Source of the DNA: Hyphomicrobiales bacterium
GTDB lineage: Bacteria > Pseudomonadota > Alphaproteobacteria > Rhizobiales > Beijerinckiaceae
Length of the DNA: 64,000 nucleotides
Assembly: GCA_027484655.1 (NCBI GenBank)
Contig: JAIXSM010000034.1
Span: 1-64,000 of the forward strand
Direction: 5' to 3'
Shown: positions 1 through 64,000 of the stretch, one piece after another
Layout: each line of letters begins with the position of its first letter
How positions within the stretch are numbered: position 1 is the first letter of the stretch
Notes under the pieces: generated by a model
Told to the model about the DNA's origin: nothing
Seen by the model: the letters and a program-made list of their open reading frames with translations, nothing else
Database searches by the model: none
Program-made: the position numbers and the translations under genes

Positions 1-18
1 GCGCCCGCGCCGCAGGCG

Positions 19-54
19 CGTCATGCCGGCGACGGCCGGCATCCACGATAGGCA
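19..54. repeat. REP-like palindromic repeat, copy 1
   Basis: A short imperfect palindrome built on GCCGGC...GCCGGC, preceded by CGTCAT and followed by ATCCACG. Related copies lie at 23382-23417 and 37568-37603, all outside genes. This looks like a dispersed REP-type element. No transposase is nearby. Confidence 0.7.
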
Positions 55-76
55 AAGGGCCGTTCGCTGATGACCA

Positions 77-239
77 CCCCCTCCCGGGCGCCATCCGGCG
101 CCCACCCTCCCCCGCAAGCGGTGGAGGGGCGCCAACGTCGCTGCATTGCAGCTGTATAATTAGGCGCAAATTATTGTGCGCGTCTCCCTCTCCCGCTTCA
201 GTGGGAGAGGGTGGTTTGCGAAGCAAACCGGGTGGGGGC
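77..239 (+). repeat. Double-hairpin palindromic element, intergenic copy
   Basis: The left arm (77-113) is CCCCCTCCCGG followed by a GGCGCC-ATCC-GGCGCC hairpin and ACCCTCCCCC. The right arm (about 203-238) is roughly its inverted complement, with its own internal hairpin (GGTTTGC/GCAAACC). The centre is unrelated to the other copies. The same architecture occurs twice inside dnaE2 (44055-44233 and 46695-46873). The left arm here is nearly identical to those copies and the right arm is diverged. This copy contains stop codons and is not coding. Confidence 0.8.
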
Positions 240-272
240 TTTCCAGCAGCAATGTAAATAACCTGCGCGCGA

Positions 273-315
273 GGCCCCGGATCGCTCCGCGTCCGGGGAT
301 GTGGCGCGCGGTCCC
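273..315. repeat. Dispersed repeat containing GTCCGGGGATGTGGCGCG
   Basis: The motif GGCCCCGGATCG, then CGTCCGGGGATGTGGCGCG, then GGTCC recurs at 37735-37780, with a diverged form at 23471-23523. All copies sit next to the REP-like repeat, so these intergenic regions are mosaics of several repeat families. Confidence 0.65.
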
Positions 316-323
316 ATTCGCCC

Positions 324-1601
324 TCACATGCCTTCCGGGCGTCCCGCCACCGTCACCAGCAGCTGCTTGCCGTCAAACATGCGGCGCGCCACGCGGCGAA
401 CATCGTCCATGGTCACCGCGTCAATCATGCCATTGCGCTGGTCGAGGTATTCGACAGGCAGCCCGTCCGTCTGGAGGCCAAGCAGGTTGCCGGCGATCTT
501 GGTCGAGGTGTCGAAGCGCAGCACATACGAGCCGGTGAGGTACTTCTTGGCCTTCACCAGTTCATCCTCGTCCGGCCCGTCGGACACCAGCTTCGCGATC
601 TCTTCCTCGATCACCGCGAGGGACTCGGCGGCGCGCTCGTTCTTCGTCGAGGTGCCGCCTGCGAACATCGCTGCGTGATCCTGGTTCGACAACTGTGAGT
701 GAACGGAGTACGCGAGCCCGCGCTTCTCTCGCACCTCCTTGAACAGACGCGCCGAGAATGTGCCGCCGCCGAGAATGTGGTTCACCACGATGGCGATCAT
801 GAAATCCGGATCGTTGCGCGCAATCCCCGGCAGTCCGAAGCGGATGGTCGATTGCGGCACGTCCAGATCAATCACGCGCCTGGCGCCCGCGACCGGCGTT
901 GCGTCCGGCACGGGCGTCAGCGAGGCGGCCGTGGGGAGCGCGCCGAACGTCGCGTCCACGAGCGCCGCCAGACGCTCCGCGTCAATGGCGCCCACTGCGG
1001 CGATCTTGAGGTTGTCGCGGGCGAGCGCGTTGCGGTGCATGGCGGTGAGGTCGTCGCGGGTGATCCGCGGCACGCTCTCAAGATCCCCCTGCGTCGGGCG
1101 TCCGTACGGATGTCCGGGAAAAGCGTCGGCCCGGAACGCGCGGCCCGCCACCCGCCCGGGATCCTTCGCCTCGTGCTTCAGGCCCGCGATGATCTGGGAG
1201 CGCACGCGGTCAATCGCCTCGGCGTCGAGGCGCGGCTCGCACACGGCGACGCGCAGCAGGTCGAAGGCCTTGTCGATGTTGCGCGACAGGGTCTTCATCT
1301 GGCCGTGGACGTTGTCGTGATCCGCATGGAAGGAGATTTCCACGGCCAGGTCGTCCAGCGCGCGGTGGAAGGCTTCCGAGTCGTACGGACCGGCGCCTTC
1401 GTCCAGCAGGCCCGACAACATATTCGCCACGCCGGCCTTTCCGTCAGGATCCTGCGCCGCGCCCGCCTTGAAGGCGAACTGGAACGCCACGAGGGGCACG
1501 GCGTAGTCCTCCACCAGCCAGACCTCGTTGCCGCCTGGGGTTTTCACCTTCTGTACGGTGGCGGCGCGGGAGGGAGCGGGTGTCTGTGTCATCGCGTTCA
1601 T
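324..1601 (-). CDS. M16 family peptidase-like protein, non-catalytic partner
   Basis: A 425-residue protein of the insulinase/processing-peptidase (M16) fold. The zinc-binding HxxEH is absent: the equivalent position reads GVANMLSGLLDEG. The C-terminal half keeps the family signature GGGTFSARLFKEVREKRGLAY, whose Arg/Tyr contribute to substrate binding. It lies 75 bp downstream of an M16 gene that has an intact HFLEH, so the two probably form a heterodimer like mitochondrial MPP alpha/beta. No clear signal peptide is visible in the first 30 residues, so location is uncertain. A second ATG three codons in is an alternative start. Assignment to M16 is firm; the substrate is unknown. Confidence 0.9.
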   Translation of the reverse strand: MNAMTQTPAPSRAATVQKVKTPGGNEVWLVEDYAVPLVAFQFAFKAGAAQDPDGKAGVANMLSGLLDEGAGPYDSEAFHRALDDLAVEISFHADHDNVHGQMKTLSRNIDKAFDLLRVAVCEPRLDAEAIDRVRSQIIAGLKHEAKDPGRVAGRAFRADAFPGHPYGRPTQGDLESVPRITRDDLTAMHRNALARDNLKIAAVGAIDAERLAALVDATFGALPTAASLTPVPDATPVAGARRVIDLDVPQSTIRFGLPGIARNDPDFMIAIVVNHILGGGTFSARLFKEVREKRGLAYSVHSQLSNQDHAAMFAGGTSTKNERAAESLAVIEEEIAKLVSDGPDEDELVKAKKYLTGSYVLRFDTSTKIAGNLLGLQTDGLPVEYLDQRNGMIDAVTMDDVRRVARRMFDGKQLLVTVAGRPEGM

Positions 1602-1676
1602 GGAGTCATCCGGTCGGCCGCGCCCCTGCGGCGTGATTGGTGCGGCGGGACAGGGGCGGCGTCGCCCCCGCCGGTA

Positions 1677-3026
1677 TCAGGCGGCTTGCGCCGGCTCCTC
1701 GGGCAGCAGGAAGCCAGTCACGGCCCGGCGGCGATCAAGGCATTTGGCCACCACGTCGCGGACGGCCTCGGCGGTGACGGCGTCGATCCGCGCAGGCCAG
1801 CTCTGCACAGACGCCACGGACTCGCCGGTGGTGAGGGCGGCCCCGTACCAGCGCGCGAGCATGGACTGGCTGTCCTGCGCGTACACCGCGTCGGCGATCA
1901 GCCGCGTCTTGGCGCGGGCGAGATCCTCCTCGCTCACGGGGCTGGCGGCCATCTCGGACACCACGCGACCCACGGCCGCATCAAGCGCCTCGAGCGTCAC
2001 ATCCGGCGCGGGCACCGACCACACATAGAAGCGCGTCGCGTCCAGCGCCGTGCCCATGTAGTAAGCGCCGGTGGAGACCGCGATCTTCTCGTCCACAACG
2101 AGCTTGCGGTAAAGCAGGCTCGTGGGGCCGCCGCCGAGCAGATGCGCGGCGACTTCAAGAGCCTCCGCCTCGCCCGGTTCGGCGGACGTGTACGACGGCA
2201 CGAGATACAGGCTCTGCTGCGAGGGCTGCTGCACCTTTTCATCGGCCAGCGTCACGAGGCGATGGGCGCGGGGCTCGGGTTCGCGCGGACGCGAGCGCCT
2301 GGGCGCGTCGCCGCGGGCCGGAATGCGGCCATAGGTGTCATCGGCGAGGGAGCGCACATCATCGGCGGAGATGTCGCCGGCGACGATGAGGATTGCGTTC
2401 TCGGGCGTGTAGAAGCGCTGGTAATAGGCCAGCGCGTCCTCGCGGCCGAGGGACTCAATCTCATGCTGCCAGCCGATAATCGGCTTGCCGTAGGGGTGGT
2501 GGGTGTAGAGGGCCGCGTGAACCGCCTCGCTGAGTTGCGAGGCCGGGTCTGCATCCGTGCGCATGCGACGCTCTTCAAGCACCACGTCGCGCTCGGGCGC
2601 CACGATCTCGTCCGTCAGGACAAGGTTCGTCATGCGGTCGGCCTCGAACTCCATCATCACGCGCAGGTGCTCGCGCGGCACGCGCTGGAAGTAGGCCGTG
2701 TAATCGGTGGACGTGAACGCGTTCTCCTGGCCGCCGAGTTCGGCGACGACCTCCGAGAACTCGCCCAGCTTGTGGTTGCTGGTGCCCTTGAACATCAAGT
2801 GCTCAAGGAAGTGGGCGATGCCCGACTTGCCCGGCGGATCGTCAGCCGATCCGTTGCGATACCACACCATGTGCGTGACTACGGGCGCGCGGCGGTCGGG
2901 GATCACCACCACGTCCATCCCGTTGGCGAGGGTGAAGTTATTGACGGCGCCGCCCCCGATGGTCTCGCCTGCGGCCGATGGGGTCAGGCCCGGGGATGCG
3001 GCGGCGTTCGGCACGGATGGGTTCAT
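1677..3026 (-). CDS. M16 family zinc metallopeptidase, catalytic subunit
   Basis: A 449-residue M16 protease. The inverted zinc motif HFLEH lies at about residue 80 (SGIAHFLEHLMFKGT), and the distal glutamate ligand lies in the segment VVLEERRMR. This is therefore the catalytically competent member of the pair with the downstream non-catalytic protein. The ATG is preceded by GGAGG at a suitable distance. The N-terminal 25 residues are Ala/Pro/Gly-rich without an obvious hydrophobic signal. Tandem M16 genes of this kind are common in alphaproteobacteria, and proposed roles include peptide degradation. A hairpin terminator separates it from the upstream gene, so it has its own transcription start. 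Confidence 0.93.
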   Translation of the reverse strand: MNPSVPNAAASPGLTPSAAGETIGGGAVNNFTLANGMDVVVIPDRRAPVVTHMVWYRNGSADDPPGKSGIAHFLEHLMFKGTSNHKLGEFSEVVAELGGQENAFTSTDYTAYFQRVPREHLRVMMEFEADRMTNLVLTDEIVAPERDVVLEERRMRTDADPASQLSEAVHAALYTHHPYGKPIIGWQHEIESLGREDALAYYQRFYTPENAILIVAGDISADDVRSLADDTYGRIPARGDAPRRSRPREPEPRAHRLVTLADEKVQQPSQQSLYLVPSYTSAEPGEAEALEVAAHLLGGGPTSLLYRKLVVDEKIAVSTGAYYMGTALDATRFYVWSVPAPDVTLEALDAAVGRVVSEMAASPVSEEDLARAKTRLIADAVYAQDSQSMLARWYGAALTTGESVASVQSWPARIDAVTAEAVRDVVAKCLDRRRAVTGFLLPEEPAQAA

Positions 3027-3060
3027 CGGACTGCGTCCTCCGTAACTCGATGACGGATAT

Positions 3061-3084
3061 GAAAAGAGGGCGCGAGCGCCCTCT
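3061..3084 (-). terminator. Rho-independent terminator
   Basis: AGAGGGCGC and GCGCCCTCT form a perfect 9-bp stem around a 2-nt loop, followed on the minus strand by TTTTC. It ends the ileS-lspA-3132..3830 transcript ahead of the M16 pair. Confidence 0.75.
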
Positions 3085-3131
3085 CGTTCACCAGATATAA
3101 GGTCGGCGGCCGCGAACCGCCACGTCCGCCC

Positions 3132-3830
3132 TCACCGGTTCGGATCGAGGCCCTGCGAAATCGCGCGGGCGCGGCGCTGGTCTTCCAGCGCCTGGGCGCG
3201 GGCGTCGCCGAGGTCCACCTTGCGCTCGACTTCGAACGTGTACCTGACGTCCTGGCTCGCGCGGCGGAAGCCAGCCGGCGGATCGGTGAGCGCCCGGCGC
3301 GGCGGCTCCTGTCCGGCCGCGACCCTATCGGGCGCGGGCGTCGAGCGGCCGGCGCGCATCGTCGACCAGAACTCCTCCGGGTTGCAGATGCGCTCCAGCA
3401 CGTCCTGACGGCACTCCTGGGCGCGCGGCGCTTCGCCGGCGCCCCGCTGGGCGCGCAGCTGCGCGTGGGTGGGCTCCTCGTCACGCGGGCGGCGGGCGCG
3501 CTCCTGCTCGCGACGGGCTCGCGCCAGGTCGTGATCCTGCGGCCACGCCGCATTGCGGGCGGACCCGGCAGGCGCGGGCTCAGGCAGGCGGGAAAGGTCC
3601 GGCGGCAACACGAGCGGCGCGCGCTCGCGGTAGTCGATCCGCGGCTTCGCTTCCTGACCGCCGACGCCGATGCCGAGCGTCAAAAGGCTCGTGATCGAAT
3701 TGAAGATGTTGTCCGCCCCGTCGTCCAGGGCGCGGGCCGGCGTCGCCCCGGAAAGGGCCGCAAGCAGGACGGCGCCGCTCAAGATGCTGAACGGACGGGC
3801 GAAACCTTGTCTTGACGAACGAAAGACCAT
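3132..3830 (-). CDS. Exported protein of unknown function downstream of lspA
   Basis: The residues after the chosen ATG include a hydrophobic signal-like stretch (SILSGAVLLAALSGA) ending near ATPARA, so the protein is probably periplasmic. The rest is charged and rich in Arg, Glu and Pro, with a Cys pair around residues 145-155 and no recognised domain. The ATG at 3830 is preferred because AGGGGATG precedes it; an upstream ATG at 3860 would overlap lspA. It lies 26 bp after lspA and is probably cotranscribed with lspA and ileS. Similar genes occur beside lspA in Hyphomicrobiales, as far as I recall, but I cannot name a function. Confidence 0.7.
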   Translation of the reverse strand: MVFRSSRQGFARPFSILSGAVLLAALSGATPARALDDGADNIFNSITSLLTLGIGVGGQEAKPRIDYRERAPLVLPPDLSRLPEPAPAGSARNAAWPQDHDLARARREQERARRPRDEEPTHAQLRAQRGAGEAPRAQECRQDVLERICNPEEFWSTMRAGRSTPAPDRVAAGQEPPRRALTDPPAGFRRASQDVRYTFEVERKVDLGDARAQALEDQRRARAISQGLDPNR

Positions 3831-3856
3831 GCGCTCATCCCCTGAAAGCTGAAGCC

Positions 3857-4426
3857 TCAACGTGCCGCCGCATCGCGGCTATTCGGTGACGGAGCGCCCG
3901 TTTCGTCCTTTGGGCCATCCGGACCGGAGCCCGCCGGGCTCTCGAAGAAGCTTTGATACAGGAGAAGCGCCACGCCGGCAACGATGGCGACGTCGGCCAG
4001 GTTGAACACATACCAGGAAACGCGTCCCCAACGCTCTGTTTCCACAAAGAAATGGAAGAAGTCGGCAACGGCGCCATAAGCGTAACGGTCCCAGGCGTTC
4101 CCCAGGGCGCCGCCGACCACCAGCCCAAGCGCCAGCGCCGTAAGCCGGTCGCCGCAGCGCCACATCCACACCGCCAGCGCCGCCGTGATGGCCAGCGTGA
4201 CGCCCAGAAGCGTCAGTCGCCCGCCGTCTGTCTGCGCTGCGAACAGCGAGTAGGACACCCCCGGGTTCCACGCCATCACCAGATCGAAGAACGGCGTGAT
4301 CCGAACCGGCTGGCGCGCATGGATGTCGTAGACGAACAGCATCCAGTGCTTGTGCGCCTGATCGATCACGAGCGCAGCCGCGGCTGCGACGAGGCCGAGC
4401 GCGCGTGGGTTGCTCAGGGCGCCCAT
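3857..4426 (-). CDS. lspA: Lipoprotein signal peptidase (signal peptidase II)
   Basis: A 189-residue inner-membrane aspartic protease that removes the signal peptide from diacylglyceryl prolipoproteins. Four hydrophobic segments are visible. The conserved blocks are present: GNAWDR (residues 110-115), VADFFHF with Asp122, and FNLADVAI with Asp145. The last two aspartates match the catalytic dyad of the family. The C-terminal 25 residues are polar and poorly conserved. It starts 7 bp after ileS, a common alphaproteobacterial arrangement. Several likely substrates with lipoboxes are encoded in this window (18106-19089, 35411-36409, 37820-38566, 39811-40416). Confidence 0.95.
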   Translation of the reverse strand: MGALSNPRALGLVAAAAALVIDQAHKHWMLFVYDIHARQPVRITPFFDLVMAWNPGVSYSLFAAQTDGGRLTLLGVTLAITAALAVWMWRCGDRLTALALGLVVGGALGNAWDRYAYGAVADFFHFFVETERWGRVSWYVFNLADVAIVAGVALLLYQSFFESPAGSGPDGPKDETGAPSPNSRDAAAR

Positions 4427-4433
4427 GGCCGCC

Positions 4434-7406
4434 TCAGCCCAGCCGGCCGAGAGCCGCCAGCTCGCGCAGAGCCCTGGCGTCGCGCGGCGTCACGTCGGGA
4501 TGCTCCGGGTCTGCTGTCGCAGGATCGAAGTAGCGCCACGAGCGGGCGCACTTCACGCCCGGCGCCCGCTGGCTCACCACAGCGATCCCCGGCGCGTCGT
4601 CGAGGCGGAACGCCTCCGCCGGGCCCGCGCCCTCCGCGAGGGTGAGCCCCGAGGTGATGCAGATGTCCGCGAAGTCGACGCTGGCGAGAAGCGCGCGGGT
4701 CGTCTCGTCATCAACGTAGACAACCGGCGCCGCCTCGAGCGAGGAGCCGATGGTCTTCTTCGCCCGCTCGATCTCCAGCGCGCCGGTGACGACGCGACGC
4801 ACGTTGCGGATGATGCGCCAGCGCGCGGCGAGTTCGTCGTCGCGCCAGCTTTCGGGCGTTTCGGGGAACGTTTCCAGATGCACCGAGCCGTTCTCGCTGA
4901 CGCCACGGGCCAGCCACGCCTCATCGCTCGTGAACGGCAGGATTGGCGCGAGCCACATGACCACGCGGGTGAAGATATGCTCGATGGCCGTGAGGCTGGA
5001 GATGCGCGACATGCTGGACGGCGCGTCGCAGTATAGCGTGTCCTTGCGAATGTCGAAGTAGAACGCCGACAAATCGCTCGTCATGAACGCCGACATCAGC
5101 GCGATCACGCGCTTGTAGTCGAACGCGCGGTAGGCGTCGCGGATCTGGCCATCAAGCTCATGCAGGCGATGCAGCATGAGCCGGTCGATCTCATCCATCT
5201 GCGACAGCGCCGCGGTGCGCTTGCGGTCGTAGTGCGCCAGCGAGCCCAGCATCCAGCGCACGGTGTTGCGCAGCTTGCGGTAGGTTTCGACGAAGGTCTT
5301 CAGGATTTCGGGGCCGATGCGCAGATCATCCGAATAGTCGGACGCCGCGACCCACAGGCGCAGGATGTCGGCGCCAGAATCCTTGATGACGGTTTGCGGC
5401 GCCACCACGTTGCCCAGCGACTTCGACATCTTCTGGCCCTTCTCGTCCAGAACGAAGCCGTGGGTCAGCACCACGTCGTAGGGCGCGCGCCCGCGCGTGC
5501 CGCAGCTTTCCAGCAGCGAGGAATGGAACCAGCCGCGATGCTGGTCCGAGCCTTCCAGATACATCACCTCGTCGGCGCCGCCGTCGCGTATGCGATGGAT
5601 GCCCGCAAGGCCGGGGAAGTTTTGCACGTCCTCCAGCGTGAACGCATGGGTGCAGCCGGAGTCGAACCACACGTCGAGCACGTCGTCGATCTTCTCGTAG
5701 TCGGCGGGATCGTGCTCGGGCGCAAGGAAGCGCGCGGCGGCGCCTTGCGCAAACCACGCGTCGGCGCCGTCCTGCTCGAAAGCGGCTGCAATACGGGCAT
5801 TCACGCGCTCATCCACGAGAATGTCATGCGTGCCCTTCTTCACGAACACGGCGATGGGCACGCCCCACGCGCGCTGGCGCGACACCACCCAGTCCGGCCG
5901 GTTGGCGATCATGCCGGTGATGCGGTTTTCGCCGAACGCCGGCGCCCAGCGGGTTTCCTTGATGGCCTTTAGCGCGAGATCGCGCAGCGTTGTGTCGGCG
6001 CTCTCCGGGAGCGGCTTGTCCATCGCAATGAACCACTGCGGCGTATTGCGGAATATCACCGGCTTCTTCGAGCGCCACGAGTGCGGGTACTGGTGCTTGA
6101 GGCGTCCGCGCGCGACAAGATTGCCGGCCGCCAGCAGCTCCGCCATCACGGCCTCGTTGGCGTCGCCCTTCTTGCCCTTGTCGTCGATGACGCGCTTGCC
6201 CTCAAAGCCCGGCGCGTCCTTGGTGTAAAATCCATCGGCGTCCACGGTGTAGGGAATGCGCGTTTCAATGCTGCGTGCGATCAACTCGCGCTGGTTGCTC
6301 ATCCACACATCAAAGTCTTCACGGCCGTGGCTTGGCGCGGTGTGCACGAAGCCGGTGCCTGTGTCATCGGTGACATGATCGCCAGCGAGCAGCGGCACGT
6401 CGAAGCCGTAGCCCTCGACGCGGTGCGCGAGTGGGTGCGAGCAGGCGCGGATATGTTGGGGATCGATGGCGCGCACGCGCTCGAAGTTTTCGACGCGCGC
6501 GGCCTTGAACACATCCGCCGCAAGCCGATCCGCGAGGATGTAAAGCGCGCCGGTCTTCGCCCAGTTGTCAGCGGCGGCCTCGGTGACGCGATAAAGCCCG
6601 TACTCGATTTTCGGCGAGTAGGAGATCGCGCGGTTTGCCGGCAGCGTCCACGGGGTCGTCGTCCAGATCACGACGGAGGCGGCCGCGAGGTCGCCTGCCG
6701 CCGGCGCCAGCGCCTTCACCGGAAACGCCACCCACACCGTGTCGCTCTGGTAGTCCTCGTATTCGACTTCCGCCTCCGCGAGAGCGGTTTTCTCGACCAC
6801 GCTCCACATCACAGGCTTGGAGCCGCGATAGAGCAGGCCGTTGGCGGCGAATTTCATCAGCTCGCGGGCGATCTGCGCTTCCGCCGCATACGCCATGGTG
6901 GAGTAAGGGTTCGCCCAGTCGCCCGTGACGCCAAGCCGCACGAACTCCTCGCGCTGCACGTTGAGCCAGTGCTCCGCGTAAGCCCGGCACTCGCGGCGGA
7001 ACGCGATCATCGCCGCAGGGTCGGAGAGATCCGGCTTTTGCTTACCCTTGGAGCGGTAGTTGTCTTCCTCGATCTTCCATTCGATGGGCAGGCCGTGGCA
7101 GTCCCAGCCCGGCACATAGTTGGAATCCTTGCCCAGCATTTGCTGGCTGCGCGTCACGATGTCCTTGAGGATCTTGTTGAGCGCATGGCCGATGTGGATG
7201 TTGCCGTTGGCGTAGGGCGGGCCGTCATGCAGGACGAACTTCGGCCGGCCCGCGCTCTGCTCGCGCAACTTCCCGTAGAGGTCGATCTGCTTCCACCGGG
7301 CGAGGAGTTCCGGCTCCTTCTGGGGCAGGCCGGCGCGCATGGGAAACTCGGTCTGCGGCAGGTAGAGCGTCTTCGAGTAGTCGATGCCTTTGGGCGTGTC
7401 GTTCAT
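4434..7406 (-). CDS. ileS: Isoleucyl-tRNA synthetase
   Basis: A class I aminoacyl-tRNA synthetase of 990 residues that charges tRNA-Ile in the cytoplasm. The HIGH motif is at residues 71-74 ([10 protein letters not shown]), and KMSKS is at about 659-663. The CP1 editing domain contains a threonine-rich WTTTPWTLP segment. The ATG at 7406 (MNDTPKG) is preferred over an upstream TTG. The C-terminus retains only KCARSWRY where many bacterial enzymes carry a four-cysteine zinc site. The loss of the other cysteines seems to be the form found in this lineage rather than damage. It is first in a probable ileS-lspA-unknown operon. Confidence 0.97.
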
Positions 7407-7691
7407 CGGACTGGCCAATCGTTGCGGTCGCCGGCGTCGGCGCGGCGGGGTCGAACAGGGTGTTACGGTTTTGCAGGCGGTGCGCCAAGAGGCGAGGAGC
7501 CTGGGGCGGAGGGTCTAGGGCGAAGAGTCTGGGGCGGGGAGCCCAGCCCAAATATCCCGGCGCGCTCAGGGGCGGGCCGGGCCGGTAATTCGAAACGTCG
7601 CAGTCGCATTGCGAACCATGCCCGTCTCTAGCAGGAACATGGCGAAAACGACAGAGGGGCGCGGCGCCCGCCCGCCCGGTCTCGCTGGAGC
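7407..7691. other. Intergenic region between ileS and a toxin-antitoxin locus
   Basis: This stretch holds the divergent 5' regions of ileS and the toxin locus. I see no RNA gene, repeat or convincing coding sequence. The part nearest ileS contains purine-rich GGCGGAG/GGGGCGG runs. A promoter for the plus-strand locus follows directly at 7692. Confidence 0.4.
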
Positions 7692-7721
7692 TTGACAGAA
7701 ACTGCGGGATGCCCGTAGTCT
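7692..7721 (+). promoter_or_regulatory. Possible sigma-70 promoter for the BrnT locus
   Basis: TTGACA (7692-7697) is followed after 18 bases by TAGTCT (7716-7721). If it is used, transcription starts near 7728, downstream of the ATG at 7709. This favours the GTG at 7763 as the toxin start. Confidence 0.4.
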
Positions 7722-7762
7722 TTCCGCGTTGTCTTTCAGTTTTTAACCGACACTTTTTCCCG

Positions 7763-8065
7763 GTGACTCGATTGCGCGATGAACTCGATTTCGAATGGGA
7801 CGAGGCGAAGGCGGCCGCGAACGTGGCCAAGCATGGGATCGGGTTTTCGACCGCGGAACTGGTTTTTCGTGCGCGATCTTTCGTTGAGTTTGATGTGACT
7901 CGGGCAGGCGAGGGAGAGGCCCGCTTCAAGCGGGTTGGACTGGTCGGAACGCGTCTTCTCACGGTGGTTTTCACGCTGCGAGGCGGCAGAATCAGGCTGA
8001 TTTCATTACGTGCTGCGAACGCAGGCGAGAAGGTGAAGTATGGGAACCGTTCGATACACACTTGA
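7763..8065 (+). CDS. brnT: BrnT-type ribonuclease toxin
   Basis: The protein matches the BrnT pattern: FEWDEAKAAANVAKHGIGF near the N-terminus, then the beta-strand segments TRLLTVVFTLRGGRIRLISLR. Known BrnT toxins are small RelE-fold ribonucleases that inhibit translation and are neutralised by an antitoxin encoded directly downstream. The next gene overlaps it by 26 bp, as expected for such a pair. The start is uncertain: I chose the GTG at 7763 because BrnT proteins usually begin just before the FEWD motif and the likely promoter overlaps the ATG at 7709. No strong ribosome binding site is seen for either start. Confidence 0.75.
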   Translation: MTRLRDELDFEWDEAKAAANVAKHGIGFSTAELVFRARSFVEFDVTRAGEGEARFKRVGLVGTRLLTVVFTLRGGRIRLISLRAANAGEKVKYGNRSIHT

Positions 8066-8429
8066 TCTTGCCAATCCGTCTCCCTTGACCGAGGAGCAGA
8101 AGGCGGACCTCGCCCGCCTCGACACCATGACGCCCGAGGAGATCGAGCGCAACGCGCTGGAGGATCCGGACAATCCGCCCTTCACCGAAGAGGAGCTGGA
8201 GCGCCTGTCCATTGCTGCGCCGATCCAGCTGACGCGGCGCGGGCTCGGTCTCACGCAGGAGGAGTTCGCTGCGCGCTTCCACATCGGTCTCGCGCGCCTG
8301 CGCGATTGGGAGCAGGGCCGTTACAAGCCGGATTCCGCCGCGCTCGCCTATCTGAAGGTGATCGCCAGGGAGACGGACGCTGTGCTCCGCGCGTTGGGCG
8401 AGGAGGAGAAGATCGAGGCGGCGGAGTAG
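8040..8429 (+). CDS. Antitoxin with XRE-type helix-turn-helix, partner of BrnT
   Basis: A 129-residue protein in two parts. Residues 1-60 are acidic, with LTEEQKADLARLDTMTPEEI and DPDNPPFTEEELER resembling the toxin-binding region of BrnA-like antitoxins. Residues 65-115 form an XRE-like helix-turn-helix (LTRRGLGLTQEEFAARFHI ... LRDWEQGRYKPD). Classical BrnA carries a ribbon-helix-helix instead, so this is the HTH variant. It overlaps the toxin by 26 bp, implying translational coupling. It probably binds its own promoter around 7692-7721 and represses the operon. Identification as an antitoxin rests on the neighbour and the domain order. Confidence 0.75.
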   Translation: MGTVRYTLDLANPSPLTEEQKADLARLDTMTPEEIERNALEDPDNPPFTEEELERLSIAAPIQLTRRGLGLTQEEFAARFHIGLARLRDWEQGRYKPDSAALAYLKVIARETDAVLRALGEEEKIEAAE

Positions 8430-8488
8430 GGGGGCGCCCTTGCGCCGTATCGGATCAGGGAATTAGATTGAAAATATCGGAGGTCTCT

Positions 8489-8809
8489 ATGAGCGGACCA
8501 TCTCTAACCTACCTTGTGCAGAGCGCTGTCGGAGTGTCGCGTGAGCCTGAACGGGCACTCCGCGCGGGCAAAGAGTCGCCCGAGCGTGTTGCGGTTAGCG
8601 GCGATAACTCTAAAACGCATGGCGTGTCGCCGGAGCTTTTCCACGAGACCGTTCGTGTGTTTGGGGCGCCGGAAAGAGCGCGCATGTGGCTCATGCAGAG
8701 CTTGCCTTCGCTGGACGGCTTCAGTCCTGCTGAAACTGCAGCACGCCCGGGCGGCGAAGAACAGGTGCGCGACCTTCTCCTGCGTATCGAACATGGGATT
8801 TTTTCCTGA
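8489..8809 (+). CDS. ParS/MbcA-like antitoxin of a RES toxin pair
   Basis: A 106-residue protein. The C-terminal half matches the DUF2384 toxin-binding domain of MbcA/ParS/Xre antitoxins: VFGAPERARMWLMQSLPSLD, then GGEEQVRDLLLRIEHGI. The usual N-terminal Xre DNA-binding domain is not evident; the first 45 residues are short and polar. GGAGG at 8480-8484 sets the ATG at 8489 as the start. A RES-domain gene follows after 30 bp. Without a clear DNA-binding domain, autoregulation may be weak or may rely on another factor. Confidence 0.75.
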   Translation: MSGPSLTYLVQSAVGVSREPERALRAGKESPERVAVSGDNSKTHGVSPELFHETVRVFGAPERARMWLMQSLPSLDGFSPAETAARPGGEEQVRDLLLRIEHGIFS

Positions 8810-8839
8810 GTCCTTTCGTTTTCAAATTTGCTCGAACTT

Positions 8840-9277
8840 ATGATTTTCTGGCGCATTTCGCAGCACGTGGATCTTTCTGGGCAGGGTGGGCGCCTCGTCA
8901 GCGGACGGTGGCACACCAGAGGTCGTCCCATTGTTTACATGGCTGAATGCTCGCCAGGCGCAATGCTGGAATCGTTGGTCCAATTGCGCGTGAGTCCACA
9001 GCCGTTGGCGTTCCAGTTGCTGCGGATCGAAGGCCCAAAACTCGCAAAAGTTATTGATCTTCCCGTTGCCGCCTCAACTGGGTGGCAGGAAGATAAGGTT
9101 GTGAAGCGTATGATTGGTGATAACTGGCTGGAAACGGGGCAGAGCGCGTTGGCGCGCGTTCCGTCTGCACTCGCCCCACAAGCGTGGAATGTGCTTCTAA
9201 ACCCGGAACACCCCATGGCGAGCGAATTCCGCATAACGGAAGTTATACGGTTCCACCCCGATTCACGTCTTCTCTGA
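8840..9277 (+). CDS. RES-domain toxin (NAD-degrading family)
   Basis: A 145-residue RES-domain protein. It shows FWRIS, then GGRLVSGRWHTRGRPIVYMAE, then an alanine/leucine helix with GAMLESLVQL, the conserved Arg, Tyr and Glu region of the family. Characterised RES toxins (MbcT, ParT and others) attack NAD+ or ADP-ribosylate targets and are held in check by the preceding Xre/ParS-type protein. I chose the ATG at 8840; a TTG four codons upstream is possible, and neither has a strong ribosome binding site. The 3' end overlaps the convergent ribF by 15 bp. Confidence 0.82.
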   Translation: MIFWRISQHVDLSGQGGRLVSGRWHTRGRPIVYMAECSPGAMLESLVQLRVSPQPLAFQLLRIEGPKLAKVIDLPVAASTGWQEDKVVKRMIGDNWLETGQSALARVPSALAPQAWNVLLNPEHPMASEFRITEVIRFHPDSRLL

Positions 9278-10240
9278 ACCCAAAATCCCCCGCGCGTCCG
9301 CGCAGTCCTGCTCGATCTGCTGCGTCAGCGCGTCGAGCCCGTCGAACTTCAGTTCGGGGCGGATCCATTCCACGAACGCCGTCTCGACCTGCTTGCCGTA
9401 GAGGTCGCCGGAAAAGTCGAAGACATACACTTCCAGCAGAGGTTCGCCGTTGTCCACGGTGGGCCGGCGCCCCCAGCTCGCCACGCCGTCGTGGGTCTTG
9501 CCGTCGACCGTCAGGCGCACGGCATAGATGCCGTGGCGCAGGCCGCAGCTGGGCGAGATGCGCAGGTTCGCGGTGGGAAAGCCGATGGTGCGGCCGAGTT
9601 TCTGGCCGTGGATGACCTCGCTCACCACAAAGAAGTCGTGGCCCAGCAGCCGGCGCGCTTCGGCCACGTCGCCGCGCTCAAGCGCCGCGCGCACGCCGCT
9701 GGAATGAACCGCTTCAAGGCTGCCCAGTTCATCCGCCATGATCTTCTCCACGATCTCAACAGCGAAGCCGTGCCGCCGGCCAGCGTCCAGCAGGAAGTCC
9801 GGCGAGCCCTCGCGCCCGCGTCCGAAATGGAAGTCGTAGCCCACCACCGCGCCGGCGATTCCAAGGCGGCCCACCAGAATGTCGGTGACGAACTGCTCGG
9901 CCGGCAGCTTCGCCAATTCCGCGCCGAACGAGAGCACAACCATGCCGTCGAGGCCCAGCTGGGCCAGCGCGCGGGCCTTGGCGGTTTCCGGGGTGAGGCG
10001 ATGCACCACAGGCCTGCCCGCGAAGAAATCGGCCGGGTGCGGCTCGAATGTCAGCACCGCGCAGGGGCGGCCGAGGTTGCGGGCGAGAGCCGCGGCGCGG
10101 GCCGCAACCGCTTGGTGGCCGCGGTGCACGCCGTCGAAATTGCCGATGGCCACCACTGCGCGCTCGAGGCCAGGCGGCGGTGCCGCCGGATCGCGCGCAA
10201 TGATGAAACCGCGGCCTGCGGAGGGAAGATCGGCGCCCAT
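9263..10240 (-). CDS. ribF: Bifunctional riboflavin kinase/FAD synthetase
   Basis: RibF of about 325 residues. It phosphorylates riboflavin to FMN and adenylates FMN to FAD. The N-terminal nucleotidyltransferase domain has AIGNFDGVHRGHQ and VGYDFHFGRGREG. The C-terminal kinase domain has GRTIGFPTANL and GVASWGRRPTVD, followed by LEVYVFDFSGDLYGK. I chose the ATG at 10240 (MGADLPS); a GTG at 10261 would overlap the upstream gene by 7 bp. It lies 14 bp downstream of the HAD phosphatase gene, a common alphaproteobacterial pairing that may supply a phosphatase for FMN or related phosphates. Its 3' end overlaps the RES toxin gene. Confidence 0.95.
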   Translation of the reverse strand: MGADLPSAGRGFIIARDPAAPPPGLERAVVAIGNFDGVHRGHQAVAARAAALARNLGRPCAVLTFEPHPADFFAGRPVVHRLTPETAKARALAQLGLDGMVVLSFGAELAKLPAEQFVTDILVGRLGIAGAVVGYDFHFGRGREGSPDFLLDAGRRHGFAVEIVEKIMADELGSLEAVHSSGVRAALERGDVAEARRLLGHDFFVVSEVIHGQKLGRTIGFPTANLRISPSCGLRHGIYAVRLTVDGKTHDGVASWGRRPTVDNGEPLLEVYVFDFSGDLYGKQVETAFVEWIRPELKFDGLDALTQQIEQDCADARGILGSEKT

Positions 10241-10254
10241 GTCGCGTGGAAACC

Positions 10255-11175
10255 TCACCACACCAGCGCGGGCATGGCCGCGACGGGCCGCACGCCCGTC
10301 TTCTCCAGCAGGCGGCCCATGGCGGCGATGTCCAGATCGCCGCGCACGCCGGGTCGCCCATGGGGGTGCAACTCGTCCCGGTGGATGCCGGATGTGACGA
10401 AAACCGCGTCAAATCCCTGATCCATGGCGCCCTGAACGTCGGTGCGGATGGCGTCGCCAATGGCGACCACGCGGGCTGGGTCGATGGGCGCAGAGCGGCG
10501 ACCCTGAGCGAGTTCGATGGCGCGCTCGTAGATCGGCGCGAACGGCTTGCCCGCCTGCAGCACGCGACCGCCGGCCTCTTCATACAGCTGGGCCAGCGCG
10601 CCGGCGCACCATTGCTCCTTTTCGCCCACGTGGACGATCAGGTCCGGATTGGCGCAGATAAGCTCCATGTCCCGCGCGCGCATCTTCGCCAGTTCCTCGG
10701 CGTAGAGATCCGGTGAATGGTCGTCGTCGAACAGGCCGGTGCACAGCACGTACTCGGCCGCGTCGAGTTCCACGCTGGGGGGGCGATGGCCGATCTGCGC
10801 CTGCATGATGTCGAAAAACGTGCGGTCGCGGGGCGGGCCGATGTGGTGCACCGGCTTGTCGCCATGGGCGGCGACGAAGCGCAGGGTGACGTCGCCGGAC
10901 GTCACCACCTCGTCGAAGCAGTTCCGCGGGGCGCCCAGCATCTCCAGTTGTTCCAGGATCGGCGGAAACGGGCGCGGCGCGTTGGTGACGAGGACAACCG
11001 TGCCGCCGCGCTCGCGAAACCGCCGCAGGGCGTCGCAGGCTTGCGGAAAGTGCTCCCGGCCGTTGTGAACCACACCCCAGATGTCGGAAAGGACAACGTC
11101 ATAGCGGTCGGCGATTTCGCCAAAGCCGCTGAGGATCGGGACGCCGGGGGCGCTCGCGCGTGATGTCTGCTGCAT
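10255..11175 (-). CDS. HAD-superfamily hydrolase (TIGR01459/NagD-like)
   Basis: A 306-residue HAD phosphatase of the NagD/class IIA type. The catalytic motif is SDIWGVVHNGR near residue 30. The second aspartate position of the usual DxDG is Trp/Gly, as in the TIGR01459 family. Motif II is VLVTNAPRP and motif IV is VVAIGDAIRTDVQGA. Family members remove phosphate from small phosphometabolites, and the substrate here is unknown. Conserved adjacency to ribF suggests a link with flavin phosphate metabolism, but that is inference. It is probably first in the two-gene operon with ribF. Confidence 0.85.
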   Translation of the reverse strand: MQQTSRASAPGVPILSGFGEIADRYDVVLSDIWGVVHNGREHFPQACDALRRFRERGGTVVLVTNAPRPFPPILEQLEMLGAPRNCFDEVVTSGDVTLRFVAAHGDKPVHHIGPPRDRTFFDIMQAQIGHRPPSVELDAAEYVLCTGLFDDDHSPDLYAEELAKMRARDMELICANPDLIVHVGEKEQWCAGALAQLYEEAGGRVLQAGKPFAPIYERAIELAQGRRSAPIDPARVVAIGDAIRTDVQGAMDQGFDAVFVTSGIHRDELHPHGRPGVRGDLDIAAMGRLLEKTGVRPVAAMPALVW

Positions 11176-11320
11176 GGGCTGGCGCTAAGGCCAGCGCCGT
11201 GGAGTGTCAAGGGAAACGGCGCAGGCAGCCGGGCCTTGGCGGCCTGCGGCAAGCCGCGTTAGTGTGTGCGAACGGACGGCCGGCGTTGATCGGCCTCCGG
11301 ATCACGGGAGGGAACAGTCG

Positions 11321-12349
11321 ATGATGAGAGCAGCTTGGGGAATTGGCGCGGTGCTCGCGGCGTTCGCGGTCGGGTCGCCGGCGGCGGCGCAGGATCCGGC
11401 GGCTTTCTACAAGGGCCGGCAGATGAACATCATTGTCGGGTCGTCCCCGGGGGGCGGATACGACACCTACGCCCGTTTCGTCGCCCGCCACATGGGCAAG
11501 CACATCCCGGGCAACCCGGTCATTGTCGTGCAGAACATGCCTGGCGCTGGCGGCAACGTTTCGGCCAACTTCCTCTACAATGTTGCGCCGAAGGATGGCA
11601 CCGCCATTGGCGCGTTCCAGTCGGGCGTCATTCTCGAGCCGCTTCTGGGCAAGACGCCGGTGAAGCACGACCCCTCTAAGTTCTACTATCTCGGCAGCGC
11701 TAACGACGACATCTACATCTGCATCGCGCGCACGGACGCGCAGGCGAAGTCGTTCAGGGACAGTCTCACGACTGAACTGCTGCTGGCGGCGAGCCAGTCC
11801 AGCTCCACGGCGGATTATCCGCTCGTCATCAACGCGGTGCTGGGCTCGAAATTCAAGGTCGTCACCGGTTACCCCGGCAGCCGCGAGATTTCGCTCGCCG
11901 TGGAGCGCGGCGAGGCGCAAGGCGCGTGCGGACTGGCGTGGCCCTCCATCTCGGTGACGCAGCCCGGCTGGTTCGACTCTGGCCGCGTCCATGTCATCCT
12001 GCAGACGCATCAGAAAGGGCACCCCGACCTTAACGCCAGAGGCGTGCCGCTGGCCCACAGCTTCGCGAAAACCGACGAGGATCGCGCGATGCTCGACCTG
12101 TTCTTCAGCCAGTCGCGCTTCGGCCGCCCGTTCGTGATCTCGCCGGATGTCCCCGCCGACCGCGCTGCGGCGCTGCGCAAGGCGTTCGCCCAGACGCTGG
12201 CGGACCCGGAGTTGCTGGCCGAGGCGGGCAAGGCGCGGCTCGACGTGGTTCCGGTTTCGGGTGAAGAGGTGCAGGAGCTGGTGAAGCAGGTGTACGCCTC
12301 GCCGCCCGCCATCATCGCCAAGACGAAGAAGGCCATTCACGGCGATTGA
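11321..12349 (+). CDS. Bug/TctC-family periplasmic solute-binding protein
   Basis: A 342-residue exported protein with a clear signal peptide (GAVLAAFAVGSPAAAQD). It has the tripartite tricarboxylate receptor fold, with MNIIVGSSPGGGYDTYARF for ligand binding and IVVQNMPGAGGN. GGGAGGGA ahead of the ATG at 11321 sets the start. No TctA/TctB membrane genes are nearby, so it is an orphan receptor that may work with a distant transporter or in sensing. It is followed by ridA (48 bp) and an HMA protein in the same direction, which may form a loose transcription unit. Confidence 0.88.
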   Translation: MMRAAWGIGAVLAAFAVGSPAAAQDPAAFYKGRQMNIIVGSSPGGGYDTYARFVARHMGKHIPGNPVIVVQNMPGAGGNVSANFLYNVAPKDGTAIGAFQSGVILEPLLGKTPVKHDPSKFYYLGSANDDIYICIARTDAQAKSFRDSLTTELLLAASQSSSTADYPLVINAVLGSKFKVVTGYPGSREISLAVERGEAQGACGLAWPSISVTQPGWFDSGRVHVILQTHQKGHPDLNARGVPLAHSFAKTDEDRAMLDLFFSQSRFGRPFVISPDVPADRAAALRKAFAQTLADPELLAEAGKARLDVVPVSGEEVQELVKQVYASPPAIIAKTKKAIHGD

Positions 12350-12396
12350 TCGTTTGGCGCTGCGGTCCCCGCAGCCCATCAACCAAGGAGACGACA

Positions 12397-12786
12397 GTGC
12401 CCACGTTCATCAACCCCGACGACGCGCCAAAGCCCACGTCCGCCTACGCCCAGGGCGTTCTCGTGTCCGCGAACGCGCGTCGCCTCATCATTTCGGGGCA
12501 GGTGGGCGTGAGGCCTGACGGGACGATGTGCGAGGGCATGCGGGCGCAGACGGAGCAGGTGTTCGCCAACATGCGCGCCGTGCTACGGGCGGCGGGCATG
12601 GATGTGGAGAATCTGGTGAAGATCGTCACCTACTGCACGCGGCCCGAGGAAATCAGTGTCATTCGCGAGGTGCGCGCCGGCTTTCTCGGCGCCCACACGC
12701 CCGCAAGCACGTTTCTCATGGTGCCGGCGCTCGCCAATCCATCGTACTTGATCGAGATCGAGGCGGAGGCGGTCAAAGACGCGTAA
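12397..12786 (+). CDS. RidA/YjgF family protein
   Basis: A 129-residue RidA-like protein of the type that hydrolyses reactive enamine/imine intermediates. Visible family features are SAYAQGVLVSANARRLIISGQ, NMRAVLRAAGMDVENLVKI, and the end block TPASTFLMVPALANPSYLIEIEAEAV. The arginine of the canonical RidA active site (SRV.R region) is not obvious, so it may belong to another YjgF subgroup. AAGGAG at 12385-12390 selects the GTG at 12397. It lies downstream of a solute-binding gene, as RidA-like genes often do in catabolic clusters. Confidence 0.85.
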   Translation: MPTFINPDDAPKPTSAYAQGVLVSANARRLIISGQVGVRPDGTMCEGMRAQTEQVFANMRAVLRAAGMDVENLVKIVTYCTRPEEISVIREVRAGFLGAHTPASTFLMVPALANPSYLIEIEAEAVKDA

Positions 12787-12812
12787 GCGACAAGGGCCAG
12801 CAGGAGTTCGCC

Positions 12813-13025
12813 ATGAGCGAGAAGAAAGCCGTTCACATCGAGGTCAAGGGCATGACGTGCCAGGGCTGCGTCAACGCGGTCACCCGCGTCGTCCAGCGCA
12901 AGGATCCCGCCGCGCAGGTGACGGTGGATCTGGCCGCCGCCCGCATGGACGGCGTGAGCGAGGTCGAGCCGCAAACGCTCGCGGCCGCCATCACGGCCGC
13001 CGGTTACGAAGCGCGCGTGCTCTAA
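12813..13025 (+). CDS. Heavy-metal-associated (HMA) domain protein, CopZ-like
   Basis: A 70-residue single-domain protein with VKGMTCQGCVNAVTRVV, the CxxC metal site of copper chaperones and P-type ATPase N-domains, and the C-terminal block AAAITAAGYEARVL. The ATG at 12813 follows CAGGAG. Such proteins hand Cu(I) to an ATPase or regulator, but no copper ATPase or CueR-type regulator lies in this window. It converges on the ABC exporter ATPase gene with only 3 bp between stop codons. Confidence 0.85.
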   Translation: MSEKKAVHIEVKGMTCQGCVNAVTRVVQRKDPAAQVTVDLAAARMDGVSEVEPQTLAAAITAAGYEARVL

Positions 13026-13028
13026 TCC

Positions 13029-13751
13029 TCAGCGCGGCGGCGTCGCCGCGATGCGTCCGTCGACGATGTGCACGCGGCGGTCCGCCTGGGCGGCGAGGTC
13101 AAGGTCGTGGGTCACGATCACGACCGCTTTGCCGCGCCCCGGCGCCGTATCCACCAGTTTGCGCAGAATCCCAAGCACCTGCGCGCTTGATTGCGTATCC
13201 AGATTCCCCGTGGGCTCGTCGGCGAGGATCACCAGCGGATCGTTGGCGAGCGCGCGGGCGATGGCCACGCGCTGGCGCTGGCCGCCGGACATCTGGTCGG
13301 GGCGCTTGCGCGCCTGTTCTGGCAACCCCAACGAGGACAGGATCTCCATGGCGCGGGCGCGCATCTGCGCCTCGGTGAGCCGCCCCAGCGCGCGCATGGG
13401 CAACATCACATTATCGAGGGCGGAAAACTCGGGCAGCAGGAAGTGGAACTGGAAGACGAAGCCCAGCGTCGCCAGACGCAAGGCGGCGCGCGCGTCCTCG
13501 CTCAGCCCGCTCGTCGCCTGCCCGTTGACGAACACCTCGCCCGTGGTCGGCTTGTCGAGCAACCCCAGCAAATAGAGCAGGGACGACTTGCCGGATCCCG
13601 ACGGGCCAGTCACCGCCACGAACTCGCCAGGCAGCACCGCGAAGTCGATCCCCGCCACCAGCGTTGTCGGCACATCGCCATTGATGACGCGTGTCGCGCC
13701 GCGCGTCTCGATAAGCGGCGTCGTTCTGCTGTCGGGCGCAGGCGCGCTCAC
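13029..13751 (-). CDS. ABC transporter ATPase, LolD/MacB-type
   Basis: A 240-residue ATPase. It has Walker A GPSGSGKSS, signature MSGGQRQRVAIARAL, Walker B VILADEPTGNLD, and the switch His in VIVTHDLD. The sequence resembles the LolD/MacB/FtsE group that drives FtsX-fold permeases. The GTG at 13751 overlaps the permease stop codon by 4 bp (GTGA), so the subunits are translationally coupled. A longer upstream reading lies inside the permease gene and is rejected. With the adaptor and permease it makes a three-gene exporter. Confidence 0.92.
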   Translation of the reverse strand: MSAPAPDSRTTPLIETRGATRVINGDVPTTLVAGIDFAVLPGEFVAVTGPSGSGKSSLLYLLGLLDKPTTGEVFVNGQATSGLSEDARAALRLATLGFVFQFHFLLPEFSALDNVMLPMRALGRLTEAQMRARAMEILSSLGLPEQARKRPDQMSGGQRQRVAIARALANDPLVILADEPTGNLDTQSSAQVLGILRKLVDTAPGRGKAVVIVTHDLDLAAQADRRVHIVDGRIAATPPR

Positions 13752-14983
13752 GAGGCGCCCCGGATGATGTCGACCGGCTGCACGGAGGCGGCCTTGCGTG
13801 CCGGAAAATAGCCGGCGATGGCCGAGGCTGCGAGCGCGACGGCGCCGGCAATAACATAGTGCAAGGGCGAATAGAGGATCGGCAGCCGCGTGGCGTCCAT
13901 ATACGGCGACTTGAACTCGATCTGCCCCATGCCCAGCGACATGACATAGCCCAGGATCCACCCGGCCAGCACGCCCATGACGCCGATGGCGAGCGCCTCG
14001 ATCACGAAGATCCGTCGCACCGTGCGCGCAGGCAATCCCAGCGACTTCAGGATGGCGATGTCGCGGGTCTTCTCGTGGGTGATCGTCGAGATGATGTTGT
14101 AGGTGCCGAAGGAGGCGACAAGCAGGATCGCGCCCACCACCGCGTACATGATGAAATTGCGGATCTGGAAAGCGGCGAGAAGATCCTCGTTGGCCTCAAG
14201 CCACGAAAGCGCCTTGTAGCCTGTCTCGATCTCGATGCGCGCCGCCACGTCGCGCGCGTTCATGGCGTCGTTGGTGCGCACGCGGATCTCGTTCACGAGC
14301 CCGGTTTGCCCGGCCAGAATCTGCGCCGTCTTGATGAGCGTGTGCGCCTGGCTTTCGTCGATCTGGCTCACGCCCGTGTGGGAAAGCGCGACGACGGTCG
14401 CCGAGAGAGAGCGGCCATTGCCGCCCACAAGCGTTACGGAGTTGCCCACGCGGGCGCCAATCTTGCGCGCGAGACCGGAGCCGAGAATGACGGCGTTCGA
14501 CGCCTTGTAGAGATCGTCCAGCGAGCCGGAGACGATCTGCCGCGCGAGCTTCGAAACATTGGGCTCGCGGCGCGGATCGATGCCGATCACGCTCGCCGCC
14601 GTGTCGCGCCCGGCGAACCGCAGCACCGTTTTTGACTGAACGGACGGCGCGACCGAGCCCGGCGCCCAGCTTTCGATGGAGGCGATGATGGCGTAGGGAT
14701 TCTTGATGCCGGGCCGGATGACAGGGGTTGTCAGCCCATAAATCTGCGCGGCGGCGTAGGCGTCTTCGGCGGGCTGGCGCGGCGGTTCGCGCCGCTGGTC
14801 TGTGACGGAGATATGGGGCAGGGCGTCAACAAGTTGGGTGACGAAGTCGCGCTGCGAACCTTCCATGAGCGCGGCCATCATCACCGAGAAGCCGACGCCG
14901 GTAGCCACGCCCATCAACCCGACGAGCGTCTGCCTGATGCGCGCGCGGATGTGCGTGACGGCGATGTCGAAGACGAGGCTCAT
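13748..14983 (-). CDS. FtsX-fold ABC permease (LolC/MacB-like)
   Basis: A 411-residue permease. The topology is one N-terminal transmembrane helix (VGLMGVATGVGFSVMMAAL), a periplasmic domain of about 240 residues, then three C-terminal helices. The cytoplasmic EKTRDIAILKSLGLPARTV loop after the second helix is the coupling region typical of LolC/E and MacB permeases. Its start overlaps the adaptor stop (ATGA). Because an HlyD-type adaptor is present, this is more likely an efflux or lipid/peptide exporter than the LolCDE lipoprotein sorter. The substrate is unknown. Confidence 0.88.
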   Translation of the reverse strand: MSLVFDIAVTHIRARIRQTLVGLMGVATGVGFSVMMAALMEGSQRDFVTQLVDALPHISVTDQRREPPRQPAEDAYAAAQIYGLTTPVIRPGIKNPYAIIASIESWAPGSVAPSVQSKTVLRFAGRDTAASVIGIDPRREPNVSKLARQIVSGSLDDLYKASNAVILGSGLARKIGARVGNSVTLVGGNGRSLSATVVALSHTGVSQIDESQAHTLIKTAQILAGQTGLVNEIRVRTNDAMNARDVAARIEIETGYKALSWLEANEDLLAAFQIRNFIMYAVVGAILLVASFGTYNIISTITHEKTRDIAILKSLGLPARTVRRIFVIEALAIGVMGVLAGWILGYVMSLGMGQIEFKSPYMDATRLPILYSPLHYVIAGAVALAASAIAGYFPARKAASVQPVDIIRGAS

Positions 14984-16005
14984 TTGGCGCCCGCCAGCGT
15001 GTCGCCCACGCGCACCCGCTGCCCGTCGCGCAATTGCGCCGTGGCGGGCGAAACCACACGGTCGCGCGCGCTGACGCCCGCGACGATTTCCACCATCCGC
15101 GTGCCGCGCAGGCCTGTCTCCACCGGGCGGCGCGCAAGCTTGCCGTCAGTGACCACGAACACCGCGCCGCCGATGATCGCTTCCGCCGGCAGCAGCAGCA
15201 CGTCCTGCTTCTCGCGCGTGACGATGTTCGCCTCCACGCTCATGCCGATGAGCAACGGCGTGTCGTCCGGGAGCGAGAGATAGACGCGAAAGGTCTTCGT
15301 CTGCGGATCGCCCTTGGGCGTGATTTCCGCCACTGTCGCATGCAGCCTCTGGCCGCGGAACCCTTCGCTGCGCAGCAGGACCGTCTGCTTGACGCGCACG
15401 CGCGGAACATCCTCCTCGTTGACCTCCGCCACGACGCGCAGCGGGCGAGGCTGGCCCACCCAGAACAGCACATCATTGGCGCCGGTTCCGGCGATCTCGC
15501 CGATTTCCCCGTCGCGGCGCAGCACCACCCCCTCCATGGGCGCGCGCAGCACGAGTTCGTTGATGCGCTCGCGCACCGCCTCAATGCGGGCCTCGAACTC
15601 GCGCAGTTGCGTCACGGTCTGGTCGAGCTGGGTCTGGGGCGCGATGTTGCGCTGCACGAGCCCGGTGAGGCGCTCCACGTCGCCCTGAAGCCGGTTGCGA
15701 CGCGCCACAAACTCCGCCAGCAGGGCTTGTTCCTGGCTGTCGTCGAGGCGCGCGAGAACCTCGTCCTTTTTGACGGGGCGTCCTTCGCACGAGCACAGGT
15801 CCACGATGCGGCGGCGCTGGAGCGCGATAACCTTGGCCCACCGTTGCGGCTCGACGACGCCTGTTGCGTACACAACCTCCGCCGCGTCCCCCCGGACAGG
15901 CGCCAGCGTCTGAGCCACCGGCGAAAATCCGCCGCGCTCCCAGTACGCATAGGCGCCGGCGCCGGCTGCGAGGACGAGAACGGCGAACAGCAATCGGAAG
16001 AGCAT
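14980..16005 (-). CDS. Periplasmic adaptor (HlyD/MacA/RND-type membrane fusion protein)
   Basis: A 341-residue protein starting at the ATG at 16005 (GGAG upstream). An N-terminal membrane anchor is followed by a barrel-sandwich lipoyl domain (VEPQRWAKVIALQRRRIVDL ... EGRPVKKDEVLARLDDSQ). An alpha-hairpin (residues about 100-160) comes next, then a beta-barrel domain. A CSC motif sits in the first lipoyl half. It heads the operon with the permease and ATPase. No outer membrane TolC-like gene is adjacent, so an unlinked channel would be needed. Confidence 0.88.
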   Translation of the reverse strand: MLFRLLFAVLVLAAGAGAYAYWERGGFSPVAQTLAPVRGDAAEVVYATGVVEPQRWAKVIALQRRRIVDLCSCEGRPVKKDEVLARLDDSQEQALLAEFVARRNRLQGDVERLTGLVQRNIAPQTQLDQTVTQLREFEARIEAVRERINELVLRAPMEGVVLRRDGEIGEIAGTGANDVLFWVGQPRPLRVVAEVNEEDVPRVRVKQTVLLRSEGFRGQRLHATVAEITPKGDPQTKTFRVYLSLPDDTPLLIGMSVEANIVTREKQDVLLLPAEAIIGGAVFVVTDGKLARRPVETGLRGTRMVEIVAGVSARDRVVSPATAQLRDGQRVRVGDTLAGAK

Positions 16006-16158
16006 GCGGGCTCCGCGCGGGTTTGGTGAACGCCTCGGGGGGCTGCGCCGTTTCACCTTCTCCTAACGGGGCACAGGCGGCAAGTCAGCTTTCCGTCCGT
16101 GTCCTCCCGTGGCGCGCCCGTGGTATAAAGGTGGCGCTACACAAAAAGGTGACGCCTC

Positions 16159-17502
16159 ATGTCCTCCGCCGCAGCTTCGCCAACGGTTCTCGCGCCGAAC
16201 GATCTCGAAGCGTACTGGATGCCCTTCTCCGCCAATCGCGCGTTCAAGAAAGAGCCGCGTATGCTCGTGGGCGCCAAGGACATGCACTACGTGTCGTCCG
16301 ACGGGCGCAGACTGATCGACGCCGCCGCAGGCCTCTGGTGCGTGAACGCAGGCCACGGGCGCGAGCCCATCGTACGCGCTATCCAGGACCAGGCCGCGGA
16401 GATGGATTTTGCGCCGCCGTTCCAGTTCGGCAATCCGAAAGCCTTCCAGCTCGCCACCCGTGTAGCCGCCCTCGCGCCCGGGGATCTCGACCATGTGTTC
16501 TTCGCCAATTCGGGCTCGGAGGCGGTCGATACCGCGCTGAAGATCGCGCTCGCCTATCACAACGTGAGCGGGCAGGGCGCGCGCCAGCGCCTCATCGGCC
16601 GCGTGCGCGGCTACCACGGCGTAGGTTTCGGCGGCATCTCCGTGGGCGGCATGGTCGCCAACCGCAAGACCTTCGGCCCGGGGCTCGCCGGCGTCGATCA
16701 TTTGCCGACCACGTACAACCGGGCCGAGCAGGCGTTTACCCGCGGCGAGCCGGAGTGGGGCGCCCATCTGGCGGACGAACTGGAGAACATCGTCGGCCTG
16801 CACGACGCCTCCACCATCGCGGCGGTGATCGTCGAGCCCATGGCCGGCTCCACCGGCGTTCTGCCCCCGCCCAGGGGCTATTTGCAGAAGCTGCGCGCCA
16901 TCTGCGACAAGCATGGCATTCTGCTGATCTTCGACGAGGTCATCACCGGGTTCGGGCGGCTTGGATACGCCTTCGCCGCCGAGCGCTACGGCGTCGTGCC
17001 GGACATGATCTGCTTCGCCAAGGGCGTCACGTCCGGAACCGTGCCCATGGGCGGCGTGGTCGTGCGCAAGCCGATTCACGACGCGTTCATGAAAGGCCCC
17101 GAGCACGTGGTTGAGCTGTTCCACGGCTACACCTACTCCGCGCATCCGCTGGCCTGCGCGGCGGGCCTCGCGACGCTGGCGCTTTACGAGGACGAGGATC
17201 TGTTCGGCCATGCGCGCCGTCTTGAGGACGGGTTCGCGGACGCGGTGCACGGGCTGAAAGGTTTGCCCAACGTGGTCGATATCCGCACCGTCGGGCTCGC
17301 CGCGGCCATCGATCTGGCGCCCATCGACGGCGCGCCGGGCAAGCGTGGCTACGCCGCGACGCAGGAAACCTTCCACCGTCAGGACATGTTGATGCGCGTG
17401 GCCGGCGACACTCTCGTGATCTCGCCGCCGCTCATCGCCACGCCGGCGCATATCGACGAGATCGTTGAGAAAACGGCGGGCGCCATACGCGCCGTCGCCT
17501 GA
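16159..17502 (+). CDS. Class III PLP aminotransferase (omega-amino acid:pyruvate type)
   Basis: A 447-residue fold-type I aminotransferase. The PLP-binding lysine is Lys288 in CFAKGVTSG. The preceding FDEVITGFGR carries the aspartate that binds the pyridine nitrogen, and NSGSEAVDTALKIA binds the phosphate. The start (LEAYWMPFSANRAFKK) and the cluster around AAAGLWCVNAGHG match beta-alanine/omega-amino-acid:pyruvate transaminases, so the likely amino donors are beta-alanine or other omega-amines. It stands alone between a divergent exporter operon and dps. The exact donor cannot be read from sequence. Confidence 0.92.
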   Translation: MSSAAASPTVLAPNDLEAYWMPFSANRAFKKEPRMLVGAKDMHYVSSDGRRLIDAAAGLWCVNAGHGREPIVRAIQDQAAEMDFAPPFQFGNPKAFQLATRVAALAPGDLDHVFFANSGSEAVDTALKIALAYHNVSGQGARQRLIGRVRGYHGVGFGGISVGGMVANRKTFGPGLAGVDHLPTTYNRAEQAFTRGEPEWGAHLADELENIVGLHDASTIAAVIVEPMAGSTGVLPPPRGYLQKLRAICDKHGILLIFDEVITGFGRLGYAFAAERYGVVPDMICFAKGVTSGTVPMGGVVVRKPIHDAFMKGPEHVVELFHGYTYSAHPLACAAGLATLALYEDEDLFGHARRLEDGFADAVHGLKGLPNVVDIRTVGLAAAIDLAPIDGAPGKRGYAATQETFHRQDMLMRVAGDTLVISPPLIATPAHIDEIVEKTAGAIRAVA

Positions 17503-17619
17503 TAATAGGTCGAAACGATGATTGAGAGGTAATCAATCGATTAGACGAATAGAAATCGTCGTCATAGGGTCACAACCAAAGACGGGGCCGGGCTGGCCTG
17601 CTCGATTGGAGAAAAGACG

Positions 17620-18102
17620 ATGACCACGAACGCCACCCGCATCGACCTGGGCGCCAACACCCGCCAGAAGATGTGCGACCTGCTGAACGCGCGCCTCGCC
17701 GACGCCATCGATCTGGCTGGTCAGGCGAAGCAGGCCCACTGGAACGTCAAGGGCCTCAACTTCGCGGCGCTGCACACGCTGTTCGATCAACTCCACGCCA
17801 ACGTCACGGCCCACGTGGATGTGATCGCCGAGCGCATCGTCGCTCTGGGTGGTGTCGCCGACGGCACGGTGCAGGGGGTGGCCGCCGCCACAACGCTGCC
17901 CGCCTATCCGAAGGAGATTCGCGCGGGCCGCGACCATCTGGACCGGATGAGCATCGCCTTCGCGACCTTCGGGAAGGCGGCGCGGGAGGCCATTGATACG
18001 GCGGAGGATGCGGGCGACGTCGTCACCGCCGACCTGTTCACCGCCATCGCCGCCGCTGCCGACAAGGATTTGTGGATGCTGGACGCGCACCTGGAGCCGT
18101 AA
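17620..18102 (+). CDS. dps: Dps family ferritin-like DNA-protection protein
   Basis: A 160-residue four-helix-bundle protein. The inter-subunit ferroxidase ligands are visible: the His of KQAHWNVKG, then HVDVIAERIVALGG with its Asp and Glu. Dps dodecamers oxidise Fe(II) with H2O2 and protect DNA in stress. The start ATG at 17620 follows GGAG. The N-terminal tail is short with one Arg, so DNA binding through the tail may be weak. The 3' end lies 3 bp from the convergent lipoprotein gene. Confidence 0.93.
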   Translation: MTTNATRIDLGANTRQKMCDLLNARLADAIDLAGQAKQAHWNVKGLNFAALHTLFDQLHANVTAHVDVIAERIVALGGVADGTVQGVAAATTLPAYPKEIRAGRDHLDRMSIAFATFGKAAREAIDTAEDAGDVVTADLFTAIAAAADKDLWMLDAHLEP

Positions 18103-18105
18103 GGC

Positions 18106-19089
18106 TCACCAGCGCCAGGCCAGACGCTCCTCGCGCACATCGACGTGGGTGAGCGCCACGTGCCTGTAGGCGCCCACGCCGTTCAGGCCGGGAATCGTGC
18201 GGGCGACGCGGGCGACCTCCTCGGGCGCGACGCCGACCACGCGAATATCGGCGGCCATGCAGGTGCGGTGCAGCGAGCCGGTGCGGCCCGTCGTGCGCCG
18301 ACCTGAGGTCACCAGAACCTCGCTGTTGAAGTGCGCCCCGATCTGCTCCAGCGCCTGCCGCAGGCGAGTGGGGAAGCAGTCGGTCTCCACCTCATCATAG
18401 GCGGCGCGCCACCGAGTTCCGCCTTCCGTGCGCACTGGCGGGGCCGTTACGCCAGCCACCTGCAGGTTCGCGGGCGTGAAGGTGATGGCGACAGGCGCCT
18501 CATTCGTGCCCCGGTTGCGGGTGGCCGGCCGCTCGGGCATGGGCACGCCGGCCTCCTTGTGCTCGAAGGCGACAAGGGACGCAGCGCGCGCGCGCTCATG
18601 CGCCTGATACTGCGCCTGCGCCTGCGCCGCGTTGTTGGGCTCTTCCGGCTCGACCGCGGCCTCGCGCGGGGTGAAGGCGCCCGTCAGCGCCGACAGCCAG
18701 GACGCTCGGGGAGGCTGCAGCATCTCGCTGGCCATCTGCGTCTCTTCGGCGGTCGCCGCAAGCCGGTCGCCAAAGTCGGGGCGCAGCGGCGGCAGGGGCG
18801 CGTTGTAGGCGGTGAACTCGCCAGGAATCATCTCCGGCGATGTCGGCTGGAAGCTCTGCGCGCTCGCCAGCGCAACCGAAGGCGACTGCGCAGTAGTCAG
18901 TGGCGCTGGGGAGGATGCCTGCGAAAACAGCGACATGAGCCCGGAAACGGGCTGCTGCGCATTCACCGGGGTTTCATGCTCAGTCGCCTCGGGCTCGACC
19001 ATCGTTGCGCGCATGTCGCCAGGGCCATGCTGTGAGCAGGCGCCGAGCGAGACACAGGCAACCAGAAGCCAAACGCGAAAATTCATCAT
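18106..19089 (-). CDS. Lipoprotein with M15-type D-Ala-D-Ala carboxypeptidase-like domain
   Basis: A 327-residue lipoprotein with lipobox SLGAC (mature Cys near residue 18). A long low-complexity linker follows (residues 20-190). The C-terminal domain (about 200-327) contains LVTSGRRTTGRTGSLHRTCMAADIRV and a final THVDVREERLAWRW. The His/Asp of SLH...AAD and the His of THVD are the expected zinc ligands of M15/YcbK-type peptidases. It probably acts on peptidoglycan peptides at the envelope. The family assignment rests on these motifs and enzymatic activity is inferred. Confidence 0.8.
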   Translation of the reverse strand: MMNFRVWLLVACVSLGACSQHGPGDMRATMVEPEATEHETPVNAQQPVSGLMSLFSQASSPAPLTTAQSPSVALASAQSFQPTSPEMIPGEFTAYNAPLPPLRPDFGDRLAATAEETQMASEMLQPPRASWLSALTGAFTPREAAVEPEEPNNAAQAQAQYQAHERARAASLVAFEHKEAGVPMPERPATRNRGTNEAPVAITFTPANLQVAGVTAPPVRTEGGTRWRAAYDEVETDCFPTRLRQALEQIGAHFNSEVLVTSGRRTTGRTGSLHRTCMAADIRVVGVAPEEVARVARTIPGLNGVGAYRHVALTHVDVREERLAWRW

Positions 19090-19254
19090 CCATGTTCCGT
19101 GAGCCGGGCGGACCGTATCTGCGCCAAACGCGGCCCGTCAAGCTGACGGCGCCAACCCGCCGCCATGGTCGCAGCCCTCTGCCGCCACATTGCCCGGGCA
19201 CAACCGCGTCTGCGCGCGGGCCGGCGGCCGCCTTGCCTCCGGGAGTGGAGAGCG

Positions 19255-20049
19255 ATGAATTTCAGCAACTTGCGTAAGGCCCAGCTGCCACGTGCCCGCC
19301 CTGGCCGGGACGATGGAGTCCACTGGCTTCCCGCGTCCCGCGTGCGTCCAAAGGCGGCGGGCGACCGGCTGATGCTTTACCTGTGCGTTGCAACCGCTGC
19401 GGTGCTCGCGGCGGCTGCGGGCTTCGCCGCCTGGGGGCGGCGCGGCGACGGACCGCCGGCGGTGATTCGCCCCGCGCCTCCATCGAAAGCTGGTGAGCCG
19501 AGATCCGCGCCCGCCTCCCGGCTTCCCGTTCAGGCGCCGTCGCCGTCCCCCGCATCCCTTCTTTCTCCGGTTCCGCTTGCCCCCGTGTCGCTTGCCCCTG
19601 CGTCGCTTGCTCCCCGGCCGGTGGTTGAGGCCGTCGATGGGGCGTTGCCGGTCCCGTCGGATGTCGCCGCTGCCCCCGCGCCGCCGGAGCCCGAGCCGCT
19701 TGAGGCTGTGGCGCCGCCCTCTGCGGTCGCTGCCCCGGCCAAGGCGCCAGCGAGCGATCCGCGCGTCGCTCCCGAAAAGCCCGCGCCCGCGCTCCGGCCT
19801 CCTGTCGCGCCCGGCGCGCGGGTGGCGGTGTATCTGGACCAATACCCGGATCAGCGGTCGGCGGCTGCCGCGCTCAAGACTGCGCAGGCGAAGGTCGGTC
19901 CGTACATCGGCGCCAACAGGCTCACCTACACCCGGCGCAACGGCGGCGCGTGGCGCCTGCGGGTCGGCAATCTGGATCTTGCAGCGGCGGAGGCGATTTG
20001 CGCTAGAGTGAGAGCCGCTGGCCAGACCTGCGCGGTCGGCCCCAACTGA
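19255..20049 (+). CDS. SPOR-domain membrane protein
   Basis: A 264-residue bitopic inner-membrane protein. It has a cytoplasmic N-terminus of about 40 residues and one transmembrane helix ([20 protein letters not shown]). A Pro/Ala-rich periplasmic linker follows (about 65-190). The C-terminal SPOR domain (about 190-264) has [19 protein letters not shown] and [24 protein letters not shown] domains bind denuded septal glycan, so a cell-division or peptidoglycan role is likely. GGAGTGGAG ahead of the ATG at 19255 sets the start. The linker includes short direct repeats ([13 protein letters not shown]). Confidence 0.8.
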
Positions 20050-20131
20050 TCCGGGCCGGGCGGCCTCGCGGTCCCCTTGCTCCCCGGGTTCCGGCCCCCT
20101 ACAAGGCGCGGAAACCGCAGGATCAGCGCAC

Positions 20132-21631
20132 ATGAGCGAACAGGCCGAGAAGCAGACATCCGTGAAGGCGCGCCTGCCGCGCGGGCTCGCAGACCGCGGC
20201 CCCGGTGAACTCGCCGGCGCCGACCGGATGATGCACGCCATCCGCGAGATCTACGGGTTGTACGGGTTCGAAGCGGTGGAGACGCCGTTCATCGAATACA
20301 CCGACGCGCTCGGCAAATTCCTGCCCGATCAGGACCGGCCCAACGAGGGCGTCTTCTCGTTTCAGGACGACGACGACCAGTGGCTGTCGCTGCGCTATGA
20401 CCTCACCGCGCCGCTCGCCCGCTATGTGGCCGAGCATTATGACAAGCTGCCCAAGCCGTATCGCAGCTATCGCGCGGGCTTCGTTTTCCGCAACGAAAAG
20501 CCCGGCCCGGGCCGCTTCCGCCAGTTCATGCAGTTCGACGCCGATACGGTGGGCGCGGCCTCCGTCGCCGCTGACGCTGAAATCTGCATGATGGCGGCCG
20601 ATGCGCTGGAGCGGCTGGGCGTTGCGCGCGGCGATTACGTCATCAAGGTCAACAACCGCAAGGTGCTGGACGGCGTGCTCGAGGCCGCAGGCCTCGAAGG
20701 TGAGGGACGGGGAGCCCAGAAGCTCATCGTGCTGCGCGCCATCGACAAGCTGGATCGGCTGGGGGCAGACGGCGTGCGCCTGCTGCTCGGCCCCGGCCGC
20801 AAGGATGAGTCCGGCGATTTCACCAAGGGCGCGGACCTTTCCACCGCCGCCATCGACCGCATTCTCAGCTTCACGTCGGCGCGCGGCGGCGACAACGCCA
20901 CGACCCTGTCGCGGCTGGCCGCCACTGTGGGCGAAAGCGCGCGCGGGCTTGAGGGCGTGGCGGAGCTTCAGGAAATGTCCGCGCTGTTCGACGCTGGCGG
21001 CTACGGCGACGGGCGCGTGGTCATCGATCCCGCCGTGGTGCGCGGGCTGGAATACTACACCGGCCCTGTGTACGAGGCGGAACTCACGTTTCAGGTGAAG
21101 GACGAATACGGTCGCCCCGTGCGCTTCGGCTCCGTGGGCGGGGGCGGACGTTACGATGGGCTTGTGGCGCGCTTCCGCGGCGAGCCTGTTCCGGCGACGG
21201 GCTTCTCCATCGGCGTGTCGCGGCTGCTGGCCGCGTTGCAGGCCATCAAGTCCCCGATTGTGACGGGCGCTGCGCCGCAGGGGCCTGTGGTGGTTCTGGT
21301 GATGGATCGCGACCAGATCCCCCGCTATCAGGGCTTTGTCGCGCAACTGCGCGCGGCGGGGATTTCGGCGGAACTTTATCTGGGCTCCGCGGGCATGAAC
21401 GCGCAGCTCAAATACGCCGACAAGCGCAACAGCCGCTGCGCCATCATTCAGGGCTCCAACGAGCGCGAGAAGGGCGAGATCGTGGTGAAGGATCTCGTCG
21501 CTGGCGCAGCGCTGGCGAAAGCCGCCAAGGACATGCCGCGCGAAGAGTATCTGGCGCTGAAGGAACGCGCGCAGTTCGCCGCGCCGGAAGCCGATCTGGT
21601 GGCGGCGGTGAAGGACGTGCTGGGGCGGTAG
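20132..21631 (+). CDS. hisS: Histidyl-tRNA synthetase
   Basis: A 499-residue class II aminoacyl-tRNA synthetase. Motif 1 surrounds [15 protein letters not shown]. Motif 2 is [20 protein letters not shown]. The histidine-binding segment is [14 protein letters not shown] and the motif 3 region is [14 protein letters not shown]-terminal anticodon-binding domain ends the protein. In many relatives hisS is directly followed by hisZ and hisG; here about 3.2 kb of unrelated genes intervenes before hisZ at 24798. The start MSEQAEKQ fits the family. Confidence 0.96.
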
Positions 21632-21705
21632 TTTTCTTCAGCCTTTGCCCTTGCAGTTGTTTCGGCTTGTTCTTAGCTTTGTGTCCATGAAGAGCGGAGT
21701 GTGAC

Positions 21706-22023
21706 ATGCCAAGAACCACCGAAGCAGAGATTGCAGAGGCCGTACTCGTGATTCTCGCCGACAGCCCTTCTGGGGAAGCGAGTATGGCTGAGCTAAAAGA
21801 TAGGATTCCTCAGCACATCGATCTTTCCAGCGAAGATCGTACGCAATCCACCACCCGCCCAAATGATGAGCTTTGGGAGCAGCAAGTCAGAAACATTACG
21901 TCTCACAAGAACGTTGAAGGTAACATCATTCACGACGGGTATGCTGAAAGTATACCTGGTGGCATTAGAATAACGGCCGCGGGACGGCTGAAAATTGCTA
22001 ATCTCTTCAGCCGCCATACTTAG
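21706..22023 (+). CDS. Small winged-helix-like protein in an AT-richer island
   Basis: A 105-residue protein of unknown function. The layout (helical IAEAVLVILADSP, then MAELKDRIPQ, and a C-terminal ITAAGRLKIANL) looks like a winged helix, reminiscent of the N-terminal region of Mrr-type restriction proteins. That resemblance is weak. GGAG precedes the ATG. Base composition is clearly less GC-rich than the surroundings, and codons such as AGA, ATA and AAA are used, which suggests recent transfer. It converges on and overlaps the methyltransferase gene by 17 bp, so the two probably arrived together. Confidence 0.65.
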   Translation: MPRTTEAEIAEAVLVILADSPSGEASMAELKDRIPQHIDLSSEDRTQSTTRPNDELWEQQVRNITSHKNVEGNIIHDGYAESIPGGIRITAAGRLKIANLFSRHT

Positions 22024-22615
22024 CTTTGTAGCCAGGCTTAAGCCATTTCAGTTCTGTATTACCTAGAGCATCCTTATCCCACACAAACCATGCATACGCA
22101 GTGGTTCCGGAACCCTTCGCAACAGTCCCAGCGGGGTAGAACGTAATCCTTTCACTGAATACCCAAACCCTTGAAGGTGGGTTGATAGAAAAAATCGTCT
22201 TTTGACGGTTGCTTCCTTCTAAAAACGCGAGCCGAAGCAGCAAGGCGAACTTTTTGCGCGCTGTTCGTAGTCCTGTTGCAACGAAGCCTTCCGCGCAGTT
22301 GTAAGGGGGATTCGTGACTACATTGTCGATGATTCTGTTCTGAGACAGAAAATCAACTCCGACTTCGCCATAGCCGCGATTGTATAAGTCACTGCTGACA
22401 ACTTTCTTGGCGGCGCTTTCTAGAACTTCGGACATCGCCCCGTCACCACAAGCGCACTCCCAAACGTCACCTTTGAAGTTCTCGTTTTCAACCAGCGCAA
22501 AAGTTGCCCATTTTGGCGTAGGAAAAAAATCTGGACCATCTAGATCGGCAAAGCGCTTAAGCGTTGGTTTATATCCACCGCGGATATTGTATGTCGGGTC
22601 CATTGATGTTCTCAT
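22007..22615 (-). CDS. Putative DNA adenine methyltransferase (NPPY type)
   Basis: A 202-residue SAM-dependent methyltransferase. The SAM-binding motif region is VWECACGDGAMSEVLE, and the catalytic motif IV is NVVTNPPYN. The NPPY tetrad indicates N6-adenine or N4-cytosine methylation. The order of SAM motif before NPPY and the small size resemble phage-type DNA methyltransferases. No target recognition domain or restriction enzyme is obvious, so this is an orphan methylase. The gene is AT-richer than its neighbours. The ATG at 22615 is used; a much longer GC-rich upstream reading to 23374 is antisense to the cupin gene and is rejected. Confidence 0.75.
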   Translation of the reverse strand: MRTSMDPTYNIRGGYKPTLKRFADLDGPDFFPTPKWATFALVENENFKGDVWECACGDGAMSEVLESAAKKVVSSDLYNRGYGEVGVDFLSQNRIIDNVVTNPPYNCAEGFVATGLRTARKKFALLLRLAFLEGSNRQKTIFSINPPSRVWVFSERITFYPAGTVAKGSGTTAYAWFVWDKDALGNTELKWLKPGYKAKYGG

Positions 22616-22762
22616 AGATAAGGCAAAGCCATAACATAGGCGATTGGTTAACAAAGAGTAGCGATCGAAGCTAGCTCCCAATAGCCCCGCCCCTTGCCGC
22701 TGCGCGCGTCCCGCTGCTAGCCTGTGCGCCCACAAGCAACAGACACAGCGAGGAAACGTCAT

Positions 22763-23299
22763 ATGGAGCGCGACAAGTCGCAGCGCACGGCCAGCCCCAT
22801 TCGCCGCATTGTCACCGGGCACGATGCCGATGGATCGGCGAAGGTGATCATCGACGGTGATGCGCAGAACGTGCGCACCGGCTCGTCGCCGGGGCAGTTC
22901 ACCACGCTGATGTGGTGCACGGATTCCGCGCCCTGCACGATGCCGCTGGGCGACGACGCCGAGGACATGGGCGCGCGCAAGCTGGGCACCTATCCCCCCG
23001 TCAACGGCACGCGCTTCATGATCGCCGAGTACCCGCCGGACAACATCCCGCGCATGCACCGCACGGAGACGATCGACTACATCATCGTGCTTGATGGGGA
23101 GATCGACATGGAGCTGGACGAGGGCCGCGTCGTCACCATGAAGCGCGGCGACGTGATGATCCAGCGCGGTACAAACCACGCGTGGATCAACCGGGGCAAA
23201 GAGGTCTGCCGCATGGCGTTCGTGCTGATCGACGCCGAGCCGCTTGGGATCGGCCACGCGGTGCCGCGCGGCGGCGTGGTGGGCCCTGCCGGGCACTGA
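22763..23299 (+). CDS. Cupin-domain protein
   Basis: A 178-residue single-cupin protein. The core is HRTETIDYIIVLDGEIDMELDEG, then MKRGDVMIQRGTNHAWINRG. The first His, the Glu of TETIDY and the later His (NHAW) are candidate metal ligands. Similar proteins in proteobacteria are annotated only as cupins. GAGG precedes the ATG at 22763. Normal high GC returns here after the AT-rich methyltransferase. Function and substrate are unknown. Confidence 0.8.
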   Translation: MERDKSQRTASPIRRIVTGHDADGSAKVIIDGDAQNVRTGSSPGQFTTLMWCTDSAPCTMPLGDDAEDMGARKLGTYPPVNGTRFMIAEYPPDNIPRMHRTETIDYIIVLDGEIDMELDEGRVVTMKRGDVMIQRGTNHAWINRGKEVCRMAFVLIDAEPLGIGHAVPRGGVVGPAGH

Positions 23300-23312
23300 G
23301 GCGGGTGTCATC

Positions 23313-23369
23313 TGGACCGCGCGCGTCCCCGCGCGCAGCCATCTTGCGGGCGGGGACGCCCGCGGTCCA
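23313..23369. repeat. Inverted repeat TGGACCGC...GCGGTCCA
   Basis: Two arms of about 25 bp (TGGACCGCGCGCGTCCCCGC and its complement) flank a short spacer. One arm recurs at 37679-37704. It sits directly downstream of the cupin gene and could act as a terminator-like structure, but no U-tract follows. Confidence 0.6.
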
Positions 23370-23381
23370 TTCATCCTGCAG

Positions 23382-23417
23382 CGTCATGCCGGCGACGGCC
23401 GGCATCCACGGCAGGCC
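23382..23417. repeat. REP-like palindromic repeat, copy 2
   Basis: The same CGTCATGCCGGCGACGGCC core as at 19-54, here followed by ATCCACGGCAGGCC. It is part of a repeat cluster running to about 23523, between the cupin and ExoD genes. Confidence 0.7.
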
Positions 23418-23470
23418 GCCCGGTCAACGTTCATCCAGTCTGCGCCAGTCCTCATCCGGTTTGCTATGAT

Positions 23471-23523
23471 CCGGGTTCGGGCCTGCCCGCCCCGGGAATG
23501 TGGCGCGAGGACGCGCGCGGTCC
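23471..23523. repeat. Diverged copy of the GGGGATGTGGCGCG repeat
   Basis: It contains CCCCGGGAATGTGGCGCGAGG and a GCGCGGTCCC end, related to 273-315 and 37735-37780. It immediately precedes the end of the minus-strand ExoD gene. Confidence 0.45.
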
Positions 23524-23549
23524 CGATTGCGCCGGGCGCCCGCGAAAAC

Positions 23550-24188
23550 CTAAAACAAGCCCCAGAGCCATTCGGTGATGGCGACGCCGAAGATCACCAG
23601 CGCGATGTTCCACGCAAAGCCGATGGCGGCGAGGACGGTTCCCGCGATGATGGCGAGCCCGTCCTTCTCCATGATGCCGAAAGCGAACACCACCACGGCG
23701 AACGCCGGGCCCTGGTTTCCGAATGGCACTGGCAGCAGCAGCGTGATTCCCATGATCAGGATCAGCGCCGCCACGATCACCACGCCGGCGCCCTCGGTGA
23801 GCGCCTGAAGGCGCGGGCGGAGCAAACCTTCCAGCCGCCCCATCCAGGCGTCGAGCTTCACGGCGGTGGCGACCAGCGCGCCCCGGGGCAGAACCTGCCG
23901 GCGCATCCACTGAGGCAGCGCCAGGGTTTCAGAGCCCCGCATCATCTGGACCGCGACCAGCATCAGCGCCGTCCCGAAGACGAGCCCTGTGGGCAGGCCG
24001 GGGACGGGAATGAACGAGGGAAGCGCAAGCAGAAGCAACACAAGCCCGTGGCCGGAACGACCAAGCGCATCGATCAGCGAGCCAAGGGTGGGTCGTTCGG
24101 TTGCCTCGGTGATGGCGATCAGCCGACGCAAGGCCCGCCGCGTCTCGCCCTCCGCTGAGGCGTCGTGCGCCGCGTCAACCATTCCCAT
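23550..24188 (-). CDS. ExoD-family exopolysaccharide synthesis protein
   Basis: A 212-residue membrane protein with the ExoD family layout. The cytoplasmic N-terminus contains TLGSLIDALGRSGHGLVLLLLALPSFIPVPGLP. At least four hydrophobic segments follow, including LPVPFGNQGPAFAVVVFAFGIMEKDGLA. ExoD was described in Sinorhizobium as needed for exopolysaccharide production and alkali tolerance; its molecular activity is unknown. It is 18 bp downstream of the DUF1476 gene and may be cotranscribed with it. Confidence 0.88.
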   Translation of the reverse strand: MGMVDAAHDASAEGETRRALRRLIAITEATERPTLGSLIDALGRSGHGLVLLLLALPSFIPVPGLPTGLVFGTALMLVAVQMMRGSETLALPQWMRRQVLPRGALVATAVKLDAWMGRLEGLLRPRLQALTEGAGVVIVAALILIMGITLLLPVPFGNQGPAFAVVVFAFGIMEKDGLAIIAGTVLAAIGFAWNIALVIFGVAITEWLWGLF

Positions 24189-24206
24189 CCCCCCGCGCCT
24201 CGCGTC

Positions 24207-24536
24207 TTAGTCTGTCGATAAAAGCTCAGAGCGGACAAGGCGCTCCGCCCGCTGAAGCTGCGCCCGCACGTCTGCTGCGCCAAGCGGAACGCCATGGGCG
24301 GCGAAATCCTTGACGAGACGGCCGATGACATCGTCCGGCCCCGGCTCGGACATGTCGCTGGCCATGACCTCCCCGGCGTAGAGCGCAAGCTGGTCACCCT
24401 CATACCCCAGCAGGCCGCCGGCCCAAAGCCCGAGGAAGAAATTGCGGCGCTCCAGCACAGAGTCCCGTGTTTCACGGTCCAGCCGGTCCATCAGATCCTC
24501 ACAGCCTCTCGCCGGCTCAAGCGCCAACATGCTCAT
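24207..24536 (-). CDS. DUF1476 protein, diverged paralogue of the F1-ATPase zeta inhibitor
   Basis: A 109-residue protein matching the DUF1476 pattern: ERRNFFLGLWAGGLLGYEGDQLALYAGEVMASDM, then EPGPDDVIGRLVKDFAAHGV, then DVRAQLQRAERLV. The founding member in Paracoccus is the zeta subunit, an inhibitor of the F1F0-ATPase. The N-terminal inhibitory segment of canonical zeta is poorly matched here (MSMLALEPARGCEDLMDRLD), so it may be a paralogue with another role. AGGAGG precedes the ATG. It overlaps nothing and heads the pair with ExoD. Confidence 0.72.
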   Translation of the reverse strand: MSMLALEPARGCEDLMDRLDRETRDSVLERRNFFLGLWAGGLLGYEGDQLALYAGEVMASDMSEPGPDDVIGRLVKDFAAHGVPLGAADVRAQLQRAERLVRSELLSTD

Positions 24537-24797
24537 TTACGACGCCTCCTCGTTCCTGGATCGATCCGCGCAACCGCGCGCGGGCATAACGCGGGCATGA
24601 AATGCACCGGGATGTTGGCCGATCCATGACGCAGAGAGGTGAATCTCGGCCCGCCCGGACACAATGGCGCCCCGGGAGCGTCTCTCGCCTTAACCTACGT
24701 TCACTTTTGCGGCGGAAAGCTGTCGCGGGGGGCGGCGCGCCTTGCTAAGAGAGGCGCAATTCGACGGCAGGATCAACGGAATCGGATCGGCGACGCC

Positions 24798-25922
24798 ATG
24801 GCGGACTACGCGGAGCGCGGGCTCCATGGGCTGATTGCCCACCTCGTGAATGCGGGCTACGACCGGGCGGAGCCGAACATTCTCCAGCCTGCGGGCGTCT
24901 TTCTCGACCTCGCCGGCGAGGATATTCGCAGCCGCTTGTTCGTGACGTCCGACGGCGCCGGGGCCGAGCTGTGCCTGCGGCCCGAGTACACCATTCCCGT
25001 TTGCCTTGCGTATCTGGCGTCTCCGGGCGCCGGCGCCGCCGCGTCGTTCTCCTATCTGGGCAAGGTGTTCCGCATCCGCCCGCAAGGGCCGGGCGAGTTC
25101 GACCAGGCGGGGCTCGAGAGCTTTGGCCGCAAGGACCGCGAGGCGGCGGACGCGGAAATCCTCGCCCTGTCGCTGGAGGCCGCCGCGCGCGGCGGCGCGC
25201 CGTCCCTGCGGGTGCGTTTTGGCGACGCCGGGCTGTTCTCACGCCTGCTGGAGGCGCTGCAACTGCCGCCCGTGTGGCTGCGTCGTATTCGTCGGGCTCA
25301 CGCCCGCGGCGTGCCCATGGCGGATGTGGTCGCCGCAGCCGACCAGTCCAGCGCCAGCGAGCACGCGGGCGTTCTGGCGGCGCTCGAAGGGGTTGACCGG
25401 GCGGGCGCGCGGGCGCTCGTGGGCGACCTCTTGTCCATCGCCGGCATCTCCTCGGTTGGCGGGCGCAGCGCCGCCGAAATCGCCGAGCGGTTTCTTGAGC
25501 AGGCGGCCCTTCAGGGCAGCGCGGGTTTTCCCGCCGAGAAGCGGCAGGCGCTCGACAGCTGGCTGGCCATCAGCGGCGATCCGGACGAGTGCTCGCGCCA
25601 GCTGCGGGCGCTGGCGGAGGACGCCGGCCTCGACCTGCGGGCGGGGCTGGATGCGTTCGACGAGCGGCTGGGCTTTATGGCCGCGCGCGGCCTCGATGTG
25701 GCGAGCCTCACCTTCTCCGCCGGCTTCGGCCGCAACCTTGATTACTACACGGGCTTTGTGTTCGAGGCGCACGATCCGCGCCGCACGGACGGCCGGCCGG
25801 TTGTGGGCGGGGGCCGGTACGACGGCCTGCTGCGCACGCTGGGCGCGGCCTCCGAGATTCCGGCCGTGGGCGCGGCCATCTGGTGCGAACGTCTCGATCC
25901 CGCCGCAGGAGCAGCAGAATGA
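24798..25922 (+). CDS. hisZ: ATP phosphoribosyltransferase regulatory subunit
   Basis: A 374-residue HisRS paralogue without tRNA charging, required by the HisG of this lineage for catalysis and histidine feedback. Class II motifs survive: [52 protein letters not shown] and [12 protein letters not shown]. The ATG at 24798 (MADYAERG) is the start; the upstream in-frame extension is low quality. The stop overlaps the hisG start (ATGA), so the two subunits are translationally coupled. Confidence 0.94.
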
Positions 25923-26890
25923 CAGCCCCGGTGCTGACGCTCGCCGTCCCCTCCAAGGGTCGGCTGCAGGAGAACGCCTTCAGCTTCTTCGCCCGCGCAG
26001 GGCTGAAGCTGGTGCAGGGCCGCGGCGCCCGCGACTATCGCGGTGTGCTGCGCGAGATCCCCGGCGTTGAGGTCGCCTTCCTTTCGGCGTCCGAAATCGT
26101 CGCGCAACTTGCCTCCGGCGCCGCCCATCTTGGCGTCACCGGCGAGGATCTGGTGCGTGAAACCATTCCCGACGCCGATCTGAAGGTGGAACTGCTCACG
26201 CCGCTGGGCTTTGGCCACGCCAACGTGGTTGTCGCCGTGCCGCAGGCGTGGATCGACGTGCGCACCATGGCGGACCTTGAGGACGTGGCCGCAGCGTTCC
26301 ACGCCCGGCGCGGTCAGCGCATGCGCGTCGCCACCAAGTATGTGAACCTGACGCGCCGCTACTTCGCGGAAAAGGGCGTCACGGACTACCGCATCGTTGA
26401 GTCGCTTGGCGCAACCGAGGGCGCGCCCGCAGCGGGGCAGGCGGAGCTGATCGTCGACATCACCACCACCGGGGCGACGCTGCAGGCCAATGCGCTGAAA
26501 GTTCTCGATGATGGCGTGATGCTGTGCTCGCAGGCCAATCTCGTGGCCTCCGTCGGCGCCAACTGGAGCACGGAGGCCTTGCGGCTCGCGCGGCTCATCC
26601 TGTCGCGCATCGCGGCGGAGGAGGACGCCCGCACATCCCGCCAGGTGCGCGCGCGCATCGCCGGCGACGTTGGCGAGACCGCCCGTCTCGCGGGTGAGAC
26701 GTTCGGCGCCCGCGCGTTGCTCGGCGCGGATGGTCCCGGCCTCGAACTGGTGTGCCCGGCCGATCAGGTTGCGCCGCTCGCCGACTGGCTCATTGCGCGC
26801 GGCGCGGAGCATGTGGCCGTGTCGTCGCTCGATTACGTATTCAGCGCGCGCAATCCGCTTTACGAAAAGCTCGCCGCCCGGATCGGCTGA
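25919..26890 (+). CDS. hisG: ATP phosphoribosyltransferase catalytic subunit
   Basis: A 323-residue HisG catalysing the first step of histidine synthesis (ATP + PRPP). Visible blocks are [30 protein letters not shown] and [20 protein letters not shown], the last being the PRPP-binding region. The alphaproteobacterial HisZ-dependent form is longer than the usual short HisG, and the extra C-terminal part here (from about residue 225) fits that. It is coupled to hisZ by a 4-bp overlap. There is no other his gene in the window. Confidence 0.94.
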
Positions 26891-27024
26891 GGGTTATTCC
26901 TTCAACCCGTCCCTGGGCGCCTTGGGCGAATGAGCAGATTTTGCACCGGGATTTCTCATCGCGTTGTTCGCGCCGCCGCGGATTGCGGTTAGCATCCGCG
27001 CCGAATCGACCCAAGAGGCTCGCG

Positions 27025-27489
27025 ATGAACACAAACCGGACGCGCCTTGTAATCGCGATCTGCGCGATGGCGACAGCCTCGACCGCGCTCGCCCAGCAGC
27101 AGCAGGGCCAGCGTGGCCCAAATCGCCAGCAGCAGGAGCAGCAGCGGCGCGAGCCGCCAAAACCCTTCCCGATCGGCGTTTCCTGGACGCTTGTCGATAT
27201 CAACGGCCGCCGTCCGGCCACCGAGGCGACCCTGCGCATTGATTCCTCGTATCGGGGAACCGGGTTCTCCGGCTGCAACACGTTTTCCGCCGCCATTTAT
27301 CCTACACGGGTGCAAACCCTCGTCGCGGGTCCGCTCGCGATCACCAAGCGCGCGTGCCCGCCCGCCGTGATGCAGTTCGAGCGCACATACCTGAGCGGCC
27401 TCTACTCGCGGCCTGCGTGGAGTCATGTGGGCGACACTCTAACGCTTCGCACCAGCGCCGGGGTCATGCGGTTCCGGCGCGGTTACTGA
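27025..27489 (+). CDS. Exported META-domain protein
   Basis: A 154-residue protein with a signal peptide (ICAMATASTALAQ) and a Gln-rich stretch after the cleavage site. The META domain has SWTLVDINGRR and GFSGCNTFSAAIYP, then AITKRACPPAVMQFERTYLSGL and LTLRTSAGVMRF. META domains (HslJ, Leishmania META) are small beta-rich modules, and some are linked to stress resistance. Two cysteines could form a disulfide. Function is not predictable beyond periplasmic location. Confidence 0.82.
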   Translation: MNTNRTRLVIAICAMATASTALAQQQQGQRGPNRQQQEQQRREPPKPFPIGVSWTLVDINGRRPATEATLRIDSSYRGTGFSGCNTFSAAIYPTRVQTLVAGPLAITKRACPPAVMQFERTYLSGLYSRPAWSHVGDTLTLRTSAGVMRFRRGY

Positions 27490-27493
27490 AGCA

Positions 27494-27528
27494 TTTTGCG
27501 TCCAGGTGGATGCCGCTTGGACGCAAAA
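27494..27528. terminator. Hairpin downstream of the META gene
   Basis: TTTTGCGTCCA and TGGACGCAAAA form an 11-bp perfect stem with a 13-nt loop just after the META stop codon. Its T/A flanks could end transcription in either direction. Confidence 0.5.
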
Positions 27529-27546
27529 GAATGCGGAAACAAGAAA

Positions 27547-27590
27547 CGAGAGCGGGCGACCTGATGTCATCGGGTCGGGTTCCGCTCTCG
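27547..27590. other. Second long hairpin, unknown role
   Basis: CGAGAGCGG and CCGCTCTCG enclose a second inner palindrome (GACCTGAT/ATCGGGTC). No U-tract follows. It lies in the 277-bp gap between the META gene and the RNase T2 operon and could be a leader structure of the latter. Confidence 0.4.
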
Positions 27591-27766
27591 CGGCGGGGCA
27601 GGGGCCTCGTCCGGCCCGCGCACGGCGGCGCTTCCCTCCCGGCAAACGAGGCAATATCCTTGACAATACAGTGTGTTGCTGAAGCGACACGGCTCGTCTC
27701 TACGGCCTGCGAGGCCTTGACCAGACCCCGGCGCCCGCGCATCGTGGACGCATCGGAGTGTGTCAA

Positions 27767-28222
27767 ATGCCGACCAAGCTGAGATCCGCCATTTTGTCTT
27801 TCTGCGCCGTCCTGGCGCTGGCCAGCGCCCTTGCGCCTGCTTCCGCCCGGCCCATCACGCCGGCCGAGCGCCGTTATCATCCCTTTGACGGGGCGCTGCC
27901 CGCCTGCGACGACCAGTCGATCCTCCAGCAGATCACTGTGCGTTTCGATCAGGCGGAGTCGCAGTATTGGAACTCCGGGCTTGCCATTCTTTCCTACGAC
28001 GCCATTGTCGAGACGGGATACCGTACGACGGGGCTCGACTTCATTCCTCGCCGCTATTGTCAGGCGAGGGCCATCATGAACGACGGAAAGGTGCGCAACG
28101 TGGTCTACCACCTGAGCGAGAAGCAGGGCCCCCTCGGATGGGGGGCGGGGGTTGAGTGGTGCGTCGTCGGCCTCGATCGCCACTACGCGTTCGGCCGCGA
28201 CTGCAGGGCAGCGCTGCCGTGA
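27767..28222 (+). CDS. Exported protein of unknown function coupled to RNase T2
   Basis: A 151-residue protein with a signal peptide (CAVLALASALAPASARP). The mature part has four cysteines (PACDDQS, RRYCQARA, EWCVVGLD, GRDCRAA) that could make two disulfides, and conserved-looking blocks ETGYRTTGLDFIPRRYC and GWGAGVEWCVVGL. No known domain is recognised. GGAG precedes the ATG at 27767. Its stop overlaps the GTG of the RNase T2 gene (GTGA), so the two are made together and exported together. A role as a partner or inhibitor of the nuclease is possible but untested. Confidence 0.75.
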   Translation: MPTKLRSAILSFCAVLALASALAPASARPITPAERRYHPFDGALPACDDQSILQQITVRFDQAESQYWNSGLAILSYDAIVETGYRTTGLDFIPRRYCQARAIMNDGKVRNVVYHLSEKQGPLGWGAGVEWCVVGLDRHYAFGRDCRAALP

Positions 28223-28854
28223 GAATCCTCGCCGCCGCCTTTCTCGCCCTCGTCGCCGCCGCGCCGGGCGCCCTTGCGCAAGGATCCGTCCGCAACTTCG
28301 ATTTCTATGTGCTCGCGCTGTCGTGGTCGCCGAGCTTCTGCGCGCTTGAGGGGCGCGAGAAGGGGCGCGACCAGTGCGACGGCGCGCCGAAGGGCTTCGT
28401 GCTGCACGGGCTCTGGCCGCAGCATGAGCGCGGATATCCGTCCAACTGCGAGCATCCGGCGCGTAACGCCCCGGACAGCCTCATCCGCTCCATCCGCGGC
28501 CTGTTCCCGGAGGACGGGCTCGCCCGCCACCAGTGGCGCAAGCACGGGACATGCGCGGGCGTGTCGCCGTCGGAGTACTTCTCCGAGGTGAAACGCGCGC
28601 GCGACAAGGTGGCCCTGCCAGCCGGTCTCGATCAGGCGGAGGAGGGCGGGCGCCTGCGCACACGCGACATCGAGCGTGCGTTTATGGAGGCCAATCCGGG
28701 CCTGCGCCCGGGGATGCTTGCGGTCACCTGCGTGCGGGGCATGTTGCAGGAGGTGCGGGTGTGCCTGTCGAAGGATCTGCGCTCGTTCACAGCCTGCCCG
28801 GACGTCGTGCGCTCGGGCTGCCGCGCGCAGGAGGTTACGGCGCCCACGCGCTGA
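28219..28854 (+). CDS. Secreted ribonuclease T2 family endoribonuclease
   Basis: A 211-residue RNase with a signal peptide (RILAAAFLALVAAAPGALAQ). Both catalytic segments are present: CAS-1 FVLHGLWPQ and CAS-2 HQWRKHGTCAG, giving the two catalytic histidines plus the Lys. The cysteines expected for T2 disulfides are present (FCALEG, DQCDGAP, SNCEHP, HGTCAG). It should cleave RNA non-specifically in the periplasm, like E. coli RNase I. It starts with GTG overlapping the upstream stop and is followed after 4 bp by rlmJ. Confidence 0.93.
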   Translation: MRILAAAFLALVAAAPGALAQGSVRNFDFYVLALSWSPSFCALEGREKGRDQCDGAPKGFVLHGLWPQHERGYPSNCEHPARNAPDSLIRSIRGLFPEDGLARHQWRKHGTCAGVSPSEYFSEVKRARDKVALPAGLDQAEEGGRLRTRDIERAFMEANPGLRPGMLAVTCVRGMLQEVRVCLSKDLRSFTACPDVVRSGCRAQEVTAPTR

Positions 28855-28858
28855 TGGC

Positions 28859-29698
28859 ATGAATTATCGCCACGCCTTCCACGCCGGGAACTTCGCGGAC
28901 GTCTTCAAGCACGCCCTGCTGGCGCGCGTTCTTGCGTATCTCATGCGCAAGGACGCGCCCCTGCGCTACCTCGACACCCACGCCGGCGTCGGTCGCTATG
29001 ATCTTGCCGGCGATGAGGCCTCGCGCACCGGCGAATGGCGCGACGGGATCGCCCGCGTGGCGATGGCGGACCAGCCCGCCATGATCCGCGACCTGCTGGC
29101 GCCGTGGCTCTCCGTGGTCGGGCCCTGCGACGGAGAGGGCAAGCCTGCGGCCTATCCCGGTTCGCCCGCGCTCGCGCAAGCGCTTCTTCGCCCGCAGGAC
29201 AGGCTCACGCTGTGCGAATTACACCCCTCGGATCGGGCCGCGCTCGCGCGCGCCATGGGTCGCGACCGCCGGGTAAAGACGCTGGAGATCGACGGATACA
29301 TGGCGCTCAACGCGTATGTGCCGCCGCCTGAGCGTCGCGGGTTGGTGCTGGTGGACCCGCCGTTCGAGAGCCCGGACGAGTTCGCTCGCATGGCGGACGC
29401 TTTCGCCAGCGCATGGCGCAAGTGGCCGACCGGCGTTTACGCGCTCTGGTATCCGGTGAAGGACGAGCGCGTGGTGGATCGTTTCTACGCCGCCCTGAGG
29501 CGCGCGGGCGCGACCGAGGGATTGCGTCTTGAACTCGCGGTCGCCGCGCCGCAAGCGGAGGGGCGCCTTGTCGCCACCGGTCTTGCGGTCATCAATCCGC
29601 CTTACGTGCTCGCCGAGGAGGCCCGCGCGCTCGCGCCTTGGCTGGCGCGCGTTCTGGCGCAAGGCGAGGGCGGCGGCTGGCGGGTGGACGCGATCTGA
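28859..29698 (+). CDS. rlmJ: 23S rRNA (adenine(2030)-N6)-methyltransferase RlmJ
   Basis: A 279-residue methyltransferase with the RlmJ N-terminus MNYRHAFHAGNFADVFKH, the SAM-site segment YLDTHAGVGRYDL, the acidic loop CELHPSDRAAL, and the catalytic DPPFE. It methylates A2030 of 23S rRNA. The ATG at 28859 is set by the family N-terminus; upstream in-frame sequence lies inside the RNase T2 gene. It is 4 bp from the RNase T2 stop, so the secreted RNase and the rRNA methylase share a transcript, perhaps by chance. Confidence 0.94.
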   Translation: MNYRHAFHAGNFADVFKHALLARVLAYLMRKDAPLRYLDTHAGVGRYDLAGDEASRTGEWRDGIARVAMADQPAMIRDLLAPWLSVVGPCDGEGKPAAYPGSPALAQALLRPQDRLTLCELHPSDRAALARAMGRDRRVKTLEIDGYMALNAYVPPPERRGLVLVDPPFESPDEFARMADAFASAWRKWPTGVYALWYPVKDERVVDRFYAALRRAGATEGLRLELAVAAPQAEGRLVATGLAVINPPYVLAEEARALAPWLARVLAQGEGGGWRVDAI

Positions 29699-29754
29699 CA
29701 GGACCGCCGGGGGCGGGCGGTATCGCCCCCGGGGTGTGCTTCAGCCCGTCGGCG

Positions 29755-30201
29755 TCACGGCAGCGGCGGCACGCGCAGGATCTGCCCTGGGTAAATCTTG
29801 TCCGGGTGGGACAGCATGGGGCGGTTGGCCTCGAAGATCAGATTGAATTTTCCGCCATTGCTCTTGCCATACATCTCTTCAGCGATGCGCCACAGCGTGT
29901 CGCCTTTCTTCACCTCGTAGGTGCGGGATTCGGGCTCCTCCTTCTCCACAGCGAGGTTGTTCTCCACCTGCGCCACGCCAACCGTGTTGCCGACGGCGAG
30001 CGTGATCTTCTCGGCCTCTTCGGTGGAGAGCGAGCGGCCGCTGAGAACGACCTTCTCCCCATCGACCTTCACCTCCACGCCGGACATGTCGAGTCCGTGC
30101 TTTTCCGCCTCGCGGCGCAGGGTGTCCGCATCCGCGGCTTCCGCAGGGCCGGCGCCCATCAATTTCTCACCAACCGATTTGACGAAATTCCAGAGGCCCA
30201 T
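29755..30201 (-). CDS. BON-LysM protein (Kbp/YgaU-like)
   Basis: A 148-residue soluble protein. A BON domain (about 25-85; VEVKVDGEKVVLSGRSLSTE ... GVAQVENNL) is followed by a C-terminal LysM domain (RTYEVKKGDTLWRIAEEMYG). This is the architecture of E. coli Kbp/YgaU, a potassium-binding cytoplasmic protein. There is no signal peptide, which agrees with that family. GGAG precedes the ATG. It stands alone between rlmJ and the porin gene. Confidence 0.88.
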   Translation of the reverse strand: MGLWNFVKSVGEKLMGAGPAEAADADTLRREAEKHGLDMSGVEVKVDGEKVVLSGRSLSTEEAEKITLAVGNTVGVAQVENNLAVEKEEPESRTYEVKKGDTLWRIAEEMYGKSNGGKFNLIFEANRPMLSHPDKIYPGQILRVPPLP

Positions 30202-30269
30202 GTGTTCGCTCCGTGAGGATCATTGCGCATTCAGCTTAGCTCAAGTTTTGACGATGCGGAATGCGCACG

Positions 30270-30297
30270 AAAAAACCCGGCGGGGGGCCGCCGGGTT
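30270..30297 (-). terminator. Rho-independent terminator of the porin gene
   Basis: AACCCGGCGG and CCGCCGGGTT form a 10-bp stem around a 4-nt loop, followed on the minus strand by TTTT. It lies 29 bp past the porin stop codon. Confidence 0.88.
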
Positions 30298-30325
30298 CTC
30301 GCGGGTTGGCTTTGGGTGAAGTCGC

Positions 30326-31024
30326 TCAGAAGCGGTAGTTGACGCCCATGCGCACGGCGGACGAACTGTAATCCGCGCGCGCGGCGTAGGCGCCCGTGAA
30401 CGCGCCGGTGTCGCCAAGGGCGGTGTAGAGGTACTCGGCCTTGCCCGAGAGATTGCGCGTGAATGCGTATTCGAGGCCCACGCCCAAGGCGTAGCCATGC
30501 ACCCACTTGCTCTGGGAGGCGGACGTGGACGCCGTCACGTTCGTGTAGGCGAGATCCAGCGAAGCGCCCGCGTAGCCGCCGGTGGCGTACAGCAGCACCC
30601 GGTCCACCGCGTACCCGGCGCGCACGCGCAGCGTGCCGGCCCAGCTCACATCAGACGCATACACGACGGCGTTTGGAGCGGCCGCAATGGTGATCGTCTG
30701 GCGACGGGAGGAATCGATGTTGCTCCAGTTGAGGTCGCCCTCGAGGCCAAGGACGAAGTTGCCGAACTGCTGGTTGTATCCGGCCGTCCCGCCCAGGGTG
30801 AAGCCGCTGGGGCGGTCGAACGTCGCGTTGCCGATGGAGCCCAGCGAGGCCCATGAATAACCGCCGTTCACGCCCACATAGAAGCCGGTCCACGAGAAGG
30901 CGGACACGGGTGTGTAGGCGGCGACCGGCGGCGGCGCGAAGTTGCGCCGGGGAAGGTCGGCGGCGGAAACCGGGAACGCCGCCAGCAGGGGCAGCGCCAG
31001 GCTGGCGTAACGGATCATACGCAT
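30326..31024 (-). CDS. Omp25/31-like outer membrane beta-barrel protein
   Basis: A 232-residue outer membrane protein with a signal peptide (LALPLLAAFPVSA, then ADLP). The N-terminal FSWTGFYVGVNGGYSWA and GGTAGYNQQFGNFVLGLEGDLNW are typical of the Omp25/31 (Omp_b-brl) family of Hyphomicrobiales. The final residues AVRMGVNYRF end in the Phe expected for Bam recognition. The barrel probably has eight strands. It has its own terminator and a long leader, so it is likely expressed alone and strongly. Confidence 0.93.
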   Translation of the reverse strand: MRMIRYASLALPLLAAFPVSAADLPRRNFAPPPVAAYTPVSAFSWTGFYVGVNGGYSWASLGSIGNATFDRPSGFTLGGTAGYNQQFGNFVLGLEGDLNWSNIDSSRRQTITIAAAPNAVVYASDVSWAGTLRVRAGYAVDRVLLYATGGYAGASLDLAYTNVTASTSASQSKWVHGYALGVGLEYAFTRNLSGKAEYLYTALGDTGAFTGAYAARADYSSSAVRMGVNYRF

Positions 31025-31455
31025 AACTCACACTCTCCACATGTAGCGGCAAAGCTGAAGAGCTGCCGTTGGGAGATTTTTATGCCATGAAGGTAAGCTA
31101 AATTATGAACGACCTCATCATGATCGAAGTCGAAAAATGGCGAAAACCCGCACATTTGCGCCACAATTGTTTAAGATGCGAGTTATTGAATTAACGAGTC
31201 TGGAGTTAATCGGTTAAAGCCAGAAACGGTGGAAACGAAGGCCACTTAGCCTTCGCCGGAACTTGTTTCTTGTTGGTTTAAAATCAGTTTAGGTCAAGCA
31301 ATCGCAGGTCTGGATCGCTTGGGCGAGGGTATTCGCACGCCGCGTGATCTGGGAAACCACGCAATCCGACCGGAGCGAAACGGGCATCTGGTGATGGCCT
31401 GTCCATGGGGAAGGCGGGCGCGGTGAGGCGTTGGTCTGTCGGGCTGACCGGCTGG
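31025..31455 (-). promoter_or_regulatory. Long AT-richer leader/promoter region of the porin gene
   Basis: These 431 bp contain no convincing gene. The part from about 31060 to 31300 is markedly AT-richer than the surroundings, with TTAA and AAATTA runs, as expected for the promoter and 5' leader of a strongly expressed porin. A ribosome binding site (GTGGAGAG) precedes the porin ATG. I could not fix a promoter to single sites. Confidence 0.45.
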
Positions 31456-31710
31456 TCAGTCCGCAGTGGGCAGCCGGCGAATGGTGAACTCGATCACTCC
31501 GTCGTCAAGTTCCCGCCAGAACTCGATCTCCGTCATGTAGGCCGCCTTGGGGAAGCGCTCGAACCACTCGCGCGCCTTGGCCCGCGCTTCACGACGCGGC
31601 AGTGTGTAGGTCTCCCGCCGCCACGAACCCGCCTGCCCCGTGGAGAGGGTGCGGGCGCGCGCTCCCATAAGTCGGGCGATATCGCGCGGGGTCTTTCGCG
31701 AGGCTTCCAT
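31456..31710 (-). CDS. Small conserved-looking hypothetical protein
   Basis: An 84-residue basic N-terminal and acidic C-terminal protein with REWFERFPKAAYMTEIEFWRELDDGVIEFTIRRLP. No domain is recognised. The ATG at 31710 has AGGAG at good spacing, better than the GTG two codons upstream. High content of aromatic and charged residues argues for real coding. Confidence 0.6.
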   Translation of the reverse strand: MEASRKTPRDIARLMGARARTLSTGQAGSWRRETYTLPRREARAKAREWFERFPKAAYMTEIEFWRELDDGVIEFTIRRLPTAD

Positions 31711-31951
31711 CAACACAACTCCTGGAACCAGAGCACAAGATAACGCGACCGCCGTGGCAATGCGAGTCAGGCCTTGCAGGGCGCAGCAAGCTCGCGATCT
31801 GTCCGGTTTTGGCGGAGGTCCGGGCGGGCTTCGGGATGAGACGTTCGGAGGCGCTGCTGGCTCGTCATGACCGGGCGCTGCGAGGGTCGGGCAGGCTGGG
31901 CGTCAACCAAAAGCGCGCATTCGCAATGGGACCGCTTGCGGCCAAAAGAAA

Positions 31952-31973
31952 AAGGCGGCCCGGAGGCCGCCTT
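31952..31973 (-). terminator. Rho-independent terminator of the Tim44-like gene
   Basis: AAGGCGGCC and GGCCGCCTT make a 9-bp stem with a 4-nt loop, followed on the minus strand by TTTTCTTTT. It is 23 bp past the stop codon. Confidence 0.85.
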
Positions 31974-31995
31974 CGTAACAGAGAACCCAGCGGGA

Positions 31996-33132
31996 TCAGT
32001 GCTGCGTGGGCGCTTCGATCTGCTGGATCGCCGAGAGAATCCAGTCCTGCGCGCTGCCGCCATGGCCGCGGATGAAGGTCCAGATCTCGGTGATCTCCTG
32101 CGGCTTCGTCAGGTCGCCCTCGACGAGGCGGCCGGTCGCGCGATCCACGATGGCGTCCACCATCTCGTAGCGCATGGCGACGGTGGCGAACTCGCCGTTC
32201 CGCTCGACCCACGCTTCCGAGAGATCGCCCTGAAGGAGCTTCACGTTGCCAGCCTTGGACTGCAGGCCCTTGCGCTCCTGCTCCTCGAGATCCTCGCGGA
32301 AGTAGCCGGCCATTTCCTCAGTCGCGATGCGACGCAGGTAGGCGAGGTCTTCGCGAGCGTAGGCGCCCTGAACTTCCTCAAGAAGCTTCTCGAACCGCTC
32401 GAAGTCAGCGCCATCCACCTTGAGAGGCTGGGACGCCGCGCCGTAGGCGGACGAGCCGCCGCCGAGCGCGCCAAGGCCACCGCCCATGCCGCCGCCAAGA
32501 CCGCCGCCCAGACCACCGCCCATGCCGCCGCCGAGACCGCCAAGGGCGGAGCGCGGCGCTGTCTGGGGCTGAGCCTCAGCCGGGTTGTAGGGCGAGTACG
32601 GGGTCGCCGGCGTCGGCGCGGAGCCGGTCGCGGTGCGGTCGAGGCCTGCGGCGGCCGCCGCGGGCTGCTGCTGCTGCTGGCGGCGGCGCCAGAAGGCGAC
32701 AGCGAGCCACACAAGGCCGCCGATCAGCGCGAGCTGGATCAGAAGGCCGAAGATGCCAGCGAGGCTGCCGAGCCCGCTCAGCAGGCCGCTACCCATGAGC
32801 AGGCCGATGAGGCCGGCGCCGATGAGGCCGCCCATCAGGCCGCGGGCGAGCGGCGAGCTGAACATGCCGCCGGACTGCTGCGCAGCCGCGCCGGGGCGGT
32901 TCACGGCAGGAGCCGGGGCCGCCTGATTGGGGCCTGCGGAACGCTGGAAAGACTGTGCCGCGCCGGGCGCGGTCGCGGTGGACGGGGGCGCGGCTTCGCT
33001 GCGTTCGCCGCGGCTGCCGGAGCTGCTGCCCTTGCCGGCGCGCGCTTCCGCCACGGCGGGGGCCAGCGCCAGGACCAGAGCAGCGGTCACGGCGAACATA
33101 CGGCCCGCAGTACGCATGTTCTGCGACGTCAT
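31996..33132 (-). CDS. Tim44-domain inner-membrane/periplasmic protein
   Basis: A 378-residue protein with a signal-like N-terminus (VTAALVLALAPAVAEARAG), then low complexity. A Gly-rich hydrophobic region follows (SPLARGLMGGLIGAGLIGLL, GIFGLLIQLALIGGLVWLA), which is membrane-associated. A linker of GGGLGGGMGG repeats (about 215-245) leads to a C-terminal Tim44-like domain (about 260-370; FEKLLEEVQGAYAREDLAYL ... EIWTFIRG). Bacterial Tim44-like proteins are of uncertain function. GGAGG before the ATG at 33132 sets the start. Confidence 0.87.
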   Translation of the reverse strand: MTSQNMRTAGRMFAVTAALVLALAPAVAEARAGKGSSSGSRGERSEAAPPSTATAPGAAQSFQRSAGPNQAAPAPAVNRPGAAAQQSGGMFSSPLARGLMGGLIGAGLIGLLMGSGLLSGLGSLAGIFGLLIQLALIGGLVWLAVAFWRRRQQQQQPAAAAAGLDRTATGSAPTPATPYSPYNPAEAQPQTAPRSALGGLGGGMGGGLGGGLGGGMGGGLGALGGGSSAYGAASQPLKVDGADFERFEKLLEEVQGAYAREDLAYLRRIATEEMAGYFREDLEEQERKGLQSKAGNVKLLQGDLSEAWVERNGEFATVAMRYEMVDAIVDRATGRLVEGDLTKPQEITEIWTFIRGHGGSAQDWILSAIQQIEAPTQH

Positions 33133-33301
33133 GAAATCATCCTCCAAACACCCGGCGCGGCGATTCCCTCCCGCACGCGTCGGTTCACTTGCCTAATATC
33201 GGTGGGCGGGCAAAAGCCTTCAAGTGCGGTAAGTACGGAGATATAGCTACCGGGAGCGCCGTCGCGGAGCGTTTCCCCGCTGGATGAAGAGCGCCGCCCG
33301 T

Positions 33302-33385
33302 CTAGAATGACGCCAGCGCCACGGCGGCTATGAACAGAAAAGAGGCGATCATCGCGAGGATGTCCATTGCCTGAAGTCCGAGCAT
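33302..33385 (-). CDS. Candidate 27-residue single-pass membrane protein
   Basis: A short reading frame preceded by GGGAGGGTGACG and ATG. The product begins MLGLQAMDILAMIASF and ends in VALASF, a single hydrophobic helix with one Asp. It lies in the 367-bp gap between the Tim44-like and TetR genes. Good ribosome binding site, hydrophobic composition and a clean stop argue for a real small protein; conservation cannot be judged here. Confidence 0.5.
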   Translation of the reverse strand: MLGLQAMDILAMIASFLFIAAVALASF

Positions 33386-33499
33386 CGTCACCCTCCCGCG
33401 GAGCGCGTCGTTCCAGCGTGGACGCGACTATGGAAGTGATTCGATGGTATCCATGAATTTCGCCGTGTCAAAGTTCTCTGCGCCGCCCGGGGGCCTCTG

Positions 33500-34135
33500 G
33501 TGAGCGGCGGTCATGACGGATCGGGCGAGGAGGCTGCTCGCCGCGGCTACCACCACGGCCGTCTCAAGGATGCGCTGATCGAGGCGGCGCGGACGCTGAT
33601 TCAGCAGCGCGGCCCGGCGGGGTTCAGTCTCACGGAGGCTGCGCGGGCGGTCGGCGTGACGCCGGCGGCGCCGTATCGCCACTTCAGCGACCGCGACGCG
33701 CTGATGGGAGAGGTCGCGCGCCGCGGCTTTGGCCTGTTCCTGCAAAGGCTTGCGACCGCGTGGGACAATGGGCGCCCGGACGCCGAGGCCGCGCTCGCCC
33801 GCATGGGCCGCGCCTATCTGGCGTTCGCACTGGACGAGCCCGGCTACTATCGCAGCATGTTCTCCAGCGCCTGCGAGGGGGCGGTCGGCTCGGGTCCAGG
33901 CGAGGGGGCGTTCGAGCTTCTCACCCTCGCGGCCGGGGCTGCGCTCGCCGCCCGGGGCGCGCCGGCTGACGGCGCCCGTCGTGTGGCGCTGGAGATCTGG
34001 GCCATGTCCCATGGGGCGGCGATGTTGATGCTGCGCAGCCGTCCGCCGGTCGCAGGCGTGGAGGATGCGCGCGCCATCCTCGACCGGGGCGTGCGCTCGC
34101 TCGTCGCCGGCGCGGCGGCCGAGGCGCTGTGTTGA
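33500..34135 (+). CDS. TetR/AcrR family transcriptional regulator
   Basis: A 211-residue regulator. The N-terminal helix-turn-helix (about 17-65) is ALIEAARTLIQQRGPAGFSLTEAARAVGV and PAAPYRHFSDRDALMGEVA. The C-terminal ligand domain has a WHG-type segment (ALEIWAMSHGAAMLML). The start is GTG. No obvious efflux gene is adjacent. It is followed by a receiver-domain gene with a 7-bp overlap. Confidence 0.88.
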   Translation: MSGGHDGSGEEAARRGYHHGRLKDALIEAARTLIQQRGPAGFSLTEAARAVGVTPAAPYRHFSDRDALMGEVARRGFGLFLQRLATAWDNGRPDAEAALARMGRAYLAFALDEPGYYRSMFSSACEGAVGSGPGEGAFELLTLAAGAALAARGAPADGARRVALEIWAMSHGAAMLMLRSRPPVAGVEDARAILDRGVRSLVAGAAAEALC

Positions 34136-34584
34136 CGGGCGGTCATCTTGACGCGCTTCGGGAACTTTCCGGTTCCGCACGCATTGAGCGGTCGTTGGCG
34201 GCCCTTCGGCTCGCCTCGGGGACTGCCGCCGTGCGGGTTCTGATAGTCGAAGACGATCCCTTCGTAGCGCTCGATCTCGAGTGCATCGTCCAGGAGGCGT
34301 TCAACGCCGAAGTTTGCGTTGCGGGGAGCGTCGCCGAGGCGCGCGCCCACGCGCGGCAAGCGGTCGATTTCGCGTTTCTCGACATCGACATGCCAGATGG
34401 CAAGATTTACGAGGTCGCCGCCGACCTGCAACAGCGGGGCGTGCCGTTCGCCTTTGTCTCCGGGGAGCAGCTGGCCTGCGTGCCGCCGCGCCTGCGCGCC
34501 GCCCCGTTCATCGCAAAGCCCTACAAGGTCTGGCAGATCTCCCAGTCGCTCATCTCTCGCCCCGGCGACGCGGCGCGCAACTGA
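34129..34584 (+). CDS. Stand-alone response-regulator receiver protein
   Basis: A 151-residue single CheY-like domain. It has VRVLIVEDDPFVALDLE (acidic pocket), the phosphoacceptor in FAFLDIDMPDG, and the conserved lysine in FIAKPYK. No output domain follows. The GTG at 34129 overlaps the TetR stop and has GAGG nearby; a GTG at 34231 would start directly at the domain (VRVLIVEDD) and is an equally good choice. Related single-receiver proteins in alphaproteobacteria relay phosphate from HWE-type kinases. No kinase is present in the window. Confidence 0.8.
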   Translation: MLTGGHLDALRELSGSARIERSLAALRLASGTAAVRVLIVEDDPFVALDLECIVQEAFNAEVCVAGSVAEARAHARQAVDFAFLDIDMPDGKIYEVAADLQQRGVPFAFVSGEQLACVPPRLRAAPFIAKPYKVWQISQSLISRPGDAARN

Positions 34585-34746
34585 CCGCGCGGGCTTTTTC
34601 GTCGCATGCGCCGATTTCTGGATCGCGGGCGCGGAGGCGCCCTTGAACCCTGGCGATGTAAATGTAAATTACATTCACATGCGACCACGCTCGCAGGGTC
34701 TTCGCCCAGGGTTTTCGCCCGGGGTCTTCGCCAAGGAGCATCGCCC

Positions 34747-35274
34747 ATGAACGCCTATTCCAGCGCCCGTCACCGCGATCGCCCGGCCGTGGGGCCGGCC
34801 GTGGGGTATGACGACCGCGACGCCCGCCCGCGCTGGCGCGCCATCGAAATCGCCGCCGTGGTCATCGGCTTCATCGTCTGGTGGCCCGTGGGGTTGGCGT
34901 TGCTGCTTTGGAAGCTGTGGCGTAACCGCCAGGGCTACACGGAGGATATGGTCACCGCCGCCCGCGTCCTGATCGAGGAGAAGGTTATGAGAAAATGGCC
35001 TGACGTCAGCCGCGCCTTTGGGTCGGGCAGCCGTGCCCAGTCGGCGGCTCGCGACTGGGGGTTCACCGGCCTGCGCTCTTCCGGCAACACCGCCTTCGAT
35101 GCGTGGCGCGAGGGCGAGCTTGCCCGCCTTGAAGAGGAGCGCCGCAAGCTGGAAACCGCCGAGCGCGAGTTCGCGGATTACATCGAGAGCCTGCGCCGGG
35201 CGAAGGATCGCGAAGAGTTCGAGCGCTTTATGCGCGATCGCAACCAGCAGGCCGAATCGCGCGCGAACGCGTGA
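34747..35274 (+). CDS. DUF2852 membrane protein
   Basis: A 175-residue protein with one transmembrane helix (AAVVIGFIVWWPVGLALLLW), a Gly/Ser-rich middle, and a coiled-coil C-terminus (ARLEEERRKLETAEREFADYIESLRRAKDREEFERFM). This is the DUF2852 pattern known from Hyphomicrobiales. AAGGAG precedes the ATG at 34747. It ends in a strong terminator at 35296. Function is unknown. Confidence 0.85.
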   Translation: MNAYSSARHRDRPAVGPAVGYDDRDARPRWRAIEIAAVVIGFIVWWPVGLALLLWKLWRNRQGYTEDMVTAARVLIEEKVMRKWPDVSRAFGSGSRAQSAARDWGFTGLRSSGNTAFDAWREGELARLEEERRKLETAEREFADYIESLRRAKDREEFERFMRDRNQQAESRANA

Positions 35275-35295
35275 GGCGCCTTCTCACGCACTGCG

Positions 35296-35325
35296 ATCCC
35301 CGCCCTCCCGGGCGGGGATTTTTTT
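35296..35325 (+). terminator. Rho-independent terminator of the DUF2852 gene
   Basis: ATCCCCGCCC and GGGCGGGGAT form a 10-bp stem with a 4-nt loop, followed by seven T. Confidence 0.93.
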
Positions 35326-35410
35326 GCGCGTATCGCTTTTGAGCAACAATCAAGCGCCGTTAACCGTCATCCTTTAGGCAGGGTTAAACTCTCGCCCTCA
35401 ATCGTCGGGA

Positions 35411-36409
35411 ATGGCGCGTAGAGTTCTGCCTTTCCTGCTTGTCATCGGCGTGGTCGCCACCCTTCCCGGGTGCGGCCTGTTCGAGCGTCCCCAGCGTCCG
35501 GCGTGGCGGGACGCCGCCGACAAGGCGTGCATGGCGCGGCGCACGGTGCGCGCGAGCGCTTATGTGCAACCCGCCCGCGCCATCGACGGTCCCGGCATCT
35601 GCGGCCTGAATGCTCCGCTCAAGGTTTCCGCGCTCAAGGATGGCACGGTCGCCATTTCCAGCACGGCCACCCTCAACTGTCCGATGACGGAAGCGCTGGA
35701 GCAGTGGCTCACCGACGTGGTGCAACCCGCCGCATGGGCGCGCTTCAAGCAGCCGGTGACGCAGATCGAAACCATGGGCAGCTACGGCTGTCGCGCCATG
35801 AACAATCAGTTTGGCGCCAAACTCTCCGAGCACGCCTTCGGCAACGCGCTCGACATCGGCGGCTTCCAGCTCGCAGACGGTCGCCAGATCAGCGTCATCA
35901 AGGGCTGGACGAAGGGCGACCGCGACGAGCAGGCCTTCCTGCGCGAGAGCCATCAGGGCGCGTGCGATTTCTTCACCACGGTGCTTGGGCCGGGGTCCAA
36001 CGCCTTCCACTACAACCATTTTCACGTGGATCTGGCGATGCACGGCAACACCTCGCAGGGGCCGCGCCGCTACTGCCGGCCGATCCTGCGCGACGCGCCG
36101 CCGCGCCCGCGCCTCGACGATTTGCCTGATCCGCCGATGCTGGAGCCCGATCTCGAAATCGCCCGTCGGGGCGGCGTGCGTCAGGACGTCGCTGCGGCGC
36201 GTCAGCAACCGGCGGCTCAGGTGCGCGCCGCGCCTCTCCCGCCGATTGCGCCTATGGGGCTCGGGCAGGGTGGGGGATATGGCGGGCGTCTCGCGCTCAA
36301 TGCGCAGACGCCGTCGCCGCTGGCGCCGCGTCAGCCCGCGCTGGCGAGCCGGGGCGGGATGCTGCGCGACGACGGCGCGTTCGTGCCGCCCGGCGAAATC
36401 GGTCACTGA
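35411..36409 (+). CDS. Extensin-family lipoprotein
   Basis: A 332-residue protein. The N-terminal lipobox is LPGC at residues 18-21. The extensin-like C-terminal domain (PF06904 type, about 35-230) has GICGLNAPLKVSAL, SYGCRAMNNQFGAKLSEHA, GNALDIGGFQLADG and FHYNHFHVDLAMHG. The conserved His/Asp/His pattern (SEHA...ALDI...HFHVD) suggests a metal-dependent peptidase related to M15. The last 100 residues are Pro/Arg/Gly-rich. It is probably an envelope or peptidoglycan protein. Confidence 0.88.
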   Translation: MARRVLPFLLVIGVVATLPGCGLFERPQRPAWRDAADKACMARRTVRASAYVQPARAIDGPGICGLNAPLKVSALKDGTVAISSTATLNCPMTEALEQWLTDVVQPAAWARFKQPVTQIETMGSYGCRAMNNQFGAKLSEHAFGNALDIGGFQLADGRQISVIKGWTKGDRDEQAFLRESHQGACDFFTTVLGPGSNAFHYNHFHVDLAMHGNTSQGPRRYCRPILRDAPPRPRLDDLPDPPMLEPDLEIARRGGVRQDVAAARQQPAAQVRAAPLPPIAPMGLGQGGGYGGRLALNAQTPSPLAPRQPALASRGGMLRDDGAFVPPGEIGH

Positions 36410-36427
36410 TCCGCCGGGCGCTGGCCT

Positions 36428-37417
36428 TTATTGCGGCAGGCGAACGTTCGCCTTCTCGACCACGTCGGTCCAGCGCCTGGACTCGGAGGCGATCAACTCC
36501 GCCATCTCCTTGGGACCGAGCCCGAGCGGAATGACGCCGAGCTGATCCAGCCGCTCCACCACCTGCGGCGAGAAGATGATCTCGCGAATCGCGTCTGCGA
36601 GCTTCTGGCGGATATCGAGGGGCGTGCCCGGAGGCGCGGTGAACGCGGTGAAGGTGTCTGACAGCAGACCCGGCAAGCCGGCTTCCGCAATGGTCGGCAC
36701 GCCTGGCGCCTGCTTGGGCGTTTCCTTCATGGTGGCGGCGAGCATACGTACCTGCCCAGCCCGCGCGAGCGGCATGATGGTGCCGATGTCGGCGAACATG
36801 AAGTCGATGTGGTTTGCGGCCAGATCGTTGAGCGCGGGCGCGGCGCCGGAGTAGGGCACGTGCGCATGCTTGGCGCCGATCAGCATTTCAAACAGCGCGG
36901 CGGTGAGGTGGCCCGTGGTGCCGTTGCCCTGCGAGCCGTAGGACAGCTTGCCCGGATTTTCCTTTGCGAAGGCGATGAACTCCTTCGCCGTCTTCCACGG
37001 CGCGTTGCCGCGCACCACCAGCATGTTGGGGATCGACGAGGAGACCGCCACCGGCTCCATCCTCTTTGGATCGAAGCGCAATTCCTTGAACAGCGCCGCG
37101 TTGACCACCAGCGGCGCCGGCGGCGACACGAGAATGGTGTAGCCGTCGTTGGGCGCGCGGAACACGAATTCGGCGGCGATGTTGTTGCCTGCGCCCGGGC
37201 GGTTTTCAACCGTGAATGGCTGGTTCCAGCGCGCCTGCATGCGCTCGCCGACGATGCGCGCGATCAGGTCGTTGCCGCCGCCGGCCGCGGCCGAGACCAC
37301 AAGGCGAACGTTCCGGCTTGGATACTGGGCGGCGGTCTCCTGCGCGCTCGCAACGCCGATTCCCAGCATCGCCATGGCGCCCACGGCGCCCATCACCCGT
37401 GACAGTATGCTCGACAT
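36428..37417 (-). CDS. Bug/TctC-family periplasmic solute-binding protein
   Basis: A 329-residue receptor. Signal peptide GAVGAMAMLGIGVASAQ, then YPSRNVRLVVSAAAGGGNDLIARI, VENRPGAGNNIAAEFV, GSQGNGTTGHL and VPYSGAAPALNDLAANHID. It is a closer match to classical Bug proteins than the one at 11321. GGGAGGA precedes the ATG at 37417. There is no TctAB transporter nearby, and the ligand (often a carboxylate) is unknown. It converges with the extensin gene, 18 bp apart. Confidence 0.92.
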   Translation of the reverse strand: MSSILSRVMGAVGAMAMLGIGVASAQETAAQYPSRNVRLVVSAAAGGGNDLIARIVGERMQARWNQPFTVENRPGAGNNIAAEFVFRAPNDGYTILVSPPAPLVVNAALFKELRFDPKRMEPVAVSSSIPNMLVVRGNAPWKTAKEFIAFAKENPGKLSYGSQGNGTTGHLTAALFEMLIGAKHAHVPYSGAAPALNDLAANHIDFMFADIGTIMPLARAGQVRMLAATMKETPKQAPGVPTIAEAGLPGLLSDTFTAFTAPPGTPLDIRQKLADAIREIIFSPQVVERLDQLGVIPLGLGPKEMAELIASESRRWTDVVEKANVRLPQ

Positions 37418-37567
37418 GCTTCCTCCCTCAAACGCCTGTTCCGGCGCGTGTCGCGCCAGCATCGCACGGGGCGAAGGCATGGGAAAGGGGCGGGGCTGCG
37501 CCCCGAAGATTACGGCCGGGCAGATGTGGCGCGCATCGGAGCTTGGTCAGGTGGGCGTCCGCCTCCC

Positions 37568-37603
37568 CGTCATTCCGGCGAAGGCCGGAATCTACGACAG
37601 GCC
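37568..37603. repeat. REP-like palindromic repeat, copy 3
   Basis: CGTCATTCCGGCGAAGGCC and the complementary half, then CTACGACAGGCC: a variant of 19-54 and 23382-23417 with compensating T/A changes in both arms, which supports selection or copying of the stem. The 402-bp gap 37418-37819 holds this and two further repeats and no gene. Confidence 0.7.
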
Positions 37604-37678
37604 GCAAAACCGAACTTTCGGCCTGTCGTGGATGGTCTGCCTTCGCCGACCATGACGCTGGCGAGAGAACGCGGCTGA

Positions 37679-37704
37679 TGGACCGCGGGCGTCCTCGCCC
37701 GCAT
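37679..37704. repeat. Single arm of the TGGACCGC repeat
   Basis: TGGACCGCGGGCGTCCTCGC and CCGCA match one arm of the inverted repeat at 23313-23369. Confidence 0.6.
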
Positions 37705-37734
37705 GTGCTCTATTGTGCGGGTGCTTCTGCGCGC

Positions 37735-37780
37735 GGGGCCCCGGATCGCCTGCGGCGTCCGGGGATGTGGCGCGAGGTCC
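37735..37780. repeat. GTCCGGGGATGTGGCGCG repeat, second clear copy
   Basis: It matches 273-315 over GGCCCCGGATCG, GCGTCCGGGGATGTGGCGCG and GGTCC. The arrangement REP-like repeat followed by this repeat is the same in both places. Confidence 0.65.
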
Positions 37781-37819
37781 AGAAAGCGCGCGGTCCACAC
37801 TCGCCGCCCGACCGCGGCG

Positions 37820-38566
37820 TCAGGGCGATTTTTGCACCACGCCCACGATGGGGCCCATGGGGCGCCAGCGGTCGTGACGCCCGACCGAGGGCGCGTACAC
37901 CGACGACACGCTGCCATCGAGATACAGCGCATTCGGGCAGCCGAGGGTTTCGCCGAACAGAGTCGCGAACTCGTGGAACGTCACCGGCTCGTTGGAGATC
38001 GCGAACCGCGTGCGCCCGTCAGAGCAGACGCCAACGCCGTTGCGGATTTTCCGCGAGGTGCCGTCCTCGCGGATGCGGGGATGCAACTTGCCGTCGATGA
38101 CGAGCATGGGGCCGGACTGGGTGGCGTAGGCCACCGGCGTTCGGCGGGCCAGAAAGCGGCCGGTCTCCGCCACGCCGGCCTCGCCGCTGCGCGTCACGTA
38201 GAACACGCCGTTGGGTTTCATATGAAAATTGCCGGCGCCCGGCCGCTGGTTGGCGGCCTTCAGCTGAACGCCCGCCTCCACAAAGAGGCCCACCGGCTTG
38301 AAGTCGGGATGGTACATCCCGGCGTTCATGGCGAAAACAAGCTTCTCGCCGCGCGCGGTCAGCGACTCCGAGAGCGCGGTGAACGTTCCGAACGGCTCAC
38401 CGTCCGGATCAGCGAAAAAGGTCCGAACGTCGGTCTTTTGCGGATACGCGCATACGAGAAAGGCGCGACTGTCCGACTGAACTGCGCGGCACTCAGCCCG
38501 CGCGTCGTCGCATCCCGCCACGATGGCGGTGAGGACGATGCAGGCGAATGCGGCCACCTTGTTCAT
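37820..38566 (-). CDS. Phosphodiester glycosidase (NAGPA/DUF2233) family lipoprotein
   Basis: A 248-residue protein starting at the ATG at 38566. The N-terminus has a lipobox IVAGC followed by DD, suggesting retention at the inner membrane. The NAGPA-like domain has VFAMNAGMYHPDFKPVGLFVE, PNGVFYV, ATQSGPMLVIDGKLH, VGVCSDGRTRFAIS and NALYLDGSVSSVYAP. The family includes the enzyme that uncovers mannose-6-phosphate and bacterial glycosidases acting on phosphodiester-linked sugars. The substrate here is unknown. Confidence 0.87.
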   Translation of the reverse strand: MNKVAAFACIVLTAIVAGCDDARAECRAVQSDSRAFLVCAYPQKTDVRTFFADPDGEPFGTFTALSESLTARGEKLVFAMNAGMYHPDFKPVGLFVEAGVQLKAANQRPGAGNFHMKPNGVFYVTRSGEAGVAETGRFLARRTPVAYATQSGPMLVIDGKLHPRIREDGTSRKIRNGVGVCSDGRTRFAISNEPVTFHEFATLFGETLGCPNALYLDGSVSSVYAPSVGRHDRWRPMGPIVGVVQKSP

Positions 38567-38670
38567 GACGCAATTAGACAGCGAGACTTTGGCGACTGCA
38601 AGGCTGGCTTCGCTGTTTGGAGCGCCCCTCGCGCTTCCAGCCCCACGCAACGGGGACGACCGCGCGCTGT

Positions 38671-39606
38671 TCAGCAGGCGCGGCCCATCAGCGCGGCCAC
38701 ATGGGCGGCGACGGATCGGCCAAGGGCGTCAAGATCATAACCGCCTTCGAGCAGCGACACCACGCGCCCGCCCGCGCTCGCCTCCGCAACGTCCATCAGC
38801 TTGCCGGTGGCCCAGGCGAAATCATCCTCGTTGAGGTTGATCTGCGCCAACGGGTCGCGCCGGTGGGCGTCGAACCCGGCGGAGACAATGACGAGATCCG
38901 GCCGGAATGCGGCGAGGCGCGGCAGCACCACGCTTTCCATCGCCTCGCGAAACACCACGCCGTCTGCGCCGGCCGGCATGGGCGCGTTGACGATGGTGTC
39001 GTGCTCGCCGCATTCGCCGCGCGCGCCGGTGCCGGGATAGAGCGGCATCTGATGGGTGGAGGCGTACATCACGCTCTTGTCAGCCCAGAAGATGTCCTGC
39101 GTGCCGTTACCGTGATGCACGTCGAAGTCCATGATCGCGATGCGCTGCGCGCCATGGACGGCCTGCGCGTGGCGGGCCGCAATCGCCGCGTTATTGAAGA
39201 AGCAGAAGCCCATGGGCGTCGAGGTTTCTGCGTGGTGTCCCGGCGGGCGCATGGCGACGAAGGCGTTCGCGGCGCGCTTGCCCATCACCTCATCGACAGC
39301 CTGGCACGCGGCGCCGACCGCGTGCATCGCCGCCTCCCATGTGCCCGGACCCATGGATGTGTCCCCGTCCAGATGCACCACGCCAGCGCCGGGCGCGGCT
39401 TCTTCAAGGCTGCGGAAATAGGCCTCCGGATGACAGCGGATCACTTGCGCCGCCTCGCCCCGGGCCGCCTGCTCGCGGGCGAGCAACTGGAAACGCTCAT
39501 GCTCCAGGGCCTGCTCGATCGCCCGCAGCCTCGCCGGTTGCTCCGGATGGCCGGGGCCCATGTCGTGGCCCCGGGCGACGGGGTGGGTGATGAACAGGGT
39601 GCTCAC
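38671..39606 (-). CDS. Histone-deacetylase-like amidohydrolase (class II type)
   Basis: A 311-residue zinc hydrolase of the HDAC/acetoin-utilisation/acetylpolyamine amidohydrolase superfamily. It shows HPEQPARLRAIE, RPPGHHAETSTPMGFCFFNN with the paired histidines, IMDFDVHHGNGTQ with zinc ligands, VSAGFDAHRRDPLA (third ligand), and LLEGGYDLDAL. The GTG at 39606 has GGAG upstream and begins VSTLFITHP as in homologues. Likely substrates are acetylated polyamines or lysines. Genes beside it do not clarify this. Confidence 0.92.
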   Translation of the reverse strand: MSTLFITHPVARGHDMGPGHPEQPARLRAIEQALEHERFQLLAREQAARGEAAQVIRCHPEAYFRSLEEAAPGAGVVHLDGDTSMGPGTWEAAMHAVGAACQAVDEVMGKRAANAFVAMRPPGHHAETSTPMGFCFFNNAAIAARHAQAVHGAQRIAIMDFDVHHGNGTQDIFWADKSVMYASTHQMPLYPGTGARGECGEHDTIVNAPMPAGADGVVFREAMESVVLPRLAAFRPDLVIVSAGFDAHRRDPLAQINLNEDDFAWATGKLMDVAEASAGGRVVSLLEGGYDLDALGRSVAAHVAALMGRAC

Positions 39607-39810
39607 AAAGGGACTCCGGTGCGGCGCCGCAAAGGACACGGAAGCTATCTGACGGCGTTCATGGTGCAAGCGCTTTACGCCTGAACAAGTTCGCCGGGCG
39701 CGAATTTATGTTGCAGCGCGGCGACAACAGACTTTGTTGTGTTTTGCAAGCTTGACGGCTTGCCTTCTACGTTTGAAAACCAGACGGGGTTCTGATTCGG
39801 GGCTGATTGA

Positions 39811-40416
39811 ATGTTGAAAAGAGCAGCGGTCGTCGCCGCGCTGGGGATTATTCTGGCAGGTTGCAATTTCCGGCCCGTGCCGGAGCCCTCCATGACCACG
39901 CGGGACAGGGACTTTATGGCCAGGGCGGCGCCGGACGTGCCGCTGGAGCCGGGTTACGACCGCTACGAGGTGGATGACCCAACCGGCGAGAAGCCGGGAA
40001 CCATCGTCGTCGACACCAAGTCGAACTTTCTCTACTTCGTCATGCCGGGCGGCAAGGCCATCCGCTACGGCGTCGCAACGGGTTCGGAGGCGTTCGGGTG
40101 GACCGGAACGGCGAGCGTGGCCCGCAAGGCTGAATGGCCGCGCTGGATGCCGCCGTCGGACATGCTGCAGCGCTGGCCGCACCTGCGGCCGACCGCGGCG
40201 GCAGGCGGTCTTTCCGGCGGGCCGGACAATCCGCTGGGCGCCCGCGCGCTTTACCTCTACCAGGGCTCGCGCGACACGCTGTATCGCATCCACGGAACGA
40301 ACGAGCCCGACAAGATCGGACAAAGCGTTTCGTCCGGCTGCATCCGGATGCGTAACGTGGATGTGATCGACCTGTACAACCGCACGGCTCTGGGCGCGAA
40401 GGTCATCGTGCGCTGA
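39811..40416 (+). CDS. L,D-transpeptidase (YkuD) lipoprotein
   Basis: A 201-residue lipoprotein with lipobox ILAGC. The YkuD domain (about 60-201) begins GTIVVDTKSNFLYFV. The active-site block is YRIHGTNEPDKIGQSVSSGCIRMRN with the catalytic His and Cys. It crosslinks peptidoglycan (3-3 links) or attaches proteins to it. Alphaproteobacteria typically carry many such paralogues. The ATG at 39811 fits the signal peptide. Confidence 0.94.
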   Translation: MLKRAAVVAALGIILAGCNFRPVPEPSMTTRDRDFMARAAPDVPLEPGYDRYEVDDPTGEKPGTIVVDTKSNFLYFVMPGGKAIRYGVATGSEAFGWTGTASVARKAEWPRWMPPSDMLQRWPHLRPTAAAGGLSGGPDNPLGARALYLYQGSRDTLYRIHGTNEPDKIGQSVSSGCIRMRNVDVIDLYNRTALGAKVIVR

Positions 40417-40489
40417 TCGGCTCCGCCGGTCTCACCAAGATCCTGAATCCAGCGCGCTCTGCTCTTGTGCGGGCGCGCTGGGTGGGGTG

Positions 40490-40687
40490 TCAGGCTTTCG
40501 ACGGGTCCGGACCCGCTGCGGGAGCCTGCATGCTCAGTTCCGCCATGAACTGGTCGATGGCCGCGGTGATGGCGATCTCCAGATCCAGCGCTGCAGCCAC
40601 GCTCGAAACGCCGAGCTGCCTGTAGGGACGCGGCGGGGTCGCCGCAGCGGGCTCTTCTATTTCGAAAACCGGCGTTGGATCTTGCAT
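40490..40687 (-). CDS. Small hypothetical protein
   Basis: A 65-residue acidic protein with an amphipathic central helix (SSVAAALDLEIAITAAIDQFMAEL). No domain is recognised. It lies alone between the L,D-transpeptidase and MarR genes and reads on the minus strand. Coding potential is plausible but unproven; no strong ribosome binding site is seen. Confidence 0.45.
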   Translation of the reverse strand: MQDPTPVFEIEEPAAATPPRPYRQLGVSSVAAALDLEIAITAAIDQFMAELSMQAPAAGPDPSKA

Positions 40688-40758
40688 CGCTGTACTCTGA
40701 ACAACTTACGACAAAACAAGATCCGCCATAGCGCTGAACAGACGGTTAACCGCGCAGC

Positions 40759-41247
40759 TTATGGCGCAGGTGTTCTGTCAAGCCGCCGCAGGCGACCAGC
40801 CTTGCGGATCCGGTCGCGCAATTCGAGCAGGGTCGCGTCGATCTCCCGCAAGCGTTCGGGCGGCAGCAATCCGAGGGTCTCGCGCACAAAGGATTGCTCG
40901 GCGGCTCTTGCGAGGGCGGCGAGTTCCTGCCCTGCTGGAGTGAGATGCAGCGCGTGGGCGCGCTTGTCTCCGGCGAGCGTCCGCCGCTCCACAAGGCCGG
41001 CGCCTTCCAGCCGGTCCACGAGGCCCGAGACGTTGCCCTTCGTCACGTACAGGCGGGCGCCGATCTCCTTCTGGGTCAGGCCCTCACGGTCTGCGAGCAT
41101 GGTGAGCACATGGGCCTGGGCGGTTGACAGGCCGATGGCGCGCAGGCGATCGCTCATGGCGACCTCAAGCCGGGATTGAACGCGCAGCAGCCTGCGCCAG
41201 ACCTTGTCCGCCGTATCGTCGGCCAAACGTTGTGCGCTCGTGTCCAT
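40759..41247 (-). CDS. MarR-family transcriptional regulator
   Basis: A 162-residue winged-helix regulator. The HTH is LSTAQAHVLTMLADREGLTQKEIGARLYVTKGNVSGLVDRLEGAGLV and the wing is RRTLAGDKRAHALHLTPAG. It is divergent from the imu operon, separated by about 200 bp that also carry the LexA box. Nothing indicates that it controls the SOS genes. The target and ligand are unknown. Confidence 0.9.
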   Translation of the reverse strand: MDTSAQRLADDTADKVWRRLLRVQSRLEVAMSDRLRAIGLSTAQAHVLTMLADREGLTQKEIGARLYVTKGNVSGLVDRLEGAGLVERRTLAGDKRAHALHLTPAGQELAALARAAEQSFVRETLGLLPPERLREIDATLLELRDRIRKAGRLRRLDRTPAP

Positions 41248-41420
41248 TCCTTATGGGATAGAGGCGTCCGCCAGCCCCGGCAAGCTCTACGATTGTCATA
41301 ACGCGGCATCCAGCGCGGCGCGGGTCGCAGTCCGGCTTCGCTCGCCGCGGGATCGCAATCTCATCGAAACAGGGGGGCGGACCCCTGTCTTGACTCTTGG
41401 GCCAATCCGAAGTTTCATCA

Positions 41421-41435
41421 GAACAAATAGTGAAC
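41421..41435 (+). promoter_or_regulatory. LexA (SOS) box ahead of imuA
   Basis: GAAC, seven bases, GAAC: the direct-repeat operator used by alphaproteobacterial LexA (equal to GTTC-N7-GTTC on the other strand). It is 17 bp upstream of the imuA ATG, so LexA would block transcription of imuA-imuB-dnaE2. Confidence 0.85.
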
Positions 41436-41452
41436 GTTAGCGGAGCGAGCCG

Positions 41453-42271
41453 ATGTCGCCAGGCGGCAGGTCGGAACGGATACGTATTTTGCGCGAGACC
41501 ATCGCGCGCATGGAAGGCGGCGTCGCGCCGGGTTTGGCCGCGTCCGAAGGCCCGCGTTCGTCGTCGGAGGCGGCGGCCCGCGCTCTGGAGCGGCGGCGTT
41601 CGGCCTTTTTCGAGGTGGCGCCCGCCCATGCGTCCGACGCGCCTGCGGCCGCCGGGTTCGCCCTTGCGGTGGCGGGGCGTTTTCTGCGGGAGGATGGCGG
41701 GGCCCTGTTGTGGATCGCCGACGAGTTCGCCCTGCTTGAGGGCGGCGCGCCCTACGCCCCCGGGCTGGGCGCCTTCGGCGTCGGCTGGCGCGATCTGGTG
41801 CTCATGCGGCTGCCGCGCCGGGCCGATGTTTTCCTCGCGCTGGAGGAGGCGATCCGCTCCCGCGCGTTCGGGGCGGTGATCTGCGAGCCGGGCGCCCTTT
41901 CCGGCGCTGATGCGCCCGCCATCGTGCGCCGCCTCGCCATGGGCGCGCGTACGGGCGGCGCCCGCGCCATTCTGCTGCGTCCGCCCGCCAGCGCGCGCGC
42001 GCCGTTTCTCGCGCCCACGCCCATGCGCTTCGAGGTGGCCGCGCGGCCGGCGCCGCGTCCCTCCGGCGGGCGCAAGCCGCTGCCGGGGCAGGGCGCCTGG
42101 CGCGTGCGCCACGCGGGGCCGCCGGGCAGCCTGCCGGCGTGGGGGCCGGACGAACCCCGTGATCTCGACGCCTTTCAGGAGGGGCCTTTCCAGGAGGATC
42201 TGTTCAGTGCCGCGTTATCTCTCCGTCTTCCTGAGCGCTTTGACGACGACGGCGACGTCCGCGCCGCCTGA
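41453..42271 (+). CDS. imuA: ImuA-like mutasome protein
   Basis: A 272-residue RecA/SulA-related protein. The region RRSAFFEVAPAHASDAPAAAGFALAVAGRFLREDGGALLWIAD is the ImuA core, followed by GLGAFGVGWRDLVLMRLPRRADVFLALEEAIR. ImuA works with ImuB and DnaE2 in damage-induced mutagenic synthesis. The usual LPGGG loop before the core is missing or altered (GPRSSSEAAARALER), typical of the Rhizobiales branch or degenerate. It is first in the SOS operon, directly behind the LexA box, and its end overlaps imuB by 65 bp. Confidence 0.85.
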   Translation: MSPGGRSERIRILRETIARMEGGVAPGLAASEGPRSSSEAAARALERRRSAFFEVAPAHASDAPAAAGFALAVAGRFLREDGGALLWIADEFALLEGGAPYAPGLGAFGVGWRDLVLMRLPRRADVFLALEEAIRSRAFGAVICEPGALSGADAPAIVRRLAMGARTGGARAILLRPPASARAPFLAPTPMRFEVAARPAPRPSGGRKPLPGQGAWRVRHAGPPGSLPAWGPDEPRDLDAFQEGPFQEDLFSAALSLRLPERFDDDGDVRAA

Positions 42272-43631
42272 GGCGGACGCTGGCGAACGCCTCGATCTGG
42301 TCGCCGACTGGTGCCGGCGGTTCACGCCGCTCGCCGCTCCCGACGCGCCCGATGGGGTGGTGCTCGACGTGGCGGGCGCGGCCCACCTGTTTGGCGGCGA
42401 ATCGGCGCTGATGGCGCTGGTGGAGGAGAAGCTCGCGCGTCACGGCGCCCGGGCCGGCCTAGCCGACACGCCGGAAGCCGCCTGGGCGCTGGCCCGCTTC
42501 GGCGGCGAACACGCTCGCGACCGTATGCTGCCCGCTGACGATCCCCGCGCGCTCGCCCGCGCCATGGCGTTGCTGCCGGTGGCGGCCCTGCGCATCGCCC
42601 CCGATGCCGCGCTCGCCTTGTCCCAGACAGGGCTCAAGCGCATCGGCGATATTGTGCATCGCCCGCGGGCGCCCATCACGGCGCGGTTCGGCGCGCAAGT
42701 CTTCGCGCGTCTTGACGCCATGATGGGCCTTGCGAAAAGCCCCATCTCGCCGCGCTTTGAAGCGCCCTCCTACGTGGCGGAGCGGCGTTTCGCTGACGGC
42801 GTCATGGCGCGCGACCAGATCGAGGCGACGGTTCTCGCGCTCGCCCACGATCTCTGCGCCATGCTCGGGCGCCATGACGAGGGCGCGCGCCGGCTGGCTC
42901 TGATCCTGTTTCGGGTCGACGGCGCGGTCCGCCGCATCGACTGCGCCGCCAGCCGCCCCCTGCGCGATCCCAAAGCCATGGCGCGGCTCTTCCGCGAAAA
43001 GATCGAGGCGGGCGCGCAGGGCGCCTCCACGCTTGCCCGCGATCCGCTCGACGCGGGCTACGGGTTCGATCTCATTCGCCTTGCGGTGATGGATGCGCAG
43101 ACCCTGCGCGCCGAGCAGGCTCATCTGGTTGGCGACCTCGCCAGTCCGGGCGGTTTTATGCGCGCGCGCAACGAGGATGCGCTGGCGGATTTTCTTGATC
43201 GCATGAGCGCGCGATTTGGCGCCCATCGCGTGCTGCGCCTGCATCCCCACGACAGCCACATCCCCGAGCGGGCGGCGCAGGCGCGACCGGCCGTGCGCGG
43301 CGCGCCGTCAGAACCTGCGCCCGCGCCGGCGCACGCGGGCGAGCGGCCGCTGCGCCTGTTCGAGCAGGCGGAGCCTATCGAGGCCATCGCCGAAGTGCCG
43401 GATGGCCCGCCGCTGAGATTCCGTTGGCGGCGCGCCATGCATGAAGTGGCCGCCATCGAGGGGCCCGAGCGCATTGCGCCCGAATGGTGGAAGAGCGAGG
43501 CGGGCGCCCTCACGCGCGATTATTTTCGCGTGGAGGATGTGAACGGGCGCCGCTTCTGGCTGTATCGCGAGGGACTGTATGGCGCGCAGCCGCAACGTCC
43601 GCGCTGGTATGTGCAGGGGCTGTTCGCGTGA
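42207..43631 (+). CDS. imuB: ImuB, Y-family polymerase-like mutasome hub, N-terminally shortened
   Basis: A 474-residue protein starting at a GTG with AGGAGG (VPRYLSVFL). ImuB bridges DnaE2 and the beta clamp and is catalytically inactive. Recognisable blocks are [66 protein letters not shown], and RPLRLFEQ, a probable clamp-binding motif. Between RYLSVFL and LVADWC only about 25 residues are present where homologues have about 75, so part of the palm appears deleted. The stop overlaps the dnaE2 start (GTGA). Confidence 0.88.
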
Positions 43632-46600
43632 GCTACGCGGAACTCGCCGTCACCACCAACTTCTCGTTTCTGCGCGGCGCCTCCCATCCGGAAGAGATGG
43701 CGGCGCAGGCCATGGCGCTCGGACTGGCGGGCGTGGGGATTGCGGATCGCAACTCGGTCGCCGGCGTGGTGCGCGCGCATGTTTACGCGCGCGAGAACGC
43801 TGCGGCGGAGAAGGGCTTTCGCGTGGTCGCCGGCGCGCGTCTCGTGTTCTGCGACGGCACGCCGGACATTCTCGCCTATCCCTCCGATCGCGCCGCGTGG
43901 GGGCGCCTCTGCCGTCTGCTCACGCAGGGCAACATGCGCGGCAGGAAGGGCGAGTGCCCGCTGTTTCTCGACGATCTCCTGCAATGGCGCGAGGGCCTGC
44001 TGCTGATCGTGATGGAGGAGAGTTCGTACGAGGGCGCCGCCCCCTCTGGCGCTTGCGCCGCCCCCTCCCGGGCGCCATCCGGCGCCCACCCTCCCCCGCA
44101 AGCGGGAGAGGGAGTCGCGCGCAATTATTCAGCTTCAATGAAAATCGCTGGCGCTCCCTCTCCCACGAAGTGGGGGAGGGTGGCTGGCGGAGCCAGCCGG
44201 GAGGGGGCGCGACAGCAGGGCTATCTCCCCCGCCTTCTCGCATCCTCCCGCGATAACGTGTGGCTCGCCGCGCGCATGATCTACGACGGGCGCATGCGCG
44301 AGCGTCTCGCCGCGCGCAAGGCGCAGGCCGGCAGCCTTCGCCTGCCGCTCATCGCCGTCAACGATGTGATGATGCACGCGCCCGAACGACGCGATCTCGC
44401 CGATGCGGTCGCCTGCATTCGCGAGGGCGCGCGCATTGCGGACGCCGGTAGCCGCCTGTCGCACATGAACGCCGAGCGTCACATCAAGGCGCCGCAGGAG
44501 ATGGCGCGCATCTTTCAAGATGCGCCGGAGGCGATTGCGGAGACGATGCGCTTTCTCGCGCGCATCTCGTTCTCGCTCGACCAGTTGCGCTACGAGTATC
44601 CAGCGGAGTTGCGCGAAGGCTACGCCAGCGAGCAGGAGGCGCTGGAGGCGTTCGCGTGGGAGGGTGCGCGCAAGCGCTATCCGGACGGCGTGCCAGAGAA
44701 GGTTGCAAGCGCCATTCGCTACGAACTCGCGCTCGTCGCGGAGCTGCAATACGCCGCGTATTTTCTGACCGTGCATGACATCGTGCGCTTCGCCCGCTCC
44801 AGAGGCATTCTCTGCCAGGGGCGCGGCTCTGCGGCGAACTCCACTGTGTGCTTCTGCCTCGGCGTGACGGAGGTTGATCCCACCAAGCACGACCTGCTGT
44901 TTGAACGCTTCATCTCCGCTGAGCGACGCGAGCCGCCCGACATCGACGTCGATTTCGAGCATGAGCGGCGCGAGGAGGTGATGCAGTACATCTATGCGCG
45001 TTACGGCCGCGAGCGCGCGGGGCTCACCGCCGCCGTGGTGTCCTATCGCGGCCGCTCCGCGCTGCGCGAAATCGGCAAGGTCTTTGGTTTCGACGACGCG
45101 ACGCTGGGCGCGCTCGCATCCGCCGTGTGGGGCGGCGACCGCACCGGCGACATGGCGCGCGCGAAGCTCGACGAAAGCGATCCCCGATGCGCCCATCTGG
45201 TGCGCCTGTCGCAGGAAATAGCGGGTTTTCCGCGCCATCTCTCCCAGCACACGGGCGGCTTCGTCATCACGCGCGAGCGGCTTGACGAGGTGGTTCCTGT
45301 CGCGCCCGCGGCCATGGAGGGGCGCACCATCGTCGAGTGGGACAAGGATGATCTCGACGCGCTGGGCATTCTCAAGATCGACATTCTCGCGCTGGGGATG
45401 CTCACCTGCCTCAGGCGCGGGCTCGATCTGCTGGCGACGCACTACGGCGAGCGGCTGACGCTGGCCAGCATCCCGTCTGAAGAGCCGTGCGTCTACGACA
45501 TGATCTGCCGCGCCGACACCATCGGCGTGTTCCAGATTGAAAGCCGCGCGCAGATGTCTATGCTGCCGCGCCTGCGTCCGCGCGCGTTCTACGATCTCGT
45601 CATCGAGGTTGCGATTGTGCGGCCGGGCCCCATCCAGGGCGACATGGTGCATCCGTATCTGCGTCGCAGGCAGGGGCTCGAGAGCGTGTCCTATCCCTCG
45701 AAGGAGCTTGAGGCGGTTCTTGGCAAAACCCTTGGCGTGCCGCTGTTTCAGGAACAGGCGATGCGGATCGCCATTGTCGGCGCGGGCTTCACCCCGTCGG
45801 AGGCGGACAAGCTGCGGCGCGCCATGGCGACCTTCAAGCGCGTGGGCACGATCCACACATTCCGCGTCAAGATGATCGACGGCATGATGGCGCGCGGCTA
45901 CGAGCGCGCGTTCGCCGAGCGTTGCTTCGCGCAGATCGAGGGCTTTGGCACGTACGGCTTTCCCGAGAGTCACGCCGCCTCATTCGCGCTGCTTGTTTAC
46001 GCCTCGTGCTGGCTGAAGTGCCGCTATCCGGATGTGTTCGCGTGCGCGTTGCTCAACTCGCAGCCCATGGGCTTTTACGCGCCTGCGCAGATCATGCGCG
46101 ACGCCCGCGAGCATGGCGTTGAGGCGCGCGAGCCGGACGTGAATTTTTCCGATTGGGATTGTGCGCTTGAGGCTGACGGACCCAAGCCGGGCGAGCGGCG
46201 CATTGTGCGCCGGCACGCCGAGCAGGCGCCGCACATTCGCGCCACCCACGCGCTGCGGCTGGGCTTTTGCATGATTGCCGGCGTGCGCGAGAATGACATG
46301 CGCCTCATCGCGGCGCGCCGGGGCGCGGGCTATGATTCCGTGCGCGACGTGTGGCTGCGCACGGGGCTGTCGCCGGCGGTGCTGAAAAAGCTTGCGGCGG
46401 CGGATGCGTTCCGTTCGCTGGGGCTCGACCGGCGCGAAGCGATGTGGGCCGTGCGCGGCCTCAACCGTGCGGGCGACAAGGATGATCTTGCGCTCTGGCG
46501 TCACGCGGCTGTCTCCGAGATCGAGCCTGACGCCAATCTGCCGCCCATGCCCTTGGGCGAGCATGTGGTGGAGGATTATCGCGCGCTGTCGTTGTCGCTG

Positions 46601-47257
46601 AAGGCGCATCCCGTGTCGTTCCTGCGGTCGCGGCTTGCGGCGCGGCGCATGGCGCGCTGCGCGGATCTGGCGTTGTTGAGCGCCCCGCAATGGGGCGCCG
46701 CCCCCTCCCGGGCGCCATCCGGCGCCCACCCTCCCCCGCAAGCGGTGGAGGGAGTCGCGCCCAATGATTCAGCTTCAATGAAAATCGCTGGCGCTCCCTC
46801 TCCCACGAAGTGGGGGAGGGTGGCTGGCGGAGCCAGCCGGGAGGGGGGACGACAGCAGCGCCATCTCCCCCGCGTCACAGTCGCCGGCCTTGTGCTTGTG
46901 CGCCAGCGCCCCGGTTCTGCGAAGGGCGTGGTGTTCATGACCATCGAGGATGAGAGCGGCGTCGCCAACGCCATTGTGTGGCCGAAGACGTTTGAGGCCT
47001 TTCGCCCGCAGGTCATCGGCGCGCGGTTTGTCGCCATTACCGGGCGTTTGCAGAATGAGGCGGGCGTCATTCACGTGGTCGCCGAGCATGTGGAGGATTT
47101 GTCGCCCATGCTCGGGCTTCTCTCCGCGCTCGGCCCTGATGTGACGAGCCTCGCCCGCGCCGATGAGGTGAAGCGTCCCCAGCAGCGCGATCCCCGCGAG
47201 AAGCAGGCGGCGCGCCGCGCTGAGGCGGTGATGCCGCGCGGGCGCAATTTTCATTAG
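43628..47257 (+). CDS. dnaE2: Error-prone DNA polymerase DnaE2 (ImuC) with two repeat-derived insertions
   Basis: A 1209-residue C-family polymerase for damage-induced mutagenesis. The GTG at 43628 overlaps the imuB stop. It has an N-terminal PHP domain ([22 protein letters not shown]), palm aspartates in [13 protein letters not shown] (Asp438 region), QHTGGFVIT, and [21 protein letters not shown]. The C-terminal OB domain is [17 protein letters not shown]. Family members are about 1080-1090 residues. The excess of about 120 is explained by two repeat-derived stretches, about residues 143-202 in the PHP region and 1023-1082 just before the OB domain. Whether the protein still works is unknown. 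Confidence 0.93.
44055..44233 (+). repeat. Double-hairpin palindromic element inside dnaE2, copy A
   Basis: About 179 bp, in frame. The left arm 44061-44097 and right arm 44172-44207 are inverted complements, each with its own internal hairpin (GGCGCC/GGCGCC and TGGCTGGC/GCCAGCC). It differs from the copy at 46695 at about eight positions (roughly 95% identity) and is related to 77-239. In the dnaE2 frame it encodes [14 protein letters not shown] ... AGGASREG without stop codons. Confidence 0.93.
46695..46873 (+). repeat. Double-hairpin palindromic element inside dnaE2, copy B
   Basis: Same orientation and same reading frame as copy A, offset by exactly 2,640 bp (880 codons). It encodes an almost identical stretch of about 60 residues placed between the tail of the polymerase core ([11 protein letters not shown]) and the OB domain ([10 protein letters not shown]). 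Confidence 0.93.
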
Positions 47258-47352
47258 AGCGGAAGCCGGCCGGCGCGAAGCGGCCGCGGTTGCAATACCT
47301 GTCCCGATGAACTAGCTCGAACTCTGCATCGAGACACAAAGCGCGTGGGGCA

Positions 47353-47727
47353 ATGGCGAAAATCAAAGTGAAGGTCAAAACCTCGCGCATTCACGGGCGC
47401 GGGCTTTTCGCTGAACAGAAGATCCCTGAAGGCGCATGGATCATGCAGTACACCGGCCAGAAGTTGAGCCGGCGCGAAGGCGCGCGGCGCGACCGCTTCT
47501 ACTCTTCCATTGGCTATTCGGCGCTGTTCGACGTCGAGGATCACTACATCGACGGCATCCTCGGCGGCAATGACTCCGTTTACATCAACCACTCGAAGAA
47601 GCCCAATCTCGAAGCGCTCATCCGCCGCGGCGGCGTCTGGTTCCAGGCGCTGCGCGACATCAAGAAGGGTGAGGAGCTGACCTTCGATTACGGGTTCGAT
47701 CCCACGGAGTTCAAGCCGAAAACCTGA
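47353..47727 (+). CDS. Small SET-domain protein (protein-lysine methyltransferase family)
   Basis: A 124-residue minimal SET domain. It has HGRGLFAEQKIPEGAWIMQYTGQ, VYINHSKKPNLEALI (the NHS SAM-site motif) and GEELTFDYGFDP with the catalytic Tyr. Flanking pre- and post-SET cysteine motifs are absent, as usual for bacterial members. The target protein is unknown. It stands 95 bp after dnaE2, outside the SOS operon as far as can be seen. Confidence 0.9.
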   Translation: MAKIKVKVKTSRIHGRGLFAEQKIPEGAWIMQYTGQKLSRREGARRDRFYSSIGYSALFDVEDHYIDGILGGNDSVYINHSKKPNLEALIRRGGVWFQALRDIKKGEELTFDYGFDPTEFKPKT

Positions 47728-47758
47728 GCGCGAGAACGCGACGACAACGGGGGGAAAC

Positions 47759-48757
47759 ATGAAGGCGGTGCGGATCCACGCCCACGGCGGGCCTGACCAG
47801 ATGCGCTTTGAGGACGTGGAGTTAGCCCCGCCCGCGCCAGATGAGGTGCGCGTGCGCCACACGGCCATTGCGCTCAATTTCTCCGATGTGAACGTGCGCC
47901 GCGGCGGCTTCTACCAGCCTGAACCCATGCCCATGCCCATCATTCTCGGCAACGAGGCGGCCGGCGTGGTGGTTGAGGCTGGCGCGCAGGCGGGCGCATG
48001 GAAGCCCGGCGACCGCGTCGCCTATGTTGGAATGCGCGGACCCTTTTACCGCAACAGCGGCGCCTACGCGCAGGAGCGCAATGTGCCTGCGGACCGTCTC
48101 GTGCCCGTGCCGGACGATATCGCGGACACGGTGGCCTGCGGGCTGCTGCTGAAAGGCGCCACAGCGGCCAGCATCATCGAGCGCATCTTTCCGCCGCGCG
48201 CCGGCCAGACCATTCTCATCCACGCCGCCACAAGCGGGGTAGGCGCTATTCTCACCGGCTGGGCCGCGCATCTTGGCGCCACGGTGATCGGCACGGTGGG
48301 ATCAGCGGCGAAGGCGAAAGCCGCGCAGGCCAATGGCGCCGCCCACACGATCCTTTATCGCGAAGTCGATTTCGTGAGCGAGGTGCGCCGGCTCGTCCCC
48401 GCCGGCGTGGATGCCGTGTACGACGGGGTTGGCAAGGACACTTTCGTGCGCTCCTTCGATTGCGTTGCGCCGTTCGGGATGCTCGTCAACTATGGCAACG
48501 CGTCCGGCCACGTGCCGCCCATCGATATGATCGACCTCGCCATCAAGGGCTCGCTGTCCATCTGCCGGCCGGCGGTGAGCTATTACCTCAACGATCCTGT
48601 GCGGCTGCGCGGGACGGCAGAGCGCCTTTTCGACCTTGTGCGCCGTGGCGTACTGCGAATCGACGTAGCGGCGACGTACCCGCTGGCGGAGGCTGCGCTC
48701 GCTCACACGCGCGCGGAGGCGGGCGAGCACGCCGGGGCAGTAGTGTTTTTACCGTAG
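47759..48757 (+). CDS. Quinone oxidoreductase (zeta-crystallin-like MDR family)
   Basis: A 332-residue zinc-free medium-chain reductase using NADPH. Motifs are FSDVNVRRGGFYQP, PIILGNEAAGVVVEAGA, GDRVAYVGMRGPFYRNSGAYAQ, and the NADPH fold ILIHAATSGVGAILTGWAAHLGATVIGTVGS. It reduces quinones or reactive enones. GGGGGGAAAC precedes the ATG. It follows the SET gene by 31 bp in the same direction. Confidence 0.93.
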   Translation: MKAVRIHAHGGPDQMRFEDVELAPPAPDEVRVRHTAIALNFSDVNVRRGGFYQPEPMPMPIILGNEAAGVVVEAGAQAGAWKPGDRVAYVGMRGPFYRNSGAYAQERNVPADRLVPVPDDIADTVACGLLLKGATAASIIERIFPPRAGQTILIHAATSGVGAILTGWAAHLGATVIGTVGSAAKAKAAQANGAAHTILYREVDFVSEVRRLVPAGVDAVYDGVGKDTFVRSFDCVAPFGMLVNYGNASGHVPPIDMIDLAIKGSLSICRPAVSYYLNDPVRLRGTAERLFDLVRRGVLRIDVAATYPLAEAALAHTRAEAGEHAGAVVFLP

Positions 48758-48845
48758 TATTTATTCAGTATTTTCGTGTCAGGGCATTGCATCTCCGGGC
48801 GGACGGCGTATCTTGACCGCGGCCTTTTCGCCTGGAGACTTCCCC

Positions 48846-49172
48846 TTGCGCACCCTTCTGCTGACCGCCTCAATGCTGCCGTTCCTCGTGCTTGGGTCGC
48901 CCGTCGCCGCCGCTAATCGGGTCGTTGAGGTTATCAACGCGACCGGCATGACGATGGTCGAGTTCTACGCTTCGGTCACAACCACCAACTCGTGGGAGGA
49001 GGATATCCTCGGCGACGACGTGCTGGAGGACGGCGAGTCCATCGACGTCAACATCGACGACGGGTCGGGCAAGTGCATCTACGACTTCCGCGCCGTGTTC
49101 GAGAACGGACAGGAAGCCACGAAGCAGGGCGTGAATGTGTGCCGCATCTCGACGTTCACCTTCACCCGGTGA
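48846..49172 (+). CDS. Small secreted protein of unknown function
   Basis: A 108-residue protein. A TTG start with TGGAGA at good spacing gives a signal peptide (TLLLTASMLPFLVLGSPVAAA). The mature part contains NRVVEVINATGMTMVEFYAS, NSWEEDILGDDVLEDGESI and two cysteines (GKCIYDF, VNVCRIS). Similar proteins occur in Bradyrhizobium and relatives, sometimes mislabelled as argininosuccinate lyase; this is from memory. Function unknown. Confidence 0.72.
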   Translation: MRTLLLTASMLPFLVLGSPVAAANRVVEVINATGMTMVEFYASVTTTNSWEEDILGDDVLEDGESIDVNIDDGSGKCIYDFRAVFENGQEATKQGVNVCRISTFTFTR

Positions 49173-49175
49173 GCG

Positions 49176-50150
49176 TCAGGCGCCCTCGCGCAGAAAGGCG
49201 TTCGTGAACATCGCGCTGACGGGGGTCTCGACCATCGCCGGCGCATTCCATGCGCGGGCGGCGAGCGCCACCGCCCGCTCGACGGCGTCGGGCTCCGTCT
49301 CGCCGTCAGTGGAGAGGTGTGCGATGACGCGGTCATGCAGGATCCTGGCGAGACGGTCGTCGGGAATCTTCACGTACTCCTTCAGGAAACGCAGCGACCA
49401 CGCTTCCTCACGTTGCATGTGGGCAGTGGCGCGCAGCACCGCTGACATGAACCGCCGCAGGTCGCCCCTGCGCCGCTCCATGGCCTCGGCCGACGCGGTG
49501 TAGCCATACAAGGCGGTTCTGTCGGCCGGGTCAGTGAGATCGTGGAGGGTCCGGGCGTTTCCCGCCACCACCTCGCGCTGGGCGACTGCCGCGGAAAACA
49601 GCACCGCGTCCACCTCGCCGCTGCGCAGAGCCGGCATCATCAGGCCGGGGGACAGATGCGCCAGATCGAAACGCGCGCTCAACTGGTCTGCAACGCGTTG
49701 AGCCGCCATTTCGCTGACGCTCAGGCGCGGCCCAATGCCAACCCGTTTGCCGACGAGGTCGCGCAGGCTCGTGGCGGGGCTGTCCGCGCGCACGATGACG
49801 CTCCAACCCAGAAAACCGTTGCTCGCGGTGGCGATCACGCGCGCATCGACCCCGCTCGCCACGGCCCGGCTCGTGTAGGCGATCACATGGTCGATCAGGT
49901 CCACGTGGCCCGCTGCGAGCGCCTCCTCGCCAGCGGCGGCGCCCCGGAGGGGCACAAAGCTCGCTTTGACGCCGGCGGCCTCGAAGAAGCCGAGTTCGGC
50001 CGCCGCAAAGACCGGCGCGTAGACCACGTTGTCCGCCACCGTCACCCCGAAGCGGATGAGCCCGGTTGCGCCCTGGCCAGACGCGCGGGCGGCCGGAAGC
50101 ATCGCCGCCAGGGCGGAGACAAGGAACGTGCGGCGCGACGCCTGGATCAC
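49176..50150 (-). CDS. NMT1/SsuA-type ABC substrate-binding protein with Tat-like signal
   Basis: A 324-residue periplasmic receptor starting at a GTG preceded by AGGAGG. The N-terminus ASRRTFLVSALAAMLPAA fits a twin-arginine signal. The binding domain has VVYAPVFAAAELGFFEAAGV, GHVDLIDHVIAYTSRAV, and LRDLVGKRVGIGPRLSVSE. Related proteins bind sulfonates, taurine, nitrate or thiamine precursors. No ABC permease or ATPase genes are adjacent, so the transporter partner is unlinked or absent. It converges on the small secreted gene with 3 bp between them. Confidence 0.85.
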   Translation of the reverse strand: MIQASRRTFLVSALAAMLPAARASGQGATGLIRFGVTVADNVVYAPVFAAAELGFFEAAGVKASFVPLRGAAAGEEALAAGHVDLIDHVIAYTSRAVASGVDARVIATASNGFLGWSVIVRADSPATSLRDLVGKRVGIGPRLSVSEMAAQRVADQLSARFDLAHLSPGLMMPALRSGEVDAVLFSAAVAQREVVAGNARTLHDLTDPADRTALYGYTASAEAMERRRGDLRRFMSAVLRATAHMQREEAWSLRFLKEYVKIPDDRLARILHDRVIAHLSTDGETEPDAVERAVALAARAWNAPAMVETPVSAMFTNAFLREGA

Positions 50151-50398
50151 GTGTTCCTCCTGTGCAGGCGCGACCCCTTCACAGGGAGGCGCGCCGAACA
50201 AGGCCATCGATGTCAGCGGAACGTGGCGGAATGAGAAAACGCCAGCGATGAGAATACTCTATCGATCTTTGCAGTTAACGAAACGCTTTCAGCGCGGGAA
50301 GCGCGAAAAAAATGCGCCCCGACCCGGCGGGCGGCGTCGTATCAGAAAACTCTGATGTTTCAGTGCGCCCTCCCCCAGCCGATGGAGGGGCTTTTTCC
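50151..50398. other. Intergenic region upstream of the candidate 6S RNA
   Basis: No gene is seen. It holds the 5' region of the minus-strand binding-protein gene, a short AT-richer stretch near 50250-50300, and a hairpin at 50368-50391 (CCCTCC/GGAGGG followed by CTTTTT). The hairpin resembles the left half of the 77-239 element and may be a relic of it. Confidence 0.4.
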
Positions 50399-50520
50399 GG
50401 CGCGCCTGCCTGGGGGCGCGGGCCATCTTTCGATTTCGCCCATGGAACGCGACCTCGCCTACGGGGTTCCCCGGTGGAAGCGGCCCGAATGGAGATCGGC
50501 CTGCGCGTGACCTAGTGTGT
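50399..50520 (+). ncRNA. ssrS: Candidate 6S RNA
   Basis: This stretch can fold into one long interrupted hairpin. GCGCGGGCC (50416-50424) pairs with GGCCTGCGC (50498-50506). Interior UUCG/CGAA and a terminal CC-AC-GGGG/CCCC-GGUGG stem are separated by internal loops. The 3' segment GATCGGCCTGCG and the loop GGGGTTCCCCGGTGGAAGCGG resemble alphaproteobacterial 6S RNAs as I remember them. 6S RNA mimics an open promoter and sequesters housekeeping RNA polymerase. The ends are approximate and the identity needs a covariance-model test. Confidence 0.55.
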
Positions 50521-50633
50521 AGTTCGGGGCTGCGCCCTCTTTCGGCCACGGTCGCCAGTCCCTATATCAACGCGCGCGGTCGGCGTATGCGGCCGCAACG
50601 GGTTGCCCTGTTTGGGGACCCAAGGAGGATTAA

Positions 50634-51539
50634 ATGAGCGCTGCGCTTCCGGTGCTTTCCGCAGAAAGTGGTCTGTCGCGCTACCTCGCTGCGATTCGCC
50701 GGTTCCCCATGCTGGAGCCGGAGGAAGAGTACATGCTCGCCAAGCGCTGGCGGGAGCATGGCGATCGCGAGGCCGCGCAAAGGCTGATTACGTCCCACCT
50801 TCGACTGGTGGCGAAGATCTCCATGGGCTACCGGGGTTACGGCTTGCCCATCGGCGAGGTGGTTTCTGAGGGCAATGTGGGCCTCATGCAGGCCGTGAAG
50901 CGGTTTGAGCCCGACAAGGGCTTCCGCCTCGCAACCTACGCCATGTGGTGGATCCGCGCCTCGATTCAGGAATACATCCTGCGCTCGTGGTCGCTCGTGA
51001 AGATGGGCACCACGGCGAATCAGAAGAAACTCTTCTTCAACCTGCGCAAGGCCAAGAGCCAGATTTCCGCGCTGGAGGAGGGCGATCTCAGGCCCGAGCA
51101 GGTCAAGATCATCGCCACGCGCCTTGGGGTGAGCGAGCAGGAGGTGGTGGAGATGAACCGCCGCCTCGGCGGGGACGCCTCCCTGAACGCGCCCATCCGC
51201 CAGGAGGGAGAGGGCGAGTGGCAGGACTGGCTCGTGGACGACAGCACGAATCAGGAAACAACCCTCGTCGAGCAACAGGAGGCCGGCAACCGGCTTTCCG
51301 CGCTGCGTCAGGCGCTGTCGGTGCTGAACGAGCGTGAGCGCCGCATCTTCGAGGCGCGCCGCCTGTCCGACGATCCCGTCACGCTTGAGGAACTCTCCGG
51401 CGAGTTTGGGATCTCCCGCGAGCGCGTCCGCCAGATCGAGGTGCGCGCCTTCGAGAAGGTGCAGGCGGCGGTGAAAGCAGGCCTCGCCCGGATCGAGGCG
51501 GGGGCTTCGCCAGCCGCAGTTGCGCTCCCGGTGTCCTGA
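50634..51539 (+). CDS. rpoH: RNA polymerase sigma-32 factor
   Basis: A 301-residue heat-shock sigma factor. Region 2 has LVAKISMGYRGYGLPIGEVVSEGNVGLMQAVKRFEPDKGFRLATYAMWWIRASIQEYI. The RpoH box QKKLFFNLR begins at residue 130 and distinguishes it from other sigmas. Region 4 ends with LEELSGEFGISRERVRQIEVRAFEKVQ. Alphaproteobacteria often have several rpoH paralogues; which one this is cannot be said. AAGGAGG precedes the ATG. A strong terminator follows. Confidence 0.96.
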   Translation: MSAALPVLSAESGLSRYLAAIRRFPMLEPEEEYMLAKRWREHGDREAAQRLITSHLRLVAKISMGYRGYGLPIGEVVSEGNVGLMQAVKRFEPDKGFRLATYAMWWIRASIQEYILRSWSLVKMGTTANQKKLFFNLRKAKSQISALEEGDLRPEQVKIIATRLGVSEQEVVEMNRRLGGDASLNAPIRQEGEGEWQDWLVDDSTNQETTLVEQQEAGNRLSALRQALSVLNERERRIFEARRLSDDPVTLEELSGEFGISRERVRQIEVRAFEKVQAAVKAGLARIEAGASPAAVALPVS

Positions 51540-51565
51540 GCGGCCTCGCAGCCGTCATGAAACAC

Positions 51566-51591
51566 AAAAGCCGCCCATGGGCGGCTTTTTT
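51566..51591. terminator. Bidirectional terminator between rpoH and the convergent gene
   Basis: A perfect 24-bp palindrome AAAAGCCGCCCA/TGGGCGGCTTTT followed by TT. It can stop rpoH transcripts and those of the convergent gene ending at 51616. Confidence 0.88.
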
Positions 51592-51615
51592 CATGGCGGA
51601 CGGCGCGTCGAGCGA

Positions 51616-53259
51616 TCAGCGCTGCCAGGCGTCCAGCGCCTGGGCTAGCAGGCGTTCGCCCAACTGCCCCTTCTCGAGAGTGATCTTGGCAATGCGCCCG
51701 TCCGAGAGCCGAAGGGGCAGATCGAACCAGCCGCGGCTGCGGATCAGTTCAAGATTGCGCATTGTAAGGTTGGGATCCGCGGTCAGCGCGACGATGTAGA
51801 TCTGGTCGGTGATTTTTGCTGAAGCGCCCGCAAGCGGCTCGACCGCGGGCGCAGCCTCGTTGCGCATTTGCGGAGACCCGATCTCGGCGACCGGCGGCAG
51901 GCGCGATCCCTCCTGAGGCAGGAACCGGAATGTCAGCATGTGCGAGGCGCGCAACGTCGTATCGTTGTTCTTCTCGATCAGGAACATCAGACGCAGGCCG
52001 ACGCCCGGCAGATCGATGTCCGCGCGCAGGGCAGGCAGGCCCGCGCCGCCCGGGCGCCGGCTTTCCTCGATCCGCCATGAGGTTGAGCCCACGTGGGTTT
52101 CCACGTTCTGCTGATCGTTGGCGGCGGCCTGAACCAGCATGGCGGCCCGCTGCGCTGGGATTGCGCCCGGCGGCTGGGCCGCCTGCTGCTGGGGCTGCTG
52201 CTGCTGGACCTGCTGCTGCTGGGGCTGGGCCGGTCTCGCTGGTTGCGTCTGGGCCGGCGCCTGCGGCTGCTGCGCCGTGGCGGGTGGCGTCTGCTGCGCG
52301 CCTGCCTGCGTGCCTGCCTGCTCGGCGCCGCCGCCCACACGCTCGTTGATCTTGGTCGAACCCTCGCGAGCCTCCTGCCCGGCGCGGGGCCGCGCGAATT
52401 CCTCCTGCGGCACGCGCAAATGCCACGCCGCGAAGCCAATCCCGCCGCCGATCAGGACAATGAGCGGGATCCAGATGAGAACCTGTCGCGGAACTCTGGA
52501 GCTGATGTCCGGGCGAATCGGCGCGGCCGGACGGGGAAGGTCGCCCCGCCCTGCGGATGATCTGACGGCCGCCTGTTCCTCGCCGTCAGGCAAATCGGGG
52601 GAAGAAGCCGGCGGCGGCGGCTTTGGCGCCGCCTCATCAGGAAGCGGGGGATGTTGCTTGGCGCTGAACAGGGCGCCGAGGCGGCTTCTGCCCTCAGCCT
52701 TCAGTTCGGGCCCGCCGGCGCCCGAGGCCTGCGCCGACTTTGGTGGGGGCGGGGCGCCGAAACGGCCGGGCGCCAGCGGAGGCTTGGCGGCCCCTGGCGG
52801 CCGGGCCACCGCAGACGCGGCTCCTGCGCGCGCGGCGAGCGAGGCTCGCACCGGCGTCGGTGTGCGGGAGGATGGCGTCGCCTCCGCTGGAGCCGCATCG
52901 GCGGTGCGTAGTCCGCCGGGCGCCGGCGCGGTGGCTGCGGGCGCCGCCGTCGTATCAGGCCGGGCCGGAGCGGCCGGCGGCGATTCGGGATGGGGTATCG
53001 GCGCTGACGCCTGGGGTATCGGCGCTGGCGCTTGCGCCGGAGGCTGCTCCGCCTCCAGCTCGGCTTCGAGCCGCGCGACCGCAGCGTCGAGCGCCTGGCT
53101 CTCGGCCTCCAGATGCTCTTCTGAGACCGGCGGTTCGAGGGACCGCAACTGGTTCAGCAGCGCCTTGCGGGCGCGTTCATAGATGGCGAGCCTTGCATCG
53201 CGGCCGGCGTTCGGAAGCGCGGCAACTGCCCGCGCCAGCAACGGGTAGTAATCTGCCAT
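51616..53259 (-). CDS. Bitopic membrane protein with long Pro/Ala/Gln-rich linkers, downstream of purA
   Basis: A 547-residue protein. The N-terminal helical cytoplasmic domain (1-75) has LLARAVAALPNAGRDARLAIYERARKALLNQL. A Pro/Ala-rich linker (about 75-265) leads to one transmembrane helix (LIWIPLIVLIGGGIGFAAW). A Gln-rich periplasmic linker follows, then a C-terminal domain (about 390-547) with LRASHMLTFRFLPQEGS and ILEKGQL-like endings. It is common downstream of purA in Hyphomicrobiales, as far as I recall. Function unknown. The linkers create many spurious antisense frames. Confidence 0.78.
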   Translation of the reverse strand: MADYYPLLARAVAALPNAGRDARLAIYERARKALLNQLRSLEPPVSEEHLEAESQALDAAVARLEAELEAEQPPAQAPAPIPQASAPIPHPESPPAAPARPDTTAAPAATAPAPGGLRTADAAPAEATPSSRTPTPVRASLAARAGAASAVARPPGAAKPPLAPGRFGAPPPPKSAQASGAGGPELKAEGRSRLGALFSAKQHPPLPDEAAPKPPPPASSPDLPDGEEQAAVRSSAGRGDLPRPAAPIRPDISSRVPRQVLIWIPLIVLIGGGIGFAAWHLRVPQEEFARPRAGQEAREGSTKINERVGGGAEQAGTQAGAQQTPPATAQQPQAPAQTQPARPAQPQQQQVQQQQPQQQAAQPPGAIPAQRAAMLVQAAANDQQNVETHVGSTSWRIEESRRPGGAGLPALRADIDLPGVGLRLMFLIEKNNDTTLRASHMLTFRFLPQEGSRLPPVAEIGSPQMRNEAAPAVEPLAGASAKITDQIYIVALTADPNLTMRNLELIRSRGWFDLPLRLSDGRIAKITLEKGQLGERLLAQALDAWQR

Positions 53260-53333
53260 GGCGCGTTCTCACCACTCCTACGCTCGCCCGTCAACTTAAA
53301 TAAGCGACTTCCGCGACAGTCGGAAGCGGCGTC

Positions 53334-54629
53334 TCAGTCGCGGAACGGGTTGTGCACGAGGATCGTATCCGCCCGTTCCGGGCTCGTGGACAAAAGCGCT
53401 ACGGGGGCTTCGATCAGCTCCTCGACGCGGCGCACGTACTTCACAGCCGCGGCGGGGAGATCGGCCCACGAGCGGGCGCCTCGGGTCGTTTCGGTCCAGC
53501 CAGCAATGGTTTCGTAGATCGGCTCAACGCGCGCCTGCGCCGCTTGGCTGGCGGGCAGGTAGTCGATCACCTCCCCGTCGAGGCGGTAGGCGGTGCAGAC
53601 CTTGATCTCGTCGAAACCGTCAAGCACGTCGAGCTTGGTGAAGGCGATGCCGTCGATGCCCGAGGTCTTGACCGTCTGGCGAACCAGCACCGCGTCGAAC
53701 CAGCCGCAGCGGCGTGCGCGGCCCGTGACGGTGCCGAATTCATGCCCGCGTTCGCCGATGGTCTTGCCGATCTCGTCGGTCAGTTCGCACGGGAATGGCC
53801 CACCGCCCACGCGCGTGGTGTAGGCCTTGGCGATGCCGAGCACGTACTGCGCCGCCTTGGGACCAAGGCCCGAACCGGTCGCGGCGTTGGCCGCCACCGT
53901 GTTGGACGAGGTGACGAACGGATAGGTGCCGTGGTCGATGTCGAGAAGGGCGCCTTGCGCGCCCTCAAACAGAATGCGCTTGCCGCCGCGCCGCAAGTCC
54001 TCAAGCAGCGACCAGGTGCGGTCCATGTACTGGAGCACCTCGCCGGCGACCTGCGCCAGCTCGTCGCGGATCTGGGCGGGCTGGATTTCTGGTAGCGAGA
54101 AGCCGCGCCGCAGGGCGTTGTGGTGGGCGAGGAGGCGCTCGATCTTGGCGTCGAGCGTGGAAAGGTCGGCGAGGTCCATCACGCGGATGGCGCGGCGGCC
54201 CACCTTGTCCTCGTAAGCGGGGCCGATGCCGCGCATGGTGGTGCCGATCTTGGCGCCGGGCGAGGCGTTGTTCTCGCGCAGGGCGTCCAGCTCGCGGTGG
54301 ATGGACAGGATCAGCGGCGCGTTCTCGGCGATGCGCAGGTTGTCGCGGGTGACCTCGACCCCCTTCTCGCGCAGCTGGCCGATCTCCTTCACAAGGTGGT
54401 GCGGATCGACCACCACGCCGTTGCCGATCACAGACAGCTTGCCCGGACGGACGATGCCCGAGGGCAGGAGCGAGAGCTTGTAGACCACGCCGTCGATGAC
54501 GAGCGTATGGCCCGCGTTGTGCCCGCCCTGGAAGCGCACGACCACGTCCGCCTCGACAGACAGCCAGTCGACGATCTTGCCCTTGCCTTCATCGCCCCAC
54601 TGGGCGCCGACGACCACAACGTTGGCCAT
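53334..54629 (-). CDS. purA: Adenylosuccinate synthetase
   Basis: A 431-residue GTP-dependent enzyme joining IMP and aspartate for AMP synthesis. It has the GTP-loop [12 protein letters not shown] with the catalytic Asp, [12 protein letters not shown] with the catalytic His, [16 protein letters not shown], and [13 protein letters not shown]. The start [10 protein letters not shown] is typical. It is followed by the bitopic membrane protein gene after 74 bp, and the terminator of aroE lies in its upstream region. Confidence 0.97.
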
Positions 54630-54675
54630 GTGAATCTCTTCGCTCCGCGCCGACTGTCCCGGCGTTCAGACACAC

Positions 54676-54716
54676 AAAAAAACCCCGCGGCAATCCATGT
54701 CGGCGCCGGCCGGGGT
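54676..54716 (-). terminator. Terminator downstream of aroE
   Basis: On the minus strand ACCCCGG...CCGCGGGGT is followed by seven T. The loop is long. It lies between the aroE stop and purA. Confidence 0.75.
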
Positions 54717-54770
54717 CATTGCGCGTACGCTCTACCGGATTGGGAGGGGGAGGGCAAGGACGCAGCAGCC

Positions 54771-55613
54771 TTACAACGACGCCTCGATTTTGCGGCGAAG
54801 CTCCGGCGTCACCTTCGGCATGGGGCCGAACCAGTCGCGGAAGGCGGGGCGCGCCTGATGCAGCAGCATACCCAGTCCGTCCACAGCGCGCCCGCCGCGG
54901 CGCTTCGCCCGCGCCAGAAGGTCCGTCTCCAGCGGCGCGTACACGATATCGCTGACCAGCGCGCCCGCTGGCAGATCGTCAAGGGCGATCTCGAGCGGCG
55001 GTTGCCCTGTCATGCCCATGCTTGTTGTGTTGACGAGAAGTGCCGCGCCCGCCAGCGCCTCCTCGCGCTCATCCCAGGCGATGGCGCGCACGCGGGCGCC
55101 GAACTCTGTCGCAAGCTGCTGCGCGCGTTCAGGGGTGCGGTTGGCGAGCCGGATTTCCGGGGCGCCTTCGGCGAGAAGTCCGGCAAGGATCGCGCGCGCG
55201 GCGCCGCCGGCGCCCAGAACGACTGCGGGGCCCTGATTGGCGCGCCAGTCGGGCGCGGCTTCGCGCAGGGATTCCACGTAACCGAACGCATCGTAGTTGA
55301 ATCCGCGCAAGCGCCCGTCGTCGCCCACCACGACGCAGTTCACCGCGCCGATGGCCTGCGCCACGGGATCCACCTCGTCGAGCATCGGCAGCGCCAGCTC
55401 CTTGAGCGGGATCGTCAGGTTCACGCCCGCAAAACCCAGCGGATGCAGCGCGCGCAGGGCTTTCTCAAGCCCGTCGGGCTTTACCGCGAGAGGCGCGTAG
55501 TGGCCCAGCATCCCGTATTCGGCGAGCCAGTAGTTGTGAATGGCGGGCGAACGCGAATGCATGATGGGAAATCCCATCACGCCAGCGAGAAGATATTTTT
55601 CAGCGTGGGGCAT
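54771..55613 (-). CDS. aroE: Shikimate dehydrogenase
   Basis: A 280-residue NADPH-dependent enzyme of the shikimate pathway. The substrate site is FPIMHSRSPAIHN. The catalytic lysine is in NLTIPLKE. The NADP-binding fold is VVLGAGGAARAILAGLL and ANRTPERAQQL. The conserved NTDG aspartate segment reads GFNYDAFGY, a variant with the Asp kept. LVNTTSMGM and a C-terminal GLGMLLHQARPAF complete the family pattern. It is downstream of vapBC with a gap of 12 bp, perhaps on its own promoter. Confidence 0.94.
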   Translation of the reverse strand: MPHAEKYLLAGVMGFPIMHSRSPAIHNYWLAEYGMLGHYAPLAVKPDGLEKALRALHPLGFAGVNLTIPLKELALPMLDEVDPVAQAIGAVNCVVVGDDGRLRGFNYDAFGYVESLREAAPDWRANQGPAVVLGAGGAARAILAGLLAEGAPEIRLANRTPERAQQLATEFGARVRAIAWDEREEALAGAALLVNTTSMGMTGQPPLEIALDDLPAGALVSDIVYAPLETDLLARAKRRGGRAVDGLGMLLHQARPAFRDWFGPMPKVTPELRRKIEASL

Positions 55614-55625
55614 CGCTTTTGTCCA

Positions 55626-56033
55626 TCAGGGCGCGACGGCGACGTCGGTCGCGCGAAGCAGTCTGTCATTCGTGAGGATCGGCGCGCCGGCGGCCTTCGC
55701 ATGGGCGTAGTGGAAGCAGTCGAAACTGCTCAGGCGTTTCTTGCCGACCCCTTGCTGAACGGCTGCGGAGATCGCCAGCGAAAGGATTTCCGCAGGTGAG
55801 GCTTGCGCATCTCTTAATTCGATCTTCCGTTCGCGCAGCCACTGCATGACCGCGCCAAGCGTATCGGGCAGTGGCGCTTCGAGCTTTTCCGGCCGCGCCA
55901 GGATGAGGACGGCTTCCCAGACTGCAAGCGCTGATGTGAATGGCTCGCTGGCTTTTGTCAGCGCCTCGTCGTAGGCGTCGGCGTCGGGCTCACTGACGAA
56001 CAAAGAGACGATCGCGCAGGCGTCCACAAACAT
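55626..56033 (-). CDS. vapC: VapC-family PIN-domain toxin
   Basis: A 135-residue PIN nuclease. The acidic active-site residues are in place: Asp4 (MFVDACAIV), Glu40 (AVWEAVL), Asp105 (SSFDCFHYAHA) and Asp123 (LTNDRLL). VapC toxins cut tRNA or rRNA when freed from VapB. Its ATG overlaps the antitoxin stop codon by one base (TGATG), the usual coupled order. Confidence 0.92.
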   Translation of the reverse strand: MFVDACAIVSLFVSEPDADAYDEALTKASEPFTSALAVWEAVLILARPEKLEAPLPDTLGAVMQWLRERKIELRDAQASPAEILSLAISAAVQQGVGKKRLSSFDCFHYAHAKAAGAPILTNDRLLRATDVAVAP

Positions 56034-56278
56034 CAGGGACCACCCTCCAGTTCATGATAGACGTCGCGGGGTAGCGGCTCGTTCGCCCCCGGGCGAGGAG
56101 TAATTCCACGTTCGTTCAGGATGCGCGCAGCGGTTTGCGACGGCGTCTCCGGGCGACGACGGCGCTCCAGCGCCGCGCGCAGCGCGTCGGCGACGACTTC
56201 GTTAACGTCGCGGCCCTGAACCTCCGCGAGCCTGAGGGCCAGTTCCTCGATTTCCGCCGTGGGTTTGAACGCGCCCAT
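56033..56278 (-). CDS. vapB: VapB-type antitoxin
   Basis: An 81-residue antitoxin with an N-terminal ribbon-helix-helix-like part (FKPTAEIEELALRLAEVQGRDVNEVVADALRAALERRRR) and a C-terminal segment (PGANEPLPRDVYHELEGG) that probably covers the toxin. I chose the ATG at 56278 because GGAGG sits seven bases before it; ATG codons at 56290 and 56305 are alternatives. It should autorepress the vapBC operon together with VapC. Confidence 0.85.
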   Translation of the reverse strand: MGAFKPTAEIEELALRLAEVQGRDVNEVVADALRAALERRRRPETPSQTAARILNERGITPRPGANEPLPRDVYHELEGGP

Positions 56279-56338
56279 GGGAACCTCCATGCTGCATAAT
56301 AGCACAGGCCCCCTTCGGGTTCATCCGCGCAGTCGCGC

Positions 56339-57409
56339 TCACGCCCCGCGCAGGGACGCCTCCATGTACGCAGATACGCGGGACCACTGGCTCCCCTGGC
56401 TGAGAGCCTCGCGCCACGAGGCGACGATGCGGGCGGCCATTGGCGAGGCTTTCGCCTTTCGGTCGAGCACATCCTGCGTCTTGTCCCGCGCCGCCTTCAT
56501 CACGTCGGCTGGGAACGCGCTCACCTTCACGCCCGCGCGCAACAAGTCCACGAGCGCTGCGCCGTTCTGATGCTCAGCCTCCGCCAGCGCCGCCGAATGC
56601 TCCGCCTGACAGGCGTTCTCCACCACGCGCTGAAGATCGGGGGTGAGCTTTTCAAAAGCGGCGAGCGAGACCAGCGCCTCGCCGGCGCCGTTGGGCTTGT
56701 TGAAGCCCGGCATGTAATAGTGCGGCGCGATGCGGTGCAGCCCCAGCGGCAGATCGTTCACCGGCGCCAGAATCTCAACGGCGTCAATCGTTCCCCGCTC
56801 CAGCGCCGGATAGATGTCGGCCGGCGGGATCGACTGCGGCGTGGCGCCGAGCGCGGCGTAAACCTCGCCGCCCAGCCCCTGCACGCGGATGCGCAGGCCG
56901 CTCAGGTCTTTCAGGCTCTCAACCGGCTTGCGGAACCATCCGCCCATGGACGGGCCGGTGTTGCCCGCCAGCAGGCCGCGCACGCCGCGGGGTCGGTAGA
57001 GTTCGTCCCACAGTTGCTGGCCGCCGCGATGCTCGATCCACGTCTGGTGGGCAAGCGGACCCATGCCGAACGGCGCCGTGGTGAAGAACGCCGCGCCCGG
57101 CAGTTGCCCGTCCCAGAAGAAGGACGCGGTGTGCCCCATCTCCGCCGCGCCGGACGACACAGCGTCGAACACGCCGAAGGCCGGCACGATATGCCCGGCC
57201 GCGAAAACGTCCACACGCAGGCGCCCCCCGCTCATCGCGGTGATCCGCTGCGCGAGCCGCTCCGCGGAAACCCCCGGGCCGGGAAGGTTTTTGGCCCACG
57301 AGGTGACCATGCGCCATGTGACCGGGCCGGCCTGCGCGCGGGCGACAGCCGGGGCGGCGAGGGCGGCGGCGGCGGAGCCGGCGATGAGGCGGCGGCGGGA
57401 GGGGAGCAT
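56339..57409 (-). CDS. TRAP-transporter substrate-binding protein (DctP family), Tat-like signal
   Basis: A 356-residue periplasmic receptor. The N-terminus LPSRRRLIAGSAAAALAAPAVARAQ is a twin-arginine-type signal. The DctP fold has TWRMVTSWAKNLPGPG, GGRLRVDVFAAGHIVPAFGVFDAVSSGAAEMGHT, and LKDLSGLRIRVQGLGGEVYAALGATPQSIPPADIYPALERGTIDA. It resembles TakP-like alpha-keto-acid receptors. No DctQ/DctM membrane genes are next to it. AAGGA precedes the ATG. Confidence 0.9.
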   Translation of the reverse strand: MLPSRRRLIAGSAAAALAAPAVARAQAGPVTWRMVTSWAKNLPGPGVSAERLAQRITAMSGGRLRVDVFAAGHIVPAFGVFDAVSSGAAEMGHTASFFWDGQLPGAAFFTTAPFGMGPLAHQTWIEHRGGQQLWDELYRPRGVRGLLAGNTGPSMGGWFRKPVESLKDLSGLRIRVQGLGGEVYAALGATPQSIPPADIYPALERGTIDAVEILAPVNDLPLGLHRIAPHYYMPGFNKPNGAGEALVSLAAFEKLTPDLQRVVENACQAEHSAALAEAEHQNGAALVDLLRAGVKVSAFPADVMKAARDKTQDVLDRKAKASPMAARIVASWREALSQGSQWSRVSAYMEASLRGA

Positions 57410-57492
57410 GGCGCGGTCCTTGTAGTCACCACGAAGGGATCACGCGGGCAGCTTGGCCCGCGTGTCTGGTTTCAGCGAAGACTGCGTATCGA

Positions 57493-59495
<2,003 letters not shown>

Positions 59496-59600
59496 GCGAT
59501 ATGACGAACGGTAGCGCGAAGGCGGACGGGCTTCAAGGCGATAATCGCGGCTGGCCCGCTGTGTCCCCGGCTGGCTGGACCCCGGGTGGGGGCTGCCCGC

Positions 59601-60359
59601 TCAGGCCGGGGGCGGCAACTTTTTCAGATACGGCGGGCGCGGGATGCTCATATGCGCGGCGCGCAGGGCGACCGACCAGCGATCCCGCAAATCATGAAAA
59701 TAAGGATCGGCGTTGTCGATGCGATGATCGACCTCGAGCGAAAGCTGATCGCGCGGCAGCACGGCGATGTCGATGGGCAGGCCCACGCCAAGGTTCGAGC
59801 GCATGGTGGAGTCCATGGACACCAGCGCCAGCTTCAGGGCCTCATCGACGCTCGTGTCGTAGGCCACCGCGCGGTCGAGCACGGGCTTGCCGTATTTATG
59901 TTCGCCGATTTGCAGATAGGGCGTGTCCTGCGTCGCCTCGATGAAGTTACCAGCTGAGTAGATCATGAACAAACGCGTGCGCCCGCCCGCGATCTGCCCG
60001 CCGAAGAGGAGCGTGAGATCGAACGAGATCCGCGCACTTTCAAGCGCGTCGCCCTGCACGTCGCGCACCTTGCGCACTGCCCGGCCGATCAGTTCCGCGG
60101 CCGCGAACATGCTCGGCGCGTCCATGAGGCGTTCGAGGGCGCCGGTGTCCGGGTTCTCGAGGCCTTCGGTCACGTGGTTGATGATGTTTTGCGTGAGCGA
60201 CAGGTTGCCCGCGGTCGCAATCATCATCACGCGCTCGCCGTCGCGGCGGAAAACATGCAGCTTGCGAAACGTCGAGATGTTGTCGAGACCCGCGTTCGTG
60301 CGCGTGTCCGCAATCATCACCAGCCCTTCGCGCACGAGAATGCCACAGCAATAGGTCAT
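59601..60359 (-). CDS. Proteasome-type protease (Anbu/BPH family)
   Basis: A 252-residue Ntn-hydrolase related to HslV and 20S beta subunits. It begins MTYCCGILVREGLVMIADTRTNAGLDNISTF, so Thr2 is the expected nucleophile after Met removal. The conserved DTSVDEALKLALVSMDSTMRSNLGVG is typical of Anbu. The gene is last in a cluster with ATP-grasp, alpha-E and transglutaminase-like genes, the standard Anbu neighbourhood. Anbu assembles into a split ring; its substrate is unknown. A 76-bp gap separates it from the transglutaminase-like gene. Confidence 0.93.
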   Translation of the reverse strand: MTYCCGILVREGLVMIADTRTNAGLDNISTFRKLHVFRRDGERVMMIATAGNLSLTQNIINHVTEGLENPDTGALERLMDAPSMFAAAELIGRAVRKVRDVQGDALESARISFDLTLLFGGQIAGGRTRLFMIYSAGNFIEATQDTPYLQIGEHKYGKPVLDRAVAYDTSVDEALKLALVSMDSTMRSNLGVGLPIDIAVLPRDQLSLEVDHRIDNADPYFHDLRDRWSVALRAAHMSIPRPPYLKKLPPPA

Positions 60360-60435
60360 TGAAACGCCCCCTCAATGCGGCTTCTTAGCGCCCTGCGGGG
60401 GCCGCCTCAACTGTGCGCGCAGCGATCTCCCCGTC

Positions 60436-61209
60436 TCAATCCGCTCGACGGACCGAAACCGACGAAGCAACGGACAAGGGCTGCGGAGCAGCCCGCGTCG
60501 CGCCTGCGTCAAGGGCGTCGAGGCCGACAGCGGCGCGCACGTGGCCATCGTGCGGACAGATCACGTTCACGGGGTCAAACCCTATCCAGCCGACGCCCTC
60601 AACATACGCCTCCGCCCACACATGACGTTTGCCCTCGCGTTCTTCGGGATGCAGGACGTATCCGGCGATGAACCGCGCGGGAGCGCCCATGAGACGGGCG
60701 CAGACGATGAAGCGATGGGCGAGCGCTTCCGCCTCGTCGGTATCCTGCGGATTTGTTTGCGCCGCCTCGTCGTCCCGGGCCTCTGTTTCCCCGTGCTGCA
60801 GGCGCAGCAGCAGGGTGTGCAACCGTTCAATCATGTTGCCGCCGCTGATCCGCGCAGCGATCTCCCGCGACGGCGCATCCGGCATGGTCAGCCCTGTGTC
60901 GCGCAGGAAAAGCCCCGGGGGGAAGCGCTCCACCGTGGCGCGGACGATGCCGGCGGCGTCGAACGTTTCGACAACGCCCTCGGCGACGATGCGCAACTGC
61001 GAGGTGACGCCGCTGACGCCCAGCGCGTGCACCACGTTGCCGAAGGCGTCCTCGCCTAAGCGCAGGCGGCTGTCCCCATCAGTCTCCACGCGCCATCGCA
61101 CCACGTGCTGGCTTTCGTGACTGCGCGGCGTCAGGCGCAACGCCTGATTGAGAGATTTCACGGGCGGTTCAAACGACTGCTCGATTTCGTGCCGGATGAC
61201 GATCCGCAT
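60436..61209 (-). CDS. Transglutaminase-like protein lacking the expected catalytic Cys
   Basis: A 257-residue protein with an N-terminal beta domain (bacterial transglutaminase-like N) and a C-terminal papain-like core. GAPARFIAGYVLHPEEREGKRHVWAEAYVEGVGWIGFDPVN keeps the His (HVWAE) and Asp (FDPVN). Where active family members have GVCQDFAH, this protein has DEAEALAH, so the nucleophilic Cys is replaced by Ala. It may be a pseudoenzyme of the Anbu cluster. It follows the alpha-E gene by 6 bp. Confidence 0.88.
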   Translation of the reverse strand: MRIVIRHEIEQSFEPPVKSLNQALRLTPRSHESQHVVRWRVETDGDSRLRLGEDAFGNVVHALGVSGVTSQLRIVAEGVVETFDAAGIVRATVERFPPGLFLRDTGLTMPDAPSREIAARISGGNMIERLHTLLLRLQHGETEARDDEAAQTNPQDTDEAEALAHRFIVCARLMGAPARFIAGYVLHPEEREGKRHVWAEAYVEGVGWIGFDPVNVICPHDGHVRAAVGLDALDAGATRAAPQPLSVASSVSVRRAD

Positions 61210-61215
61210 GGGCGC

Positions 61216-62178
61216 TCAGTTCAGGAGATATTGTTCGGCGAGAAGGGCGCCGAGTTTGTTGTTGTCTTCGATGAATTCGCTCAGGAACTCATGCACGCCA
61301 GTCTTGAAAACATCGTCGAGGGATGTGTTTTCAAGCCTCAGCAAAACGGCGCGCGCATGGCGCTGGGCCGGGCCCTGCTGGCCATAGGCGCGTCCGATCG
61401 CATCGACGAAGCCGGCGAGGTTGTCGTAACATGACACCAGCGAACGCGGCATTTCCTTCTTGCGGATCAGCAGGTCGGCGATGAGCCACGGCTTGATGCT
61501 CTCGCGATACACCCAGTGATAGGCGGTCAGCGCGGAGACCGCGCGCAGGATCGCCGTCCATTGGAAGTAGTCGAGCGAACCGCCCACCGTTTCCGTTTCC
61601 GGCAGCAGCACATGGTACTTCACGTCGAGAAGGCGGGCGGTGTTGTCCGCGCGTTCCGTGTAAAGCCCCACGCGACTGAACCAGTACGCGTCATTGCGCA
61701 GCATGTTGCGATAGGCGAGCCCGTCGAAGTCCCGGGACATGCCTTTCGCGGCGTCAAGCGCGGGATCGATACGGTCGCGGGTCATGCGCTCGAAGGGCGC
61801 AACGGCGCGCTCGATGTTGAGCATCTCGATCCACGCGGAATTGACGCCTTGCCACATCTCCGCCGTGAGCGCGGTGCGCACGGCGCGCGCATTGGCGCGG
61901 GCGCGGTCCATGCAGTAGCGGATGGACGAGGGGTTGTCCGCATCAAACACGAGGAAGCGCAGCACTGCGGATTCGTCGGCGACCTCGTTGGTCTTGCGAA
62001 AACGCTCATGGGCGCCCAGCGCCACCAGCGCGCTCTCCCATTCCGCGCCGGAGGCGCCGCCATAGGCTTTGGGCAGCGCCGCAAGCCGGGACGTGATGTC
62101 GATAATGCGGGCGGTGAACTCGGCGCGCTCCACATAACGGGCGAGCCAGTACAGATTGTCGGCGGTGCGCGCGAGCAT
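61216..62178 (-). CDS. Alpha-E domain protein
   Basis: A 320-residue all-alpha protein of the alpha-E family (COG2307). It starts MLARTADNLYWLARYVERAEFTARIID and contains ARANARAVRTALTAEMWQGVNSAWIEM, and RVGLYTERADNTARLLDVKYHVLLPE. Members always sit beside a circularly permuted ATP-grasp gene and a transglutaminase-like gene. They are proposed to act in peptide ligation or modification, but the reaction is not established. The start overlaps the ATP-grasp stop by one base. Confidence 0.93.
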   Translation of the reverse strand: MLARTADNLYWLARYVERAEFTARIIDITSRLAALPKAYGGASGAEWESALVALGAHERFRKTNEVADESAVLRFLVFDADNPSSIRYCMDRARANARAVRTALTAEMWQGVNSAWIEMLNIERAVAPFERMTRDRIDPALDAAKGMSRDFDGLAYRNMLRNDAYWFSRVGLYTERADNTARLLDVKYHVLLPETETVGGSLDYFQWTAILRAVSALTAYHWVYRESIKPWLIADLLIRKKEMPRSLVSCYDNLAGFVDAIGRAYGQQGPAQRHARAVLLRLENTSLDDVFKTGVHEFLSEFIEDNNKLGALLAEQYLLN

Positions 62179-63644
62179 CAGACGCTCCGCTGGCTGGAGA
62201 AGGAGGCGAGGGCGCGCATGTCGGGATCTTCGATGATCCAGGTGTCCTTCGTGCCGCCGCCCTGGCTGGAGTTGACCACGAGCGAGCCCTCGCGCATGGC
62301 CACGCGGGTGAGGCCGCCGGGCACCACGCGCGAGCCATTGGCGCCGGTCAGCACAAACGGGCGCAGATCCACATGCCGTGGCGCAACGCCGCTCTCCACG
62401 AATGTCGGGCAGGTGGACAGGCTCAGGGTCGGCTGGGCGATGTAGTTCACAGGGTCCGCCAGCAGCTTTTCGCGGAAGGCGGCGCGCTCCTCGCGCGTGG
62501 CGTGGGGGCCCACCAGCATTCCGTAGCCGCCGGAGCCGTTGACCTCCTTCACCACCAACTCATGCAGATGGTCGAGGACATAGGCGAGCGCGTCGGGCTC
62601 GCGGCAGCGCCATGTGGGCACGTTCTTGAGGATCGCCTCTTCTCCCAGATAGAAGCGCACGATCTCGGGCATGTACGTGTACATGGCCTTGTCGTCGGCG
62701 ACGCCAGTGCCCACAGCGTTGGAGAGCGTGAGGTTGCCGGCGTGGTAGGCGTTCAGCACGCCCGGCACGCCCAGCACCGAGTCCGGGCGGAAGGCGAGGG
62801 GGTCGAGGTAATCGTCGTCGATGCGCCGGTAGAGCACGTCGATGCGCTTTGGGCCTTGCGTCGTGCGCATGTAGAGCACGTCGTCCCGCACCAGCAGGTC
62901 GCTGCCCTCCACAAGCTCCACCCCAAGCCTGTCGGCAAGGAACGAGTGCTCATAATAGGCGGAGTTGAATTGGCCCGGCGTCAGCAGCGCCACCACGGGC
63001 TCGCGCGCAGCGGTGGCGGGCGCCACGGAACGCAGGCAGTTCAGCAGCAGGTCCGTATAGTTCTCGACAGGCGCGATGCGGTGGGCGGCGAACAGATCCG
63101 GCAACAGCCGCATCATCACCTCGCGGTTCTCCAGCATGTAGGAGACGCCCGAGGGCGTGCGCGCGTTGTCCTCCAGCACGTAGAACTCGTTCTCGCCGGT
63201 GCGCACGATGTCGATGCCGGCGATGTGCACCCAGATGTCATGGGGCGCGCGGCGCCCCGCCATCTGCGGGCAGAAATGCGGGTTGCGGAAGACAAGGTCA
63301 TCGGGCACGACGCCGGCGCGCAGGATCTCGCGGGCGCCGTATATGTCCGTGAGGAAGGCGTTGATCGCCTTCACGCGTTGCACGAGGCCGCGTTCCAGCA
63401 GCCCCCATTCGCTCTGCGAGATGATGCGCGGGATGATGTCGAACGGGATGAGGCGCTCGGACGCGTCCTTGGATCCATAGACCGCGAAGGTGATGCCGAT
63501 GCGCCTGAACAGCAGTTCAGCCTGGCTGCGCCGTGCGGAGAGCACATCCGGCGGGGTCTCCCGCAGCCATGCGTCGATTTTTGCGTAGACGCTGCGAACG
63601 TCGCCGCCGCTGGCGTTCATTTCGTCCCAGAAACTCTGTTCGAG
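62178..63644 (-). CDS. Circularly permuted ATP-grasp protein
   Basis: A 488-residue protein (start MLEQSFWDEMNASGG at 63644). Its pattern is RRIGITFAVYGSKDASERLIPFDIIPRII, GRRAPHDIWVHIAGIDIVRTGENEFYVLEDNARTPSGVSYMLENR, and VVKEVNGSGGYGMLVGPHA. This matches the CP_ATPgrasp type 2 family, ATP-dependent ligases of unknown substrate. It heads the four-gene Anbu cluster. A longer GC-rich upstream start (63689) lacks the family N-terminus. Confidence 0.92.
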   Translation of the reverse strand, partial: LEQSFWDEMNASGGDVRSVYAKIDAWLRETPPDVLSARRSQAELLFRRIGITFAVYGSKDASERLIPFDIIPRIISQSEWGLLERGLVQRVKAINAFLTDIYGAREILRAGVVPDDLVFRNPHFCPQMAGRRAPHDIWVHIAGIDIVRTGENEFYVLEDNARTPSGVSYMLENREVMMRLLPDLFAAHRIAPVENYTDLLLNCLRSVAPATAAREPVVALLTPGQFNSAYYEHSFLADRLGVELVEGSDLLVRDDVLYMRTTQGPKRIDVLYRRIDDDYLDPLAFRPDSVLGVPGVLNAYHAGNLTLSNAVGTGVADDKAMYTYMPEIVRFYLGEEAILKNVPTWRCREPDALAYVLDHLHELVVKEVNGSGGYGMLVGPHATREERAAFREKLLADPVNYIAQPTLSLSTCPTFVESGVAPRHVDLRPFVLTGANGSRVVPGGLTRVAMREGSLVVNSSQGGGTKDTWIIEDPDMRALASFSSQRSV

Positions 63645-63770
63645 CATAAACCCCACCCGGCAGCCCGGGCGAGGAACTCGCGCGGGCACGACTCAGCGTT
63701 AGCAAGGCTCGTACCAGCGCAGCAGCGACCAAAGACTCGCCAGCGGGCGCCGCAGCCACGCCCAATAAGC

Positions 63771-64000
63771 CTAAGACGTGGGCTTTGCGCCTTCAAGTGA
63801 GGCTTCCGGCTGACGCGCCGGGCCGCGCACGCGCCGTCTTGGCCGCAACCGGCGGCGGAACCAGAGCAGCACGCCCGTGGCGAGCAGGGCCAGAAACGCC
63901 ACGGACAGCAGCACATTCATCACGCCGCCCCACACGCCCCAGAACGTTCCCTCATGGAACGTGCGCGGCAGGTTGGCGCTGGCCGGGGTCAGTCCGTCGC
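63771..64000 (-). CDS. PepSY-associated membrane protein, C-terminal part (cut by window edge)
   Basis: A partial reading of 76 codons running off the right edge. It shows FHEGTFWGVWGG, the HExxFWG-type motif of PepSY_TM proteins, then one transmembrane helix (NVLLSVAFLALLATGVLLWF). A basic tail RRRLRPRRRVRG follows. Full-length members have four helices and PepSY domains and are often linked to iron-siderophore uptake. The frame ends in TAG at 63771. Confidence 0.8.
   Translation of the reverse strand, partial: DGLTPASANLPRTFHEGTFWGVWGGVMNVLLSVAFLALLATGVLLWFRRRLRPRRRVRGPARQPEASLEGAKPTS

Follow-up and report, generated by a model that had tools for sequence, protein, structure and literature searches.

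REPINs, which are mobilised by RAYT transposases, consist of two inverted REP-like units separated by a spacer and fold into one long hairpin. Rickettsia palindromic elements (RPEs) are short palindromic repeats found between genes and in frame within conserved protein genes (PMC2229807, PMC10969869), and the example of Gmk demonstrates that an enzyme can tolerate such an element (PMC2229807). The same two sources treat in-frame palindromic inserts as established for Rickettsia and for other bacteria. REPs and REP dimers within open reading frames were reported by Di Nocera (2013, PMC3733652), many of them in genes for DNA synthesis and repair, DnaE2 being named among the products. In that survey, double hits in one gene are described for uvrA and uvrB, and REPs in genes of the same category sit at different sites, with the exception of recB in two Xanthomonas. 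It also describes a REP within the DnaE of R. conorii, the replicative polymerase, which shows that DnaE1 can be hit as well. Both in-frame palindromic inserts and REPs in DnaE2 are thus already known from these accounts (PMC3733652 for the latter).

The window analysed here, meaning the whole stretch of 64,000 nucleotides, is contig C71 of an 80-contig genome of 3.59 Mb (G000). It carries an intact dnaE2 (imuC) gene, the product of which scored 1336.7 bits against NCBIfam NF004225 (error-prone DNA polymerase, cut-off 939), identifying it as DnaE2/ImuC. Pfam domains PHP, alpha NTPase, finger, HHH and OB were detected in the protein, and the top matches of a PDB search were structures of Pol III alpha. 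The gene order fits an imuA-imuB-dnaE2 cassette, although family matches of the imuA-like and imuB-like genes remained under their cut-offs; a search of the fetched loci with the imuB-like frame retrieved 150 frames similar to it. Upstream lies a LexA-box-like site of the form GTTCN7GTTC, the motif of the alphaproteobacterial LexA box (Table 1). The closest DnaE2, 82% identical, was found in a Beijerinckiaceae MAG (L039), and comparison of the dnaE2 core with this relative yielded dN 0.123 and dS 0.913 (dN/dS ~0.13).

Within dnaE2 two blocks of 179 bp are present on the same strand and in the same frame, offset by exactly 2,640 bp and differing by 8 mismatches without any indel (96% alike). 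This agrees with the preliminary description, made from the letters alone, of two ~179-bp copies in an uninterrupted frame of 1,209 codons. DnaE2 of L039 lacks both inserts. Each copy had been thought to add about 60 residues, but compared to L039 the net gain amounts to 55 and 50 codons; the corresponding 165 and 150 nt are multiples of three. As to placement, the first site is a loop of the N-terminal PHP region past residue 126, the last one matched by Pfam PHP, and the second site directly precedes the OB domain. RNA folding predicted one long branched hairpin for each insert, with -127.6 kcal/mol (z -8.9) for insert 1 and -109.2 kcal/mol (z -5.5) for insert 2, and none of 200 dinucleotide shuffles of either insert folded as well as the real sequence. 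At gathering scores the only Rfam match in the window was a TPP riboswitch elsewhere, none being obtained on the inserts.

Table 1. Features of the dnaE2 locus and of the repeat element in the window
Feature	Position	Strand	Remarks
Full-length member of the same repeat family	77..238	+	75% identity over 162 bp; not in frame in any gene
LexA-box-like site GTTCN7GTTC	41421..41435	-	17 bp before imuA; sole match in the window, where chance would give 1.56
imuA-like gene, first in the cassette	41453..42271	+	NCBIfam ImuA E 5.3e-9, 36.2 bits, under the cut-off of 150
imuB-like (Y-family) gene	42207..43631	+	Weak Pol IV family matches under cut-off; precedes dnaE2 and overlaps its start; start codon uncertain
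dnaE2 (imuC), error-prone DNA polymerase	43628..47257	+	GTG start, 1,209 codons, intact
In-frame insert 1 (complete shared block)	44055..44233	+	Net +165 nt (55 codons) compared to L039
Left palindromic unit, insert 1	44061..44113	+	Many repeat matches end near query 3-55; 21-row alignment
Right palindromic unit, insert 1	44155..44207	+	Inverted relative to the left unit; repeat matches, folding, alignment
3' flank of insert 1, common to both dnaE2 copies	44211..44233	+	2 of 23 positions differ; genome pattern search
In-frame insert 2 (complete shared block), directly before the OB fold	46695..46873	+	Net +150 nt (50 codons) compared to L039
Left palindromic unit, insert 2	46701..46753	+	Repeat matches, alignment
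Right palindromic unit, insert 2	46795..46847	+	Repeat matches, folding, alignment
3' flank of insert 2, common to both dnaE2 copies	46851..46873	+	Genome pattern search

The repeat itself comprises ~147 bp, with two inverted palindromic units of ~53 bp flanking a spacer of ~41 bp. A search of the genome returned 89 matches, the query itself included; clustering reduced them to 62 places, distributed over 32 stretches. Copies of the element are located at or close to the ends of several contigs, and the count may for this reason be low. The related non-coding copy reported near the start of the window proved to be one of the 62 places and is not among the coding-like ones. The best other full-length match to the dnaE2 copies in this genome reached 82% identity. 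That the nearest DnaE2 is free of inserts and that the element occurs in many copies elsewhere in the genome support the reading of the blocks as inserted repeats, and argue against segments common to all homologues without relatives between genes.

In 21 aligned rows the element ends in C-rich and G-rich runs, and no conserved GTAG or CGTC end tag was seen by eye. The dnaE2 copies possess terminal inverted repeats (CCCCCTCCCGG / CCGGGAGGGGG), a feature of the MITE type. A target-site duplication, the other mark of a MITE moved by a DDE transposase, was not found; for 19 full-length copies the mean longest flank repeat was 0.79 compared to 0.67 after shuffling (P 0.37). No match to Y1_Tnp (PF01797) was obtained in the genome, while 10 of the 41 genomes searched have one, and a RAYT was consequently dropped as mobiliser of the element. 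With REPINs the element shares two inverted units around a spacer and the single long hairpin, but differs from them in the missing Y1_Tnp match and in the tag not seen. Its ~53-bp units without conserved tag also set it apart from the GTAG/CGTC-tagged REPs of 20-40 bp described in PMC3733652. The resemblance to RPEs that had been pointed out holds in the sense that the element works like one, residing in frame in a protein gene with further copies outside genes. The host is not Rickettsia, the nearest DnaE2 being from a Beijerinckiaceae MAG, and only 2 of the 62 copies are in frame, both in one gene.

We consider it highly likely that, taken as a whole, a dispersed palindromic repeat was inserted in frame into dnaE2, that the second copy arose from the first, and that both are near-neutral passengers. 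A non-autonomous palindromic repeat, dispersed mostly outside genes, would first have entered a single permissive loop of dnaE2 without disturbing the reading frame, and a second copy would have been made at another loop by copying from the first, carrying along 23 bp of flank. The inserts would then be translated as unstructured peptides rich in Ala, Gly, Pro and Ser and be tolerated as near-neutral passengers. Their tolerance might be explained if the gene, like dnaE2 elsewhere, is dispensable and damage-induced, and by the position of the loops outside the catalytic core. As regards the movement of the first copy, the absence of a Y1_Tnp match and of a target-site duplication counts against this scenario.

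The relation between the two inserts was evaluated by a search of the whole genome for the 23-bp 3' flank, leaving the two differing positions free and allowing up to 3 mismatches. Three hits were obtained, namely both dnaE2 copies, exact, and one on contig C66 with 3 mismatches. Since the flank is common to both inserts and occurs elsewhere only with 3 mismatches, one insert was probably copied from the other; independent hops are not expected to carry the same host flank. At site 2 the LPR codons match site 2 of relatives, a hint that site 2 was the source and site 1 the target, but in this part the two sites are also similar to one another. Alternatively, an active master element with a longer 3' end might have inserted twice independently. 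The dnaE2 copies, 96% alike and only 82% identical to the best other full-length match, look as they would after a recent burst, but no other place in the genome carries the flank with fewer than 3 mismatches and similarity among the aligned element copies stops before it, so that we regard two such insertions as quite unlikely.

To what extent relatives carry such inserts was analysed in 195 DnaE2 proteins, consisting of 194 distinct frames from 216 loci plus the window's own; 107 of them are loci from the family search (L155-L261). Inserts of at least 25 aa within alignment columns 40-1060 were counted in frames of at least 600 codons, leaving out duplicates, and were called palindromic by a cut-off of our own choice (either a perfect inverted repeat at least 10 bp long or z < -3.5 in a comparison with 40 mononucleotide shuffles). 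There were 95 inserts in 77 proteins. Palindromic were 35 of these, in 27 of the 195 proteins; of 195 core segments taken as controls from the genes surveyed, 4 passed the cut-off. In 168 proteins no insert did so. In the family-search part, 13 of 107 possessed a palindromic insert. At columns 147/150, which represent site 1 of the window, 16 of 45 inserts were palindromic, and at column 974 (site 2) 3 of 6. Further palindromic inserts were located at columns 812 (11/16), 854 (3/4), 567 (1/1) and 903 (1/1), and none at columns 80 (0/21) and 975 (0/1). The common natural DnaE2 loop at column 80 was dropped as an explanation, as its 21 inserts include no palindromic one and the window sites lie elsewhere. 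A parsimony sum gave 34 changes, an overcount wherever a neighbour falls under the cut-off, as for L156 and L159, which share a homologous insert. DnaE2 loops are thus hit repeatedly, in contrast to the REPs located at different sites in PMC3733652, and at one and the same loop the insert sequences and peptides differ between species.

Genomic copy number was determined for six inserts, counting matches on both strands and the query itself. Five belong to families with other genomic places. The L012 insert had 22 matches in its own genome, 43 in G002 (one inside the dnaE2 of G002) and 4 in G019, with no match in G000 or G006. For L013, its own genome gave 63 matches and G000 gave 7 that were weak, of which one falls in window insert 1; G006 gave none. 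The L070 insert occurs at 2 other places in its own genome, and that of L202 had 80 matches in its own. The L203 query gave 76 matches in its genome of origin, 97 in G075, 42 in G173 and 3 in G135, and one match each in G075 and G173 falls within the dnaE2 gene or its insert. The sixth, the palindromic insert of L156, was found at one place in its own genome, with a homologous insert in the dnaE2 of G168 and one weak match in that genome; its copy number does not confirm an origin from a repeat and counts against the general picture.

As a control we examined the sister polymerase DnaE1, which was above the NF004226 cut-off in 146 of 159 family genomes, compared to a DnaE2 match at E 1e-130 in 142 of 159. 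None of 50 DnaE1 had an insert with an inverted repeat of 10 bp and a single one had an insert of at least 25 aa, in a sample of the 30 best-scoring proteins, which is biased against inserts, plus 20 picked by eye, mostly with long spans, as an offset. In reading this comparison it should be considered that the DnaE2 set is wider and that DnaE1 and ImuB inserts were scored by inverted-repeat length alone. In a survey of 147 distinct ImuB frames for inserts of at least 20 aa, inverted repeats of 10 bp or longer were encountered in L012, L253 and L085/L198, the last being one record with a long fused frame. ImuB of L013 contains an in-frame pair of half-elements of the same family as in the dnaE2 of that locus; in the ImuB survey, 21 residues of this pair had been listed, and their inverted repeat was no longer than 5 bp.

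Consequences for the protein were assessed with an AlphaFold model of residues 10-1209 built from 42 sequences (mean pLDDT 76.9). The pLDDT was below 50 at model residues 131-186 and 1011-1068, with block means of 26-37 across residues 131-180 of insert 1, and neither helix nor strand was present at 131-179 and 1011-1068. The first of these stretches connects a strand with a helix in the N-terminal region; the second connects a helix with the initial strand of the OB region. Low values were also observed at 492-495, at 939-960 and at the C-terminus. The inserted peptide is relaxed, in that 6 codons differ between the two blocks and all 6 changes are nonsynonymous. Set against the dN/dS of ~0.13 for the core, this suggests that the polymerase has been kept while the insert peptides drift, and the disorder predicted by AlphaFold is consistent with tolerated passengers. 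The inserts might instead have been adopted, with the peptides or the mRNA hairpins serving the polymerase by slowing translation at domain borders or by tuning an enzyme that is seldom needed. This idea would fit the recurrence of palindromic inserts at the same loops across many species and the high stability of the hairpins, but with peptides free to differ between the two copies, different sequences and peptides occupying the same loop and 168 of the 195 DnaE2 having no insert past the cut-off, we judge adoption to be very unlikely.

Long hairpins in coding sequences resemble ribosome bypassing elements, and the inserts could in principle be skipped in this way, or spliced out, instead of being translated. 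This is hardly credible: both inserts are open in frame with net lengths that are multiples of three, whereas of 20 full-length copies outside dnaE2, 15 have a length, measured between the match bounds, that is not divisible by three, and 3 lack an open frame in any of the six. An assembly artefact or chimeric contig, conceivable for a genome in 80 contigs with repeat copies at or near several contig ends, is just as implausible, as the copies show 8 mismatches and are flanked by unlike stretches of dnaE2 within one open frame, and palindromic DnaE2 inserts also occur in records given as strains and not as MAGs, such as Bauldia litoralis (L112) and Sphingomonas sp. 37zxx (L113).

We also recorded which genes carry intragenic copies, demanding that codon usage be coding-like to either side and that an open frame run across the copy, a criterion that misses copies breaking a gene. 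The three genomes were chosen for their dnaE2 insert, and that dnaE2 copy is therefore not evidence there. In G000, 2 of 62 places qualified, both in dnaE2, whichever of three thresholds was applied. G190 yielded 2 of 42 pieces, in dnaE2 and in a gene with the Pfam domains of DNA ligase D (ligD). In G016, 3 qualified out of 25 pieces looked at, a number smaller than that of the places found for the family: one lies in dnaE2, and the other two are halves located in imuB. Beyond the copy used for selection, dnaE2 again (G000), ligD (G190) and imuB (G016) were hit, which are small numbers, and the second dnaE2 hit and the imuB hits may reflect local spread. Lowering the threshold from 0.05 to 0 added one doubtful piece each in G190 (L340) and G016 (L353). 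Two candidates in G000 were rejected: on contig C43 an open frame of 1,312 codons, upstream of a hydantoinase gene, is an artefact that runs from stop to stop, and a copy on contig C76 adjoins, just before it, the gene of a transporter-like membrane protein, named by eye.

The titles and abstract openings listed in literature searches revealed no report of a double DnaE2 insert arising by internal copying, of DnaE2 loops being used repeatedly, or of a comparison with DnaE1. The present locus adds a case of in-frame invasion of a protein by a palindromic repeat outside Rickettsia, and dnaE2 emerges as a repeated sink compared to its sister polymerase DnaE1. For annotation and structural work on DnaE2, caution is advisable, as long and probably disordered inserts can represent repeat DNA. 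The point of interest is the recurrence in damage-tolerance genes. Tentatively, and with considerable doubt, we suggest that these genes are preferred targets of palindromic repeats in alphaproteobacteria, which would be inserted, or copied between places, during derepression of the SOS and repair genes, when repair or translesion synthesis is under way. If true, dnaE2, imuB and ligD would be a record of the very process they carry out. The plain reading is survivorship, in which dispensable, rarely expressed and loop-rich genes keep such inserts, and the present data do not separate survivorship from genes being hit while at work. With dnaE2 as a repeated sink, the old question of whether such repeats in genes are random leftovers, targeted or useful becomes countable over thousands of genomes and testable in the laboratory in an alphaproteobacterium.

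In G190, a relative's genome whose dnaE2 carries a palindromic insert, an in-frame repeat copy was also detected inside a gene with DNA ligase D domains (L328:553-2499). This copy is placed between the 3'-phosphoesterase and ligase domains and belongs to the family that is also present in dnaE2 of the same genome. Likewise, the imuB-like gene of relative G016 contains an in-frame pair of half-elements (L013:867-1005), which are of the same family as the repeat in its dnaE2. A 48-residue insert was found at column 322 of the ImuB alignment in the frame from locus L253, and this insert contains an exact 31-bp inverted repeat.

In a Rhodoblastus MAG (L085 and L198, which are one record), imuB runs into dnaE2 in a 2,071-codon open frame, apparently an ImuB-DnaE2 fusion. 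The imuB-like gene of the window has an unusual N-terminus with no clear ATG (window 42200-42290); it may begin at a GTG codon or contain a frameshift close to its start.

In the G000 assembly, to which the window belongs, several contigs start or end at or near repeat copies (see the table, which also lists a riboswitch of the window). It is therefore likely that the element interrupts the assembly, and G000 may contain more copies than were counted.

Repeat copies at contig boundaries of G000, and a riboswitch in the window
Feature	Location	Strand	Basis
Repeat copies at or near contig boundaries	C23:55, C61:7, C57:1, C13:1		
Repeat copy at contig boundary	end of C76		
Repeat copies near contig ends	C53, C36, C4, C11		
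Repeat copy at or near contig boundary	window 77-238		
TPP riboswitch	window 59406-59504	-	Rfam RF00059, 69 bits
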